From Archivesica marissinica (lineage: Eukaryota > Mollusca > Bivalvia > Venerida > Vesicomyidae): a stretch of 64,000 bases of DNA. Shown here in pieces: positions 1-64,000 of the stretch. The position numbers and the translations under genes were made by a program. The notes under the pieces are model-generated. The model did no database searches. It had not been told where the DNA came from and saw nothing but the letters and a program-made list of their open reading frames with translations. The stretch covers positions 15,210,653-15,274,652 of the forward strand of contig CM026400.1 of the NCBI GenBank assembly GCA_014843695.1, written 5' to 3'. The number at the start of each line of letters is the position of its first letter. Position 1 is the first letter of the stretch.

Positions 1-21
1 TTGTTTGATCTAGACAATAAG
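1..21 (+). CDS. EHMT: EHMT (G9a/GLP) SET-domain exon, 3' end only
   Basis: The first 21 bases read LFDLDNK and are followed at 22 by a GTATGT donor. In animal EHMT1/EHMT2 proteins this stretch directly precedes the DGE-YCIDAR segment encoded by the next exon here (1156-1331), and both sides are phase 0. The exon continues to the left of the window. The enzyme is a nuclear histone H3 lysine-9 mono/dimethyltransferase that uses S-adenosylmethionine. What is seen: a 7-codon match and a correct splice phase. What is inferred: gene identity, from the adjoining exons. A near copy of this exon end plus a donor dinucleotide lies 51 bp downstream. Confidence 0.8.
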
Positions 22-74
22 GTATGTACTCTGTACTTGTTTAATTGGTATCATTTTGATCTAGACAATAAGGT
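22..74 (+). repeat. 51-bp duplication of an exon end and 5' splice site
   Basis: The string TTTGATCTAGACAATAAG followed by GTA occurs at 4-24 and again at 55-75, an offset of 51 bases. The intervening 51 bases contain no stop in the EHMT frame, so splicing from the second GT (73-74) would add 17 codons in frame. The first donor (GTATGT) fits consensus better than the second (GTACAC). Confidence 0.8.
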
Positions 75-80
75 ACACTC

Positions 81-327
81 TTATCACTGATGGTCACAGG
101 TTCGAGCCCCGCTCTATCATCACTGATGGTCATTGGGTTCGAGCCCAACTCTATCATCACTGATGGTCATTGGTTCAAGCCACGCTCTCATCACTGATGG
201 TCTCTGATTCGAGCCCTACTCAGACCATGTCTCTTTATATGAAAAAGTTGACAATTTCTTATGGAGGTTGGTGCACCAAGTACTGGTTAACCTCTGGGCA
301 ACCGGTAGGTACATTAAATAAACTTTT
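81..327 (+). mobile_element. SINE-A copy with tandemly multiplied B-box segment
   Basis: A tRNA-derived SINE lacking a clear A-box head. The segment ATCACTGATGGTCA plus a B-box-like GGTTCGAGCCC is repeated four times between about 86 and 225 with variation. The usual SINE-A body follows (TATGAAAAAGTTGACA, then GGTGCACCAAGTACTGGTTAACC) and the tail GCAACCGGTAGGTACATTAAATAAA. It lies in an EHMT intron. Confidence 0.75.
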
Positions 328-638
328 ATTTTAACATTTAAAAAAACACATGTACATTAAAACTATTAAAATTGGTGGATTTCATTAAATTTGAGTAGAG
401 AAATACTGATTTGGAAACAAAAACAATAGCAATATTTTTGGAAATTGTGACCCTCGGTCTAAATAGGAATATGGCTTTAATACTTGTTATGATGATTTAT
501 AGACCTTTAATAAATCGCATAAAATTAGATGGTAGACATCAGAACTGCCCGCAAGCCCACGAAAACCATATGTTATGTTATATTTCGGGTTTTACGCCTG
601 CATCAGCACCATTTCGGGCTATATCGCCGGCGGGCAGT
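328..638. other. EHMT intron, no gene seen
   Basis: AT-rich intron sequence. About 540-640 continues into the SINE-A copy on the minus strand. No conserved reading frame is seen. Confidence 0.5.
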
Positions 639-842
639 TTACCTAACAACACCTTTCCTAGGCAGGCTCCAGCAGTTAACCAGTACTTGGGTGCACCAAC
701 CTCCGTAAGAAACTGCCAACTTTTTCATATAAATGAGACACGGCCTGAGTGGGGCTCGAACCCGTGACCATCTGTGATGATAGGTTACAGTGGTATACAA
801 GTCAGCGACCGTAACCACTCTACCACAGAGGCGGACTCCCAC
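600..842 (-). mobile_element. SINE-A, tRNA-derived
   Basis: On the minus strand it starts with CCTCTGTGGTAGAGTGGTTA (A box) and carries GGTCACGGGTTCGAGCCCC (B box). It then has the SINE-A body GGAGGTTGGTGCACCCAAGT, matching the + copy at 15988-16225. These are internal RNA polymerase III promoter boxes, and the body shows it is a SINE rather than a tRNA gene. Confidence 0.85.
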
Positions 843-852
843 GAAAACCAGC

Positions 853-1062
853 GAAACAACAGTTTAACAACTTATAATAATCACTATCACTGGCGCAGAT
901 GAAATCGTATATATGTGGTTTTTCGTGTGGAAGTACCTGGGCCTGTCCGATCTGGCAACCATCGTGCATACTGTCGGGTCAGAGGATCGAACCCTGGTTG
1001 CAGTGGTTAGAAGCGAGCGTACTAACCACTGCTGTAGTCATACTGTCGGTAGCTGATGGTGA
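853..1062 (-). mobile_element. SINE-E copy
   Basis: Left end TTTAACAACTTATAATAATC, then GGCGCAGATGAAATCGTATA and GGATCGAACCCTGGTTGCAG (B-box side). It matches the copies at 15345-15600 and 45393-45645. It lies about 90 bp upstream of the EHMT exon at 1156. Confidence 0.75.
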
Positions 1063-1155
1063 AGAATTGTATGAGATATGTGCGTCTGCTGTTCGTCTGT
1101 ATGTTCGTCCGTGTGTCTGTCCGTGTCTCGTCCTAACTGCTGAGTTTTATTGCAG

Positions 1156-1331
1156 GATGGAGAGATGTACTGTATAGATGCACGAAGGTACGGTAACGTG
1201 GCCAGGTTTATCAACCATCTTTGTGAGCCCAATCTGACGCCCGTTAAGGTATTTGTCGACTACCAGGATCTGCGGTTCCCACGCATCTGTCTGTTTGCTA
1301 ACCGTGACATCAGAGCTCAAGAGGAGTTAGG
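1156..1331 (+). CDS. EHMT: EHMT (G9a/GLP) histone H3K9 methyltransferase, central SET-domain exon
   Basis: This 176-bp exon is bounded by TTTTATTGCAG and a GTATGTG donor. It encodes 58 complete residues plus two bases of the next codon (phase 2). The peptide begins [14 protein letters not shown] and contains [10 protein letters not shown], the SET motif in which Asn-His contact the cofactor and target lysine and the Cys joins the post-SET zinc site. It continues with [16 protein letters not shown] and EELG. Order and spacing match animal EHMT1/EHMT2 closely. The open codon GG is completed by the first base of the exon at 7674, giving EELG-FDYG. Ankyrin repeats and pre-SET exons are expected to the left. 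A SINE-E fragment begins about a dozen bases after the donor. The choice between vertebrate names EHMT1 and EHMT2 is not meaningful here, since most invertebrates have one gene. Confidence 0.95.
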
Positions 1332-1342
1332 GTATGTGTAAA

Positions 1343-1470
1343 TCTAAACTTTATTATTTTCCAACGATTGCATAACAAGCTTTAACAACTTATATTTATC
1401 ACTGACAGTGGAGCTATTAGAAGTGTAAATGTGATCCTTCGAATGGGAGGAACCTGGAGAAACTAACATG
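1343..1470 (-). mobile_element. SINE-E fragment next to EHMT donor
   Basis: TAAACTTTATTATTTTCCAA, then TAACAAGCTTTAACAACTTA and GGGAGGAACCTGGAGAAAC match the SINE-E 3' half as seen at 45400-45530. It is diverged and truncated. Confidence 0.6.
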
Positions 1471-1472
1471 TA

Positions 1473-3511
1473 CCATAGCCTACTTGTACAGAGTTATCCC
1501 ACATGTAGAGAGATAGCCTGCTTGTAGAGAGATAGACAACTTGTAGAGAGATAGGCAACTTGTACAGAGACACCTCACTTGTACAGAAATACCACACTTG
1601 TACAGAGATAGCCTACTTGTACAGAGATAGGCAACTTGTACGGAGATACCTCACTTGTACAGATATACCACACTTGTACAGAGATAGCCTACTTGTAGAG
1701 AGATAGGCAACTTGTACGGAGATACCTCACTTGTACAGAGATACCTCACTTGTACAGAGACACCTCACTTGTACAGAGACACCTCACTTGTACAGAAATA
1801 CCTCACTTGTACAGAGATACCTCACTTGTACAGAGACACCTCACTTGTACAGAGACACCTCACTTGTACAGAGATACCTCACTTGTACAGAGATACCTCA
1901 CTTGTACAGAGATACCTCACTTGTACAGAGATACCTCACTTGTACAGAGATACCTCACTTGTACAGAGATACCTCACTTGTACAGAAATACCTCACTTGT
2001 ACAGAGACACCTCACTTGTACAGAGATGCCTCACTTGTACAGAGATACCTCACTTGTACAGAGATACCTCACTTGTACAGAGATGCCTCACTTGTACAGA
2101 GACACCTCACTTGTACAGAGATAACACACTGTACAGAGATACCCTACTTGTACAGAGATAGGCAACTTATACGGAGATACCTCACTTGTACAGAGATACC
2201 TCACTTGTACAGAAATACCACACTTGTACAGAGATACCCTACTTGTACAGAGATAGGCAACTTTTACGGAGATACCTCACTTGTACAGAGATACCTCACT
2301 TGTACAGAGATACCTCACTTGTACAGAGACACCTCACTTGTACAGAGATAACACACTGTACAGAGATAACACACTGTACAGAGATACCTCACTTGTACAG
2401 AGATACCTCACTTGTACAGAGATACCTCACTTGTAAAGAGACACCTCACTTGTACAGAGATAACACACTGTACAGAGATAACACACTGTACAGATATACC
2501 CTGCTTGTAGAGAGATAGGCAACTTGTACGAAGATACCTCACTTGTACAGAGATACCTCACTTGTACAGAGATAGCCTACTTATACAGAGATAGGCAACC
2601 TGTACGGAGATACCTCACTTGTACAGAGATACCTCACTTGTACAGAGATAGCCTACTTGTACAGAAATACCTCACTTGTACAGAGATACCTCACTTGTAC
2701 AGAGATAGCCTACTTGTACAGAAATACCTCACTTGTACAGAGATACCTCACTTGTACAGAAATACCACACTTGTACAGAGATACCCTACTTGTACAGAGA
2801 TAGGCAACTTTTACGGAGATACCTCACTTGTACAGAGATACCTCACTTGTACAGAGATACCTCACTTGTACAGAGACACCTCACTTGTACAGAGATAACA
2901 CACTGTACAGAGATAACACACTGTACAGAGAAACCTCACTTGTACAGAGATACCTCACTTGTACAGAGACACCTCACTTGTACAGAGACAACACACTGTA
3001 CAGAGATAACACACTGTACAGATATACCCTACTTGTAGAGAGATAGGCAACTTGTACGGAGATACCTCACTTGTACAGAGATACCTCACTTGTACAGAGA
3101 TAGCCTACTTGTACAGAGATAGGCAACCTGTACGGAGATACCTCACTTGTACAGAGATACCTCACTTGTACAGAGATAGCCTACTTGTACAGAAATACCT
3201 CACTTGTACAGAGATACCTCACTTGTACAGAAATACCTCACTTGTACAGAGATAGCCTACTTGTACAGAAATACCTCACTTGTACAGAGATACCTCACTT
3301 GTACAGAAATACCTCACTTGTACAGAGATACCTCACTTGTACAGAAATACCTCACTTGTATTTCTATACCTCACTTGTACAGAGATACCTCACTTGTACA
3401 GAAATACCTCACTTGTACAGAAATACCTCACTTGTACAGAAATACCTCACTTGTACAGAAATACCTCACTTGTATTTCTATACCTCACTTGTACAGAAAT
3501 ACCTCACTTAT
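1473..3511. repeat. 19-bp minisatellite (CTTGTACAGAGATACCTCA)n
   Basis: About 105 copies of a 19-bp unit, with recurrent variants (GATAGCCTA, GACACCTCA, GATAACACACTG). Higher-order blocks are visible, such as the segment with GATAGGCAACTT recurring at about 2160, 2250, 2515, 2800 and 3040. As 19 is not a multiple of three, all three frames give cyclic repeat peptides; these are not genes. The right end is cut by a transposon at 3512, and remnant unit sequence resumes at 6966. Confidence 0.97.
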
Positions 3512-4245
3512 GGGTCATTCCAGGTCAAATCAACCAGTTTTCAAAAACGTCCCCAGTTGATCCCCTCAGAATTCAGTTATTTTTTAATAACATAAACTAT
3601 AACATATATTATTAAGCTGTGCAAAATTTCAGCTCAAAATATCCAATAGTTTTTTAAATATAGGCCTAGAAAGACACTATGGGGGGGGGGGCGCGATTTC
3701 GCGGGCTTTTTTACGCGTATAATAAAAACCAATTTTGTTAAGCCTATAACTTTTTATTGAGACTAGGTAAAGCCTTGAAATTTTCAGGTTATGTTCATAA
3801 ACCCACATACTCTGCCACATACAAACAGAGGCTCAATATATGCACAATGGTCTTTTGTGTACAGCTAGTCTAAAATTAAGTTTCCCCATCCGTAAACGCA
3901 TGCAGACCAACATTTGGCCTTTGGCCAGACCAAAACTAATAATCCCAGCACCTTCAAATTTTGTATACACAATCCCTGCCACCTTGTGCACCAACTTGTG
4001 TAATAACACCTCTGTACATGCAATACTTTGTGAGATATTGACATCCAAAATTGAACTAATTTTAATTGTAGTATGAATTGTATCATATTTTTCACCCGGT
4101 GGGATAGGTGATACAGGCAAGTGTAATAGTTCATATTAAACTGTGACATGTCCTCTTTCAGGTGATACCAAACACATATTGCTTCCATGAAGCCTTTTGT
4201 AGGAAAAAAAATGTTTAAAAACATACGTATTCGCCATTCGCGACA
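3512..4245 (+). repeat. Left terminal inverted repeat of the 3.45-kb transposon
   Basis: This is about 730 bp, inverted and highly similar to 6235-6965. Both arms contain the C/G homopolymer beside GCGCGATTTCGCGGGC. Both inner ends read TGTAGG, then an A-run, then ATGTTTAAAAACATAC and GCCATTCGCGA before diverging. Confidence 0.9.
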
Positions 4246-4339
4246 TTCAATTATATTGCATATATGCATACATTTGCAATTCAAAACAGTTGTAACACAA
4301 ACAATATATCAGTAGATAGATACCTTGTTGGCCTACTCA

Positions 4340-4726
4340 CTATGTGGCAACTATTGTGTCACAAAATAACTTGAACTTGTGTGCAACTTCCTTTGAAGAT
4401 TTGGCATTCAGCTTGTATATACGCCCAGTTGAAGTCGTCAAGCCATCGATAGAAGCCAAGATATGTGGCTTTGGCACCCAACACTGGTCTTTTCTGCTTG
4501 GCCATGAAAATGACTTTGCTGGACCTTTGGGGTGCAGAAAGTCAACAAGAATATCCTCAGGTTCAACTTCAACAACATTACCCAGAAACCACTCTCCATC
4601 GTAAAACGCAGCAACATACTGTCCCGGGTGTAGATCTAGGCCAACTGACATATCATCTTCTTCATTTATGTCACTGATTCTAACATTTGTTGCTGTGTTA
4701 TCACCAGAGATTCTGCTTATTTTCAA
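4340..4726 (-). pseudogene. C-terminal Tudor-like domain of the transposase, out of frame
   Basis: This frame of about 128 codons has no ATG at its start (TTG at 4726-4724) and overlaps the stop of the 497-residue transposase frame in a different phase. The peptide DLHPGQYVAAFYDGEWFLGN, then VEPEDILVDFLHPKGPAKSF and CWVPKPHIL resembles the Tudor-like or small-barrel C-terminus that, in my recollection of related transposon proteins, follows the catalytic part. The likeliest reading is one ancestral protein broken by a one-base indel or joined by a -1 shift near 4726. An intron or separate protein is less likely, as no splice sites are evident. Confidence 0.6.
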
Positions 4727-6216
4727 GTTGTACTTATGTCTATGGGTATGAAACAGTGATGACTTCTTGTACCTGGTACTTTTTTCGCACTTGCAAACCG
4801 TGTTGCTTGTCCAGGATGAAATTTATCCACTTCAGTGTTTGAGACATAGAAAAACTGTATACCAGTGATGTGTGCTGCAGCCCACTGATATAGTTCCAAT
4901 GGTGTCAAAATATGGTTTGCTGATGTGCGCTGAAGACTGGCTCGTGTGGCCAACCGTTTAACTGTACCTCCTATGCCATCACATATGCTCTTTCCGTGGC
5001 TTGTAGCAAAGAAATGCCATTCTGCAGTTACTCCAAAATCTTCAATATGCATGCCTAGATTCGCAAAGTTTTTGAAGTTTTTGTATTGGCTTGCAGCCCC
5101 ATCACTATAGTATTTCACGTGGCGTACATTTGGCAGTTCATTTTGTATATGCTTTAGAATATCATGTAGGAATGCATACACAGTCACCGTGCCATGTGCC
5201 ATGCAATCACTTATCACACAGAGAGACATGCAGCATAACTTTCCACTGTTGTCGAGGTAGTATACCCCAAATGGGTGTAGCGTGGCCTGCTTATTTTCCC
5301 AATAAAATCCTTGGATGGAATCTTGTATGATAAAGGAGTAATTCTCTGCAAAGTCCAGAAGAATTATTACAGTGTTTTCTGTCAGATTTTCTTTGCAGTT
5401 GGCAAGATAGGTAGCCTGAGATTTGGAAATGAAATGGTGTGTTGTGAGTTCATCATACTGCTTGCAAAGTATTGTGATGAAGTCGGAAACCGTCTCATGT
5501 CGCGCCACTATTGTGATTCGGTCAGTATGATCCCACTGCCTGAATGTTATCAGATCATCATCATCCATATCCAAGTCTTCAGAGATCAGACGTTGTATAT
5601 GAGTGCGCAGCATTTCAACACCAGGACACAGATCGTATCTGTGTATCATACAATCTTTTGATTTTAAGTCGCACACAATAATTGACATCAATTCTGTGTA
5701 ATCCAATTTCAGTTTCGCGACAGCAGCTAACAGAAGCTTGGCATTTTGATGAATTTCACACACGCAGACGGAATGAGCACCCTTGGCACCAACAGTGATA
5801 CACCAAGGAGGCCGTAAATCACAAAATTTGGAAAATCCTATCTTGTACTCTGCTTGTGGCCTTTTCTCTTTGAACAACACATATAGTTCATGAAGATTGG
5901 CAAGCAATAGTCGTTTTTGTTTGTGAATTTTTTGTCCATCTATTTTCACAGACACAAACTCTTTTTTCCCTGGGCACAGACGGGTGTATTCATCGTCTTC
6001 ATAAAATTCAACTACCGCTTTCTGTGTCTCTGGTGATAATTCTTTTCCATGCTTTGGGCTCGGCTCTGAAAACACACCATGTGACTGCTTCAAAGATCGT
6101 GCTTTCTTCACCATATATTCTGAAACATTGAACTCTTCAGCAGTCTTTTTATAGACCAACTTGATGGCGACATTGTAAGAATTTGAAGTTTCTTCTGCTT
6201 TGTTGAGATGGCACAT
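4723..6216 (-). CDS. DDE/D-type transposase of the 3.45-kb element
   Basis: An uninterrupted 497-residue frame between the long inverted repeats. The N-terminal ~60 residues (KKTAEEFNVSEYMVKKARSL) look like a helix-turn-helix region. A Cys/His-rich segment follows (CDLRPPWCITVGAKGAHSVC, then CEIHQN, residues ~132-158). The catalytic candidates are acidic residues in IILLDFAENY (D288), YYSDGAASQYKN (D372) and SHGKSICDGIGGTVKR (D413); the last two have the shape typical of RNase-H-fold transposases. The protein would cut and rejoin the element's ends. The frame stops at ISTT, where the C-terminal Tudor-like segment continues in another phase, so activity is doubtful. I know this family from invertebrate genomes but cannot name its superfamily with certainty; Sola-like is my best guess. 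Confidence 0.8.
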   Translation of the reverse strand: MCHLNKAEETSNSYNVAIKLVYKKTAEEFNVSEYMVKKARSLKQSHGVFSEPSPKHGKELSPETQKAVVEFYEDDEYTRLCPGKKEFVSVKIDGQKIHKQKRLLLANLHELYVLFKEKRPQAEYKIGFSKFCDLRPPWCITVGAKGAHSVCVCEIHQNAKLLLAAVAKLKLDYTELMSIIVCDLKSKDCMIHRYDLCPGVEMLRTHIQRLISEDLDMDDDDLITFRQWDHTDRITIVARHETVSDFITILCKQYDELTTHHFISKSQATYLANCKENLTENTVIILLDFAENYSFIIQDSIQGFYWENKQATLHPFGVYYLDNSGKLCCMSLCVISDCMAHGTVTVYAFLHDILKHIQNELPNVRHVKYYSDGAASQYKNFKNFANLGMHIEDFGVTAEWHFFATSHGKSICDGIGGTVKRLATRASLQRTSANHILTPLELYQWAAAHITGIQFFYVSNTEVDKFHPGQATRFASAKKVPGTRSHHCFIPIDISTT

Positions 6217-6234
6217 TTCTCCTTCATATCAATA

Positions 6235-6965
6235 TTTACATCGCGAATGGCCAATATGTATGTTTTTAAACATTTTTTTTCCTACAGAAGGCTTCATGGA
6301 AGCAATATGTGTTTGGTATCACCTGAAAGAGGACATGTCACAGTTTAATATGAACTATTACACTTGCCTGTATCACCTATCCCACCGGGTGAAAAATATG
6401 ATACAATTCATACTACAATTAAAATTAGTTCAATTTTGGATGTCAATATCTCACAAAGTATTGCATGTACAGAGGTGTTATTACACAAGTACCAAGCACA
6501 AGGTGGTAGGGATTGTGTATACAAAATTTGAAGGTGCTGGGATTATTAGTTTTGGTCTGGCCAAAGGCCAAATGTTGGTCTGCATGCGTTTACGGATGGG
6601 GAAACTTAATTTTAGACTAGCTGTACACAAAAGACCATTGTGCATATATTGAGCCTCTGTTTGTATGTGGCAGAGTATGTGGGTTTATGAACATAACCTG
6701 AAAATTTCAAGGCTTTACCTAGTCTCAATAAAAAGTTATAGGCTTAACAAAATTGGTTTTTATTATACGCGTAAAAAAGCCCGCGAAATCGCGCCCCCCC
6801 CCCCCATAGTGTCTTTCTAGGCCTATATTTAAAAAACTATTGGATATTTTGAGCTGAAATTTTGCACAGCTTAATAATATATTCCATAGTTTATGTGATT
6901 AAAAATTTAAAGAATTCTGAGGGGGTCAGCTGGGGAGCCCTGGTTGATTTGACCTGGAATGACCC
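6235..6965 (-). repeat. Right terminal inverted repeat of the 3.45-kb transposon
   Basis: Mirror of 3512-4245 with a few substitutions, for example the insertion AGCTGGGGAGCCC near 6927-6940. The open frame inside it (6200-6652) is non-coding TIR sequence, also present in the left arm. Confidence 0.9.
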
Positions 6966-6983
6966 TTATATAGAGAGATATCC

Positions 6984-7673
6984 CATGGATATATATGTTG
7001 CAGGTTTGATTATGGATATATCTGTTGCAGGTTTGATTATGGATATATATGTTGCAGGTTTGATTATGGGTATATCTGTTGCAGGTTTGATTATGGATAT
7101 ATATGTTGCAGGTTTGATTATGGATATATCTGTTGCAGGTTTGATTATGGATATATATGTTGCAGGTTTGATTACGGATATATATGTTGCAGGTTTGATT
7201 ATGGATATATATGTTGCAGGTTTGATTACAGATATATATGTTGCAGGTTTGATTATGGATATATATGTTGCAGGGGGTTGATTATGGATATATATGTTGC
7301 AGGGGTTTGATTATGGATATATATGTTGCAGGGGGTTGATTATGGATATATATGTTGCAGGGGTTTGATTATGGATATATATGTTGCAGGTTTGATTATG
7401 GATATATATGTTGCAGGGGTTTGATTATGGATATATATGTTGCAGGGGTTTGATTACGGATATATATGTTGCAGGGGTTTGATTATGGATATATATGTTG
7501 CAGGGGTTTGATTATGGATATATATGTTGCAGGGGTTTGATTACGGATATATATGTTGCAGGGTTTGATTACGGATATATATGTTGCAGGGTTTGATTAC
7601 GGATATATATGTTGCAGGGTTTGATTACGGATATATATGTTGCAGGGTTTGATTACGGATATATATGTTGCAG
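6984..7673 (+). repeat. 27-bp minisatellite of repeated EHMT splice acceptors
   Basis: About 25 copies of a 27-29-bp unit: GTTTGATTACGG (or GATTATGG) followed by ATATATATGTTGCAG. The last unit is the real junction: TTGCAG at 7668-7673 precedes the EHMT exon starting GTTTGATTACGGTGAG. So every unit holds an AG acceptor plus the first 12 bases of the exon (codons FDYG). Units in the middle and right carry one to four extra G after CAG and are 28-29 bp long, which breaks frame. There is no polypyrimidine tract; the acceptor context is AT-rich. Confidence 0.97.
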
Positions 7674-7830
7674 GTTTGATTACGGTGAGAAGTTTTGGAT
7701 TATTAAGTGGAAAGAGTTTACGTGTACGTGCGGATTGCAGAAATGTCGCTACTCGAGCGAAACAATACAGAAAACACTGGAGGAATATCGGCTACGGCAT
7801 GAACTGGACGGAGAGCAAGGACAAGACTGA
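7674..7830 (+). CDS. EHMT: EHMT (G9a/GLP) last exon: FDYG catalytic motif, post-SET and stop
   Basis: The first base completes a Gly codon from the exon ending at 1331; the frame then reads [29 protein letters not shown] and ends [10 protein letters not shown] with TGA at 7828-7830. FDYG holds the conserved catalytic tyrosine of EHMT SET domains. CTCGLQKC is the post-SET C-x-C-x4-C that binds zinc together with the Cys of NHLC in the previous exon. The tail after post-SET is short, as is usual for this family. The start of this exon is the source of, or was copied into, the 27-bp array just upstream. All three key sites (NH, Y, post-SET Cys) are intact, so the gene looks functional if the right acceptor is used. 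Confidence 0.95.
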
Positions 7831-7857
7831 ACTGAACATTAGCAAAGCACAATTGTA

Positions 7858-10588
7858 GTGTGTACAACGTGTCACAGTGAATAACACTGTAGAATGTGAA
7901 TAACGCTGTAGAATGTATACGTTGTAGTTGCTGGTTGCAATGAATAACACTGTAGAATGTGAATAACTCTGTAGAATGTATACGGTGTAGTTACTGGTCA
8001 CAGTGAATAACGCTGTAGAATGTATACGGTGTAGTTACTGGTCACAGTGAATAACGCTGTAGAATGTGAATAATGCTGTAGAATGTATACAGTGTAGTTG
8101 CTGGTCACAGTGAATAACGCTGTAGAATGTATACGGTGTAGTTACTGGTCACAGTGAATAATGCTGTAGAATGTGAATAATGCTGTAGAATGTATACAGT
8201 GTAGTTGCTGGTCACAGTGAATAATGCTGTAGAATGTATACGGTGTAGTTACTGGTCACAGTGAATAACACTGTAGAATGTATACGGTGTAGTTGCTGGT
8301 CACAGTGAATAACACTGTAGAATGTATACAGTGTAGTTGCTGGTCATAGTGAATAACGCTGTAGAATGTATACAGTGTAGTTGCTGGTCACAGTGAATAA
8401 CGCTGTAGAATGTATACAGTGTAGTTGCTGGTCACAGTGAATAACACTGTAGAATGTATACAGTGTAGTTGCTGGTCATAGTGAATAACGCTGTAGAATG
8501 TATACGGTGTAGTTACTGGTCACAGTGAATAACACTGTAGCATGTGAATAATGCTGTAGAATGTATACGGTGTAGTTACTGGTCACAGTGAATAACGCTG
8601 TAGAATGTATACAGTGTAGTTGCTGGTCACAGTGAATAACACTGTAGAATGTATACAGTGTAGTTGCTGGTCACAGTGAATAACGCTGTAGAATGTATAC
8701 AGTGTAGTTGCTGGTCACAGTGAATAACACTGTAGAATGTATACAGTGTAGTTGATGGTCACAGTGAATAACGCTGTAGAATGTGAATAACGCTGTAGAA
8801 TGTATACGGTGTAGTTACTGGTCACAGTGAATAACGCTGTAGAATGTGAATAACGCTGTAGAATGTATACGGTATAGTTACTGGTCACAGTGAATAACGC
8901 TGTAGAATGTATACGGTGTAGTTACTGGTCACAGTGAATAACGCTGTAGAATGTATACAGTGTAGTTGCTGGTCACAGTGAATAATGCTGTAGAATGTAT
9001 ATGGTGTAGTTACTGGTCACAGTGAATAATGCTGTAGAATTTATACGGTGTAGTTACTGGTCACAGTGAATAATGCTGTAGAATGTATACGGTGTAGTTA
9101 CTGGTCACAGTGAATAACGCTGTAGAATGTATACAGTGTAGTTGCTGGTCACAGTGAATAACGCTGTAGAATGTATACGGTGTAGTTACTGGTCACAGTG
9201 AATAACGCTGTAGAATGTATACAGTGTAGTTGCTGGTCACAGTGAATAATGCTGTAGAATGTATACGGTGTAGTTACTGGTCACAGTGAATAACACTGTA
9301 GAATGTGAATAATGCTGTAGAATGTATACGGTGTAGTTACTGGTCACAGTGAATAACGCTGTAGAATGTATACGGTGTAGTTACTGGTCACAGTGAATAA
9401 CGCTGTAGAATGTATACGGTGTAGTTGCTGGTCACAGTGAATAACGCTGTAGAATGTATACAGTGTAGTTGCTGGTCACAGTGAATAACGCTGTAGAATG
9501 TATACGGTGTAGTTACTGGTCACAGTGAATAACGCTGTAGAATGTGAATAACGCTGTAGAATGTATACGGTATAGTTACTGGTCACAGTGAATAACGCTG
9601 TAGAATGTGAATAACGCTGTAGAATGTATACGGTGTAGTTACTGGTCACAGTGAATAACACTGTAGAATGTATACAGTGTAGTTGCAGGTCACAGTGAAT
9701 AACGCTGTAGAATGTATACGGTGTAGTTACTGGTCACAGTGAATAACACTGTAGAATGTATACGGTGTAGTTGCTGGTCACAGTGAATAACGCTGTAGAA
9801 TGTATACGGTGTAGTTACTGGTCACAGTGAATAACACTGTAGAATGTATACAGTGTAGTTGCTGGTCACAGTGAATAATGCTGTAGAATGTATACAGTGT
9901 AGTTGCTGGTCACAGTGAATAATGCTGTAGAATGTATACGGTGTAGTTACTGGTCACAGTGAATAACGCTGTAGAATGTATACGGTGTAGTTGCTGGTCA
10001 CAGTGAATAACGCTGTAGAATGTATACGGTGTAGTTACTGGTCACAGTGAATAACACTGTAGAATGTATACAGTGTAGTTGCTGGTCACAGTGAATAATG
10101 CTGTAGAATGTATACAGTGTAGTTGCTGGTCACAGTGAATAATGCTGTAGAATGTATAGTGTAGTTGCTGGTCACAGTGAATAACGCTGTAGAATGTATA
10201 CGGTGTAGTTACTGGTCACAGTGAATAACGCTGTAGAATGTATACGGTGTAGTTGCTGGTCACAGTGAATAACGCTGTAGAATGTATACGGTGTAGTTAC
10301 TGGTCACAGTGAATAACACTGTAGAATGTATACAGTGTAGTTGCTGGTCACAGTGAATAATGCTGTAGAATGTATACAGTGTAGTTGCTGGTCACAGTGA
10401 ATAACGCTGTAGAATGTATACGGTGTAGTTACTGGTCACAGTGAATAACGCTGTAGAATGTATACGGTGTAGTTGCTGGTCACAGTGAATAATGCTGTAG
10501 AATGTATACGGTGTAGTTGCTGGTCACAGTGAATAACGCTGTAGAATGTATATGGTGTAGTTGCTTGTCGCAATGAATAACGCTGTAT
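7858..10588. repeat. 44-bp minisatellite in the EHMT 3' UTR or 3' flank
   Basis: About 60 copies of a 44-bp unit (GTGAATAACGCTGTAGAATG, TATACGGTGTAGTTACTGGT, CACA) start 27 bp after the EHMT stop. A frequent longer variant inserts an extra 19 bp (GAATGTGAATAACGCTGTA). Units alternate CGGTGTAGTTAC and CAGTGTAGTTGC, giving blocks. No AATAAA is seen before or inside the array, so the transcript may run through it. Confidence 0.97.
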
Positions 10589-10969
10589 TGTATTGTTGCC
10601 TGACTGTCTAGAGTCTACACTTCTCTATACAACCTCAGAAAATGGCACAATTAAGTGAAACTGATGAAAACTTGTTCCTGTGGAAAACATTTTAGTAAAA
10701 TCTGTATGACGTGCATGAATGCTTTATTATCTACATTATGTTTTCAAATATTTGTGTTTTATGAAGTCAGTTCTGTCTGTTACCATGTGTACCTGTAAAT
10801 GTTAATCCCTATGTAATTTGATTCCTGAAAGTGGCTTGGTTTATAATAAGATGCTACATGTTGGTATTTATGCAAAGTAATTGATATAATAGTTGTTATA
10901 TTGTATACATAATTTATCTGGCAGAGTGGTTACGGTCGTATACTTCAAATCACTTGCCCCTTAACACTG
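10589..10969. other. Unique AT-rich sequence downstream of EHMT
   Basis: No reading frame or RNA gene is recognised. At about 10923-10968 there is a head fragment of SINE-B (AGAGTGGTTACGGTCGTATA, then CTTCAAATCACTTGCCCC). The EHMT poly(A) site may lie here, but no canonical AATAAA is visible. Confidence 0.5.
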
Positions 10970-11130
10970 TCGTGATAGCGCAGTGGATGCGGGTTCGTTT
11001 CAGGTGCGAAAGGTCCGGAGTTCGAGCCCCGCTGGAGCCGTTACGATTGTGCCCTTAGGCAAGGCATTTAAATTCCACGTTGCCTCTTCTCTCTCCCTAA
11101 AGTAAATTTTTATAAACTAAAACCACTGTA
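10970..11130 (+). mobile_element. SINE-D, tRNA-derived
   Basis: Head TCGTGATAGCGCAGTGGATG (A box), then GGTCCGGAGTTCGAGCCCCG (B box), GCCCTTAGGCAAGGCATTTA and TGCCTCTTCTCTCTCC. An internal deletion joins directly to the tail AAATTTTTATAAACTAAA. It matches 27590-27813 (+) and 18890-19102 (-). Confidence 0.85.
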
Positions 11131-11565
11131 GGTTCAAATCACACCGGGATGAAAATACTGCTGTTTTCAAACAGATAATGTGAGCAAAGGGAGATAACAA
11201 ATATATGCTTAGATTCGAAGTGCAGATTGTATGTCAAGATTAGTTTCCCCTACCTACATTCATATTACAGCCCATTGGATTGAGTTATTTACCTTGCTGG
11301 AAATACTAGCCACTCCTCACTCGTGTTGGATTGAATCCCACCAGGGGCCATCAATTTCGTTATTTTAGAAGGCGCTGTTGGCGAAAGAGTTGCCCTAGGG
11401 ATCCTGACTTCGCCCTCTGGCGAATTTTTTTTTTACAATTTTCATACAAAATGGTCCATTATAAAGCACTTTTTTACAATTTTCATACAAAATGGTCCAT
11501 TATAGAGCACCCCTTCTATTTAAATTTAATGGTCATACTGTGCATTTTAACCATATTACAGACGG
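11131..11565. other. Unique sequence between SINEs
   Basis: It contains a 35-bp imperfect direct repeat (TTTTTTACAATTTTCATACA, then AAATGGTCCATTATA, at about 11430-11465 and 11470-11505). AGGCGCTGTTGGCGAAAGAG and CCCTAGGGATCCTGACTTCG recur in related form at 32510-32570 and 62710-62770, so this is a dispersed repeat of unknown class. Confidence 0.5.
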
Positions 11566-11823
11566 ATCTGTAATCCAGTGGTAGCACGCTGGACTGGTAA
11601 TCAAGGGATCGCAGGTTCGATCCCCAGTCTGACCATAATAAAATTAACAGTCTTTCAGATGGGACGTTAAACCGAGGTCTCGTGTCGGTAAAAGAACCAG
11701 AGGAGACTCTGGAATGGGTCTCTGTCTGTATCATTGCACTATCCTCCAAAAATCTAAAATGACTAATCTCTACAGGAGGCGTCGCTCTTATGGGCAACCG
11801 ATAGCGACGATAAATAAACGTAG
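11566..11823 (+). mobile_element. SINE-C, tRNA-derived
   Basis: GACGGATCTGTAATCCAGTG, GGTAGCACGCTGGACTGGTA and GCAGGTTCGATCCCCAGTCTG (B box), then CAGATGGGACGTTAAACCGA and the tail GGGCAACCGATAGCGACGAT plus AAATAAACG. The same family is found at 14309, 19278, 27163-27412 and 31654-31819. Confidence 0.85.
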
Positions 11824-11847
11824 AACACAGACACACGAAATGAAGCG

Positions 11848-12043
11848 CGGACGAGACCTTATTCCTGATGGAATCCATCGTAATTCCTGATGGAATCCAT
11901 GGCAACGAGGGGGGATAGAGAGAGAGAAGAGGCAACGTGGAATTTAAATGCCTTGCCTTGGCACAATCGTAACGGCTCCAGCGGGGCTCGAACTCCGGGG
12001 TGAGGGGTCTTTCACACCTGAAGCGTACGCGCTATCACGACTT
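11848..12043 (-). mobile_element. SINE-D, minus orientation
   Basis: GAGACCTTATTCCTGATGGA, GAGAAGAGGCAACGTGGAAT, TTAAATGCCTTGCC and GGGGCTCGAACTCCGG are the complement of SINE-D. The segment ATTCCTGATGGAATCCATCG is duplicated. It forms an inverted pair with the copy at 10970-11130. Confidence 0.8.
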
Positions 12044-12545
12044 CGAACTGTTGATTGTGTAGGTATGTTTGTATACTGGTAGCATAACGGCGACGAATTC
12101 TAGACGAGGTGATTGATTTATTGGAATTCATCGTAGATAATGAATTCTATTTTCATATGTTCTATATTTCTATTAGAATTGATGTAGAGTTTTAGTAAGG
12201 CTGAACTAGCTTGTGTAAAAATTACGATTTCATAATCACCCTTTACTGATATTTATTTACAAAATATCCAGTTAATGTTGCTTAATGGCGTCTTCTGAAG
12301 TCTTGCACTTGAATGAATTTGTATATAAAAATTATCAGAAAATAAATGCATTTCGTGCGTTTAAGTGCACATTCTAGCATTATCTTACATTTTTAACCAC
12401 GTTTTTCCAGGAATAGCATTGTGTGTATCTGCCATTCTATTTATGCATTGTAGAATTGCTCGATTTGTCACACCAAGATGATTTGGTATTCAATTATACA
12501 TTTATCCGATTGATTCGAAACTATTTATTTATACCATCCATGCTC
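12044..12545. other. AT-rich unique sequence, no gene seen
   Basis: No conserved frame, tRNA or repeat family was recognised in this stretch. Confidence 0.4.
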
Positions 12546-13609
12546 GCCTATAAGGTAATCTCTCCGATACAACCCCCCTCCCCTCCCCTCCTCTACTTTG
12601 GTCCTGAAATCTGTGGGTTTTGGCATGCACTCACCGATAAGGTAATCTCTCCGATACAACCCTCCCCTCCTCTCCTTTGGTCCTGAAATCTGTGGTTTTG
12701 GCATGCACTCGCCTATAAGGTAATCTCTGATACTCCCCTCTCCTTTGGTCCTGAAATCTGTGGGTTTTGGCATGCACTCGCCTATAAGGTAATCTCTCCG
12801 ATACTCCCCTCCTCTCCTTTGGTCCTGAAATCTGTGGGTTTTGGCATGCACTCGCCTATAAGGTAATTCTCCGATACAACCCTCCTCTCCTTTGGTCCTG
12901 AAATCTGTGGGTTTTGGCATGCACTCGCCTATAAGGTAATTCTCCGATACAACCCTCTCCTTTGGTCCTGAAATATGTGGGTTTTGGCATGCACTCGCCT
13001 ATAAGGTAATTCTCCGATACAACCCTCCCCTCTCCTTTGGTCCTGAAATCTGTGGGTTTTGGCATGCACTCGCCTATAAGGTAATCTCTGATACAACCCT
13101 CCCCTCTCCTTTGGTCCTGAAATCTGTGGGTTTTGGCATGCACTCGCCTATAAGGTAATCTCTCCGATACAACCCTCCCCTCCTCTCCTTTGGTCCTGAA
13201 ATCTGTGGGTTTTGGCATGCACTCGCCTATAAGGTAATCTCTGATACAACCCTCCCCTCTCCTTTGGTCCTGAAATCTGTGGGTTTGGCATGCACTCGCC
13301 TATAAGGTAATCTCTCCGATACAACCCTCCCCTCCTCTCCTTTGTCCTGAAATCTGTGGGTTTTGGCATGCACTCGCCTATAAGGTAATTCTCCGATACA
13401 ACCCTCCTCTCCTTTGGTCCTGAAATCTGTGGGTTTTGGCATGCACTCGCCTATAAGGTAATTCTCCGATACAACCCTCTCCTTTGGTCCTGAAATATGT
13501 GGGTTTTGGCATGCACTCGCCTATAAGGTAATTCTCCGATACAACCCTCCCCTCTCCTTTGGTCCTGAAATCTGTGGGTTTTGGCATGCACTCACCTATA
13601 AGACGCGTT
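12546..13609. repeat. ~75-80-bp minisatellite array
   Basis: About 14-15 units, each containing TTTGGTCCTGAAATCTGTGG, GTTTTGGCATGCACTCGCCT, ATAAGGTAATCTCTCCGATA and a C/T-rich ACAACCCTCCCCTCCTCTCC of variable length. A block of four units near 12900-13100 is repeated at 13410-13600. A related single unit lies at 63930-64000, followed in both places by AAAATGGAC. The long minus-strand frames here are repeat artefacts. Confidence 0.95.
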
Positions 13610-14005
13610 GCTAAAATGGACACCAGACAAAGGTATATATTGCAAGTTTGGCCAGAGCAAGTTAAATAACGTTCCATTGTCGGTGTGGTTTTATTTTCTA
13701 AAACGTAATGATGGATACCATTTAGCACATTAAAAAAAAATTAATTTGAAATTTTTTTTAGCACTCACTTATTAGATGGGAAGCCACTTTGAGGTCATAA
13801 CCTGGTTGTAAAAAATACGTCTTATTGGCGAGTATGAACGGTAACCGATTTTACAAAACCTGTATTTTGCGAGATTGTATCCAACCGAATTGTGTCGTGA
13901 GATACTTTAGATATATGCAATCCAGTTGGAATGTCTACATAAAAGATTTTAATTAATATAATATGTTTGTAAAATCTTGGTTTTCGGCAAATATATAGGA
14001 TGGCA
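13610..14005. other. Unique sequence, no gene seen
   Basis: AT-rich and without a recognised element; the first ~20 bp (AGACGCGTTGCTAAAATGGAC) also occur at the right end of the window. Confidence 0.4.
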
Positions 14006-14165
14006 TAGTGTTTGGGGTGGTTGACTTGAAATCACTGGGGCCTCTCACTGATGTCAGTTCGAATCCCACTGGAGATTATTACACGAGAGGAAGATATATA
14101 TCATCCAGCTGGTTTGCGGTAGGTCAATGGTTCTACCAGGGTGCCTATCTTCGTACGACAATCGG
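14006..14165 (+). mobile_element. SINE-B fragment
   Basis: GGTGGTTGACTTGAAATCAC, GTTCGAATCCCACTGGAG (B box), and GGTAGGTCAATGGTTCTACC match the first half of the SINE-B copies at 45757 and 58876. Confidence 0.6.
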
Positions 14166-14308
14166 CAAATATGTTTGGTTGGATATATATATATGCCATT
14201 AATTTGCAATTTTCAAAGTCCCACTGGGTTTTTGCCCATTTTTAAAAATATCACTCTTTTTTGTTCTACTTTTTCTTTACATAAAATCAAGCCATATATT
14301 TCAAAATT

Positions 14309-14642
14309 CAGATGGATCTGTAGTCCAGTGGTGGGTGACACGCTAGACTGGTAATCCAGGGATCGCAGGTTCGATCCCTCGTCTGACCCTAATAAAATTA
14401 ACAATCTTTCAGATGGGACGTTAAACCGAGGTCTCGTGTCGGTGCTTTACACCGTGCACGTAAAATAACCAGAGGAGATTCTGGAATTGGTCTCTGCCTG
14501 TATCATTGCACTATCCTCCAACAATCTAAAATAACCAATCTCTTCAGGAGGCGTCGCTCATATGGGCAACCGGTAGCGACGATAAATCCCCGGATTACCA
14601 GTCCAGCATGTTAACCACTGACTGGACTACAGATCCGTCTGT
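14309..14642 (+). mobile_element. SINE-C with an inverted head fused to its tail
   Basis: A + SINE-C spans 14309-14585 (GATGGATCTGTAGTCCAGTG to GGTAGCGACGATAAAT). It joins directly at 14586 to a minus-strand SINE-C head (GGATTACCAGTCCAGCATGT, then GGACTACAGATCCGTCTG). Head and inverted head form a long-range inverted repeat of ~55 bp. Confidence 0.8.
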
Positions 14643-15070
14643 AAAAACCCCTGTGGTTCTTAATAACTTTATAAGTTTACAAGATTTGATAGAAATATTT
14701 GATTTTAAGAATATACCATATTTTTTTAAACGGAGCATTGATTCTTTAACTCTGCATGCTGGGTAAAATAAAGGCTATAAATAGTTCAACTAATTGTAAC
14801 AGACGACAATTCATTAATGTATTTTTTTTTTCTTTTCTTAATTGTGACTGGAAATATGTTGTGGATTATCATTAGAATTTGCGTCGTTATTACACAATTC
14901 CAGTGAAATTGCATGACATAATTGACTGTATTTTCGCGGCCAGTGTGGAGAGTTCAAGGAATTCCTTATTTGATCAAATACTGCATGAATTTGATTATAT
15001 TTCCACTTATAAACGTGTTTCATTTTTCTATTATTTACATCAACAAACAATAACAATACAACCTAACCTG
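14643..15070. other. AT-rich unique sequence, no gene seen
   Basis: Contains poly-T and poly-A runs; no coding signal recognised. Confidence 0.4.
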
Positions 15071-15071
15071 C

Positions 15072-15168
15072 TTTGTAGTTTATACAATTTTTTTTATTTC
15101 AATTGCGAAACAAGTTTGTACAATATTTAGATTAATCGCTCTCGAGACCTTCTTGATGGGATTGTTGC
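15072..15168 (-). mobile_element. SINE-D 3'-end fragment
   Basis: TTATACAATTTTTTTTATTT, CAATTGCGAAACAAG and ATTAATCGCTCTCGAGACCT are the complement of the SINE-D tail. Confidence 0.6.
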
Positions 15169-15197
15169 TGAAACAACATTTGACACAGATCAGATTG

Positions 15198-15273
15198 TAG
15201 CCTGGGAACAGGCGTCGGTCGATATATTTTGCCTGGTCAGTCAAGTGAAAAATCGACCGACTAACCCAGGCTA
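15198..15273. mobile_element. Short fold-back element TAGCCTGGG...CCCAGGCTA
   Basis: 76 bp with inverted ends TAGCCTGGG/CCCAGGCTA and inner GTCGGTCGATA/AATCGACCGAC. Related ends occur at about 26387, 26563, 26905-26955 and 31542-31605, so this is a dispersed MITE-like repeat. Confidence 0.6.
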
Positions 15274-15344
15274 ATCACATGGGTATCGGATCAGATTAGA
15301 TGCGTTTGTATATTGCTAAGATAACGGTGAGATGATTACACCTG

Positions 15345-15593
15345 TCTACCATTGTCTCACTGGCTGTTAGCATGCTCGATTCTCACCAATGCAGCCCGGG
15401 TTCGATCCTCGGACCGGGAAGTATGTGAGATGGTACGGTGGTCACCAGATCGAACAGGTGGGTTTTCTCCAGGTACTCCGGTTTCCTCGTACACGAATGA
15501 CCACATTTACGCTTTCACCCGCGCCAACGAGAGTGATTAATAGAAGTTGTTAAAACTTGCTTCGCAATCGTTAAATAAATAGTTTAAACTTTA
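15345..15593 (+). mobile_element. SINE-E, tRNA-derived
   Basis: CTGGCTGTTAGCATGCTCGA, GGGTTCGATCCTCGGACCGG (B box), GGGTTTTCTCCAGGTACTCC, and the tail CAACGAGAGTGATTAATAGA, CTTGCTTCGCAATCG. Its 3' half resembles SINE-D (GAGAGTGATTAATA, TTCGCAATCG). Confidence 0.85.
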
Positions 15594-15720
15594 GTTTAAT
15601 CATATTTTATTGCTCGATTCGTTTTACATATACATGTGAACACAAAACATGACAAATTAAATAAAGGCAAATGGGTCGGGCCACAAGTTCTACCAGTCCC
15701 AGTTTAAACATTTAAGCAGA
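15594..15720 (-). mobile_element. 3'-end fragment of the 2A-bearing LINE family
   Basis: TTTAGTTTAATCATATTTTA plus TTGC and, further on, GGTCGGGCCACAAGTTCTAC match 33196-33220 and 33336-33356, the 3' end of the LINE at 33196-37723. It is a truncated copy, as expected from incomplete reverse transcription. Confidence 0.7.
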
Positions 15721-15982
15721 TGAGATAATTGTTACTATACTGTATGTGTCTTTTTCAGTACATCTCAAACATACAAATTGTGATGAAAGCCAATTTCATC
15801 TATCTATATATATTTATTACATGCTTTGCTTGTTTTCAGTGTAATAATACAGTCGTCTCATAATTTCTTATATGTACACACGTGTAATAACACCTGGGAG
15901 GATTTGTGATTGGTTAAGAGAATAATCCTTATAATTTGTAAATTAAACTATAAAGTATGCATATTTGAATTGGTACACAAAC
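15721..15982. other. Unique AT-rich sequence
   Basis: No element or frame recognised. Confidence 0.35.
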
Positions 15983-16228
15983 ACCGCCTCTGGTCGAGTG
16001 GTTACGGTCGCTGACATGTATACCACTGTAACCTATCATCTCTGATGGTCACGGGTTCGAGCCCCGCTCAGACCGTGTCTCATTTATATGGAAAAGTTGG
16101 CAGTTTCTTACGGAGGTTGGTGCACCAAGTACTGGTTAACCGCTGGAGCCTGCCCAGGAAAGGTGCTGTTAGGTAAACTGCCCGTCGCTCAAATGGGAAA
16201 CCGGTAGCGACATTAAATAAAAAATTTA
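15983..16228 (+). mobile_element. SINE-A, tRNA-derived, near complete
   Basis: CCGCCTCTGGTCGAGTGGTT (A box), GGTCACGGGTTCGAGCCCCG (B box), CAGTTTCTTACGGAGGTTGG, GGTAAACTGCCCGTCGCTCA and the tail AACCGGTAGCGACATTAAAT. The best-preserved copy of this family here. Confidence 0.9.
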
Positions 16229-16494
16229 AAAAGGTATACAAACGTTAATGGTAAGATATAAGTTACGATTTAAAAGAAGTATCGAGGCAATTATAACACT
16301 TAAAAACATAAATATAACGCTGCTTTACATAGTGACGTGACAATTTCCGCTTATAGATGAAAGTAGCAACGTTATTTATTAAAACGAGCGCGCCATGGTA
16401 ACCATGGTAACGTGATGAAAGGATCATACACTCGTGATAAGTTTTTTTGCCATTTTAAATCGCCACTCTTGTAAGATCCGATATATATATATAA
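16229..16494. other. Unique sequence, no gene seen
   Basis: It includes the short palindromic CCATGGTAACCATGG at about 16393 and an (AT)n run at 16481-16492. Confidence 0.4.
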
Positions 16495-16496
16495 TA

Positions 16497-16684
16497 CAGT
16501 CTACATCCGTTTATGTCGAATTCCGTCGGACTGAACAAAATAATTCGACATAACCAAAGTTTGACTTAACGAAATTCGATATAAACGGAGCCAGTTATAT
16601 GTAAAATGATACTGTCTGAAATGGGACTTTGATCCAACTTGGAGAATTCGGCATAACTGATTTTGACATACCGGATGTAGACTG
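16497..16684. mobile_element. Tc1/mariner (pogo/Tigger-like) MITE, 188 bp, TA TSD
   Basis: The inverted ends CAGTCTACATCCG/CGGATGTAGACTG are flanked by TA on both sides (16495-16496; 16685-16686). Inner TTATGTCGAATTC/GAATTCGGCATAA continue the inverted repeat. The CAGT terminus with a TA duplication is typical of pogo/Tigger-type non-autonomous elements. Confidence 0.85.
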
Positions 16685-16719
16685 TATATGCAAAATGTAT
16701 ATACATGCCTCCCTCACAG

Positions 16720-16870
16720 CTCAGTGTAGGTTTGGATGCCATTGATGCGGAAGGTTGGTGGTTTTATCTGGGTACCTGTCCGAAATACTGCTCGGGGGGG
16801 GCATCCGGGGGGGGGTCTTCCTCCACCAATAATACGGTAGATGGGGAGTCGCCATATTACTTAAGCCTTA
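16720..16870 (+). mobile_element. SINE-B 3' half
   Basis: GGGTACCTGTCCGAAATACT, GCTCGG, a G-run, and GTCTTCCTCCACCAATAATA, GGGGAGTCGCCATATTACTT match SINE-B at 45757-46045 and 58876-59090. Confidence 0.65.
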
Positions 16871-17204
16871 TTAGATCTACTAAACCGTTGATGCGACCCC
16901 AACAAACAACAACAGTACCTATAACAGTGTATGCGACAGTCTTGTAATATTTATGGAAAAAGTGCCGACAGAATATTTGTCCGATTGTGTTGTATAATGT
17001 ATATAAAGTCCGTTTCCCCCGACTACGGTGATGATCAGTACTGAAGGAACTATTGTAAATATGAACAATCTGTGCACTGTACGTTATGTATATGAAATAA
17101 ATGACAAAAACGGGCAAATATTTTTCTGTATAATTCTTGTGCTTTTGTTTGAATGAGTATGTTTTGTCAAGGGCCTCGATAATCGACACGGATGATTGAT
17201 TTGG
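16871..17204. other. Unique sequence, no gene seen
   Basis: No conserved frame; leads into the 31-bp array. Confidence 0.4.
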
Positions 17205-18468
17205 GGTCAGAGGCCGACCTGGATTGTTGTGTTTGGTCAGTGGACCAACCTGGATGCTTGTGTTGGGTCAAGGGTCACACCTGTGTGCTTGTGTTGGGTC
17301 GGTTGATGACCTAGATTGTTGTTGGGTCAAGGACCGACCTGGATGATTGTGTTGAGTCAGGGGCCGACCTGGACGCTTGTGTTGGAATCAGGAACCGACC
17401 TGGATGCTTGTGTTGGAATCAGGAACCGACCTGGATGCTTGTGTTGGAATCAGGAACCGACCTGGACGCTTGTGTTGGAATCAGGAACCGACCTGGACGC
17501 TTGTGTTGGAGTCAGGAACCGACCTGGATGCTTGTGTTGGAATTAGGAACCTCCGTGACCAACCTGGATGCTTGTGTTGGAATCAGGAACCGACCTGGAT
17601 GCTTGTGTTGGAATCAGGAACCGACCTGGATGCTTGTGTTGGAATCAGGAACCGACCTGGATGCTTGTGTTGGAATCAGGAACCTCCGTGACCGACCTGA
17701 ATGCTTGTGTTGGAATCAGGAACCTCCGTGACCGACCTGGATGCTGGGGTTGGAATCAGTGACCGACCTGGATGCTTGTGATGAAATCAGGAACCTCCGT
17801 GATCTGGATGCTTGTATTGGAATCTGGAACATCCGTGACCGACCTGAATGCTTGTGTTGGAATCAGTGATCGACCTGGATGCTTGTGTTGGAATCAGTGA
17901 TCGACCTGGATGCTTGTGTTGGAATCAGTGATCGACCTGGATGCTTGTGTTGGAATCAGTGATCGACCTGGATGCTTGTGTTGGAATCAGTGATCGACCT
18001 GGATACTTGTGTTGGAATCAGGAACCGACCTGGATGCTTGTTGGAATCAGGAACCGACCTGGATGCTTGTGTTGGAATCAGGAACCGACCTGGATGCTTG
18101 TGTTGGAATCAGGAACCGACCTGGATGCTTGTGATGAAATCAGGAACCGACCTGGATGCTTGTGTTGGAATCAGGAACCGACCTGGATGCTTGTGATGAA
18201 ATCAGGAACCGACCTGGATGCTTGTGTTGGAATTAGGAACCTCCGTGACCGACCTGGATGCTTGTGATGAAATCAGGAACCTCCGTGACCGACCTGGATG
18301 CTTGTGTTGGAATTAGGAACCGACCTGGATGCTTGTATTGGAATCTGGAACATCCGTGACCGACCTGGACGCTTGTGTTGGAATCGGGAACCTCAGTGAC
18401 CGACCTGGATGCTTGTGTTGGAATCAGGAACCTCTGTGACCGACCTGGATGCTGGGGTTGGGTCAGTG
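17205..18468. repeat. 31-bp minisatellite
   Basis: About 38 units of GACCTGGATGCTTGTGTTGG followed by AATCAGGAACC. Variants insert TCCGTGACC (+9) or replace GTTGGAATC with GATGAAATC. The left end decays into GGGTCAAGGNCCGACCTGGA-like units. Open frames such as CWNQEPTWMLVLESGTDLDA are repeat artefacts. Confidence 0.95.
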
Positions 18469-18889
18469 ACCTCAAACATATCGACCCCTTTCGAAATACA
18501 TGTACATTATGTACTTTGACCCTTCTTTTAGAAATCAAAATAGGCATGTAAATGGAATTTATATTAGCATACCGGTAATCATGAATTAGCTAATAGCGCT
18601 AAAGTTAGAAGTCCACTAACATAAATACACGTACAGTACTCTGATTGGTGGATGTGGTGTCCAAAATCGTGATAGTAGATTTATGGGAGCTAGGGGCCAG
18701 TTTCTCGTCTGTTAGCCATGTCTGGGGATTTACACTCGTGTAATAGATAAAACACCATGTTTAGATAATTATTCTTTCATATATCATATCAATGTACATA
18801 CAGACGGATCTGTGCACCATTGACCTATAGGATTCAAAATTTGAGTCAGACCCCTCTATTATAATCGCATCCTACAGTGCACAATATTA
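18469..18889. other. Unique sequence, no gene seen
   Basis: A short SINE-C head trace (ACAGACGGATCTGTGCACCA) lies near 18801. Otherwise no recognised feature. Confidence 0.4.
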
Positions 18890-19105
18890 GTTTATACAAA
18901 AATTTTTTAGCTCGATTGCGAAATAAGTTCTTTCAACTTATATTAATCACTCTCGAGATCTCATTCCTGATGGAATCCATCGCCACGAAGGAGAGAAGAG
19001 GCAATGTGGAATTTAAATGCCTTGCCTAAGGGCACAATCGTGGTGGCTCCAGCGGAGCCCGGACCTGAAGCGAACGCGCATCCACTGTGCTATCACGACT
19101 TCCAC
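18890..19105 (-). mobile_element. SINE-D, minus orientation
   Basis: AGCTCGATTGCGAAATAAGT, TATTAATCACTCTCGAGATC, AATTTAAATGCCTTGCCTAA, then GCATCCACTGTGCTATCACG form the complement of SINE-D from tail to A box. Confidence 0.85.
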
Positions 19106-19277
19106 GTCGACGTGCACAATATTAATCGGCCTACAGAATCGCTAGCTACGCCATTGTGTACGGTATGCATTTATGTATAATTATGCTATGCTCTCATGCA
19201 TATGCTAAATGCAATAAACAAGTTGATTTGAGTTGTTTACATATTTATTATTTCGTATATTTTATCAATGTACAAAC
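19106..19277. other. Sequence shared, inverted, with 27415-27580
   Basis: CGTCGACGTGCACAATATTA, ATTATGCTATGCTCTCATGC and ATTTATTATTTCGTATATTT recur in inverted order just downstream of the SINE-C at 27412. The SINE-D/spacer/SINE-C cassette 18890-19460 is therefore duplicated, inverted, at 27163-27813. Confidence 0.7.
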
Positions 19278-19462
19278 AGACGGATCTGTAGTCCAGTGGT
19301 AATCCAGGGGTCGCAGGTTCGATTCCCCGTCTCACCCTAATAAAACAAACAGTCTTTCAGAACCAGATGTCTGTATCATTGCATTATCCTCCTAAAATGA
19401 CTAATCTCTTAAGGAGGCGTCGCTCATATGGGCAACCAGTAGCGATGATAATTAAACGTAAG
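19278..19462 (+). mobile_element. SINE-C, internally shortened
   Basis: ACAGACGGATCTGTAGTCCA, GGTCGCAGGTTCGATTCCCC (B box), TCTTTCAGAACCAGATGTCT, tail GGGCAACCAGTAGCGATGAT. Confidence 0.85.
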
Positions 19463-19817
19463 ACACACACACAGACCCCATCACCTTAGCCAGATATAAG
19501 ATACAAGGAACTTATTTAACGTCGTTGAATTGCAATGATAATTACCATTAGCTAAACAGTTATGCTTCCGATATACATTTAGTTCTTATTCCACCAATAA
19601 CCTATCAGATCTACATTTAATATATACTAGAGGACATGGAAAATGCACACTTCGGATGAGTGTGTTTTTACATGTAAAACTATAACTATATAAATACATA
19701 ATTTTGAACATTTTGGAATAGTTTTAGTTGTTCAGTTTGTGTTTTGTAATAAAGATGTGATATATCTTTGATGGAATCCTTCGTATTTCGTTTTCATGTA
19801 ATAATAATCATATATGT
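19463..19817. other. Unique sequence with one inverted 36-bp unit
   Basis: At 19618-19652 the sequence TATATACTAGAGGACATGGA plus AAATGCACACTT is a diverged reverse complement of the 36-bp unit that is tandemly repeated from 19818. No gene seen. Confidence 0.6.
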
Positions 19818-20208
19818 AGGTGTGCGTTTTCTATGTCCTCTAGTATATAATGTAGGTGTGCGTGTTCTACGTTCTCTAGTATATAATGTGGGTGTGCGTT
19901 TTCTATGTCCTCTAGTATATAATGTAGGTGTGCGTTTTCTATGTCCTCTAGTATATAATGTAGGTGCGCGTTTTCTATGTCCTCTAGTATATAATGTAGG
20001 TGTGCGTTTTCTATGTCCTCTAGTATATAATGTAGGTGCGCGTTTTCTATGTCCTCTAGTATATAATGTAGGTGTGCGTTTTCTATGTCCTCTAGTATAT
20101 AATGTAGGTGTGCGTTTTCTATGTCCTCTAGTATATAATGTAGGTGTGCGTTTTCTATGTCCTCTAGTATATAATGTAGGTGTGCGTTTTCTATGTCCTC
20201 TAGTATAT
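19818..20208. repeat. 36-bp minisatellite, left part
   Basis: Eleven units of TGTAGGTGTGCGTTTTCTAT followed by GTCCTCTAGTATATAA. Unit length 36 keeps all frames open, giving YNVGVRFLCPLV repeats; this is not considered coding. A transposon interrupts the array at 20209 and it resumes at 24385. Confidence 0.95.
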
Positions 20209-20269
20209 CGATGGCTCAGCGCAAAACTAGGCTAAGTCCTTTTGGATATTTTGCAGATATTTTACTACT

Positions 20270-20804
20270 CTGTATGCTGGTAAACACCTAAAAACTAATG
20301 GTCATGGTCATTTTCATGCGAAACTCTGTTTTAGAGGTTTTTTATCATTTTTTTGAGTTAGCTATAGTTTTGCACTGAAATTCAATGGGGTTTTTTTTTT
20401 AACATGGTGCAAAACTAGACCCAAGTCAAGTTAAGAATAGTTTTGCACTTAACATATTTTAACACTGGAGAGAATGGATTGTAAAAGAAGTACTAAGTCA
20501 AGTAAGGTTCAATACAACAATTTAATTTTAAAACATTTTTAAACAAAGAACAATACAAAACAGTTTAAAGAATACAATATTGGCCAGTTTCATCAATTAT
20601 TTACAAGAACTGATACATGAAACTTAATTTCACTGTTACTAGAATATGGAACACCAAATCTACATAAGCTCAAATATATATATATATATATTGCTAGCAA
20701 CAAATATTCCGAGCTAGCAATACATATTTGGAGAGCTCTAAATCATCTGGAGAGCTCGCAAATTCATCTCGACCTAGCTCGTAGGTTACCTTTTAGCACA
20801 TTTT
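20270..20804. other. Non-coding subterminal part of the 4.2-kb transposon
   Basis: It contains GTGCAAAACT motifs (20365, 20407, 20440), a T-run (20390-20400) and an (AT)n tract at 20677-20690. No open frame is conserved. Confidence 0.5.
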
Positions 20805-20808
20805 GTTA

Positions 20809-21665
20809 ACTGATAACACCATACAGTTCTATGATAACACCATACAGTTCTATGATAACACCATACAGTTAACTGATAACACCATACAGTTAACTGATAA
20901 CACCATACAGTTCTATGATAACACCATACAGTTAACTGATAACACCATACAGTTCTATGATAACACCATACAGTTCTATGATAACACCATACAGTTCTAT
21001 GATAACACCATACAGTTCTTTGATAACACCTACAGTTCTATGATAACTCCATACAGTTCTATGATAACACCATACAGTTAACTGATAACACCATACAGTT
21101 CTATGATAACTCCATACAGTTCTATGATAACACCATACAGTTCTATGATACACCATACAGTTCTATGATAACTCCATACAGTTCTATGATAACACCATAC
21201 AGTTCTATGATAACACCATACAGTTCTATGATAACACCATACAGTTCTATGATACACCATACAGTTCTATGATAACACAATACAGTTCTATGATAACACC
21301 ATACAGTTCTATGATAACACCATACAGTTCTATGATAACACAATACAGTTCTATGATAACACAATACAGTTCTATGATAACACCATACAGTTCTATGATA
21401 ACATCATACTGTTAACTGATAACACAATACAGTTCTATGATAACACCATACAGTTCTATGATAACACCATACAGTTCTATGATAACACAATACAGTTCTA
21501 TGATAACACCATACAGTTCTATGATAACACCATACAGTTCTATGATAACACCATACAGTTCTATGATAACACCATACAGTTCTATGATAACACCATACAG
21601 TTCTATGATAACACCATACAGTTCTATGATAACACACTACAGTTCTATGATAACACCATACAGTG
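20809..21665. repeat. 21-bp minisatellite inside the 4.2-kb transposon
   Basis: About 41 units of GATAACACCATACAGTTCTA plus T. Variants have GTTAACT or one-base deletions that shift frame. Minus-strand peptides (YHRTVWC repeats) are artefacts. It abuts the broken 3' end of the transposase reading frame. Confidence 0.95.
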
Positions 21666-23903
21666 ACTTTCATATTTCTCTTTAATTTTTAATTTTTCAC
21701 TCTCTGTGGCATTTTTGAAGGAGTTGCATAAATCACACTCGTCTTTGATGGGTTTTTGAAGCGAGTATCAAATATATTCCTGTACATGTTGAGTGAGACA
21801 GGAGAAACAATGTCATGTTTTGCACATTCATCTAAGTAGAGCCGATACATTTGAGCAATGCTGAGATCTGGACTCAGATACATTTTTTTAATTATCTTTC
21901 CTACAGTAATGGCTTTCAACAACAGGAAAAATAATGGCTTTCAACAACAGGAAATGACTTGATGTGTGCAACTACAAAATCAACTTTATTGTCCAGAGTT
22001 CTATTTGGTCTATTATGGTGACTGCCTCTCTGATCTAACTCTACAATCTGGATATTATTTTGGGACTTTTTCACAGCTGTGTGAACTCTTTGAGGAGAAA
22101 TATTCAATGTATGAAGGAAACATGTTTTGCCTATTCTAACACTTGAACCATTTAATGGTAAAGTCCACATAAAAGAATTTTCTCTTTTCCTGGTACTGGA
22201 CTGTTTCTTACTCTTCTTCGTCTGTGGGGCAGAATACTTCAGAAGAAACTGCCCTTTGTCTCGTTGCATCCCCCAATTTCCAATAACTATGGAAAATCTC
22301 CTCTCTGTCTTCATAACTGAACATACTATGACATTTAAATCTACAGGTCACACCACAACCTTTCTTAATTTTCTTGGCCTGCTGAATGTTTCCTTTTCTG
22401 TTAATGTACCTCTGTCCAATATTACAACTTCTTTTATTCTTATTTCTCTGCCAAATATCTGCATTTCTTGTCCTCTTTCTTCCTCTAGCTCTTTCTGTTA
22501 TGCTTGAATTGCCAGAAACACATCCATCAAAACTAACATCTCCTACCACTTCATCCATGCTACTATCAGCTATGTTTTCAGCAGTTTCTTCAGCTTTGTC
22601 AAAATCCTGATTCACCACTGTGTCGTATTCACATTCATACTCAGTAATTTGTGACACACCCTGAACATTTTCTTCTTCTTCAATGACACTTTCCATGGAA
22701 ATTCTGCCACTTTCGTTCAAATCATGACCCATTTCTATAACATAACCACTTTCAAACTTGCTATCTCCATTTTCAGGCTCTCTACATTCTTCCTCAGACA
22801 CTGGTACTGTGATTTCTGCACCTATGTCCAAATCCATACCCACATCATCAAAGACCTCTGCTGTGTCCATATCTTCACATTCAAAATAAAACAACTCCAT
22901 TTCACTCCTGACAATTGGATCTATGTGTTCTTCAGTCGTTTGTGTTTTCTCTGTAACATGTGTATCACTGGACACTCTACTTCTGAACAGTAACTGTGTT
23001 CAATGCCTTTTGAAGTTAATCTATCATTTTTTCTGGGTCGATACATCTTTCTGCTCTTCTTAAATTTACGTTTCTGTTTTCTTTTCATTTTGTTATTGTC
23101 AGAATCTAAATCAGTGGAAGAACTTGTCTCTTGAAGCAACATTTTCTTCTCAAACTTTGATGGTTGGTATTCACTACCTGAAGAGATGTTCTCAGAATCT
23201 GAACTGATAGTAGAATCATTGTTTAGGATCTTTGCTAGTTTTGATAATGGGATGTCAGATCCGTCACTCAAATCCCTTAAACAAGATGATTCTGTCTCGT
23301 CTTCAATCTTTTTCAAATTATGCTCTAGATTGTCTTTAATAATTTGCAACATACAGGCATGTTCTCCATCTGACATATCAGAAAAGCCTTCAAAGTCATC
23401 TGATTCATTTGTACAAGTAACTATATCAACATGAGTGGCTTCAAATGGTATACATTCATTTTCTGTGTCGCCTAAGCTTGATGAGAATTTTTCTAAGAAC
23501 TGGATCAAGTTCTCAAAATTACTGTGAGATTTTAACATTGCTTTTCCATCGGTTGCTATCATGCCATCAATGTTGCTTGAATGGGGGACAAAAACGTAAT
23601 ACATATCATTCTCTCTAATAATTGCTGTAGTGTAGCATTTAATTATCAAGAACACGAATTTGTCGATGTATTTCAGTGTATGTAACAGCAGGGTTCCTTA
23701 CTAGACACCGAACCTGCATCAGATCTCACTATATTTAGAAAACAATTGTTCCACTGATTTGTAAGATCATTCACTAACAGATAATCCTCTTTCTGTCCAC
23801 CCATTTTAATACTGTAATATATTTGATCCCCTTCAAGTAAAATGGGGTCCAAGTCATTTTCTCTCCATTTAGAGGATTCTTTAACAGTTAAATGATGAGT
23901 CAT
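21666..23903 (-). pseudogene. Decayed transposase of the 4.2-kb element (multiple frames)
   Basis: Read on the minus strand, five overlapping frames follow in order: 23903-23673, 23655-22921, 22975-22208, 22314-21916 and 21922-21689. The N-terminal part is acidic (YVFVPHSSNIDGMIATDGKA; long Asp/Glu/Ser-rich region) with a basic KRKQKRKFKKSRKMYRPRK stretch. The middle has CGVTCRFKCHSMFSYEDREE and FHSYWKLGDATRQR. Then come HTLNISPQRVHTAVKKSQ, HIKSFPVVESHY and LSPDLSIAQMYRLYLDECAK. These motifs are familiar to me from cut-and-paste transposase-like proteins of hydra, insects and molluscs. After FDTRFKN the expected Cys-x2-Cys segment is present but in another phase, then the gene runs into the 21-bp array. 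The catalytic C-terminal half is absent, so it cannot encode an active enzyme. Confidence 0.7.
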
Positions 23904-24360
23904 TGCTGCAAAGCTGTTTGCAACACACTGTCTAATAAGTAATAAATATGTCCTAATTATATATATTTTTTAATTATAAGATAGTAAATGGGCTGTTAAA
24001 ACAAATAGCAATGCCATTTTGTGTTTTTATTTGACAAAATAAGAAAAAAATATAAAAAAATATAAAAAATAATTTAAATGTTAATTATTTCTCAGTGCAA
24101 AACTCTAAGTCAAGTTAGTACTAGTTTTGCACTGACAACCTTCATAAATTTATGAAAATGTGAGAGCAAAACTATGGTTAACTCTAGTTAGACATAGTGT
24201 TGCACTCAAAACAAGAAGACCTTTAGTTAGCATATTTCATTAAAATTAATTACTTTGGAAATACTGGGAGTATATTCAACATCTTTTGAGGGATGAAGGG
24301 GATACTGATTCGACTTCAGAATTTGTGGGGAAAAAACAATTTCGACAAAATATGGAGTTT
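23904..24360. other. Right subterminal region of the 4.2-kb transposon
   Basis: A/T-rich, with GTGCAAAACTCTAAGTCAAG (24095), TAGTTTTGCACTGAC (24123), GAGCAAAACTATGG (24163) and GTGTTGCACTC (24197). These mirror the left side. No coding signal. Confidence 0.5.
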
Positions 24361-24384
24361 GCCTAGTTTTGCGCTGAGCCATCG

Positions 24385-25146
24385 ATATAATGTAGGTGTG
24401 CGTTTTCTATGTCCTCTAGTATATAATGTAGGTGTGCGTTTTCTATGCCCTCTAGTATATAATGTATGTGTGCGTTTTCTATGTCCTCTAGTATATAATG
24501 TAGGTGTGCGTTTTCTATGTCCTCTAGTATATAATGTAGGTGTGCGTTTTCTATGTCCTCTAGTATATAATGTAGGTGTGCGTTTTCTATGTCCTCTAGT
24601 ATATAATGTAGGTGTGCGTTTTCTATGTCCTCTAGTATATAATGTAGGTGTGCGTTTTCTATGTCCTCTAGTATATAATGTAGGTGTGCGTTTTCTATGT
24701 CCTCTAGTATATAATGTAGGTGTGCGTTTTCTATGTCCTCTAGTATATAATGTAGGTGTGCGTTTTCTATGTCCTCTAGTATATAATGTAGGTGTGCGTT
24801 TTCTATGTCCTCTAGTATATAATGTAGGTGTGCGTTTTCTATGTCCTCTAGTATATAATGTAGGTGTGCGTTTTCTATGTCCTCTAGTATATAATGTAGG
24901 TGTGCGTTTTCTATGTCCTCTAGTATATAATGTAGGTGTGCGTTTTCTATGTCATCTAGTATATAATGTAGATATGCGTTTTCTATGTCATCTAGTATAT
25001 AATGTAGGTGTGCGTTTTCTATGTCATCTAGTATATAATGTAGGTATGCGTTTTCTATGTCATCTAGTATATAATGTAGGTATGCGTTTTCTATGTCATC
25101 TAGTATGTAATGTGGATGTGCGTTTTTTATGTCCTCTGGTATAACA
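24385..25146. repeat. 36-bp minisatellite, right part
   Basis: Twenty-one units of the same 36-bp repeat as at 19818-20208. The first ~15 are nearly identical (GTCCTCTAG); the last six carry GTCATCTAG and GATATGCG/GTATGCG changes. The decay is at the array edge, away from the insertion. Confidence 0.95.
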
Positions 25147-25154
25147 GCCACATA

Positions 25155-25904
25155 CACAGGGATTCGGCACGTTTGGGGGTACTAGTATATATATTTAAGT
25201 ACAGAGATTCTACTCTGTGGGATGTCAGATTTCGCATCGATCAGTAAAATGGCCCTATCTGAAACAATTTTGTACAAATCTGTCCAAATATAACGCCTAT
25301 CCCGAGTCTTTATATTGTTCTTCAAATAAAACATAACTTTAAGCTGCGTGCATGTATACTTTGCAAACAATTGCCATAGCAGGTCACATTTCCATACTAG
25401 GACACGGGTTCTGTCAGCAACAAAGAAAACTCTTCGACGGGAGAGTTTTAACTGTGAATAACATTATCAATAAAATGTGTTTCCACTAACGGCAAAAATG
25501 TACGTCAAAAAGAGATTTCGTAGAATTTTCAATTTGTTTTGAACATTTCTAAAGCGGCGCAATTCGCGTTGAAACGAGCGTTCTGATTGGATTATGATTA
25601 TTCTTCATATAAAAAAACCCATCTTGTTACATTCTAATAACAGTACATACACAACGTTGGTGCTAAGTATGACAAATTAACAATCTCGCCGTTGTCACGT
25701 TTGCTATATTGTCTTACATTTCAATAGTTCAGTGTCCTTTGTATGCTAGACCACAGGGATAGGTGTTATATTTGGACAGATTTGTACAAAATTGTTTCAG
25801 ATAGGGCCATTTTACTGATCGATGCGAAATCTGACATCCCACAGAGTAGAATCCCTGTACTTAAATATATATACTAGTACCCCCAAACGTGCCGAATCCC
25901 TGTG
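25155..25904. mobile_element. Non-autonomous DNA element, ~150-bp TIRs starting CACAGGGATTCGGCACG
   Basis: 750 bp. The left arm, CACAGGGATTCGGCACGTTT to AATATAACGCCTATCCC, is mirrored at the right end with few changes. No open frame. Related copies lie at 31820-32285, 32641-32738 and 38037-38127. The 32641 copy has an 8-bp TSD, pointing to hAT-like mobilisation; no TSD is visible for this copy. Confidence 0.8.
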
Positions 25905-26640
25905 TGCTAGACAACCGCTTCCCACGCACTATGCCTATATTATGTAGGGCCGGTGCAATGCAATTATTTGACCCCCTTAAAAATCGAACCCCGTGGTCAT
26001 TATTTGATGGCTGAAAATTACCCATTTCTGTAAATGTCTGACCCTCCCCCTGTAAGAAGTTTGACTCGCGTAGGAAATTGATCCCGTTCATTATTTGTTG
26101 TCTAAAAATGACACCCTATATGTTACTTCCCGTTCTTTGGTCGATAATGGCCGCCTTATTCAATCACAAACTTGTCATTCTCTATCTAGATGAAACGTCC
26201 GTCCGTCCGTCCGTCCGTCTGTCAGTCTGCCTGTCCGCACCTATACAAATGTACATGCGTTACTATGGTAACAATAGGTTTACTGTCTAGGGCTTTCCCT
26301 GTACTCGCCCTTATGGTAAGCTCAATCATCATCATCTTTCCCTGTACGTGAACATAGTTTCACATAACTTTAATGGTGGAGAGTATGGGTTAGCCTGGGT
26401 TCCAGTCTGTCGATTTTTCACTAATTTACTTCTGGCAAAATGACATTTTGATAAACCATAGGGTTGCTCTACATACATAAAATATAGGCCGTACCCAAGC
26501 ATATTTAATAATGACACTCCCATCACTATCATAGTAATATCAAATTCTATTTTATAGAAGCATAGCCTCGGTTCCAGTTTGTCGATTTTTCACCAATTTA
26601 CTTCTGGCAAAATGGTTGATATTATCAGAAACTCAATATG
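25905..26640. other. Unique sequence with MITE ends and a GTCC microsatellite
   Basis: A (GTCC)n run lies at about 26199-26217. Two related fragments (AGCCTGGGTTCCAGTCTGTC at 26391; AGCCTCGGTTCCAGTTTGTC at 26563), each followed by GATTTTTCAC and TTCTGGCAAAATG, belong to the TAGCCTGGG fold-back family. No gene recognised. Confidence 0.5.
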
Positions 26641-26650
26641 GCCCAATTAA

Positions 26651-26883
26651 CCCATTCAACACCTAGTAACTCACATGGACTGGTCCATGATATTCATAAA
26701 CCAATAAATGAATCATAAAATCACATTTGGACAAGTTCATTTATCAAAATGGGTAATTTTGTCTAAAAATAGTAATATTACTGGCAAAAAGTGCAGATCC
26801 TGATGAGACGGCTCGTCACGAGCCGGCTCATCTGAATCTACACTTTTTGTAAGCCTATTTAGAGGTATGTGGTGTTGAAAGGG
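26651..26883. mobile_element. TTAA-flanked MITE (piggyBac-like), 233 bp
   Basis: Flanked by TTAA on both sides (26647-26650; 26884-26887). Termini CCCATTCAACACC and GGTGTTGAAAGGG are inverted. It contains a strong internal hairpin, GATGAGACGGCTCGTCACGA followed by GCCGGCTCATC. CCC ends plus a TTAA target duplication are the piggyBac signature. Further copies are at 47706, 49599, 52189, 54082, 58548 and 61781. Confidence 0.85.
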
Positions 26884-26904
26884 TTAATGATCTCGGTATT
26901 AAAA

Positions 26905-26960
26905 TATATTTATATGACTGACCAGGCAAAATATATCGACGCCTGTTCCCAGGTTAATTA
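26905..26960 (-). mobile_element. TAGCCTGGG fold-back family fragment
   Basis: CTGACCAGGCAAAATATATC and GACGCCTGTTCCCAGGTTAA are the complement of the left arm at 15198-15240. Confidence 0.5.
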
Positions 26961-26964
26961 TGGG

Positions 26965-27010
26965 AAAGCGACCGGCTAGCTCAGTTAGTAGAGGGTTTGC
27001 ACCTGTAAGC
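26965..27010 (+). other. tRNA-like 5' half broken by a C-run
   Basis: ACCGGCTAGCTCAGTTAGTA plus GAGGGTTTGCACCTGTAAGC has a tRNA-like acceptor/D-arm with a good A box, but the anticodon and T arms are replaced by a run of 14 C. It is a tRNA or SINE-head fragment, not an intact tRNA gene. Confidence 0.4.
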
Positions 27011-27162
27011 CGCCCCCCCCCCCCCGGTGACGTGTTCGTGTTTTAATTATTTGCTTCTTATTTTCATAACAAACATTCGACATAAAATAATCTTAAAAGT
27101 TTGTGATCCAAAGTTCATTATAACATAAGCATATTTTACATCTCTGTCGTGTATACTCTTAT

Positions 27163-27412
27163 AGTCGGTGCTTTACACCGTGCACGTAAAACAACCAGAG
27201 GAGACTTTGGAATGGGTCTGTGTCTGTATCATGCACTATCCTCCAATAATCTAAAATGACTAATCTCTTCGGGAGACGTCGCTCAGGCTGGGTTTAAAGT
27301 CCCAATTGAAAGACTGTTAATTGTATTAGAACCAGACGGGGAATCGAACCTACGATCCATGGATTACCAGTCCAGCGTGTTTACCATTGGACTACAGATC
27401 CGTCTGTTTGTA
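27163..27412. mobile_element. SINE-C fold-back pair
   Basis: 27163-27290 is a + SINE-C body (GTCGGTGCTTTACACCGTGC, CACTATCCTCCAATAATCTA). 27300-27412 is the minus-strand head of SINE-C (CAATTGAAAGACTGTTAATT, GGGGAATCGAACCTACGATC, GGACTACAGATCCGTCTG). Confidence 0.8.
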
Positions 27413-27589
27413 TATTGATAAAATATACGAAATAATAAATATGTAAACAACTCAAATCAACTTGTTTATTGCATTTAGCATATGCATGAGAGCATAGCAT
27501 AATTATACATAAATGCATACCGTACACAAGGGCGTAGCTAGCGATTGTGATTGTGTAGGCCTAGTAATATTGTGCACGTCGACGTGGTA
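27413..27589. other. Spacer duplicated in inverted form at 19106-19277
   Basis: TTGTATATTGATAAAATATACGAAATAAT-like sequence, and GCATGAGAGCATAGCATAAT and GTGCACGTCGACGTGG, mirror 19106-19277. Confidence 0.65.
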
Positions 27590-27815
27590 GTCGCGATAGC
27601 GCAGTGGATGCGTTAGGTGCGAAAGGTCCGGAGTTCAAGCCCCGCTGGAGCCGTCACGATTGTGCCCTTAGCCAAGGCATTTAAATTCCATATTGCCTCT
27701 TCTCTCTCCTTCATGGCGAAGGATTCCATCAGGAATGAGGTCTCGAGAGTGATTATAATAAGTTGAAAGAACTGGTTTCGCAATCGAGCTAAAATAAATT
27801 TGTATAAACTAATAT
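27590..27815 (+). mobile_element. SINE-D, near complete
   Basis: GTCGCGATAGCGCAGTGGAT, GGTCCGGAGTTCAAGCCCCG (B box), AAGGCATTTAAATTCCATAT, TGCCTCTTCTCTCTCCTTCA, TGGCGAAGGATTCCATCAGG, GGTCTCGAGAGTGATTATAA, and the tail TTGTATAAACTAATA. This copy is my reference for the origin of the 54-bp satellite. Confidence 0.9.
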
Positions 27816-28189
27816 TGTGCACCGAAGGATGCGATTATGATAAAGGGGTCTGGCTTATAATTTGGAACCCTAGAAGGTCAATGGTCAACTCTGACGCATT
27901 TAATTTTAAGTCATGGATGCTCAAATTTCAATATGTTCAGAGATGTGAACTTGACTGTTTATGTTGTGCAGACTGTGACCTCCAAGTTGACAACCCAACC
28001 CCTCGTCATATCTCCCAGCCCCTACAGTTTTCATTGCATTTTGAGGTTTTTATTTTCTGGGACAATCTGCAGGCCCGGTCCCTCATGGCCTTATAGTAGC
28101 TACGTGCGTGGTACATGCCTAAATAAATAGGGGAGTTATTCAAGAGTATATGGAGAAGAAACGAAATGAATAACTTCTTATTATGCTTA
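27816..28189. other. Unique sequence, no gene seen
   Basis: Short open frames only, with no recognisable similarity. Confidence 0.35.
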
Positions 28190-28305
28190 GTTTCTACAAA
28201 TTAATCTTAGCTCGATCGCGAAACATGTTCCTACAACTTATATTAATCACTCTCGATACCCAATTCCTGGTGGAATCCATCGCCGCGAGAGAGAGATACC
28301 ATGGT
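28190..28305 (-). mobile_element. SINE-D 3'-half fragment
   Basis: AATTAATCTTAGCTCGATCG, TATTAATCACTCTCGATACC and TTCCTGGTGGAATCCATCGC are the complement of the SINE-D tail. Confidence 0.65.
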
Positions 28306-28337
28306 TTCCTGGGCAGTCTTTGTCGATCTTTAGAAGC

Positions 28338-28484
28338 GGTTAACAATGTGCGTGAGGTTAACAATGTGCGTGAGGTTAACAATGTGCGTGAGGTTAACAA
28401 TGTGCGTGAGGTTAACAATGTGTGCGTGAGGTTAACAATGTGCGTGAGGTTAACAATGTGCGTGAGGTTAACAATGTGCGCATG
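28338..28484. repeat. 18-bp minisatellite
   Basis: Eight units of GTTAACAATGTGCGTGAG; one unit has an extra GT. Confidence 0.9.
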
Positions 28485-28503
28485 GTGGTAATCACACCTA
28501 TCC

Positions 28504-28650
28504 TTTTGTAGACCGGGGAGTTTATAGATTAAAATGTGTAGACCGGGGAGTTTATAGATTAAAATTTGTAGACCGGGGAGTTTATAGATTAAAATTTGTA
28601 GACCGGGGAGTTTATAGATTAAAATTTGTAGACCGGGGAGTTTATAGATA
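28504..28650. repeat. 30-bp minisatellite
   Basis: Five units of TTTGTAGACCGGGGAGTTTA plus TAGATTAAAA. The last unit runs into the 3' flank of the Ty3/gypsy copy. Confidence 0.9.
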
Positions 28651-29104
28651 TAACAAAACAATTTTATTTACTGCATCGTTCACTATCCAACATCCGACAT
28701 TGTCAACTGAAATAATTTTACAACCTGAAATAAAAACATAACAACCAATACAATGTAATTAAAGATACTAATGTAACGATCATTAGTTAAGTATTACACC
28801 ATACATGTGTATGTTCAATATGGCTGGCTTACAGGTATATGTCCACAATAAAGGACATATGCTACAAATCTGTTCCAACTCTGTGGAGACCTGTAAAGGT
28901 AAGATTAACCTTCAAATTGGACAAACATGAACATTTACTATGAAATAAAAACAACCATTCCAAATGACATAATGAAATGTAATACTAATGTACGCGCATT
29001 GTATATATACTGACATAGAATGATTCGAACATTGCACTTATACAGTAAAATACCAGAATACAGTATATTTTGAAACAATTAAAAACTCAATATCTGACAC
29101 TGTC
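28651..29104 (-). other. 3' non-coding part of the Ty3/gypsy copy or flank
   Basis: It lies downstream (minus sense) of the pol stop. It is A/T-rich with a local direct repeat (GAAATAAAAACATAACAACC at about 28728 and GAAATAAAAACAACCATTCC at about 28941). A 3' LTR may lie here, but the 5' LTR is lost, so its limits cannot be set. Confidence 0.4.
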
Positions 29105-31495
29105 TTACACATAGTACACAACCTTGTCAGTGTTTGGTACTGCCGTCAATGGGACCACCCATTCTCCATACCGGTCCGGTGGCTTCCTTTGGCGCACCGG
29201 ATGACGGGTCGGTTCAGGAGTTTGGTCATTGCCAGCAGGGACGACCACAGGTTGGTCTATTATGGACTCTAAATGTGAGACAGATCTCTGTACTGATGGT
29301 TCCGAGGTGGTGTTATCAGATATATCATGAATCTGTGAAGATTCAGGTATCGCACTACCGGTACCAGGTGAACTGGGTACAGAGGGTTCTGAGCTCGATG
29401 TCGCAGAGTTAGATCTGGTCGAGTGTTGCACTCCTGGATTGTTCTCGACGATACGGCTAGGAATATGGGTTGGACTATCAGTAGTCGCAGGAACCGTCCT
29501 AGGTATCGTCGGAGGCAGCAATCCAGGGTGATTATGCTTTCGCAAAGCTGGAGGTCTGTATAGTTTGACGCTTTCGCCTTCGCTATCTAAATCAGAACTA
29601 TCAGATTGGATTGCGTGAGGTACATGTACTGGTGGTGTCTTGAGATTGGTTCTGGCCAACTCCTTGCGGATAGGGCCTATCTCAGAGTCTACACTTACAT
29701 CCACCGTCGGTGTATCTCTGGGTACACAATTGAATGACAGGAGCATATTCCTATGCAACGTCCGGATTGGTCCTTTGCCATTCTCAAGTTGTACACGGAA
29801 TACTGGTATGTCGGAGTTCGGCATAGCTAGCACAACATAAGGGTCGCGATCCCATCTGTCTGCTAGCTTATGTGTCCCCTTGATACCGACTTTCTTTACA
29901 AGTACACGGTCTCCAACTTCTATCTTGGACTCACGAACTTTACAGTTGTACCTGTCCTTGTTCTTGGCAGCCTGCCTGCCAGCTTCATTGGCAGCTGCCC
30001 TATATGCATATTCTAGCCGGTTCTTTAGTTTGGCTACATAGGTCGTAGGTGTAAATTCACCAATGTCTTGTGGATCTGTGCCTAAGTAGGCATCGACAGA
30101 AAGTCGAGGATGCCACCCAAACATTAAATAGTGTGGTGAAAAACCGGTTGCGTCACTCTTGGTACCATTGTATGCCTGAACAAGAGGGGCAATATACGAT
30201 TTCCAGTCGCTCTTTTGGTGTTCCTCTAAGGTACCAAGCATGCGCAGAAGAGTGCCGTTGAATCGTTCTGCTGAACCATTACCCATAGGGTGGTACGGCG
30301 ATGTACGGCTTTTACGAATGCCCGTGAGCTTACACAGTTCCTGTATAGTCCTACTAAGACAATTTCGACCTTGGTCACTGTGAAGTCGCTCGGGAAAACC
30401 ATAAAACCGGAAATAATGGTCATACAAGGCCTTGGCAGTGGTTTGTGCAGTCTGGTTGCGACATGACACTGCTTGAGCATATCTGGTGAAGTGATCCACT
30501 ATAACCAGTATGTTTTCCACACCACCTTTGCTAGGTTCGAGCTTTAAAAAGTCGATGCACACTAGCTCCATAGGTCTAGAGGTAAAAATTGGTACAAGCT
30601 CGGCGAAAGGTTTGACAGGGGTCTTCCGTCTAATACATGAGCTACAATTGGTGATGTACTTGTTAACATCCTCTTCCAACCCAGGCCAGTAAAACCGTTG
30701 TCTGGCCAGCCAAAGGGTCTTTTCCTTGCCCTGGTGACCAGCATCGTCATGAATACCCTTCAAGGCAACAGTCCTGTGGGATTCAGGTAAAACAAGTTGA
30801 CGAACTGACTGGCCGTCCAAGAAAGCGGTTCTGTACAGAATTCCCTCATCGAGATGAAGTCTGTTCCATTCTCGGAGAAAACGCTGTACAGCTTTTGACT
30901 CGGACCCTCTCCCTCTGGGAAGAAAACCGCTTTCGAGGAGGTCAATCACCCTTAAAATGGTAAAATCATTCAATTGCTCAGCTTTCCAGTCAATCTTGTT
31001 AACATGTTCAGATTCAAACATCTCCTCATCGGCCGAATGAGGAGCTGCCGAATCTGATAAACAGTCGACAAGTGGTGTAGCATTTACAGCACCTTGAAAA
31101 ATCGCTTTCATTTCGTCTTGAAAAACGTATCGACGAGATAATCCATCTGCGTCTCCGTTTTGGCTGCCACTACGGTATTCAATATAAAAATTGTAATTGG
31201 CTAATTCTGCTAGCCAACGGTGGCCTGTTGCATCAACCTTTGCAGAGGTTTTGACATAGGTTAAGGGATTGCTGTCAGTAACCACCTTAAAGTCATTCCC
31301 ACACAAGTAGTCATGGAATTTATCTGTTATACTCCACGTAAGGGCTAGAAATTCCATCTTGTGGGCGGGATAATTCCTCTCACTGGGTCTCAAACTTCGG
31401 GATGCGTATGCAATAACACACTCCTTCCCGTCTTGGACCTGGTACAATACTGCTCCTAATCCAAGGGAGGATGCATCCGTGTGCATAATAAAAGG
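29105..31495 (-). pseudogene. Ty3/gypsy retrotransposon pol, 5'-truncated (RNase H + integrase)
   Basis: An open 793-residue frame (from ATG at 31486; two more codons fit upstream, then a stop). RNase H: HTDASSLGLGAV (D4), KMEFLAL (E45), VVTDSNPL (D71) and GDADGLSRR. The zinc-binding domain has H246/H251 and CSSC (281-284). The integrase core has D312 (VCIDFLK), D371 (HSDQGRNC) and E407 (NGSAERFN), a D-35-E spacing. A GPY/F-like region follows (GDRVLVKKVGIKGTHKLADR), then a Ser/Pro-rich tail of about 170 residues. Gag, protease and reverse transcriptase are missing; similarity stops abruptly at about 31496. All catalytic residues present are intact and the frame is long, so the copy is young, but it cannot be autonomous. 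This is an endogenous retrotransposon remnant. Confidence 0.9.
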
Positions 31496-31653
31496 TCAGA
31501 CAATGCCTATAAGAATTCAGATTCCACAATAACGCGTAGCCTGGGTGCCAGCCAGTCTGTCGATTTTTAACTTCCGGCAAAATGACGCCTGTTTCCAGGC
31601 TAACCATAACGTAGCTTACTTACGAAGTTGATAAAGATTTATCGACCAGTGTG
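31496..31653. other. Junction sequence with a fold-back family fragment
   Basis: 31542-31605 carries TAGCCTGGGTGCCAGCCAGT, CTGTCGATTTTTAACTTCCG and GCCTGTTTCCAGGCTAACC, a degenerate TAGCCTGGG fold-back element at the breakpoint of the gypsy copy. Confidence 0.5.
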
Positions 31654-31819
31654 TGTTTTACGTTTATTTATCGTCAATACCGGTTGCCCATATGAGCGAC
31701 GCCTCCTGAAGAGATTAGTCATTTTAGATTTGTGGAGGATAGTGCAATGATACAGTCAGATACCCATTCCCGAGTCTCCTCCAGACGGATCCAGTCCAGT
31801 CCAGTAGTCCAGTGGTAAC
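31654..31819. mobile_element. SINE-C fragments in inverted arrangement
   Basis: 31654-31770 is minus-strand SINE-C (ACGTTTATTTATCGTCAATA, GCCCATATGAGCGACGCCTC, TGGAGGATAGTGCAATGATA). 31793-31819 is a + head (AGACGGATCCAGTCCAGTCC, AGTAGTCCAGTGGTAAC) cut by the CACAGGG element. Confidence 0.7.
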
Positions 31820-32285
31820 CACAGGGATTCGGCACGTTTGGGGGTACTAGTATATATATTTAAGTACAGGGATTCTACTCTGTCAGATTTCGCATCGATC
31901 AGTAAAATGGTCTTTATATTGTTCTTCAAATAAAACACAACTTTAAGCTGCATGCATGTATACTTTGCAAACAATTGCCACAGACATTGGCCATAGCAGG
32001 TCACATTTCCATACTAGGACCACAGGCACCAGACACACAAAAATATATATAAAAACCATCTTGTTACATTCTAATAATCCAATCAGAACGCTCGTTTCAA
32101 CGCGAATTGCGCCGCTTTAGAAATGTTCAAAACAAATTGAAAATTCTACGAAATCTCTTTTTGACGTACATTTTTGCCGAATAAACCTACACGTTAGTTG
32201 AAACACATTTTATTGATAATGTTATTCACAGTTAAAACTCTCCCGTCGAAGATTTTTTGTTGGTGCTGACAGAACCCGTAATTGC
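31820..32285. mobile_element. Rearranged copy of the CACAGGG element
   Basis: The left arm, CACAGGGATTCGGCACGTTT, and CAGATTTCGCATCGATCAGT match 25155-25260. TTCAAATAAAACACAACTTT to CCATACTAGGACCAC match 25321-25405 in the same direction. 32040-32280 (AATCCAATCAGAACGCTCGT to AACTCTCCCGTCGAAG) matches 25430-25600 inverted. So an internal segment has flipped. Confidence 0.7.
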
Positions 32286-32632
32286 GTAATATTTGACAGG
32301 TATAGTCACTGACGTGTATTCTTATAGGCATTGTTGGCCCGGGCTATCGCATTTTCTTGAAAAGTTGAAAATATCAAAATGTAAAAAAGGTAGTATTTAT
32401 GAAGTTATAAAGTAAGTCGGTATTTCATATTTGTTAAATGATAATCGAAGAGTTTCAGAGTTTAATTTACATGGAACATCCGCGAACAATATGCAGGGAT
32501 CAGTTTAGAGGGCGATATGGGCGAAATTGTCGCCCTAGGGACCCTAACTTCACCCTCTGGGCGCCCCACTTCTCAATAAGAAAAAATATATGTTTTGGTT
32601 TTTACTATTTTCAAACAAAATTGTGTCTAGTT
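32286..32632. other. Unique sequence plus dispersed GGGCGA repeat
   Basis: 32505-32570 (GAGGGCGATATGGGCGAAAT, TGTCGCCCTAGGGACCCTAA) is related to 11370-11420 and, inverted, to 62710-62770. No gene. Confidence 0.45.
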
Positions 32633-32640
32633 AGATACAC

Positions 32641-32738
32641 CACAGGGATTCGGCACGTTTGGGGGTACTAGTATATATATTTAAGTAAATATACTTAAAT
32701 ATATATACTAGTACCCCCAAACGTGCCGAATCCCTGTG
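32641..32738. mobile_element. 98-bp near-perfect palindromic MITE with 8-bp TSD
   Basis: Two ~47-bp arms begin CACAGGGATTCGGCACGTTT and meet in the centre at TTAAGTAAATATACTTAA. AGATACAC is present on both sides (32633-32640; 32739-32746). The 8-bp duplication points to hAT-type integration. Confidence 0.93.
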
Positions 32739-32746
32739 AGATACAC

Positions 32747-33182
32747 TGGCCCATTATAAAGCACTCCTATTCAAATGTTGTATTTAATGGTTGTACTGTG
32801 CATTTTAACCCTATTTTGCAGAAGTATATTAAAGAACACCATTTAAGGTGTTTAAGATCACGCGCTTTCTCACTTCTCCCAAAAAAACTGACCTGAATAT
32901 GGGAACGAATTATTGTTACAGAATTTCAACTACGTAAATAGATTGACCTCGGCATTTCTGGATTCCAGCTCACGTCTGTATTTCTATGCGCACACCAGTG
33001 AAAGCTTGGAACTAGTTCTCTGAAAACAATTGTACAATTTTAATACCTATAATACGAATACATAGCAGTAATTCGTATCACATAAATTTCCATTCGTCCA
33101 GAAAATCTGATCCTTATTTGAAGTTATTTCTCATTAAAACGTGCCTTGAATAAGATGTCCCAGAATGCAGAACTTTGCCGGT
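32747..33182. other. Unique sequence, no gene seen
   Basis: No frame, repeat or RNA gene recognised up to the LINE's target duplication (33183-33195). Confidence 0.4.
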
Positions 33183-33195
33183 AATTAGGGCCTAA
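33183..33195. repeat. LINE target-site duplication, left copy
   Basis: AATTAGGGCCTAA here and at 37724-37736. Confidence 0.85.
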
Positions 33196-33643
33196 TTTAG
33201 TTTAATCATATTTTATTGCATTCTTTATATTCAATGTACAATACAACTCAAATTTACAAACATGTTACAGATGAAATAAATAAGATATATGGTACAATCA
33301 TTACCAGTATGTTTATAATTATATGGAGAAGCAAAAGGGTTGGGCCACAAGTTTTAACAACATTAGTTTTGGCCCGCCCCAACATACTAGTTTGTAATTA
33401 ACAAAGAGACTGAATATAGGATAAGAGCATTACAATTAGGATACAAATTTTAGATTACAATTAAGGCGATAATAATGGATATGATAAAAAATACCAAAAA
33501 AAGAAAGAGAAGCATTAAGAAATGCAATTCGCAACTACAACACATTCCCAGTGCCACACCGTACAATACCACCAGCCAGCCAAACCCGCAGCCACACCCA
33601 GGCAAAAATCGTATCAAGAGAACAGCATAACTTTATAATATAA

Positions 33644-36600
33644 TTAGGTATGTCTGTGCTCAAAGCGCCTTGTTGATTTAATATAAGTTTGAACTTGTTT
33701 GAAAATGTACTCATTTTCTTCGTGCGTTAAACTTTCGAAACCAAACAGTAGTTTTCTTGTGCTTAAAGGGTGATGTGTACGTGTGCTTATGAATAGTAAG
33801 CGCCTTTGATTTACATAAAATAGACAACGAAATATATAGTGTTCCGCATCCTCATTTCCATTGAGCTGACACGGGCATTTTGGGTTATCGCGTAAATGGT
33901 TATTAAACAAATCGGCATTCAGGTTGCTACAAGCATTTCTAATGCGAGCATGATATATATGTTGGCAGCGGTCTCCGGATTTAAAAAATGATGGTACTAT
34001 TGGTGGCTTGAAGATTTCTTTCAGCTTTCCTTTGAATGCCGACAGGTTATTTATATTACGAGTATCAGAATCAAGTTCATTCCATAATTTTATTGATGAA
34101 GGTATAATAGATTTCGAATAAATTTCAGTACGCCTTGCTAAAGTAATAAAATCTGCACTGTTTCTTAAACTATATGGGTTTGTTTCCTCAACGGATGTTG
34201 GAAATAAGTCAGTTAAATAGCTTGGTAAGTTTTCCTGTTTTTGCTTATAGACGAATAGTAATCTTTGCATTTTTCTACGGTCATTAAGTGTAACCCAGCC
34301 AATTTCGTTAAGTAGTCTGTTGATAGATACAGATCTGGTAAGCCCCGTAACAATTCTGGCAGTTTCGTATTGAATTTGCTCTAAGGATTCCTTTTCATAT
34401 GATGTACAGCTATCCCAAACAATATAGGCATATTCTAAAATGGGTCGAAGATAGTAAATGTATATCTGATTTAAGGTATTGCGTTTTAATTTAAATTTTA
34501 ACATTCTCATTGATCCTAATGTTCTTGAAGCAGACTTAGTAATGTTTGATATATGTTTGTGCCACGTACCGTCCTCACTAAGAGTAACTCCGAGATGTTT
34601 GTGATGATTCACGAAACTTAATTGCGTGTTCTCAAACAATAAAACCGGACGATTAACATTGCATAGTGAAAGAAACATGACTTCTGTTTTTGTTGGATTA
34701 AAATTTACTAGCCATTGTTTAGACCATTTTGATAATATGTTTAGATCATGATTCAGTGTAGCCTCAATAACATTTGTATCTTTGGAAGTCATCGCCAATG
34801 AACTATCATCAGCAAATAATCTTGTTAGACTGAATAAAGATTCAGCAATGTCATTGACGTATATTAAAAATAGTAAGGGCCCCAAGACCGAACCTTGTGG
34901 AACTCCAGCATTAAGATATATTTCGTTTGAGAAAGTTGATCCAACAAAAACCTTTTGATTCCGCTCGTTTAGATAGCTAAATAACCAGTTGATTATATGT
35001 CCAGAAACGCCATACTGTCGAAGTTTAAAAAGGAGACCTCTGTGCCAAACTCGATCAAATGCCTTACTAATGTCACAGAATACAATACAAGTTGATTTAC
35101 GCTCATCAAAAGCTTTGCAAATTTGGCTATATATGTCGATCAATTGAAACACTGTAGAATGTCCTGGCAAAAATCCAGATTGATTCTTATATATTAATTC
35201 ATTCTCGTGTAAATAGTTATATAAATATTTAAACATAACTCGTTCCATTACTTTCCCTACACAACTAATTAATGAAATAGGTCGATAGTTAGATGTAATA
35301 TCGCGTGTACCCTTTTTGAAAAGTGGCATGACATTTGCACTCTTCCAAATAGCTGGATATGTCTCTTCCTGGACCGATCTATTAAACAGTATACTTAATG
35401 GGTGACATATAGTACGAGAAGTTTCTTTAAGCATACGATGGCTAATTTCATCTGGCCCGCTGGCTTTATTTACAATTAAATTTGACAAAACGTCAGTAAT
35501 GTCTTGTTCAGTAATTATTATATTTCTAATTGTTGCATCTGTTTTTTTAGTAAAAATCGGCAGATCTATTTGTGAATCGTCTATTGTTGAAATGGATGCA
35601 AAGTAGTCATTTAGAGTATTGGCTTTATCTAAATCCGAAAGAGAATACGAATTATCACTTGTTAACAATGGAGGAATCATTTCACAATTTGCAGAGTTTT
35701 CTTTTACCAGCATTTTAACTATTTTCCAATATTGTCGCGGATTAGTTGAGCTTAAATCACATAGTGTAAATTCAATATTGTTAAAAAATAATTCTTTAGT
35801 GTGCTTTTTCATATTATTTACTTTATTTCTTAATTTTTTATAACTATTCCAGTCACCCAATTTTCCGGTTCGTATTGCAGTAATTTTATGTCGGTCGCGT
35901 TGTCTAGATGTTTTCCTTATTTCTGAATTATACCATGGTTTGTCGTTTGGGCGAACTGTAACTAAACTTGTTGGAATACATGACTTTACTATGTCTAAGA
36001 ATTTATCAATAAATAGTGAAGTTGCAATATCTATATTATGGGAATAAATGAACGACCAATCAGTTGCACGTATTATATAATTAAGTGACTCAAAATCAGC
36101 CCGTTTATAATTCCACACCCTTCGTTTATAAGGATCCTTCGACTGAAAATCGACTTTAATGTAGGCAAATGTACCGAAATGATCACTAATAGCATTTTGA
36201 GTTTCAAAAGTACCTGAGTGTAATGAAGTAATGTTATTTGAAATTGCCACTGGATCTATTAAAGTTCTTGAATGTTCTATTACTCGCGTAGGTACATTAA
36301 TAATATTCACCATGTTGTTTAGTAGTAGGATGTCTTTTAGTTTATTATTGTTGTAATTCAGTTGATCCTCATTGATATCTCCGACTAAAACAATATTGTT
36401 TGATAGTTCGGACGCTCTTTCTAGGCAAGCATTAATGTTACCCCATAGATCAACTGTAGAATTTGGAGGTCGATATAAATTACAAATTAAGTATGTCTGA
36501 GAACGGTCTCTAATTTCAATCCACATTGATTCTTCCAGTATATTCTCTAGTTCAAGAATTCGTTTAGGTCTTAATTGAGACGAGGTATAAATTAATAACC

Positions 36601-37015
36601 CCACTGAATGGGCAGTGTTGTCTTTTCTAAGCATTCTATCAAATCCTTCTAAATATATATCGACGTCATTAAGATCCAACGTGAGATGGGTTTCGGTAAA
36701 GCATAGAACGTCAAAATCAAGAAAATTGTCCTCTATATATTTTAACTTGTGTCTAATGCTTCTAATATTTTGATGTAATATAGAAAAACAGTCACTATGA
36801 TTTATATCCGGCCCTGGATTTCTTTCTATATCACCAGACAGTATTAACAGCAAAAGAATTAATAAAGTACAAATAATGTTTGTAACGAATGTTTCGTAGA
36901 TATACATTGATAAAAGACAGTATGTTGGTGTAGACACGTGTATATCACATGTAATAAGTAAAACAATAGTAGCAAAAGTCAAATTGTTGGTACTTGTATA
37001 CAATAACGTATTCAA
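33644..37015 (-). CDS. LINE ORF: 2A-like peptide, APE endonuclease, reverse transcriptase
   Basis: 1123 residues, uninterrupted. Residues 1-59 are hydrophobic, ending LLILLLLILS. Residues 60-69 are SGDIERNPGP, a 2A-like ribosome-skipping motif (D-x-E-x-NPGP), which would release the leader. The AP-endonuclease domain runs ~70-300: ILHQNIRSI, VLCFTETHL, LVGDINEDQ and ISDHFG (near 278). The reverse transcriptase spans ~530-800: NYRPISLIS, FCDISKAFDRVWHRGL, AGVPQGSVLGPLLFLIYVND and the catalytic LFADDSSL (~733-738). The C-terminus has a C-x-C...H...C cluster (CPCQLNGNEDAEHYIFRC). It encodes target-primed reverse transcription. The single ORF and motif set suggest the Jockey/CR1/L2-type group; exact clade not settled. 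All visible catalytic motifs are intact. Confidence 0.93.
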   Translation of the reverse strand: MNTLLYTSTNNLTFATIVLLITCDIHVSTPTYCLLSMYIYETFVTNIICTLLILLLLILSGDIERNPGPDINHSDCFSILHQNIRSIRHKLKYIEDNFLDFDVLCFTETHLTLDLNDVDIYLEGFDRMLRKDNTAHSVGLLIYTSSQLRPKRILELENILEESMWIEIRDRSQTYLICNLYRPPNSTVDLWGNINACLERASELSNNIVLVGDINEDQLNYNNNKLKDILLLNNMVNIINVPTRVIEHSRTLIDPVAISNNITSLHSGTFETQNAISDHFGTFAYIKVDFQSKDPYKRRVWNYKRADFESLNYIIRATDWSFIYSHNIDIATSLFIDKFLDIVKSCIPTSLVTVRPNDKPWYNSEIRKTSRQRDRHKITAIRTGKLGDWNSYKKLRNKVNNMKKHTKELFFNNIEFTLCDLSSTNPRQYWKIVKMLVKENSANCEMIPPLLTSDNSYSLSDLDKANTLNDYFASISTIDDSQIDLPIFTKKTDATIRNIIITEQDITDVLSNLIVNKASGPDEISHRMLKETSRTICHPLSILFNRSVQEETYPAIWKSANVMPLFKKGTRDITSNYRPISLISCVGKVMERVMFKYLYNYLHENELIYKNQSGFLPGHSTVFQLIDIYSQICKAFDERKSTCIVFCDISKAFDRVWHRGLLFKLRQYGVSGHIINWLFSYLNERNQKVFVGSTFSNEIYLNAGVPQGSVLGPLLFLIYVNDIAESLFSLTRLFADDSSLAMTSKDTNVIEATLNHDLNILSKWSKQWLVNFNPTKTEVMFLSLCNVNRPVLLFENTQLSFVNHHKHLGVTLSEDGTWHKHISNITKSASRTLGSMRMLKFKLKRNTLNQIYIYYLRPILEYAYIVWDSCTSYEKESLEQIQYETARIVTGLTRSVSINRLLNEIGWVTLNDRRKMQRLLFVYKQKQENLPSYLTDLFPTSVEETNPYSLRNSADFITLARRTEIYSKSIIPSSIKLWNELDSDTRNINNLSAFKGKLKEIFKPPIVPSFFKSGDRCQHIYHARIRNACSNLNADLFNNHLRDNPKCPCQLNGNEDAEHYIFRCLFYVNQRRLLFISTRTHHPLSTRKLLFGFESLTHEENEYIFKQVQTYIKSTRRFEHRHT
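36809..36838 (-). other. 2A-like ribosome-skipping motif codons
   Basis: Codons for SGDIERNPGP at residues 60-69 of the LINE ORF. In known 2A peptides the bond between the last Gly and Pro is not formed and translation resumes at Pro. Confidence 0.85.
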
Positions 37016-37723
37016 TGCGAGAAACAGTTTATAAAGTCTGCTAACAATTTTCTTAAGTAAATGTAGTATTGAAGTTAAAGGATATGTATAGAAAGTGCAT
37101 AATTTAGCTATCGGCTGTCCTCTAATAATATGATACAGTCCAATACTCGATCTCCATTAGCTCAAATCATTACCCATTTGGGTAGAGTAAAACAGATTCA
37201 AAGAATGATACCGTGTATTGGACTGTGGTCACAGTAACTTGAGAAGGGGGACGAGGGAGACTGGCGTAGGATGGGCACACATGGGACACTGACAATAACA
37301 TACCATTCACAAACAACATTTCTCTAAATATACTAAGAATCGAACTAAAAGGAACTAACTAAAGTACGTTATCCTGGTAAAAAGCTATACGTATTACTGG
37401 ATGTGTAACATGTGGTTACGTAAGACTGATACATGATATAATTGTCAGCAATGATACCAATGAAAGCACAAAAAGAAAGATACAACTTGGTGCAAATGGT
37501 GGCGAAAACATACGCTATAATGAAGTTATTAATTCACCATGCTGGAAACTGAGACATAACGTGTTCACAAATTGTAATGATAGTGAACACTAACACTTTA
37601 TGATTAATCTGCAAATGGTAATAACGATTTCGTTACAACTGTATAGAGAAAATTTGAACGTTTTATTTAAGTATTAATAAAGCGGTCTTTATAAGAAAAG
37701 AGAGGTAAATATTGTGACATTTG
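37016..37723 (-). other. LINE 5' UTR
   Basis: About 708 bp between the target duplication and the ORF start. It includes an inverted repeat pair AGTCCAATAC (37138-37147) / GTATTGGACT (37214-37223), which could form a hairpin. No ORF1 is seen. Confidence 0.6.
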
Positions 37724-37736
37724 AATTAGGGCCTAA
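37724..37736. repeat. LINE target-site duplication, right copy
   Basis: AATTAGGGCCTAA, identical to 33183-33195. Confidence 0.85.
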
Positions 37737-38036
37737 GATGTTCAATGGAAGATGTACAGACGCTTAATTGTGGTCTGGAAATGGTGTCAGGTTAAACACC
37801 AACACACTTTTGTTTTTATTATAGCCTAAATAAAATTATGGTTGGTAGGTATACACCATACTTAGAGAGCTACCATTTCCACGCAAGTTTAAAAATGGCA
37901 CCCCGTATCTTAATGATTCCTACACACATAGGCCTATCAATGCCAAGCTACGTCACTGACATTCAATTTAATGTTATATAGATCTTGATATGGTCATTAT
38001 GTATACATGTAGGCCTACTTAACATCGTGTATGGCC

Positions 38037-38127
38037 CACAGAGATTCGGCACGTTTGGGGGTACTAGTATAATATATTTAAGTATATCTACTAGTACCCC
38101 CCCCCCCAAACGTCCCGAAGCCCTGTG
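38037..38127. mobile_element. 91-bp palindromic MITE, CACAGGG family
   Basis: Arms CACAGAGATTCGGCACGTTT and, inverted, ACGTCCCGAAGCCCTGTG meet around TTTAAGTATATCTACTAG. Flanks GTATGGCC and GTTGGGCC agree at 6 of 8 positions, a decayed 8-bp TSD. A C-run (11) interrupts the right arm. It lies ~300 bp upstream of the RXR start codon. Confidence 0.8.
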
Positions 38128-38423
38128 GTTGGGCCTACCTCCATTTGTAAGAACATGTTGTTCTCCAGAATATATACACGATATAGCATATGATGTGTTC
38201 CAGCAGATATAATAAATGCAAACACCTATTTAGTGGTGCAAGTTATCAGTTTATTAAAGGAGAAATAAATGAAAAGTTTTAATTTTATGCAATTGACGCG
38301 TTGCATTATGGGTGTTACGGGAGTCAGAACGAGGTAAATGTAGGTCATTGTGTATTGGTAAAGGAAATTGGCAACGTCATACCATTATTGTTTTGCCTTT
38401 TATGTGTGTACTTGTGTTAAACC

Positions 38424-38442
38424 ATGGATGACAATGCCATGG
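38424..38442 (+). CDS. RXR: RXR (retinoid X receptor, NR2B) first coding exon
   Basis: ACCATGG is a good start context. The exon encodes MDDNAM plus one base (G) and ends at a GTATGT donor (38443). That leaves phase 1, exactly what exon 2 needs: it starts with AA, so G+AA gives Glu and the protein reads MDDNAM-E-SLENSV. Invertebrate RXRs often start with a very short exon of this kind (known pattern, MD...LENS). Evidence is the phase match, donor, start context and position ~6.5 kb upstream on the same strand. No transcript was available, so an alternative first exon remains possible. Transcription start and promoter are not identified; no TATA box is clear. Confidence 0.65.
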
Positions 38443-41155
38443 GTATGTATATTATAACATATATATTTGTATTTCGACCTAGATTAACAGGAATAATTGG
38501 CTTTGAAGATGTAAACATGTATTTTCTCGTTTGTGCTTTCACCAGTCGCACCACGAACAGTCGCCATTTTGGGATCGGCGAGTGCGGATAATTGCGTAAT
38601 TTCTTCAAATTGCATATACTTTATGAACCTAAACAGGTTATTAATTTAACTTCTATATATTATTTGATTTTTTGGTTCTTTTTTCAGTAAAATAATAAGC
38701 TTAGTAATACACGATACACAGGTAAATGTCCGCTAGGACAAGGGGTCAGAAAAGGTCATGTTTTGGTTGAGTTGCCCTCGATTTGAACCGTTGAACTTGT
38801 GAACTTGTGATATTTTCTAAAGGCGAAAAAGGTTACGCAATTCAACTTCCTATTTGTAAAGACCACTACTCTCCCAAGCACAACTACAATATATTTATTG
38901 CTATAAGTACTTCGTTTTTTTGCCATGTACCCGCATAAAAAGGAAAATGTGCTTCAACATAGAGCTATTGTATTGTGTTACAGAAATATAGCTTAGAGTT
39001 AGAGTGTGTGTATCTCATTTCAATCAAGGTAAGTTATCTGATTTCATCATTTGGGAAGTTAGCTGGTGTGGGGAATAAAACATATAATACTACATCGAGG
39101 CAGAATGTAATTTACGCCTGTGATCCAGTGGTAGAGGTTTGGAATCGAGGGTTGCAGGTTTGATGCTCTGTCATGCCACGTATGTGAGGAAGGCATCTCG
39201 CACACATTGATTAGTACTGGATAACTTTACTAGAAAAAGTCCCCACAAGGAGTATTGACATTGATGGATCATGCATACATGTCTACAATTTACATAGTGT
39301 GTACAATAAAGTGGTGAAACCTATGCTTGGTGTATTTGTCCATTTACATCCGTATTTAAAATATTTATATAGTTTTACACTAATTTTGCTCTGACAGAGC
39401 TGAAGCATGGTTTAATAACATTCCGTCACGTGTATCGGTAGGCTGAATCAACTGTCACGTGACTGGTCCAGCAGACGAATATAAACAAACAAATCATTTG
39501 GAGAATATTTCCACTGAAACTGAGGAATTCAGGTAGCTATCCAAAATTTAAAAATATACACCTAGCCCGAAAAATAGTTTCTATACCATTTCTGATTGAT
39601 GATATTCGTTTTATTTAAAGTCGCCACCGCATAAATGCATTTGGGCGACTGAATTCTCTAAGTTGTTTAGATCCTAAGGTGATTCGTTCTTCTGTGCTGG
39701 TTATTCAATGATGATTATGTGTTCTACGATGATTATGTCCATCTTCTATGATGATTATTCCTATTCTACGGTGATTATTTCTGTGTTCGCTGGCGATTCT
39801 TCTTCTATGAAGCTTATGGAGACGTCCTCTGGTGGTTACTTCTTTCCCTGCCAGGGTGACAAGGCCTGGTATGTACGTGGTCCTTTGTAGGGCCACCCTC
39901 CTCACTGTTGGTCACCCCGCAGCAGCATTAATACGGATCTGACAGTTAAACATCTGGTCGTCGATTGTCACAAACAAACTAATAGACATTCATGCCAGCG
40001 TAAAGTGGATGCCACGACCGTTGCCGCTCCCTCAGGTCCGCCGCCTCGTCCATCCGTCGGAGAAGAAAGGTCGAAATAAACTGGCGAAGCTAGAAGAGAC
40101 AGTGGATCTGTCCTGATGTGCTATAGCCGTGGATCCACATGCTGGCGAATGTCCCAATATGCAAGATCGACAACCAGAAGATCCCAGAATCCTACGCTGC
40201 TGCTGCTGCGGGATGTGCACCGGTCACGACGTGCACGTCGTGAGGAGATCGACCGGCTTCCATTTCTGATTAAGACCAATAAGTGTTTTTATTCAATGAT
40301 GATATCAAAATAAGATATTCAACAAGTTATGGTGGATAAATAAAAAATAACGAGTACGCCGTGCATAGGTGCCCTGAAGTATTGAGTTCCCCATATAAAC
40401 GGGTGTCGACCGACACCATTGCAATAGCTGAATTGAGCAGCAAGGTCACGTGATGAAGCTAAAACTGTCAACAAGTTGTTTTCACGACTAAAGAAAATAA
40501 TAATATACGGCAAGTGCAATTAACATTTTATACTGGCCATTATATGTGGAATTTACACAGAGCATAGGTTCCACCACTCTCTCTCTTCTCTCTCTATATA
40601 TAAAAATATAAGTAATATATTAATAATACAAACAATCTAAATAAATACATCAGAAGCAATAATATGTCCTGTTAGATTGCGGAGGGTCCTATTATTATTC
40701 CCCCCCCCCCCCCCAATATTTGCAGCAGAAACTTGAGAGTGATGAAACGCTCTACCGTATATTGCATCTTGTAAATACATACTGTGTTACGTTCGTCTTG
40801 TATTGCGGTATGTTTAAATATTATTTTCTTTCAACAGTTTGGTCGTAATCTAGTCGACCGCTATGGTCGGCTAAGCATGCCCAGGAAAACATGTCTAGGT
40901 CCCCTGTTTGAAAAAATTGGAGCCAACTGGGAGCCAAGCATTTTAGCCAATGGATCTTTTACTTACCTAGTTGTATATCATAGAACGCATATTTAATGAG
41001 AAAATAACCGTGTTTAACCTTGTTCTATCTATGCATGTAATGTTCAATGCTTTTCTTATGTTGATGTGTATCCATGCCAATAGTCAAATAAAATTGTACA
41101 TTGTATTGTTGTATATTTCCAAGATATCAGTACTAAGTAAGTACATGTACAAAAA

Positions 41156-41157
<2 letters not shown>
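38443..41157. other. RXR intron 1, first part
   Basis: Mostly unique sequence. 39700-39800 has imperfect GATGATTATG/TTCTATGATGATTAT repeats. 39830-40260 is GC-richer but without a consistent frame and includes a 20-bp perfect palindrome at 40224-40243. Poly-C run at about 40699-40715. No second gene recognised. Confidence 0.5.

Positions 41158-41188
<31 letters not shown>
41158..41188. repeat. (CA)n microsatellite
   Basis: About 14 CA dinucleotides in RXR intron 1. Confidence 0.9.
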
Positions 41189-41189
<1 letters not shown>

Positions 41190-42453
41190 CACTTGGCTAG
41201 AGGAACAATATTTCAGGCTTTATTTTAACAAATAGAACAGAACACACAAAAAACAAAAACCACTTCTTTAATCATCGTAATCTGCTGAATAACTTTCCCC
41301 AAAACTGTAATAAACATCGGCAAATCACGAGCCCCTAGTCCGTTGTTAAAACGTAATAAGCAAATTATCAAGCTTATCAACTTCTTAAAATACCAGTCTC
41401 AATCAGTGTCATAATTGGACCCGTGTATTATCCCGCAATTAACAACTTCATGTCTACTTTCACAATACCGACATCCACCCGTGAACGTGTTATCGATCGG
41501 TAAATACACACAACATATTTATGTGGTTTGGCCGCTTAGTGTTATAGTACATTACAGCCGCTTACAACATTGCAAAAATGAAAATCGCCGATGAAATTTG
41601 TTGGCGCCAGTTACTTTCGCCAATTCGCCAAATTTAGCGCCAGTTTTCGCATTTTGCGTCTTTGGCGATCGACAGCGGCGACCCTGTATGTTAGTGGAGC
41701 GGACATGGGTGGTATCAATTAGCGGATTATACAGTATAATGTGAAATGCTTCTTGGAGTCTTTTGAGAGATAGAATTTGTTATACGTATCCAAAAATAGA
41801 CTAGGGGGAGTATATCATGTTTATTTACTGTTTACGTGAAATTGCTCCAGGGTTCGACATTAGGGCACTTCCGATGGATATGTCTAGTAAGAAATGTTAA
41901 TCACACGAAATTTGCCAGATGGTTGCCCGATCTGTCGTGTAGCATTAAATTTCAATAATTACCTAGGTCCTAATTTGAATTCATTCTGAAGTTTAAACGT
42001 TTGTGTCTCGGCAAATAAGTTGTCCGTACACAGCTATTTTCTAAATCTTGGAAACCCTCAATCTATTTTTAGACACAACCTAAATAAATTATGCAAATTT
42101 CTGAAATGTAAAACTGCTACTCATTTTATTCAAATGTGGTAATATTTGAAACAGAAATATTTTATTTCAGCGAGGTGTTCAGACTGTCAGATCGTTGTAG
42201 ATTATTGATTTAATCATAGAAATGAGATTGCAATTTAGAGTGGAATAAATAACCCTGTTCTGAATTACTAGTGTCTGGTTTCAAATATTACGACAATTGA
42301 AAAATGCGGTCTAGTTGGTCACGGGTCCGGGCTAGTCAGTTTCCAGAGTTACTGGTCTGACTTGTCTAGTGATTAAAAAATAATTAATGTCGAACCAGGT
42401 GCTCTCTAAAGACACCGTTTCCCACTAAATTTTGACTAAAATATAATAACAAC
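41189..42453. other. RXR intron 1, unique sequence
   Basis: No frame or element recognised. A short GGCGA-rich stretch lies at 41590-41690. Confidence 0.4.
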
Positions 42454-43746
42454 GCAAATCTTCTCTATAATTCTGTGCAATCTTTAGTTTACGAAGCTTA
42501 TCTATAATTCCGTGCAATCTCTAGTTTACGAAGCTTATCTATAATTCCGTGCAATCTCTAGTTTATGACGCTTCTCTATAATTCCGCGCAATCTCTAGTT
42601 TACGAAGCTTATCTATAATTCTGTGCAATCTCTAGTTTACGAAGCTATCTATAATTCTGCACAATCTCTAGTTTACAAAGCTTATCTATAATTCCGTGCA
42701 ATCTCTAGTTTACGACGCTTCTCTATAATTCTGCGCAATCTCTAGTTTACGAAGCTTATCTATAATTCCGCGCAATCTCTAGTTTACGAAGCTTATCTAT
42801 AATTCCGTGCAATCTCTAGTTTACGACGCTTCTCTATAATTCTGCGCAATCTCTAGTTTACGAAGCTTATCTATAATTCCGCGCAATCTCTAGTTTACGA
42901 AGCTTATCTATAATTCCGTGCAATCTCTAGTTTACGAATCTTCTCTATAATTCCGTGCAATCTCTAGTTTACGAAGCTTCTCTATAATTCCGTGCAATCT
43001 CTAGTTTACGATGCTTCTCTATAATTCCGCGCAATCTCTAGTTTACGACGCTTCTCTATAATTCTGCGCAATCTCTAGTTTACGACGCTTCTCTATAATT
43101 CCGTGCAATCTCTAGTTTACGAAGCTTATCTATAATTCCGTGCAATCTCTAGTTTACGAAGCTTCTCTATAATTCTGTGCAATCTCTAGTTTACGAAGCT
43201 TCTCTATAATTCCGTGCAATCTCTAGTTTACGAAGCTTCTCTATAATTCCGCGCAATCTCTAGTTTACGAATCTTCTCTATAATTCCGTGCAATCTCTAG
43301 TTTACGACGCTTCTCTATAATTCCGCGCAATCTCTAGTTTACGAATCTTCTCTATAATTCCGCGCAATCTCTAGTTTACAACGCTTCTCTGTAATTCCGT
43401 GCAATCTCTAGTTTACGAAGCTTCTCTGTAATTCCGTGCAATCTCTAATTTACGAATCTTCTCTATAATTCCGCGCAATCTCTAGTTTACAACGCTTCTC
43501 TATAATTCCGTGCAATCTCTAGTTTACGAATCTTCTCTATAATTCCGCGCAATCTCTAGTTTAAGAAGCTTATCTATAATTCCGAGCAATCTCTAGTTTA
43601 CGAAACTTATCTATAATTCCGTGCAATCTCTAGTTTACGACGCTTCTCTATAATTCCGCGCAATCTCTAGTTTACGACGCTTCTCTGTAATTCCGCGCAA
43701 TCTCTAGTTTACGAAGCTTATCTGTAATTCCGCGCAATCTCTAGTT
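42454..43746. repeat. 37-bp minisatellite
   Basis: About 35 units of TCTATAATTCCGTGCAATCT followed by CTAGTTTACGAAGCTTA. Variants alternate CCGTG/CCGCG/CTGCG and GAAGC/GACGC/GAATC. It lies in RXR intron 1. Confidence 0.95.
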
Positions 43747-43867
43747 AATTCTGTACATTATAGCCATAGTCGACACGACATATTAAATCACTGATCCGGC
43801 ATCAAGCTCGATTCGCATCCAAAATGGAAAGTTTAGGAAATTGGGAGAATGCTAATTCACGGTAATC

Positions 43868-44318
43868 AACGAGTATGATCTTGTCTTAACATAATTACTT
43901 CCCAATTGTTTGATGCCAGGCACCAGGTATGATCTTGTCTTTAACATGATTACTTCCCAATTGTTTGATGCCAGGCACCAGGTAGATCTTGTCTTTAACA
44001 TAATTACTTCCCAATGTTTTGATGCCAGGCACCAGGTATGATCTTGTCTTTAACATAATTACTTCCCAATTGTTTTGATGCCAGGCACCAGGTATGATCT
44101 TGTCTTTAACATGATTACTTCCCAATTGTTTTGATGCCAGGCACCAGGTATGATCTTGTCTTTAACATAATTACTTCCCAATTGTTTTGATGCCAGGCAC
44201 CAGGTATGATCTTGTCTTTAACATAATTACTTCCCAATTGTTTTGATGCCAGGCACCAGGTATGATCTTGTCTTTAACATAATTACTTCCTAATTGTTTT
44301 GATGCCAGGCACCAGGTA
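43868..44318. repeat. 56-bp minisatellite
   Basis: Eight units of TGATCTTGTCTTTAACATAA, TTACTTCCCAATTGTTTTGA, TGCCAGGCACCAGGTA. Minus-strand peptides are artefacts. Confidence 0.95.
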
Positions 44319-44977
44319 GGTAGGCAATTAAACTGTAGGCATTGTTCTTCATAATCTACACAGCAATGTGTTCTATGTTCATGCAAGTTGACTTTGCATA
44401 ATAACAATTGCACACTCACTATATAGGTTTCCTGCAGAATATTGATTTGTTTTAGAGTACCAATTAACTCTTGGCATGCTAGCGGTGAACATAAGTCTCA
44501 ATATAATTATATCGAGTAATTTCATTACATTTGTGTCGTATTTTCACTAATTCACACAATGTTGTGCCAGTATTGTGGAACCCTGCATCCATGAGTACCG
44601 TTATTGGAATAGAGAAATTCAAGGAAAAAGATTTGATCAAAGCTACTTTTAGCTTCCTACTTGATCCGTTGGTTTAAACATATCAGGATGAGAAATATAC
44701 AGAAACCAACATTTATATCGTGATATGTGGATTGAACTGAATTCTAAAAGCTTACGGTAATTCTTTCCACTGCATACTAGATGTTAGTACCAGGTATATA
44801 TGGCAATTTTAATAGCTTGGCGTAATAACGAAAATGACCAGAACTTAAATATGTTTAATTCAAATTGGAAACACATCAAACTTGATCCGTATGTCGTATG
44901 TTACATGTACAAGTATATGTGATTTATGTTTTATTGTTTAAACCAAAGAAATTCAATTTCATATTTTAATATTTCAG
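44319..44977. other. RXR intron 1, 3' end
   Basis: Unique, AT-rich; ends with a good acceptor, TTTTAATATTTCAG (44964-44977). Confidence 0.6.
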
Positions 44978-45380
44978 AATCTCTGGAAAATAGTGTTACT
45001 AGCGGTCCAGGGATGATGTCCATGGATTTGGCCAATATGGGCATGACTAGCCCGATCTCGTCGGTGGACTCCCTGTCTCCGAACATGTCTTCACCTGATA
45101 TAAAACCAGACATCTCCTCACTCACCGTGACGTCGCCTCAGGGCTCGTACTTCAGTTATATGCACCAAGGCATGGCCACCTCGCAGTCTGGGTCCATTCA
45201 TTCACCGCCGATGCATTCGCCCTCGTCATCCGTCACCTCGCCATCATTGATGTCGATCGGATCGCCAGGGTCGATAGGCTCGCCACCGAACCCTCTCATG
45301 CCCCATACAACGCTGAGTAACAAGCATATATGTGCCATATGCGGAGATAGAGCTTCAGGGAAGCATTATGGAGTATACAG
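44978..45380 (+). CDS. RXR: RXR exon 2: A/B region and first half of zinc finger 1
   Basis: 403 bp between TTTCAG and GTATGATC. With exon 1 it encodes residues 7-140 plus two bases. The A/B transactivation region is rich in Ser, Pro, Gly and Met ([68 protein letters not shown]). It ends [20 protein letters not shown], the start of the nuclear receptor DNA-binding domain with the first two zinc-binding cysteines. RXR is the common heterodimer partner of nuclear receptors and binds retinoid or rexinoid ligands in animals; in gastropods it is also the known target of organotins. A SINE-E copy begins ~13 bp after the donor. Confidence 0.97.
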
Positions 45381-45392
45381 GTATGATCATTG

Positions 45393-45645
45393 CAGTTTAA
45401 ACTTTATTTATTTTACAACAATTGCGAAGCAAGTTCTAACAACTTATATTAATCACTCTCGTTGGCGCTGGTGAAAGCGTATATGTGGTCATTCGTGTGG
45501 GAGGAAATCGGAGTACCCGGAGGAAACTATCTATCCGATCTGGCGACCACCGTACCATCTCACATACTTCCCGGTCTGAGGATTGAACCCGGGTTGCATT
45601 AGTGAGAAGCGAGCGTGCTAACCACTGTGCTAATCGGACAGCCGA
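45393..45645 (-). mobile_element. SINE-E, directly after the RXR exon-2 donor
   Basis: CAGTTTAAACTTTATTTATT, CAATTGCGAAGCAAGTTCTA, TATTAATCACTCTCGTTGGC, GAGGATTGAACCCGGGTTGC (B-box side) and CGTGCTAACCACTGTGCTAA. Full-length or nearly so. Confidence 0.88.
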
Positions 45646-45756
45646 TTGAACTTGATATATCATTTCTATGCCACACCATAAACGGAACATTTGAGACATC
45701 TTGCCAACATTAATGACGTTCTATAATCTGTAATTGTGGTCGTTTATGATGTCAGT

Positions 45757-46045
45757 GGGGGCCCACGTAGCCGAGTGGTTACGGTCGTTGACTTCAAATC
45801 ACTCGCCGCCGTTGCTTTGAATCCCACTGGGTGTTGAATTCTTTCAAGTGCGGAGGCTATCCAGCTGCCTTGCAGTTTGTCGGTGGTTCTAACGTATGCC
45901 CGCACTTGCCTGAAATACTGCTCTGAGGGACACTCCGGGTCTTCCTCCACTCCGGGCTTCCTCCACTCCGGGTCTTCCTCCACCAAAAATAGCTGGAGTG
46001 ACGCCGTATCACCTAAGCTGTTAAATTTCCCAAAAACAAACAAAT
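45757..46045 (+). mobile_element. SINE-B, near complete
   Basis: GCCCACGTAGCCGAGTGGTT (A box), CTTTGAATCCCACTGGGTG (B-box region), CCTGAAATACTGCTCTGAGG and a triplicated TCCACTCCGGGTCTTCC. It ends CCACCAAAAATAGCTGGAGT, GACGCCGTATCACCTAAGCT, GTTAAATTTCCC. Confidence 0.85.
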
Positions 46046-47705
46046 CAAGAAGCACGGTTGTGATGTCAATCATGTCCTCTTAAATCTACATTGCCTCTAG
46101 TCTCTCCGTCATGGTGATGTCCTCTGACATCTCTTAAATCTACATTGCATATTCTCTCCGTTATGGTGATGTCTGACATCTCTTATATCTACATTGCCTC
46201 TAGTCTCTCCGTCATGGTGATGTCCTCTGACATCTCTTAAATCTACATTACCTCTAGTCTCTCCGTCATGGTGATGTCCTCTGACATCTCTTAAATCTAC
46301 ATTGCCTCTAGTCTCTCCGTCATGGTGATGTCCTCTGACATCTCTTAAATCTACATTACCTCTAGTCTCTCCGTCATGGTGATGTCCTCTGACATCTCTT
46401 AAATCTACATTACCTCTAGTCTCTCTGTCATGGTGATGTCCTTTGGCATCCCTTAAATCTACATTACCTCTAGTCTCTCCGTCATGGTGATGTCCTCTGA
46501 CATCTCTTAAATCTACATTGCCTCTAGTCTCTCCGTCATGGTGATGTCCTCTGACATCTCTTAAATCTACATTACCTCTAGTCTCTCCGTCATGGTGATG
46601 TCCTCTGACATCTCTTAAATCTACATTACCTCTAGTCTCTCTGTCATGGTGATGTCCTTTGGCATCCCTTAAATCTACATTACCTCTAGTCTCTCCGTCA
46701 TGGTGATGTCCTCTGGAATCTCTTAAATCTACATTGCCTCTAGTCTCTCCGTCATGGTGATGTCCTCTGACATCTCTTAAGTGTACATTGCCTCTAGTCT
46801 CTCCGTCATGGTGATGTCCTCTTAAATCTACATTACCTCTAGTCTCTCCATCATAGTGATGTCCTCTGGCATCTCTTAAATCTACATTGCCTCTAGTCTC
46901 TCTGTCATGGTGATGTCCTCGGGCAAGACTCTTAAATCTACATTGCCTCTAGTCTCTCCGTCATTGTGCTGTCCTCTGGCATCTCTTAAATCTACATTGC
47001 CTCTAGTCTCTCCGTCGTGGTGATGTCCTCAGGCAAGACTCTTAAATCTACATTGCCTCTAGTCTCTCCGTCATAGTGATGTCCTCAGACAAGACTCTTA
47101 AATCTACATTGCCTCTAGTCTCTCCGTCATGGTGATGTCCCCAGGCAAGACTCCTAAATCTACATTGCCTCTAGTCTCTCCGTCATGGTGATGTCCTCAG
47201 ACAAGACTCTTAAATCTACATTGCCTCTAGTCTCTCCGTCATAGTGATGTCCTCAGACAAGACTCTTAAATCTACATTGTCTCTAGTCTCTCCATTGTGG
47301 TGATGTCCTCAGGCAAGACTCTTAAATCTACATTGCCTCTAGTCTCTCCGTCATGGTGATGTCCCCAGGCAAGACTCCTAAATCTACATTGCCTCTAGTC
47401 TCTCCGTCATTGTGATGTCCTCTGGCATCTCTTAAATCTACATTGCCTCTAGTCTCTCTGTCATGGTGATGTCCTCCGGCATCTCTTAAATCTACATTAC
47501 CTCTAGTCTCTCTGTCATGGTGATGTCCTTTGGCATCCCTTAAATCTACATTACCTCTAGTCTCTCCGTCATGGTGATGTCCTCTGACATCTCTTAAATC
47601 TACATTGCCTCTAGTCTCTCCGTCATTGTGATGTCCTCTGGCATCTCTTAAATCTACATTGCCTCTAGTCTCTCCGTCATGGTGATGTCCTCTGACATCT
47701 CTTAA

Positions 47706-47941
47706 CCCTATCAACACCAAGTAACTGACATGGACTGGTGCATGCTATTTTCAGACCAATAAATTAATAACAAAATTATATTTGGATCAGTTCATTTATC
47801 AAAATGGGTAAAAAAAATTCTAAAAATAGTTATATTACTTGAAAAAAGTGCAGATCCTGATGAGACGGCTCATCACGAGCCGGCTCATCTGGATCTACAC
47901 TTTTTTGTAAGCCAATTTAGTGGTCTGTGGTGTTGAGAGGG
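47706..47941. mobile_element. TTAA-flanked MITE in satellite, copy 1
   Basis: CCCTATCAACACC...GGTGTTGAGAGGG, TTAA on both sides. The satellite's own CTCTTAAATC supplies the TTAA target. Confidence 0.9.
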
Positions 47942-49598
47942 TTAAATCTACATTGCCTCTAGTCTCTCTGTCATGGTGATGTCCTCAGGCAACACTCTTA
48001 AATCTACATTGCATCTTCTCTCTAGTCTCTCTGTCATGGTGATGTCCTCGGGCAATACTCTTATATCTACATTGCCTCTAGTCTCTCCGTCATGGTGATG
48101 TCCTTAGGCAAGACTCCTAAATCTACACTGCCTCTAGTCTCTCCGTCATGGTGATGTCCTCCGGCAAGACTCCTAAATCTACATTGCCTCTAGTCTCTCT
48201 GGTCATGGTGATGTCCCCAGGCAAGACTCCTAAATCTACATTGCCTCTAGTCTCTCCGTCATGGTGATGTCCCCAGGCAAGACTCCTAAATCTACATTGC
48301 CTCTAGTCTCTCTGTCATGGTGATGTCCCCAGGCAAGACTCCTAAATCTACATTGCCTCTAGTCTCTCCGTCATGGTGATGTCCCCAGGCAAGACTCCTA
48401 AATCTACATTGCCTCTAATCTCTCCGTCATGGTGATGTCCCCAGGCAAGACTCCTAAATCTACATTGCCTCTAGTCTCTCTGTCATGGTGATGTCCTTTG
48501 GCATCCCTTAAATCTACATTGCCTCTAGTCTCTCCGTCATGGTGATGTCCTCTGGCATCTCTTAATTCTACATTGCATCTAGTCTCTCCGTCATGGTGAT
48601 GTCCTCTGGAATCTCTTAAATCTACATTGCCTCTAGTCTCTCCGTCATGGTGATGTCCTCTGACATCTCTTAAGTGTACATTGCCTCTAGTCTCTCCGTC
48701 ATGGTGATGTCCTCTTAAATCTACATTACCTCTAGTCTCTCCATCATAGTGATGTCCTCTGGCATCTCTTAAATCTACATTGCCTCTAGTCTCTCTGTCA
48801 TGGTGATGTCCTCGGGCAAGACTCTTAAATCTACATTGCCTCTAGTCTCTCCGTCATTGTGCTGTCCTCTGGCATCTCTTAAATCTACATTGCCTCTAGT
48901 CTCTCCGTCGTGGTGATGTCCTCAGGCAAGACTCTTAAATCTACATTGCCTCTAGTCTCTCCGTCATAGTGATGTCCTCAGACAAGACTCTTAAATCTAC
49001 ATTGCCTCTAGTCTCTCCGTCATGGTGATGTCCCCAGGCAAGACTCCTAAATCTACATTGCCTCTAGTCTCTCCGTCATGGTGATGTCCTCAGACAAGAC
49101 TCTTAAATCTACATTGCCTCTAGTCTCTCCGTCATAGTGATGTCCTCAGACAAGACTCTTAAATCTACATTGTCTCTAGTCTCTCCATTGTGGTGATGTC
49201 CTCAGGCAAGACTCTTAAATCTACATTGCCTCTAGTCTCTCCGTCATGGTGATGTCCCCAGGCAAGACTCCTAAATCTACATTGCCTCTAGTCTCTCCGT
49301 CATTGTGATGTCCTCTGGCATCTCTTAAATCTACATTGCCTCTAGTCTCTCTGTCATGGTGATGTCCTCCGGCATCTCTTAAATCTACATTACCTCTAGT
49401 CTCTCTGTCATGGTGATGTCCTTTGGCATCCCTTAAATCTACATTACCTCTAGTCTCTCCATCATGGTGATGTCCTCTGACATCTCTTAAATCTACATTG
49501 CCTCTAGTCTCTCCGTCATTGTGATGTCCTCTGGCATCTCTTAAATCTACATTGCCTCTAGTCTCTCCGTCATGGTGATGTCCTCTGACATCTCTTAA

Positions 49599-49834
49599 CC
49601 CTATCAACACCAAGTAACTGACATGGACTGGTGCATGCTATTTTCAGACCAATAAATTAATAACAAAATTATATTTGGATCAGTTCATTTATCAAAATGG
49701 GTAAAAAAAATTCTAAAAATAGTTATATTACTTGAAAAAAGTGCAGATCCTGATGAGACGGCTCATCACGAGCCGGCTCATCTGGATCTACACTTTTTTG
49801 TAAGCCAATTTAGTGGTCTGTGGTGTTGAGAGGG
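49599..49834. mobile_element. TTAA-flanked MITE in satellite, copy 2
   Basis: Same sequence as copy 1, 1893 bp downstream; carried by segmental duplication rather than new insertion. Confidence 0.9.
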
Positions 49835-52188
49835 TTAAATCTACATTGCCTCTAGTCTCTCTGTCATGGTGATGTCCTCAGGCAACACTCTTAAATCTAC
49901 ATTGCATCTTCTCTCTAGTCTCTCTGTCATGGTGATGTCCTCGGGCAATACTCTTATATCTACATTGCCTCTAGTCTCTCCGTCATGGTGATGTCCTTAG
50001 GCAAGACTCCTAAATCTACACTGCCTCTAGTCTCTCCGTCATGGTGATGTCCTCCGGCAAGACTCCTAAATCTACATTGCCTCTAGTCTCTCTGGTCATG
50101 GTGATGTCCCCAGGCAAGACTCCTAAATCTACATTGCCTCTAGTCTCTCCGTCATGGTGATGTCCCCAGGCAAGACTCCTAAATCTACATTGCCTCTAGT
50201 CTCTCTGTCATGGTGATGTCCCCAGGCAAGACTCCTAAATCTACATTGCCTCTAGTCTCTCCGTCATGGTGATGTCCCCAGGCAAGACTCCTAAATCTAC
50301 ATTGCCTCTAATCTCTCCGTCATGGTGATGTCCTCAGGCAAGACTCCTAAATCTACATTGCCTCTAGTCTCTCTGTCATGGTGATGTCCCCAGGCAAGAC
50401 TCCTAAATCTACATTGCCTCTAGTCTCTCTGTCATGGTGATGTCCTCTGGCATCTCCTAAATCTACACTGCCTCTAGTCTCTCCGTCATGGTGATGTCCT
50501 CAGACAAGACTCTTAAATCTACACTGCCTCTAGTCTCTCCGTCATGGTGATGTCCTCAGACAATACTCTTAAATCTACACTGCATCTAGTCTCTCTGTCA
50601 TGGTGATGTCCCCAGGCAAGACTCCTAAATCTACATTGCCTCTAGTCTCCGTCATGGTGATGTCCCCAGGCAAGACTCCTAAATCTACATTGCCTCTAGT
50701 CTCCGTCATGGTGATGTCCCCAGGCAAGACTCCTAAATCTACATTGCCTCTAGTCTCTCCGTCATGGTGATGTCCTCTGACATCTCTTAAATCTACATTG
50801 CCTCTAGTCTCTCCGTCATGGTGATGTCCTCTGACATCTCTTAAATCTACATTACCTCTAGTCTCTCCGTCATGGTGATGTCCTCTGACATCTCTTAAAT
50901 CTACATTACCTCTAGTCTCTCTGTCATGGTGATGTCCTTTGGCATCCCTTAAATCTACATTGCCTCTAGTCTCTCCGTCATGGTGATGTCCTCTGACATC
51001 TCTTAAATCTACATTGCCTCTAGTCTCTCCGTCATGGTGATGTCCTCTGACATCTCTTAAATCTACATTACCTCTAGTCTCTCCGTCATGGTGATGTCCT
51101 CTGGCATCTCTTAAATCTACATTGCCTCTAGTCTCTCCGTCATGGTGATGTCCTCTGGCATCTCTTAAATCTACATTACCTCTAGTCTCTCCGTCATGGT
51201 GATGTCCTCTGGCATCTCTTAAATCTACATTGCCTCTAGTCTCTCCGTCATGGTGATGTCCTCTGACATCTCTTAAGTGTACATTGCCTCTAGTCTCTCC
51301 GTCATGGTGATGTCCTCTTAAATCTACATTACCTCTAGTCTCTCCATCATAGTGATGTCCTCTGGCATCTCTTAAATCTACATTGCCTCTAGTCTCTCTG
51401 TCATGGTGATGTCCTCGGGCAAGACTCTTAAATCTACATTGCCTCTAGTCTCTCCGTCATTGTGCTGTCCTCTGGCATCTCTTAAATCTACATTGCCTCT
51501 AGTCTCTCCGTCGTGGTGATGTCCTCAGGCAAGACTCTTAAATCTACATTGCCTCTAGTCTCTCCGTCATAGTGATGTCCTCAGACAAGACTCTTAAATC
51601 TACATTGCCTCTAGTCTCTCCGTCATGGTGATGTCCTCTGGCATCTCTTAAATCTACATTGCCTCTAGTCTCTCCGTCATGGTGATGTCCTCTGACATCT
51701 CTTAAATCTACATTGCCTCTAGTCTCTCCGTCATGGTGATGTCCTCTGACATCTCTTAAATCTACATTGCATCTACTCTCTCCGTCATGGTGTCCTCTGA
51801 CATCTCTTAAATCTACATTGCATCTAGTCTCTCCGTCATGGTGATGTCCTCTGGCATCTCTTAAATCTACATTGCCTCTAGTCTCTCCGTCATTGTGATG
51901 TCCTCTGGCATCTCTTAAATCTACATTGCCTCTAGTCTCTCTGTCATGGTGATGTCCTCCGGCATCTCTTAAATCTACATTACCTCTAGTCTCTCTGTCA
52001 TGGTGATGTCCTTTGGCATCCCTTAAATCTACATTACCTCTAGTCTCTCCGTCATGGTGATGTCCTCTGACATCTCTTAAATCTACATTGCCTCTAGTCT
52101 CTCCGTCATTGTGATGTCCTCTGGCATCTCTTAAATCTACATTGCCTCTAGTCTCTCCGTCATGGTGATGTCCTCTGACATCTCTTAA

Positions 52189-52424
52189 CCCTATCAACAC
52201 CAAGTAACTGACATGGACTGGTGCATGCTATTTTCAGACCAATAAATTAATAACAAAATTATATTTGGATCAGTTCATTTATCAAAATGGGTAAAAAAAA
52301 TTCTAAAAATAGTTATATTACTTGAAAAAAGTGCAGATCCTGATGAGACGGCTCATCACGAGCCGGCTCATCTGGATCTACACTTTTTTGTAAGCCAATT
52401 TAGTGGTCTGTGGTGTTGAGAGGG
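52189..52424. mobile_element. TTAA-flanked MITE in satellite, copy 3
   Basis: Same sequence, 2590 bp after copy 2. Confidence 0.9.
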
Positions 52425-54081
52425 TTAAATCTACATTGCCTCTAGTCTCTCTGTCATGGTGATGTCCTCAGGCAACACTCTTAAATCTACATTGCATCTT
52501 CTCTCTAGTCTCTCTGTCATGGTGATGTCCTCGGGCAATACTCTTATATCTACATTGCCTCTAGTCTCTCCGTCATGGTGATGTCCTTAGGCAAGACTCC
52601 TAAATCTACACTGCCTCTAGTCTCTCCGTCATGGTGATGTCCTCCGGCAAGACTCCTAAATCTACATTGCCTCTAGTCTCTCTGGTCATGGTGATGTCCC
52701 CAGGCAAGACTCCTAAATCTACATTGCCTCTAGTCTCTCCGTCATGGTGATGTCCCCAGGCAAGACTCCTAAATCTACATTGCCTCTAGTCTCTCTGTCA
52801 TGGTGATGTCCCCAGGCAAGACTCCTAAATCTACATTGCCTCTAGTCTCTCCGTCATGGTGATGTCCCCAGGCAAGACTCCTAAATCTACATTGCCTCTA
52901 ATCTCTCCGTCATGGTGATGTCCCCAGGCAAGACTCCTAAATCTACATTGCCTCTAGTCTCTCTGTCATGGTGATGTCCTTTGGCATCCCTTAAATCTAC
53001 ATTGCCTCTAGTCTCTCCGTCATGGTGATGTCCTCTGGCATCTCTTAATTCTACATTGCATCTAGTCTCTCCGTCATGGTGATGTCCTCTGGAATCTCTT
53101 AAATCTACATTGCCTCTAGTCTCTCCGTCATGGTGATGTCCTCTGACATCTCTTAAGTGTACATTGCCTCTAGTCTCTCCGTCATGGTGATGTCCTCTTA
53201 AATCTACATTACCTCTAGTCTCTCCATCATAGTGATGTCCTCTGGCATCTCTTAAATCTACATTGCCTCTAGTCTCTCTGTCATGGTGATGTCCTCGGGC
53301 AAGACTCTTAAATCTACATTGCCTCTAGTCTCTCCGTCATTGTGCTGTCCTCTGGCATCTCTTAAATCTACATTGCCTCTAGTCTCTCCGTCGTGGTGAT
53401 GTCCTCAGGCAAGACTCTTAAATCTACATTGCCTCTAGTCTCTCCGTCATAGTGATGTCCTCAGACAAGACTCTTAAATCTACATTGCCTCTAGTCTCTC
53501 CGTCATGGTGATGTCCCCAGGCAAGACTCCTAAATCTACATTGCCTCTAGTCTCTCCGTCATGGTGATGTCCTCAGACAAGACTCTTAAATCTACATTGC
53601 CTCTAGTCTCTCCGTCATAGTGATGTCCTCAGACAAGACTCTTAAATCTACATTGTCTCTAGTCTCTCCATTGTGGTGATGTCCTCAGGCAAGACTCTTA
53701 AATCTACATTGCCTCTAGTCTCTCCGTCATGGTGATGTCCCCAGGCAAGACTCCTAAATCTACATTGCCTCTAGTCTCTCCGTCATTGTGATGTCCTCTG
53801 GCATCTCTTAAATCTACATTGCCTCTAGTCTCTCTGTCATGGTGATGTCCTCCGGCATCTCTTAAATCTACATTACCTCTAGTCTCTCTGTCATGGTGAT
53901 GTCCTTTGGCATCCCTTAAATCTACATTACCTCTAGTCTCTCCATCATGGTGATGTCCTCTGACATCTCTTAAATCTACATTGCCTCTAGTCTCTCCGTC
54001 ATTGTGATGTCCTCTGGCATCTCTTAAATCTACATTGCCTCTAGTCTCTCCGTCATGGTGATGTCCTCTGACATCTCTTAA

Positions 54082-54317
54082 CCCTATCAACACCAAGTAA
54101 CTGACATGGACTGGTGCATGCTATTTTCAGACCAATAAATTAATAACAAAATTATATTTGGATCAGTTCATTTATCAAAATGGGTAAAAAAAATTCTAAA
54201 AATAGTTATATTACTTGAAAAAAGTGCAGATCCTGATGAGACGGCTCATCACGAGCCGGCTCATCTGGATCTACACTTTTTTGTAAGCCAATTTAGTGGT
54301 CTGTGGTGTTGAGAGGG
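54082..54317. mobile_element. TTAA-flanked MITE in satellite, copy 4
   Basis: Same sequence, 1893 bp after copy 3 and 4483 bp after copy 2. Confidence 0.9.
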
Positions 54318-56309
54318 TTAAATCTACATTGCCTCTAGTCTCTCTGTCATGGTGATGTCCTCAGGCAACACTCTTAAATCTACATTGCATCTTCTCTCTA
54401 GTCTCTCTGTCATGGTGATGTCCTCGGGCAATACTCTTATATCTACATTGCCTCTAGTCTCTCCGTCATGGTGATGTCCTTAGGCAAGACTCCTAAATCT
54501 ACACTGCCTCTAGTCTCTCCGTCATGGTGATGTCCTCCGGCAAGACTCCTAAATCTACATTGCCTCTAGTCTCTCTGGTCATGGTGATGTCCCCAGGCAA
54601 GACTCCTAAATCTACATTGCCTCTAGTCTCTCCGTCATGGTGATGTCCCCAGGCAAGACTCCTAAATCTACATTGCCTCTAGTCTCTCTGTCATGGTGAT
54701 GTCCCCAGGCAAGACTCCTAAATCTACATTGCCTCTAGTCTCTCCGTCATGGTGATGTCCCCAGGCAAGACTCCTAAATCTACATTGCCTCTAATCTCTC
54801 CGTCATGGTGATGTCCTCAGGCAAGACTCCTAAATCTACATTGCCTCTAGTCTCTCTGTCATGGTGATGTCCCCAGGCAAGACTCCTAAATCTACATTGC
54901 CTCTAGTCTCTCTGTCATGGTGATGTCCTCTGGCATCTCCTAAATCTACACTGCCTCTAGTCTCTCCGTCATGGTGATGTCCTCAGACAAGACTCTTAAA
55001 TCTACACTGCCTCTAGTCTCTCCGTCATGGTGATGTCCTCAGACAATACTCTTAAATCTACACTGCATCTAGTCTCTCTGTCATGGTGATGTCCCCAGGC
55101 AAGACTCCTAAATCTACATTGCCTCTAGTCTCCGTCATGGTGATGTCCCCAGGCAAGACTCCTAAATCTACATTGCCTCTAGTCTCCGTCATGGTGATGT
55201 CCCCAGGCAAGACTCCTAAATCTACATTGCCTCTAGTCTCTCTGTCATGGTGATGTCCCCAGACAAGACTCCTAAATCTACATTGCCTCTAGTCTCTCCG
55301 TCATGGTGGTGTCCTCAGACAAGACTCCTAAATCTACATTGCCTCTAGTCTCTCCATCATGGTGATGTTCTCTGACATCTCTTAAATCTACATTACCTCT
55401 AGTCTCTCCGTCATGGTGATGTCCTTTGGCATCCCTTAAATCTACATTGCCTCTAGTCTCTCCATCATGGTAATGTCCTCTGGCATCTCTTAATTCTACA
55501 TTGCATCTAGTCTCTCCATCATGGTGATGTCCTCTGGCATCTCTTAAATCTACATTGCCTCTAGTCTCTCCGTCATGGTGATGTCCTCTGGCATCTCTTA
55601 AATCTACATTGCCTCTAGTCTCTCCGTCATGGTGATGTCCTCTGGCATCTCTTAAATCTACATTACCTCTAGTCTCTCTGTCATGGTGATGTCCTCTGGC
55701 ATCTCTTAAATCTACATTGCCTCTAGTCTCTCCGTCATGGTGATGTCCTCTGACATCTCTTAAATCTACATTACCTCTAGTCTCTCTGTCATGGTGATGT
55801 CCTCTGGCATCTCTTAAATCTACATTGCCTCTAGTCTCTCCGACATGATGTCCTCTGACATCTCTTAAATCTACATTGCCTCTAGTCTCTCCGTCATGGT
55901 GATGTCCTCTGACATCTCTTAAATCTACATTGCATCTACTCTCTCCGTCATGGTGTCCTCTGACATCTCTTAAATCTACATTGCATCTAGTCTCTCCGTC
56001 ATGGTGATGTCCTCTGGCATCTCTTAAATCTACATTACCTCTAGTCTCTCCGTCATGGTGATGTCCTCTGGCATCTCTTAAATCTACATTGCCTCTAGTC
56101 TCTCCGTCATGGTGATGTCCTCTGACATCTCTTAAATCTACATTGCCTCTAGTCTCTCCGTCATGGTGATGTCCTCTGACATCTCTTAAATCTACATTGC
56201 ATCTACTCTCTCCGTCATGGTGTCCTCTGACATCTCTTAAATCTACATTGCATCTAGTCTCTCCGTCATGGTGATGTCCTCTGGCATCTCTTAAATCTAC
56301 ATTGCCTCT

Positions 56310-56440
56310 AGTCTCTCCGTCACGGTCATGGATTCCAATGTGAATGATGTCTCGAGAGTGACTAATCTAATGTTGTAAGAACTTGGCAATTGAGCTAGCT
56401 ACATGTACAGTCATGTAACGTAAATTTTGTATGAACTAAG
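56310..56440 (+). mobile_element. SINE-D 3' half at the right edge of the satellite
   Basis: CGGTCATGGATTCCAATGTG, AATGATGTCTCGAGAGTGAC, TAATCTAATGTTGTAAGAAC, TTGGCAATTGAGCTAGC match the SINE-D tail at 27713-27800. It anchors the origin of the 54-bp unit. Confidence 0.8.
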
Positions 56441-57036
56441 AAATGCTTGTATACTGTGATTGTGATGCAGCATAATGGTTAATGATATACGTTACAATGT
56501 TGAATCATTTGAGGTGCATACGTTGTCGCCTTTTGTGGATAATTGGCCTAAGGAACTGTACAATGAAGGAATTGAAGCCATTTCAGTGTGCAGTCATATT
56601 GCTTTGCTGTATTCAGTGTATTTGCCAATTTTTATGCAGTGTGCATTCATATTGCTCTGCTGTATTCGGTGTATTTGCCAATTTTTATGCAGTGTGCATT
56701 CATATTGCTCTGCTGTATTCAGTGTATTGGCCAATTTTTATACAATATACAACCGTGTGTCTGTGTAGATCAGTTAGCAGATAACGCCCTGTAGAATCTA
56801 CAACCCACATTTTAGTGACTGTAAAAATCAATACAATGGACCATGGATAATGATTTGCGATTTCAATAAGTATTGATTTTCATGTTCCGTTCGGTCAACA
56901 TTTCACATTATTGGTGGTCTGTTGTATCTCTGTCCATATATACTGCCAACCCCTCCCAGGGAGTGTTACAGGCATGTCTGCGTGAAGCCAGATCGACGGT
57001 ATCTGTTTACTTTTAATTCAAAATTCTTTTTCCAAA
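56441..57036. repeat. RXR intron 2: three 53-bp tandem units and unique sequence
   Basis: At about 56588-56744, three units of GCAGTGTGCATTCATATTGC, TCTGCTGTATTCGGTGTATT, TGCCAATTTTTAT. The rest is unique without a conserved frame. Confidence 0.8.
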
Positions 57037-57197
57037 TTTGTTTAAAGTTTAAACATTACTTATTTTACAAAGATTGCGAAGCAAGTTTTAAAAACTTATA
57101 TTAATCACTCTCGTTGGCGCGGATGAAAGCGTATATGTGATCATTTGTGTGGGAGGAAACCGGAGTACCCGGAGAAAACCCACCTGTCCTATCTGGC
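57037..57197 (-). mobile_element. SINE-E, cut by the assembly gap
   Basis: AAAGTTTAAACATTACTTAT, AAGATTGCGAAGCAAGTTTT, TATTAATCACTCTCGTTGGC, GGGAGGAAACCGGAGTACCC; it continues into the Ns. Confidence 0.85.
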
Positions 57198-58197
57198 NNN
57201 NNNNNNNNNNNNNNNNNNNNNNNNNNNNNNNNNNNNNNNNNNNNNNNNNNNNNNNNNNNNNNNNNNNNNNNNNNNNNNNNNNNNNNNNNNNNNNNNNNNN
57301 NNNNNNNNNNNNNNNNNNNNNNNNNNNNNNNNNNNNNNNNNNNNNNNNNNNNNNNNNNNNNNNNNNNNNNNNNNNNNNNNNNNNNNNNNNNNNNNNNNNN
57401 NNNNNNNNNNNNNNNNNNNNNNNNNNNNNNNNNNNNNNNNNNNNNNNNNNNNNNNNNNNNNNNNNNNNNNNNNNNNNNNNNNNNNNNNNNNNNNNNNNNN
57501 NNNNNNNNNNNNNNNNNNNNNNNNNNNNNNNNNNNNNNNNNNNNNNNNNNNNNNNNNNNNNNNNNNNNNNNNNNNNNNNNNNNNNNNNNNNNNNNNNNNN
57601 NNNNNNNNNNNNNNNNNNNNNNNNNNNNNNNNNNNNNNNNNNNNNNNNNNNNNNNNNNNNNNNNNNNNNNNNNNNNNNNNNNNNNNNNNNNNNNNNNNNN
57701 NNNNNNNNNNNNNNNNNNNNNNNNNNNNNNNNNNNNNNNNNNNNNNNNNNNNNNNNNNNNNNNNNNNNNNNNNNNNNNNNNNNNNNNNNNNNNNNNNNNN
57801 NNNNNNNNNNNNNNNNNNNNNNNNNNNNNNNNNNNNNNNNNNNNNNNNNNNNNNNNNNNNNNNNNNNNNNNNNNNNNNNNNNNNNNNNNNNNNNNNNNNN
57901 NNNNNNNNNNNNNNNNNNNNNNNNNNNNNNNNNNNNNNNNNNNNNNNNNNNNNNNNNNNNNNNNNNNNNNNNNNNNNNNNNNNNNNNNNNNNNNNNNNNN
58001 NNNNNNNNNNNNNNNNNNNNNNNNNNNNNNNNNNNNNNNNNNNNNNNNNNNNNNNNNNNNNNNNNNNNNNNNNNNNNNNNNNNNNNNNNNNNNNNNNNNN
58101 NNNNNNNNNNNNNNNNNNNNNNNNNNNNNNNNNNNNNNNNNNNNNNNNNNNNNNNNNNNNNNNNNNNNNNNNNNNNNNNNNNNNNNNNNNNNNNNNN
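57198..58197. other. Assembly gap, 1000 N
   Basis: Exactly 1000 ambiguous bases, a placeholder length. It separates a SINE-E copy from a ~30-bp tandem repeat that leads to RXR exon 3. Reading frames through the Ns have no meaning. Confidence 1.
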
Positions 58198-58280
58198 ATA
58201 TAAACACAGTAAATTTGCCCCCTTGTGAAGAATAAACACAATAAACTTGCCCCCCTGTGGAATATAAACATAGTAAATTT
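58198..58280. repeat. ~30-bp tandem repeat abutting the RXR exon-3 acceptor
   Basis: Three visible units: ATAAACACAGTAAATTTGCC plus CCCTTGTGAAG, then AATAAACACAATAAACTTGC plus CCCCCTGTGGAA, then TATAAACATAGTAAATTTACATTTCAG. The last unit contains the acceptor. The array probably extends into the gap. Confidence 0.85.
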
Positions 58281-58289
58281 ACATTTCAG

Positions 58290-58447
58290 TTGCGAGGGAT
58301 GTAAGGGATTTTTTAAGCGTACCGTGCGAAAGGATCTGACTTACGCATGCAGAGATGATAGGAACTGTATGATAGACAAGCGCCAGAGAAACCGGTGTCA
58401 ATACTGTAGATATATGAAGTGTCTCTCGATGGGCATGAAGCGGGAAG
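58290..58447 (+). CDS. RXR: RXR exon 3: rest of the DNA-binding domain
   Basis: 158 bp from ACATTTCAG to GTATGTCG. The first base completes Ser (AG+T), then [20 protein letters not shown], with the CEGCKG P-box that reads half-site AGGTCA and the last two Cys of finger 1. Finger 2 follows: [33 protein letters not shown] (Cys spacing C-x5-C-x9-C-x2-C). All eight zinc ligands are present across exons 2 and 3. The exon ends in phase 1 (GAA G), as in other RXR genes, where AVQEERQR would follow. Hinge and ligand-binding exons are not found before 64000, so the gene continues to the right. Confidence 0.97.
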
Positions 58448-58547
58448 GTATGTCGAGAACATTGACCTGTACATACATGTGTGATACTAGTAATTCATTG
58501 TAATCATTGCGTACCAGTATAACCGCCTTTCGGCACGACCTAGTTAA

Positions 58548-58776
58548 CCCATTCAACACCAAGTAACTGACGTGGATTGGTCCATGATATTTTTAGACCA
58601 ATAAATTAATAACAAAATTACATTTGGATCAGTTCATTTATCAAAATGGGTAAACAAATTTCTAAAAATAGTTTTATATTACTTGAAAAAAGTGCAGCTC
58701 CTGATGAGACGGCTCGTGACTCATCTGGATCTACACTTTTTGTACGCCTATTTAGAGGTCTGTGGTGTTGAAAGGG
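58548..58776. mobile_element. TTAA-flanked MITE (piggyBac-like), 229 bp
   Basis: CCCATTCAACACC...GGTGTTGAAAGGG with TTAA at 58544-58547 and 58777-58780. One arm of the central hairpin is shortened (GGCTCGTGACTCATC). It lies in RXR intron 3. Confidence 0.85.
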
Positions 58777-58869
58777 TTAACCCGCCACAGTACAGCAGCA
58801 AGCCTTCAGTTTATTCCTACTGTATATCAAGTTACACGTGTTTGTATTATAGACTGAGGGGGAACCGAC

Positions 58870-59090
58870 CCTCTGTGGTCGAGTGGTTACGGTCATTGAC
58901 TTCAAATCACTTGCCCCTCACCTGTGTAGGTTCGAATCCCACCACTGTAGTTGTCAGATGATTTCAAGTGAGGAAGCAATCCGGCTTGTTCACAGTAGGT
59001 CGGTGCCCATCCGAGTCGGGGAAATATTGTTCGAAGGGGAGCAACCCCTTGTCTTCCTCCACCAATAATAGCTCCATAGTCGTTATATAT
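58870..59090 (+). mobile_element. SINE-B, source of the following 21-bp array
   Basis: CTCTGTGGTCGAGTGGTTAC (A box), GTAGGTTCGAATCCCACCAC (B box), TCAAGTGAGGAAGCAATCCG, GTCTTCCTCCACCAATAATA, GCTCCATAGTCGTTATATAT, then GGCCTAAGCTAT continues as a tandem repeat. Confidence 0.85.
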
Positions 59091-60652
59091 GGCCTAAGCT
59101 ATTTGTGCGATGGCCTACGCTATTTGTGCGATGGCCTAAGCTATTTATGCGATGGCCTACGCTATCTGTGCGATGACCTACGCTATTTATGCGATGGCCT
59201 AAGCTATTTATGCGATGACCTAAGCTATTTGTGCGATGGCCTAAGCTATTTATGCGATGGCCTACGCTATCTGTGCGATGGCCTACGCTATCTGTGGGCC
59301 TAAGCTATCTGTGCGATGGCCTACGCTATTTGTACGATGGCCTAAGCTATTTATGCGATGGCCTACGCTATCTGTGCGATGACATAAGCTATTTATGCGA
59401 TGGCCTAAGTTATTTGTGCGATGGCCTAAGCTATTTATGCGATGGCCTAAGCTATTTGTGCGATGGCCTAAGCTATTTGTGCGATGGCCTAAGCTATTTG
59501 TGCGATGGCCTAAGCTATTTGTGCGTGGCCTAAGCTATTTGTGCGATGGCCTAAGCTATTTGTGCGATGGCCTAAGCTATCTGTGCGATGGCCTACACTA
59601 TTTGTGCGATGGCCTAAGCTATTTATGCGAGACCTACGCTATCTGTGCGATGGCCTAAGCTATTTATGCGATGGCCTAAGCTATCTGTGCGATGGCCTAC
59701 GCTATCTGTGGGCCTAAGCTATCTGTGCGATGGCCTACCTATCTGTGCGATGGCCTAAGCTATTTATGCGATGGCCTAAGCTATTTGTGCAATGGCCTAA
59801 GCTATCTGTGCGATGGCCTAAGCTATTTATGCGATGGCCTAAGCTATTTATGCGATGGCCTAAGCTATTGTGCGATGGCCTAAGCTATTTATGCGATGGC
59901 CTAAGCTATTTATGCGATGCCTAAGCTATTTATGCGATGGCCTAAGCTATTTGTGCGATGGCCTAAGCTATTTGTGTGATGGCCTAAGCTATTTGTGCGA
60001 TGGCCTAAGCTATTTGTGCGATGGCCTAAGCTTTTGTGCGATGGCCTAAGCTATCTGTGCGATGGCCTACGCTATTTGTGTGATGGCCTAAGCTATTTAT
60101 GCGATGACCTACGCTATCTGTGCGATGGCCTAAGCTATTTATGCGATGGCCTAAGCTATCTGTGCGATGGCCTACGCTATCTGTGGGCCTAAGCTATCTG
60201 TGCGATGGCCTACGCTATCTGTGCGATGGCCTAAGCTATTTATGCGATGGCCTAAGCTATTTGTGCAATGGCCTAAGCTATCTGTGCGATGGCCTAAGCT
60301 ATTTATGCGATGGCCTAAGCTATTTATGCGATGGCCTAAGCTATTTGTGCGATGGCCTAAGCTATTTATGCGATGGCCTAAGCTATTTGTGCGATGGCCT
60401 AAGCTATCTGTGCGATGGCCTAAGCTATTTATGCGATGGCCTAAGCTATTTATGCGATGGCCTAAGCTATTTATGCGATGGTCTAAGCTATTTGTGCGAT
60501 GGCCTAAGCTATTTGTGCGATGGCCTAAGCTATCTGTGCGATGGCCTAAGCTATTTGTGCGATGGCCTAAGCTATCTGTGCGATGGCCTAAGCTATTTAT
60601 GCGATGGCCTAAGCTATTTATGCGATGGTCTAAGCTATTTGTGCGATGGCTC
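59084..60652. repeat. 21-bp minisatellite derived from the SINE-B tail
   Basis: About 74 units of ATGGCCTAAGCTATTTGTGC plus G. Related SINE-B tails read TATGACCTAAGCTGTTGGTG-type sequence (for example TCTGACCTAAGCTGTCGGTG at 63472). Variants: TACGCT, CTGTGC, TATGC, and one-base deletions. Peptide frames (CDGLSYL) are artefacts. Confidence 0.95.
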
Positions 60653-60816
60653 TAAGAACTAGCAAACATTGTATTCTAAACTGTAAGCAAACTTTAAGGA
60701 GTTTCACAATTCATTGTGGTGTGTTAAATCTCTGGAAATTACCAGGTGAGATTCTAAATCACTATAAAAGACTAGTTCTAGTATCCTTGGAAACCACAAC
60801 TGATAAGTCTGACGTC
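60653..60816. other. RXR intron 3, short unique stretch
   Basis: No element recognised. Confidence 0.4.
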
Positions 60817-61370
60817 ATTTAAACCACTATGTTCAATTTTAGGTCATTTAAACCACTATGTTTACGTCATTTAAACCACTATGTTGGTGTTTGTCATTTA
60901 AACCACTGTGTTGAATTTTATGTCATTTAAACCACTATGTTGAATTTTAGGCCATTTAAACCAGTTGAATTTTAGGCCATTTAAACCACTGTGTTGAATT
61001 TTATGTCATTTAAACCACTATATTGAATTTTAGTCCATTTAAACCAGTTGAATTTTAGGCCATTTAAACCACTGTGTTGAATTTTATGTCATTTAAACCA
61101 CTATATTGAATTTTAGGCCATTTAAACCAGTGTGTTGAATTTTAGGCCATTTAAACCAGTTGAATTTTACACTGTGTTGAATTGTATGTCATTTAAACCA
61201 CTATATTGAATTTTAGTCCATTTAAACCAGTTGAATTTTAGGCCATTTAAACCACTGTGTTGAATTTTATGTCATTTAAACCACTATATTGAATTTTAGT
61301 CCATTTAAACCAGTTGAATTTTAGGCCATTTAAACCAGTGTGTTGAATTTTATGTCATTTAAACTACTTT
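60817..61370. repeat. ~29-bp minisatellite, irregular
   Basis: About 19 units of TTGAATTTTAGGCCATTTAA plus ACCACTGTG, with many shortened units (ACCAG) and GTCATTTAA variants. Confidence 0.9.
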
Positions 61371-61776
61371 TATAACATTTATTGGAATCCACTAGTTTGA
61401 ATTCTATTCTATGTCATTCAAAACCCACTACATGTACAAAACCCACTACATGTACAGTATGTTGGATTCTAAAAACTGGATTTCACTAGGGAGAAGTTTA
61501 GAACGTTGAAAGCCACTGGTCAGTTGTCTACTTGTGTCGCTGACCGCTAGCGTGCACTATTAGACCAAGGCATGGTCTGTCCTTGAATGGTCAGTGAACT
61601 TTCTTGGACTGATCAATGGAGATAATATCGGGGATAGTATGTGGTAATTTGTAAACTAGTAATGCATGCATGTGTCATGTCATTCTGCTTGCATCTATTG
61701 ATCTATGTGTACTATTTATTGTTCTTTAAGACAAAGGACACTATGGCTATCAATCATCTGCCTTCTTTATTTTGCT
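61371..61776. other. RXR intron 3, unique sequence
   Basis: Includes a short direct repeat AAAACCCACTACATGTACA (x2, about 61418-61456). No gene. Confidence 0.45.
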
Positions 61777-61780
61777 TTAA

Positions 61781-62107
61781 GCCCATTCAACACCCAATTA
61801 ACTGACATGGACGACCGATGCATGATATTTTTAGACCAATAAATTAATAAAGAATTACATTTGGACCAGTTCATTTATCAAAATGGGTCAATTTTGTCTA
61901 AAAATAGTAATTATTACTTGCAAAAAAATGCAGATCCTGATGAGACGGCTCGTCACATTTATTAAAATGGGTAGATTTTATCTATTAAAGAATAGTAATA
62001 TTACTTGCAAACAGTGCAGATCCTGATGAGACGGGCTCGTCATGAGCCGGCTCATCTTGATCTACACTCTTTGTAAGTCTATTTAGGGGTCTGTGGTGTT
62101 GAAAGGG
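61781..62107. mobile_element. TTAA-flanked MITE with internal duplication, 327 bp
   Basis: GCCCATTCAACACC...GGTGTTGAAAGGG, TTAA at both ends (61777-61780; 62108-62111). The stretch CATTTATCAAAATGGGTCAA to GATGAGACGGCTCGTCAC is duplicated (second copy 61956-62041). Confidence 0.85.
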
Positions 62108-62206
62108 TTAATTATTTTGTCAGTGTTTATAGTTTTTTTCTAGAATGCAATATAATTATATTCTTTTTTTATATTTGTCCATTTTTCAATGTTTCCTTCC
62201 TGTATA

Positions 62207-62352
62207 CAGTCAAACATGTGTTAGTGGTCACCTGTATTAAGCAGCCAGTTTCTAGATTCCCAATATGCTGGTTTCTTATACATTTGACCTGTGCTAAGCA
62301 GCGTCCTGTGATTCCATATGGCTGGCTGGTTAACTAAACACAGGTTTGACTG
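62207..62352. mobile_element. Tc1/mariner (pogo/Tigger-like) MITE, 146 bp, TA TSD
   Basis: CAGTCAAACATGTGTTAGTG...ACACAGGTTTGACTG, flanked by TA (62205-62206; 62353-62354). A one-ended relative lies at 63791-63820 (CAGCCAAACCTGCGTTAATG). Confidence 0.8.
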
Positions 62353-63344
62353 TATTACATTGTTGGAATATATGACTTATATAATATAGCATTTGTTTAC
62401 TTGTGTTACAGTCTTGTTATTTAGGTACTGTTCTAATATTACACGATGCATATCGGGGTTCATTCTAGGTAATAATTTTTGTGAGAAGTGAGACAGCACG
62501 CGGTTAGACTATAAAGTGTGTTATTTAATATATTATAACAAAATAGGGCTAAATGTCACAATTTTACCATTTTGAATATGAGTGATATAATTGGACAGTG
62601 TATCTTTTATTCGACAAAGTTTTTTATTTTTACAATTTTCATAAAAAAATTGTTTACGGAAATTGTAAAATAAAATATTTAAATAAATTATTTTAGGGAG
62701 AAGTGTGGTCCGCAAGGGGGCGACGTCAGGGTCCCTAGGGCGACTATTTCGCTTCAGTCGCTCTATAGAATGAGCCCTGACATAATGACATTTCTTCCAT
62801 GTACTTTCATTCTAGCTGCTTTTGGTATCTCGTTTGGCCACTGTTTGCTTTTATACTTGAAGTGTTGGAAGTGTTGGGATTTGTTAATTGGTGCACATAA
62901 TTTAAAAAAATTTAAATATTTATATATGAATTCAATTTTCTTTTCATTCCGAGAATATTTTTTTCTATGTTTTCTTAATATTTGAGAAATAATAAGTTTC
63001 TGTTTGAATATTGAGATGGTCTGCATTTTCAAATATTGGGGCCTTTTCTTGTTTATATAACAGGGGCCTCGCCTAGATAGATTTGTTTATTTATAGAGGG
63101 TGACCTAATTAGTTCTGAACAATCTTCCTTTAGGGCTCTCTATCTGCCTTAGGGCCCTCCTGTATGTAGCATGTTATTGTCTTTACTTTCAAATTAATTA
63201 TTCACAAGTTGGGAACAATTCACAACCGAAGGGTTCCGTCACATCTGTTAAACATGGTAATAATTATATGCATGCTAAAATAAATGAACTTATTATTGAT
63301 CTAAGCAATGACAATGAAACAATTTACACTGTACATGTAGGCTC
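62353..63344. other. RXR intron 3, mostly unique
   Basis: 62700-62775 (GGGAGAAGTGTGGTCCGCAA, GGGTCCCTAGGGCGACTATT) is an inverted relative of the GGGCGA repeat at 11370 and 32505. AT-rich elsewhere; no conserved exon was recognised. Confidence 0.45.
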
Positions 63345-63502
63345 TCGAATTCTACTGGCTTGTGGAAGGATCAGTGGTTTTACCCGGGTACCCGTCTGTG
63401 CCTGACCTACTACTTGGATGGGCTCCGGGTTGGGGGGGTATTCTTCCACCATTAGTAGTTGTAGAGTTTCCATCTGACCTAAGCTGTCGGTGTGACTTTA
63501 AA
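63345..63502 (+). mobile_element. SINE-B 3' half
   Basis: GATCAGTGGTTTTACCCGGG, ACCCGTCTGTGCCTGACCTA, TATTCTTCCACCATTAGTAG, GACCTAAGCTGTCGGTGTGA, then a C-run. Confidence 0.7.
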
Positions 63503-63537
63503 ACCCCCCCCCCCAAACCGAGCTAGTATATTATATC

Positions 63538-63630
63538 TCGGAGCCATCAGGAATGAGGTCTCGAGAGTGATTAATATAAGTTGAAAGACCTTGTTTCGCA
63601 ATCGAGCTAGCATAAATTTGTATAACCTAC
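63538..63630 (+). mobile_element. SINE-D 3' end
   Basis: GAGCCATCAGGAATGAGGTC, TCGAGAGTGATTAATATAAG, CTTGTTTCGCAATCGAGCTA, TAAATTTGTATAACCTA. Confidence 0.75.
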
Positions 63631-63899
63631 TTACTATATCTCAGATTTAGACCTCGGTAATATTTCATTCCTAGGTTGGTAAATGATGTAATTTTTTTGG
63701 ATACTTGATACAAGAACATTGTAACCTTCTGGCCGGAATTAATTTACAAAGTACTAAACTGATAATAAAATTGAACAAAATATTTCCTAAAATGTGAGTA
63801 GCAGCCAAACCTGCGTTAATGACCACTTGTGAACAAAGACCGACCCTATGCTACTTGCCTTCCGTACTCGACTACAAGGCGATCTTGTCTGTACCACGA

Positions 63900-64000
63900 C
63901 CCCCCCCCCCCCCCCCCCCCCCTACGCCACTTTGGTCATGAAATCTGTGGGTTTTTGTATGCACTCGCATACAAGACAAGACAGGGTTGATAAAATGGAC
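63900..64000. repeat. C-run and single unit related to the 12.5-13.6 kb array
   Basis: About 22 C, then CACTTTGGTCATGAAATCTG, TGGGTTTTTGTATGCACTCG, CATACAAGACAAGACAGGGT, TGATAAAATGGAC. This matches the end of the array at 13560-13620 and runs off the window. Confidence 0.75.

Follow-up and report, generated by a model that had tools for sequence, protein, structure and literature searches.

A minisatellite with 25 copies of a splice acceptor at the last coding boundary of a bivalve EHMT gene

Described minisatellites at exon edges

Minisatellites that span intron-exon boundaries have been described as "mirages" in amphioxus genes (PMC3087553, PMC3902484), namely in Adh3 and in the globins BflGb6 and BflGb9 in the excerpts of PMC3087553, with similar repeats in PGBD5 and a mention of troponin C in those of PMC3902484. 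According to the former excerpts, many of the copies have an AG/GT and might serve as cryptic splice sites, and Adh3 data together with globin RT-PCR suggested no interference with regular splicing (PMC3087553). BflGb6 carries six or three units of 150-160 bp, depending on haplotype, and the units of Adh3 measure 10-72 bp, as far as the same excerpts go (PMC3087553). Like these mirages, the array in the last intron of the EHMT gene considered here repeats an intron-exon boundary in tandem, in the manner of a minisatellite, and keeps the AG. As in the excerpted account of BflGb6, the 3′ end of an intron and the 5′ part of an exon have been duplicated. Unlike the amphioxus mirages, the EHMT array lies in a bivalve, has a unit of 27-29 bp and offers 25 acceptors.

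The human IFI6 (6-16) minisatellite, said to have been described by Turri in 1995, reportedly supplies multiple splice donor sites; it is said to sit at an exon edge, with its copies reported as alternative donors. Both it and the EHMT array provide many copies of a splice signal, donors in IFI6 and acceptors in EHMT. Intron 7 of human F7 contains 37-bp repeats, the first of which holds the true site, and the most upstream, exon-adjacent donor alone is normally used in the excerpted account (PMC6627357). F7 is again a case of donors, in which the exon-adjacent site is transcribed first, whereas the exon-adjacent acceptor of EHMT is transcribed last. In potato RdRp, a tandem duplication across an intron-exon boundary is described as having created a new intron (PMC4974935). 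Like the EHMT array, this duplication crosses the boundary and copies the 3′ splice site and a putative branch site; the abstract of PMC4974935 describes a duplication with a new intron and no array, whereas EHMT has an array. A literature search for boundary minisatellites in bivalves found no paper, which is not proof of their absence. The EHMT array is a real and tidy case of a known, little-studied kind, from outside the group in which that kind was described. It suggests that mirages are not confined to amphioxus, and it bears on intron gain through boundary duplication.

The EHMT gene and its boundary array

The window, that is, the whole 64,000-nucleotide stretch of DNA analysed here, starts only 1155 bp 5′ of an EHMT exon at 1156, and the open frame around this exon (1144-1341) matches Pfam SET at E 3.5e-13. 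Joining 1331 to 7674 yields a 110-aa SET/post-SET end, which contains the end of the SET domain with ELGFDYG as well as the post-SET cysteines; its residues 1-99 align with EHMT2 (human structures) at E 1.8e-42, and this alignment runs through the junction (eelgfdyg). On sequence similarity, the gene is an EHMT (G9a/GLP) H3K9 methyltransferase. Since this spliced end matches the human EHMT2 structures, the last unit of the array is the true junction: the terminal unit is a genuine coding-exon boundary, where the frame of the exon ending at 1331 continues across 7673|7674, and both FDYG and the post-SET cysteines are encoded 3′ of it. Coordinates of the main features are collected in Table 1.

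TRF reports the boundary array as a single array (period 27, 25.0 copies, 95% matches, score 1126), and an array of such a score is not due to chance. Read directly, the sequence has 25 TTGCAG acceptors between 7003 and 7673, all 25 with the splice signal AG intact; a 26th TTGCAG (7735-7740) sits inside the exon, outside the array. The 24 spacings between the acceptors are 27 bp (11 of them, units 1-10 and 15), 29 bp (nine, units 11-14 and 16-20) and 28 bp (four, units 21-24). The basic unit consists of GTTTGATTACGG from the exon and ATATATATGTTGCAG from the intron, and the 28- and 29-bp units are this unit with one or two additional bases in the G run after CAG. CAG and TTGATTA are invariant in 24/24 units, with variation confined to the G run and four single columns. 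The variants lie in blocks: alternating A/C variants occupy units 1-6, mid-array is mostly 29-bp units, and the exon side is made of four identical 28-bp units. The initial annotation had proposed a unit of 15 intron and 12 exon bases, about 25 near-identical acceptors in a row, a final unit that is the true junction, an EHMT gene, and the exon-intron boundary itself as the amplified unit, all of which the direct reading and the EHMT2 alignment bear out. The pattern, which the annotation called unusual, is rarely described, but the kind is not new, since amphioxus mirages precede it.

The coding consequences of each acceptor were derived by joining the exon ending at 1331 to all 25 acceptors in turn and reading to a stop. 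The real stop is reached from acceptor 25 (7673|7674) only, and all 24 upstream acceptors truncate the protein ahead of the post-SET residues, because the intervening 29- and 28-bp units break the frame. The 27-bp units are mutually in frame and read FDYGYICCR, so that products of acceptors 1-10 contain repeats of this peptide (ten units from acceptor 1, one from acceptor 10) before the frame shifts and meets a stop within the 29-bp block; the products of acceptors 1-9 include unit 9, which is read as FDYRYICCR. Products of 12-21 residues, the split glycine counted, come from acceptors 11-14 and 16-20; among them FDYG appears, in the wrong place, in the product of acceptor 20 alone. The product of acceptor 15 is 21 residues long and has one FDYGYICCR following the glycine, and acceptors 21-24, the closest to the exon, give glycine, valine and a stop. 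The initial annotation had expected in-phase upstream acceptors to insert FDYGYICCR next to the catalytic tyrosine, an expectation that fails here: because every upstream acceptor truncates, the array cannot add this peptide to a complete enzyme, and such an addition is contradicted for this allele and assembly.

Table 1. Positions of the features at the EHMT end of the window
Feature	Position	Strand	Basis
Penultimate EHMT exon (SET domain), 58 codons + 2 nt, end ..EEL-GG, donor GG|GTATGT	1156..1331	+	Pfam SET, EHMT2 structures, sequence
Last EHMT intron, 6342 bp: ~150 bp non-array DNA, 19-bp array, DNA transposon, 27-bp boundary array	1332..7673	+	
Second minisatellite of the intron: 19-bp unit, 103.2 copies over 1558-3509; 38-bp period over 1482-3509	1482..3509	+	TRF
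DNA transposon; its long terminal inverted repeats form four arm pairs of 93-100% complementarity	3512..6965	.	repeat search; ends placed by eye
Mirage, a boundary-spanning minisatellite: 25 copies, each with the final 15 nt of the intron and the initial 12 nt of the exon	6985..7682	+	TRF, sequence
ATGG with which the array opens (-19..-16 relative to acceptor 1); likely seed microhomology	6985..6988	+	sequence
Decoy acceptor 8, junction 7192|7193; matches true site from -28 to +9	7192..7193	+	sequence
Units 21-24, four identical 28-bp units adjoining the exon; acceptors 21-24 give EELG-V-stop	7562..7673	+	sequence
Last EHMT coding exon, FDYGEKF.. post-SET to TGA	7674..7830	+	frame test, EHMT2 alignment
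Further minisatellite, 44/63/132-bp periods (rows merged), starting 41 bp past the EHMT stop codon	7871..10587	+	TRF

Acceptor choice, origin and competing explanations

Unit 8 is the only decoy identical to the true site over -20..+3, and the other 23 decoys differ from it by 1-3 bases. Acceptors 2-25 have TTGATTA with its A at -22, a motif that resembles the branch site consensus YTNAY; acceptor 1 has no such motif within 40 nt. The pyrimidine tract of the true site is weak (47% pyrimidine over 17 nt), and the three other coding acceptors of the window have 53-71%, of which RXR1 was measured one base off register. Local sequence by itself would give a model no means of distinguishing the true site from unit 8. 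RNA structure that masks the decoys is not indicated in the one stretch folded: the exon-proximal 291 nt (7470-7760) showed no unusual RNA fold (z +1.40) and were no more stable than shuffles, 188 of 200 being at least as stable. Under scanning models, the 3′ splice site that is preferred is the first AG downstream of the branch point (PMC3250501, PMC2875228, both in excerpt), and the excerpted PMC2875228 includes many instances that scanning alone does not explain. A scanning model predicts use of the unit whose branch point is chosen, which would not necessarily be the last one, because each of acceptors 2-25 has its own TTGATTA with the A at -22. The array pits 25 near-identical 3′ splice sites against one another, and a first-AG rule would pick the wrong one; it is a natural competition assay in which 24 acceptors share the branch-like motif and its distance and differ mainly in position. 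The true site is here the last to be transcribed, in contrast to the first in donor arrays like that of F7; because the correct acceptor comes last, the array sets exon definition apart from "first served" and "first AG" rules.

In our judgement, the array is probably a mirage that was seeded at an ATGG microhomology and then expanded, with splicing mostly to the exon-attached acceptor. The seed may have been a tandem duplication between ATGG at -19..-16 and ATGG at +9..+12 (..GATTATGG..), the product of which would be a 27-bp unit with the acceptor, the branch-like TTGATTA and the exon start; a duplication between two such copies would yield exactly this length. In keeping with the position of the first copy, the array opens at an intronic ATGG (CCCATGGATATATATG), and the TRF phase begins at the ATGG of 6985. 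The exonic part of the units ends in TATGG or TACGG, with one unit in TACAG, and units with TAT carry ATGG at this place. TAT is found in 16 of the 24 units, and the exon itself now reads TAC, so the seed microhomology would be 4 bp only if the exon formerly read TAT. The unit would then have been multiplied and locally homogenised in blocks while the length of the G run changed, a block-wise pattern of variants that is the ordinary signature of local minisatellite duplication. With the added G residues, every upstream acceptor misses the real stop, and complete EHMT can come from acceptor 25 only. The spliceosome would mostly pick this last acceptor because it alone joins the real exon body (exon definition, enhancers), with the rest of the array leaving as intron; some leak to upstream acceptors is possible, which would lower EHMT output. 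The reports of undisturbed splicing at amphioxus mirages (PMC3087553, PMC3902484) and of normal use of the exon-adjacent F7 donor alone (PMC6627357) speak for this choice of the last acceptor. The birth of arrays is common here, because the window has 20 merged minisatellite arrays, of which 13 are at least 300 bp long and which together account for 24.8 kb, or 39%, of its length (by TRF; rows entered by hand, with separate rows scoring below about 100 omitted). On the whole, the array is probably not a device for protein diversity and probably a tolerated by-product of a minisatellite-rich genome.

Several other explanations were weighed against this one. The array could act as a splicing decoy that sets the dose of EHMT, with some transcripts using upstream acceptors to make SET proteins cut before the post-SET zinc cysteines, in a fraction that tracks array length. 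The truncation by 24/24 upstream acceptors, the whole AG in all 25, the local identity of one decoy to the true site, and the location of the truncating stops, which would fall in the terminal exon and thus probably escape junction-dependent decay, are consistent with this. Nevertheless, no sign of selection on the array was found, although a single allele could hardly reveal any, amphioxus mirages are reported in excerpts of the two papers without splicing disturbance (PMC3087553, PMC3902484), and a dosage role seems unlikely. An extension of this idea is rather improbable. In it, boundary arrays would recur in the lineage and shape gene structure as a general force, the amount of the H3K9 methyltransferase would depend on the 24 truncating acceptors of the EHMT array as a ladder of variable copy number, and individuals or tissues would therefore differ in EHMT dose.

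An origin of the copy number, or of the array itself, in collapsed or expanded repeats of the assembly would fit with the 1000-N gap (57198-58197) that directly adjoins another array of the window and with the aberrant assembly of the BflGb6 mirage in the amphioxus draft genome (PMC3087553, in excerpt). We consider it very unlikely, as the variants form ordered blocks (27, 29 and 28 bp; alternating A/C), not one unit repeated, and 19 further merged arrays occur in the same window. Re-splicing, by which CAG|GT acceptors would rebuild a donor-like GTTTGA upon joining and a wrong splice would be spliced again to later AGs until the exon is reached, could build on CAG|GTTTGA at 11 of the 24 upstream sites and at the true site. 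However, GTTTGA matches the usual donor poorly, and 13 of the 14 exon-nearest units (11-24 except 15) start with GG, GGG or GGGG, which leaves such a ladder with a remote likelihood. Isoform diversity through in-frame insertion of FDYGYICCR would draw on the common frame of the 27-bp units and is scarcely tenable given the frame test, in which 0/24 upstream acceptors arrive at the real stop.

Surrounding arrays and mobile elements

The abundance of arrays also bears on how surprising a boundary array should be. When 20 arrays were placed randomly, 6.1% of trials had at least one edge no more than 13 nt from any of seven coding junctions, and 0.17% had two such edges; coding overlap of up to 13 nt and overlap among arrays were allowed, the RXR1 junction was off by one base in the input, and the RXR array had an input length of 93 bp. 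In the window itself, two edges are near junctions, that of EHMT at 9 nt and that of an RXR array at 12 nt from an acceptor, and they were counted after both had been seen. The coincidence of an array with a coding junction is less improbable than it looks at first sight. No claim is made that arrays seek junctions, because the count was made post hoc and it is not established that the RXR array runs on into its exon (fixed-register p 0.005, or 0.02 with four registers; local-alignment p 0.54).

This short array (58200-58277), beside the 1-kb gap, ends 12 nt before the exon of the RXR DNA-binding domain (acceptor 58289|58290), where a second mirage is possible. Upstream of an RXR exon, a 56-bp array (43873-44318) has a unit, ..TTTTGATGCCAG GCACCAG GTATGATC.., that looks like an acceptor, 7 nt and a donor. 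TRF also reports a 10-kb array of 54-bp units (46077-56330) between two RXR exons; pieces of its open frames recur 4483 bp apart (48404/52887, 49221/53704), which suggests a higher-order or assembly duplication. Two further arrays about 4 kb apart (19810-20208 and 24385-25143) have a 36-bp unit (ATATAATGTAGGTGTGCGTTTTCTATGTCCTCTAGT) in common.

Within the EHMT intron, the transposon sits between the 19-bp array and the boundary array and is flanked by a probable 4-bp target duplication, TTAT (3508-3511 and 6966-6969). Its 501-aa open frame (4723-6228, minus strand) had no match in Pfam or NCBIfam, and when 6960-7003 was compared with the window by BLAST, the 19-bp array was not matched at E 1e-4. 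A dispersed repeat, found as ten BLAST pieces in the window with the query counted, occurs at 1345-1452 and at 45398-45627, where it starts 14 and 18 nt past two of the three coding donors (EHMT 1331 and RXR 45380) in the same orientation. With ten starts placed at random, two donors had a same-strand start within 20 nt in a fraction of 1.5e-5 of 200,000 trials, in a post hoc test with an approximate repeat start; the repeat could settle at, or supply, 5′ splice sites. The window also contains a LINE, for which two of the 120 matches listed of 177 bear an animal species name, Pinctada imbricata and Mizuhopecten yessoensis. The same listed matches include one invertebrate metagenome and several MAGs of Candidatus Thiodiazotropha, which are symbionts of lucinid clams.
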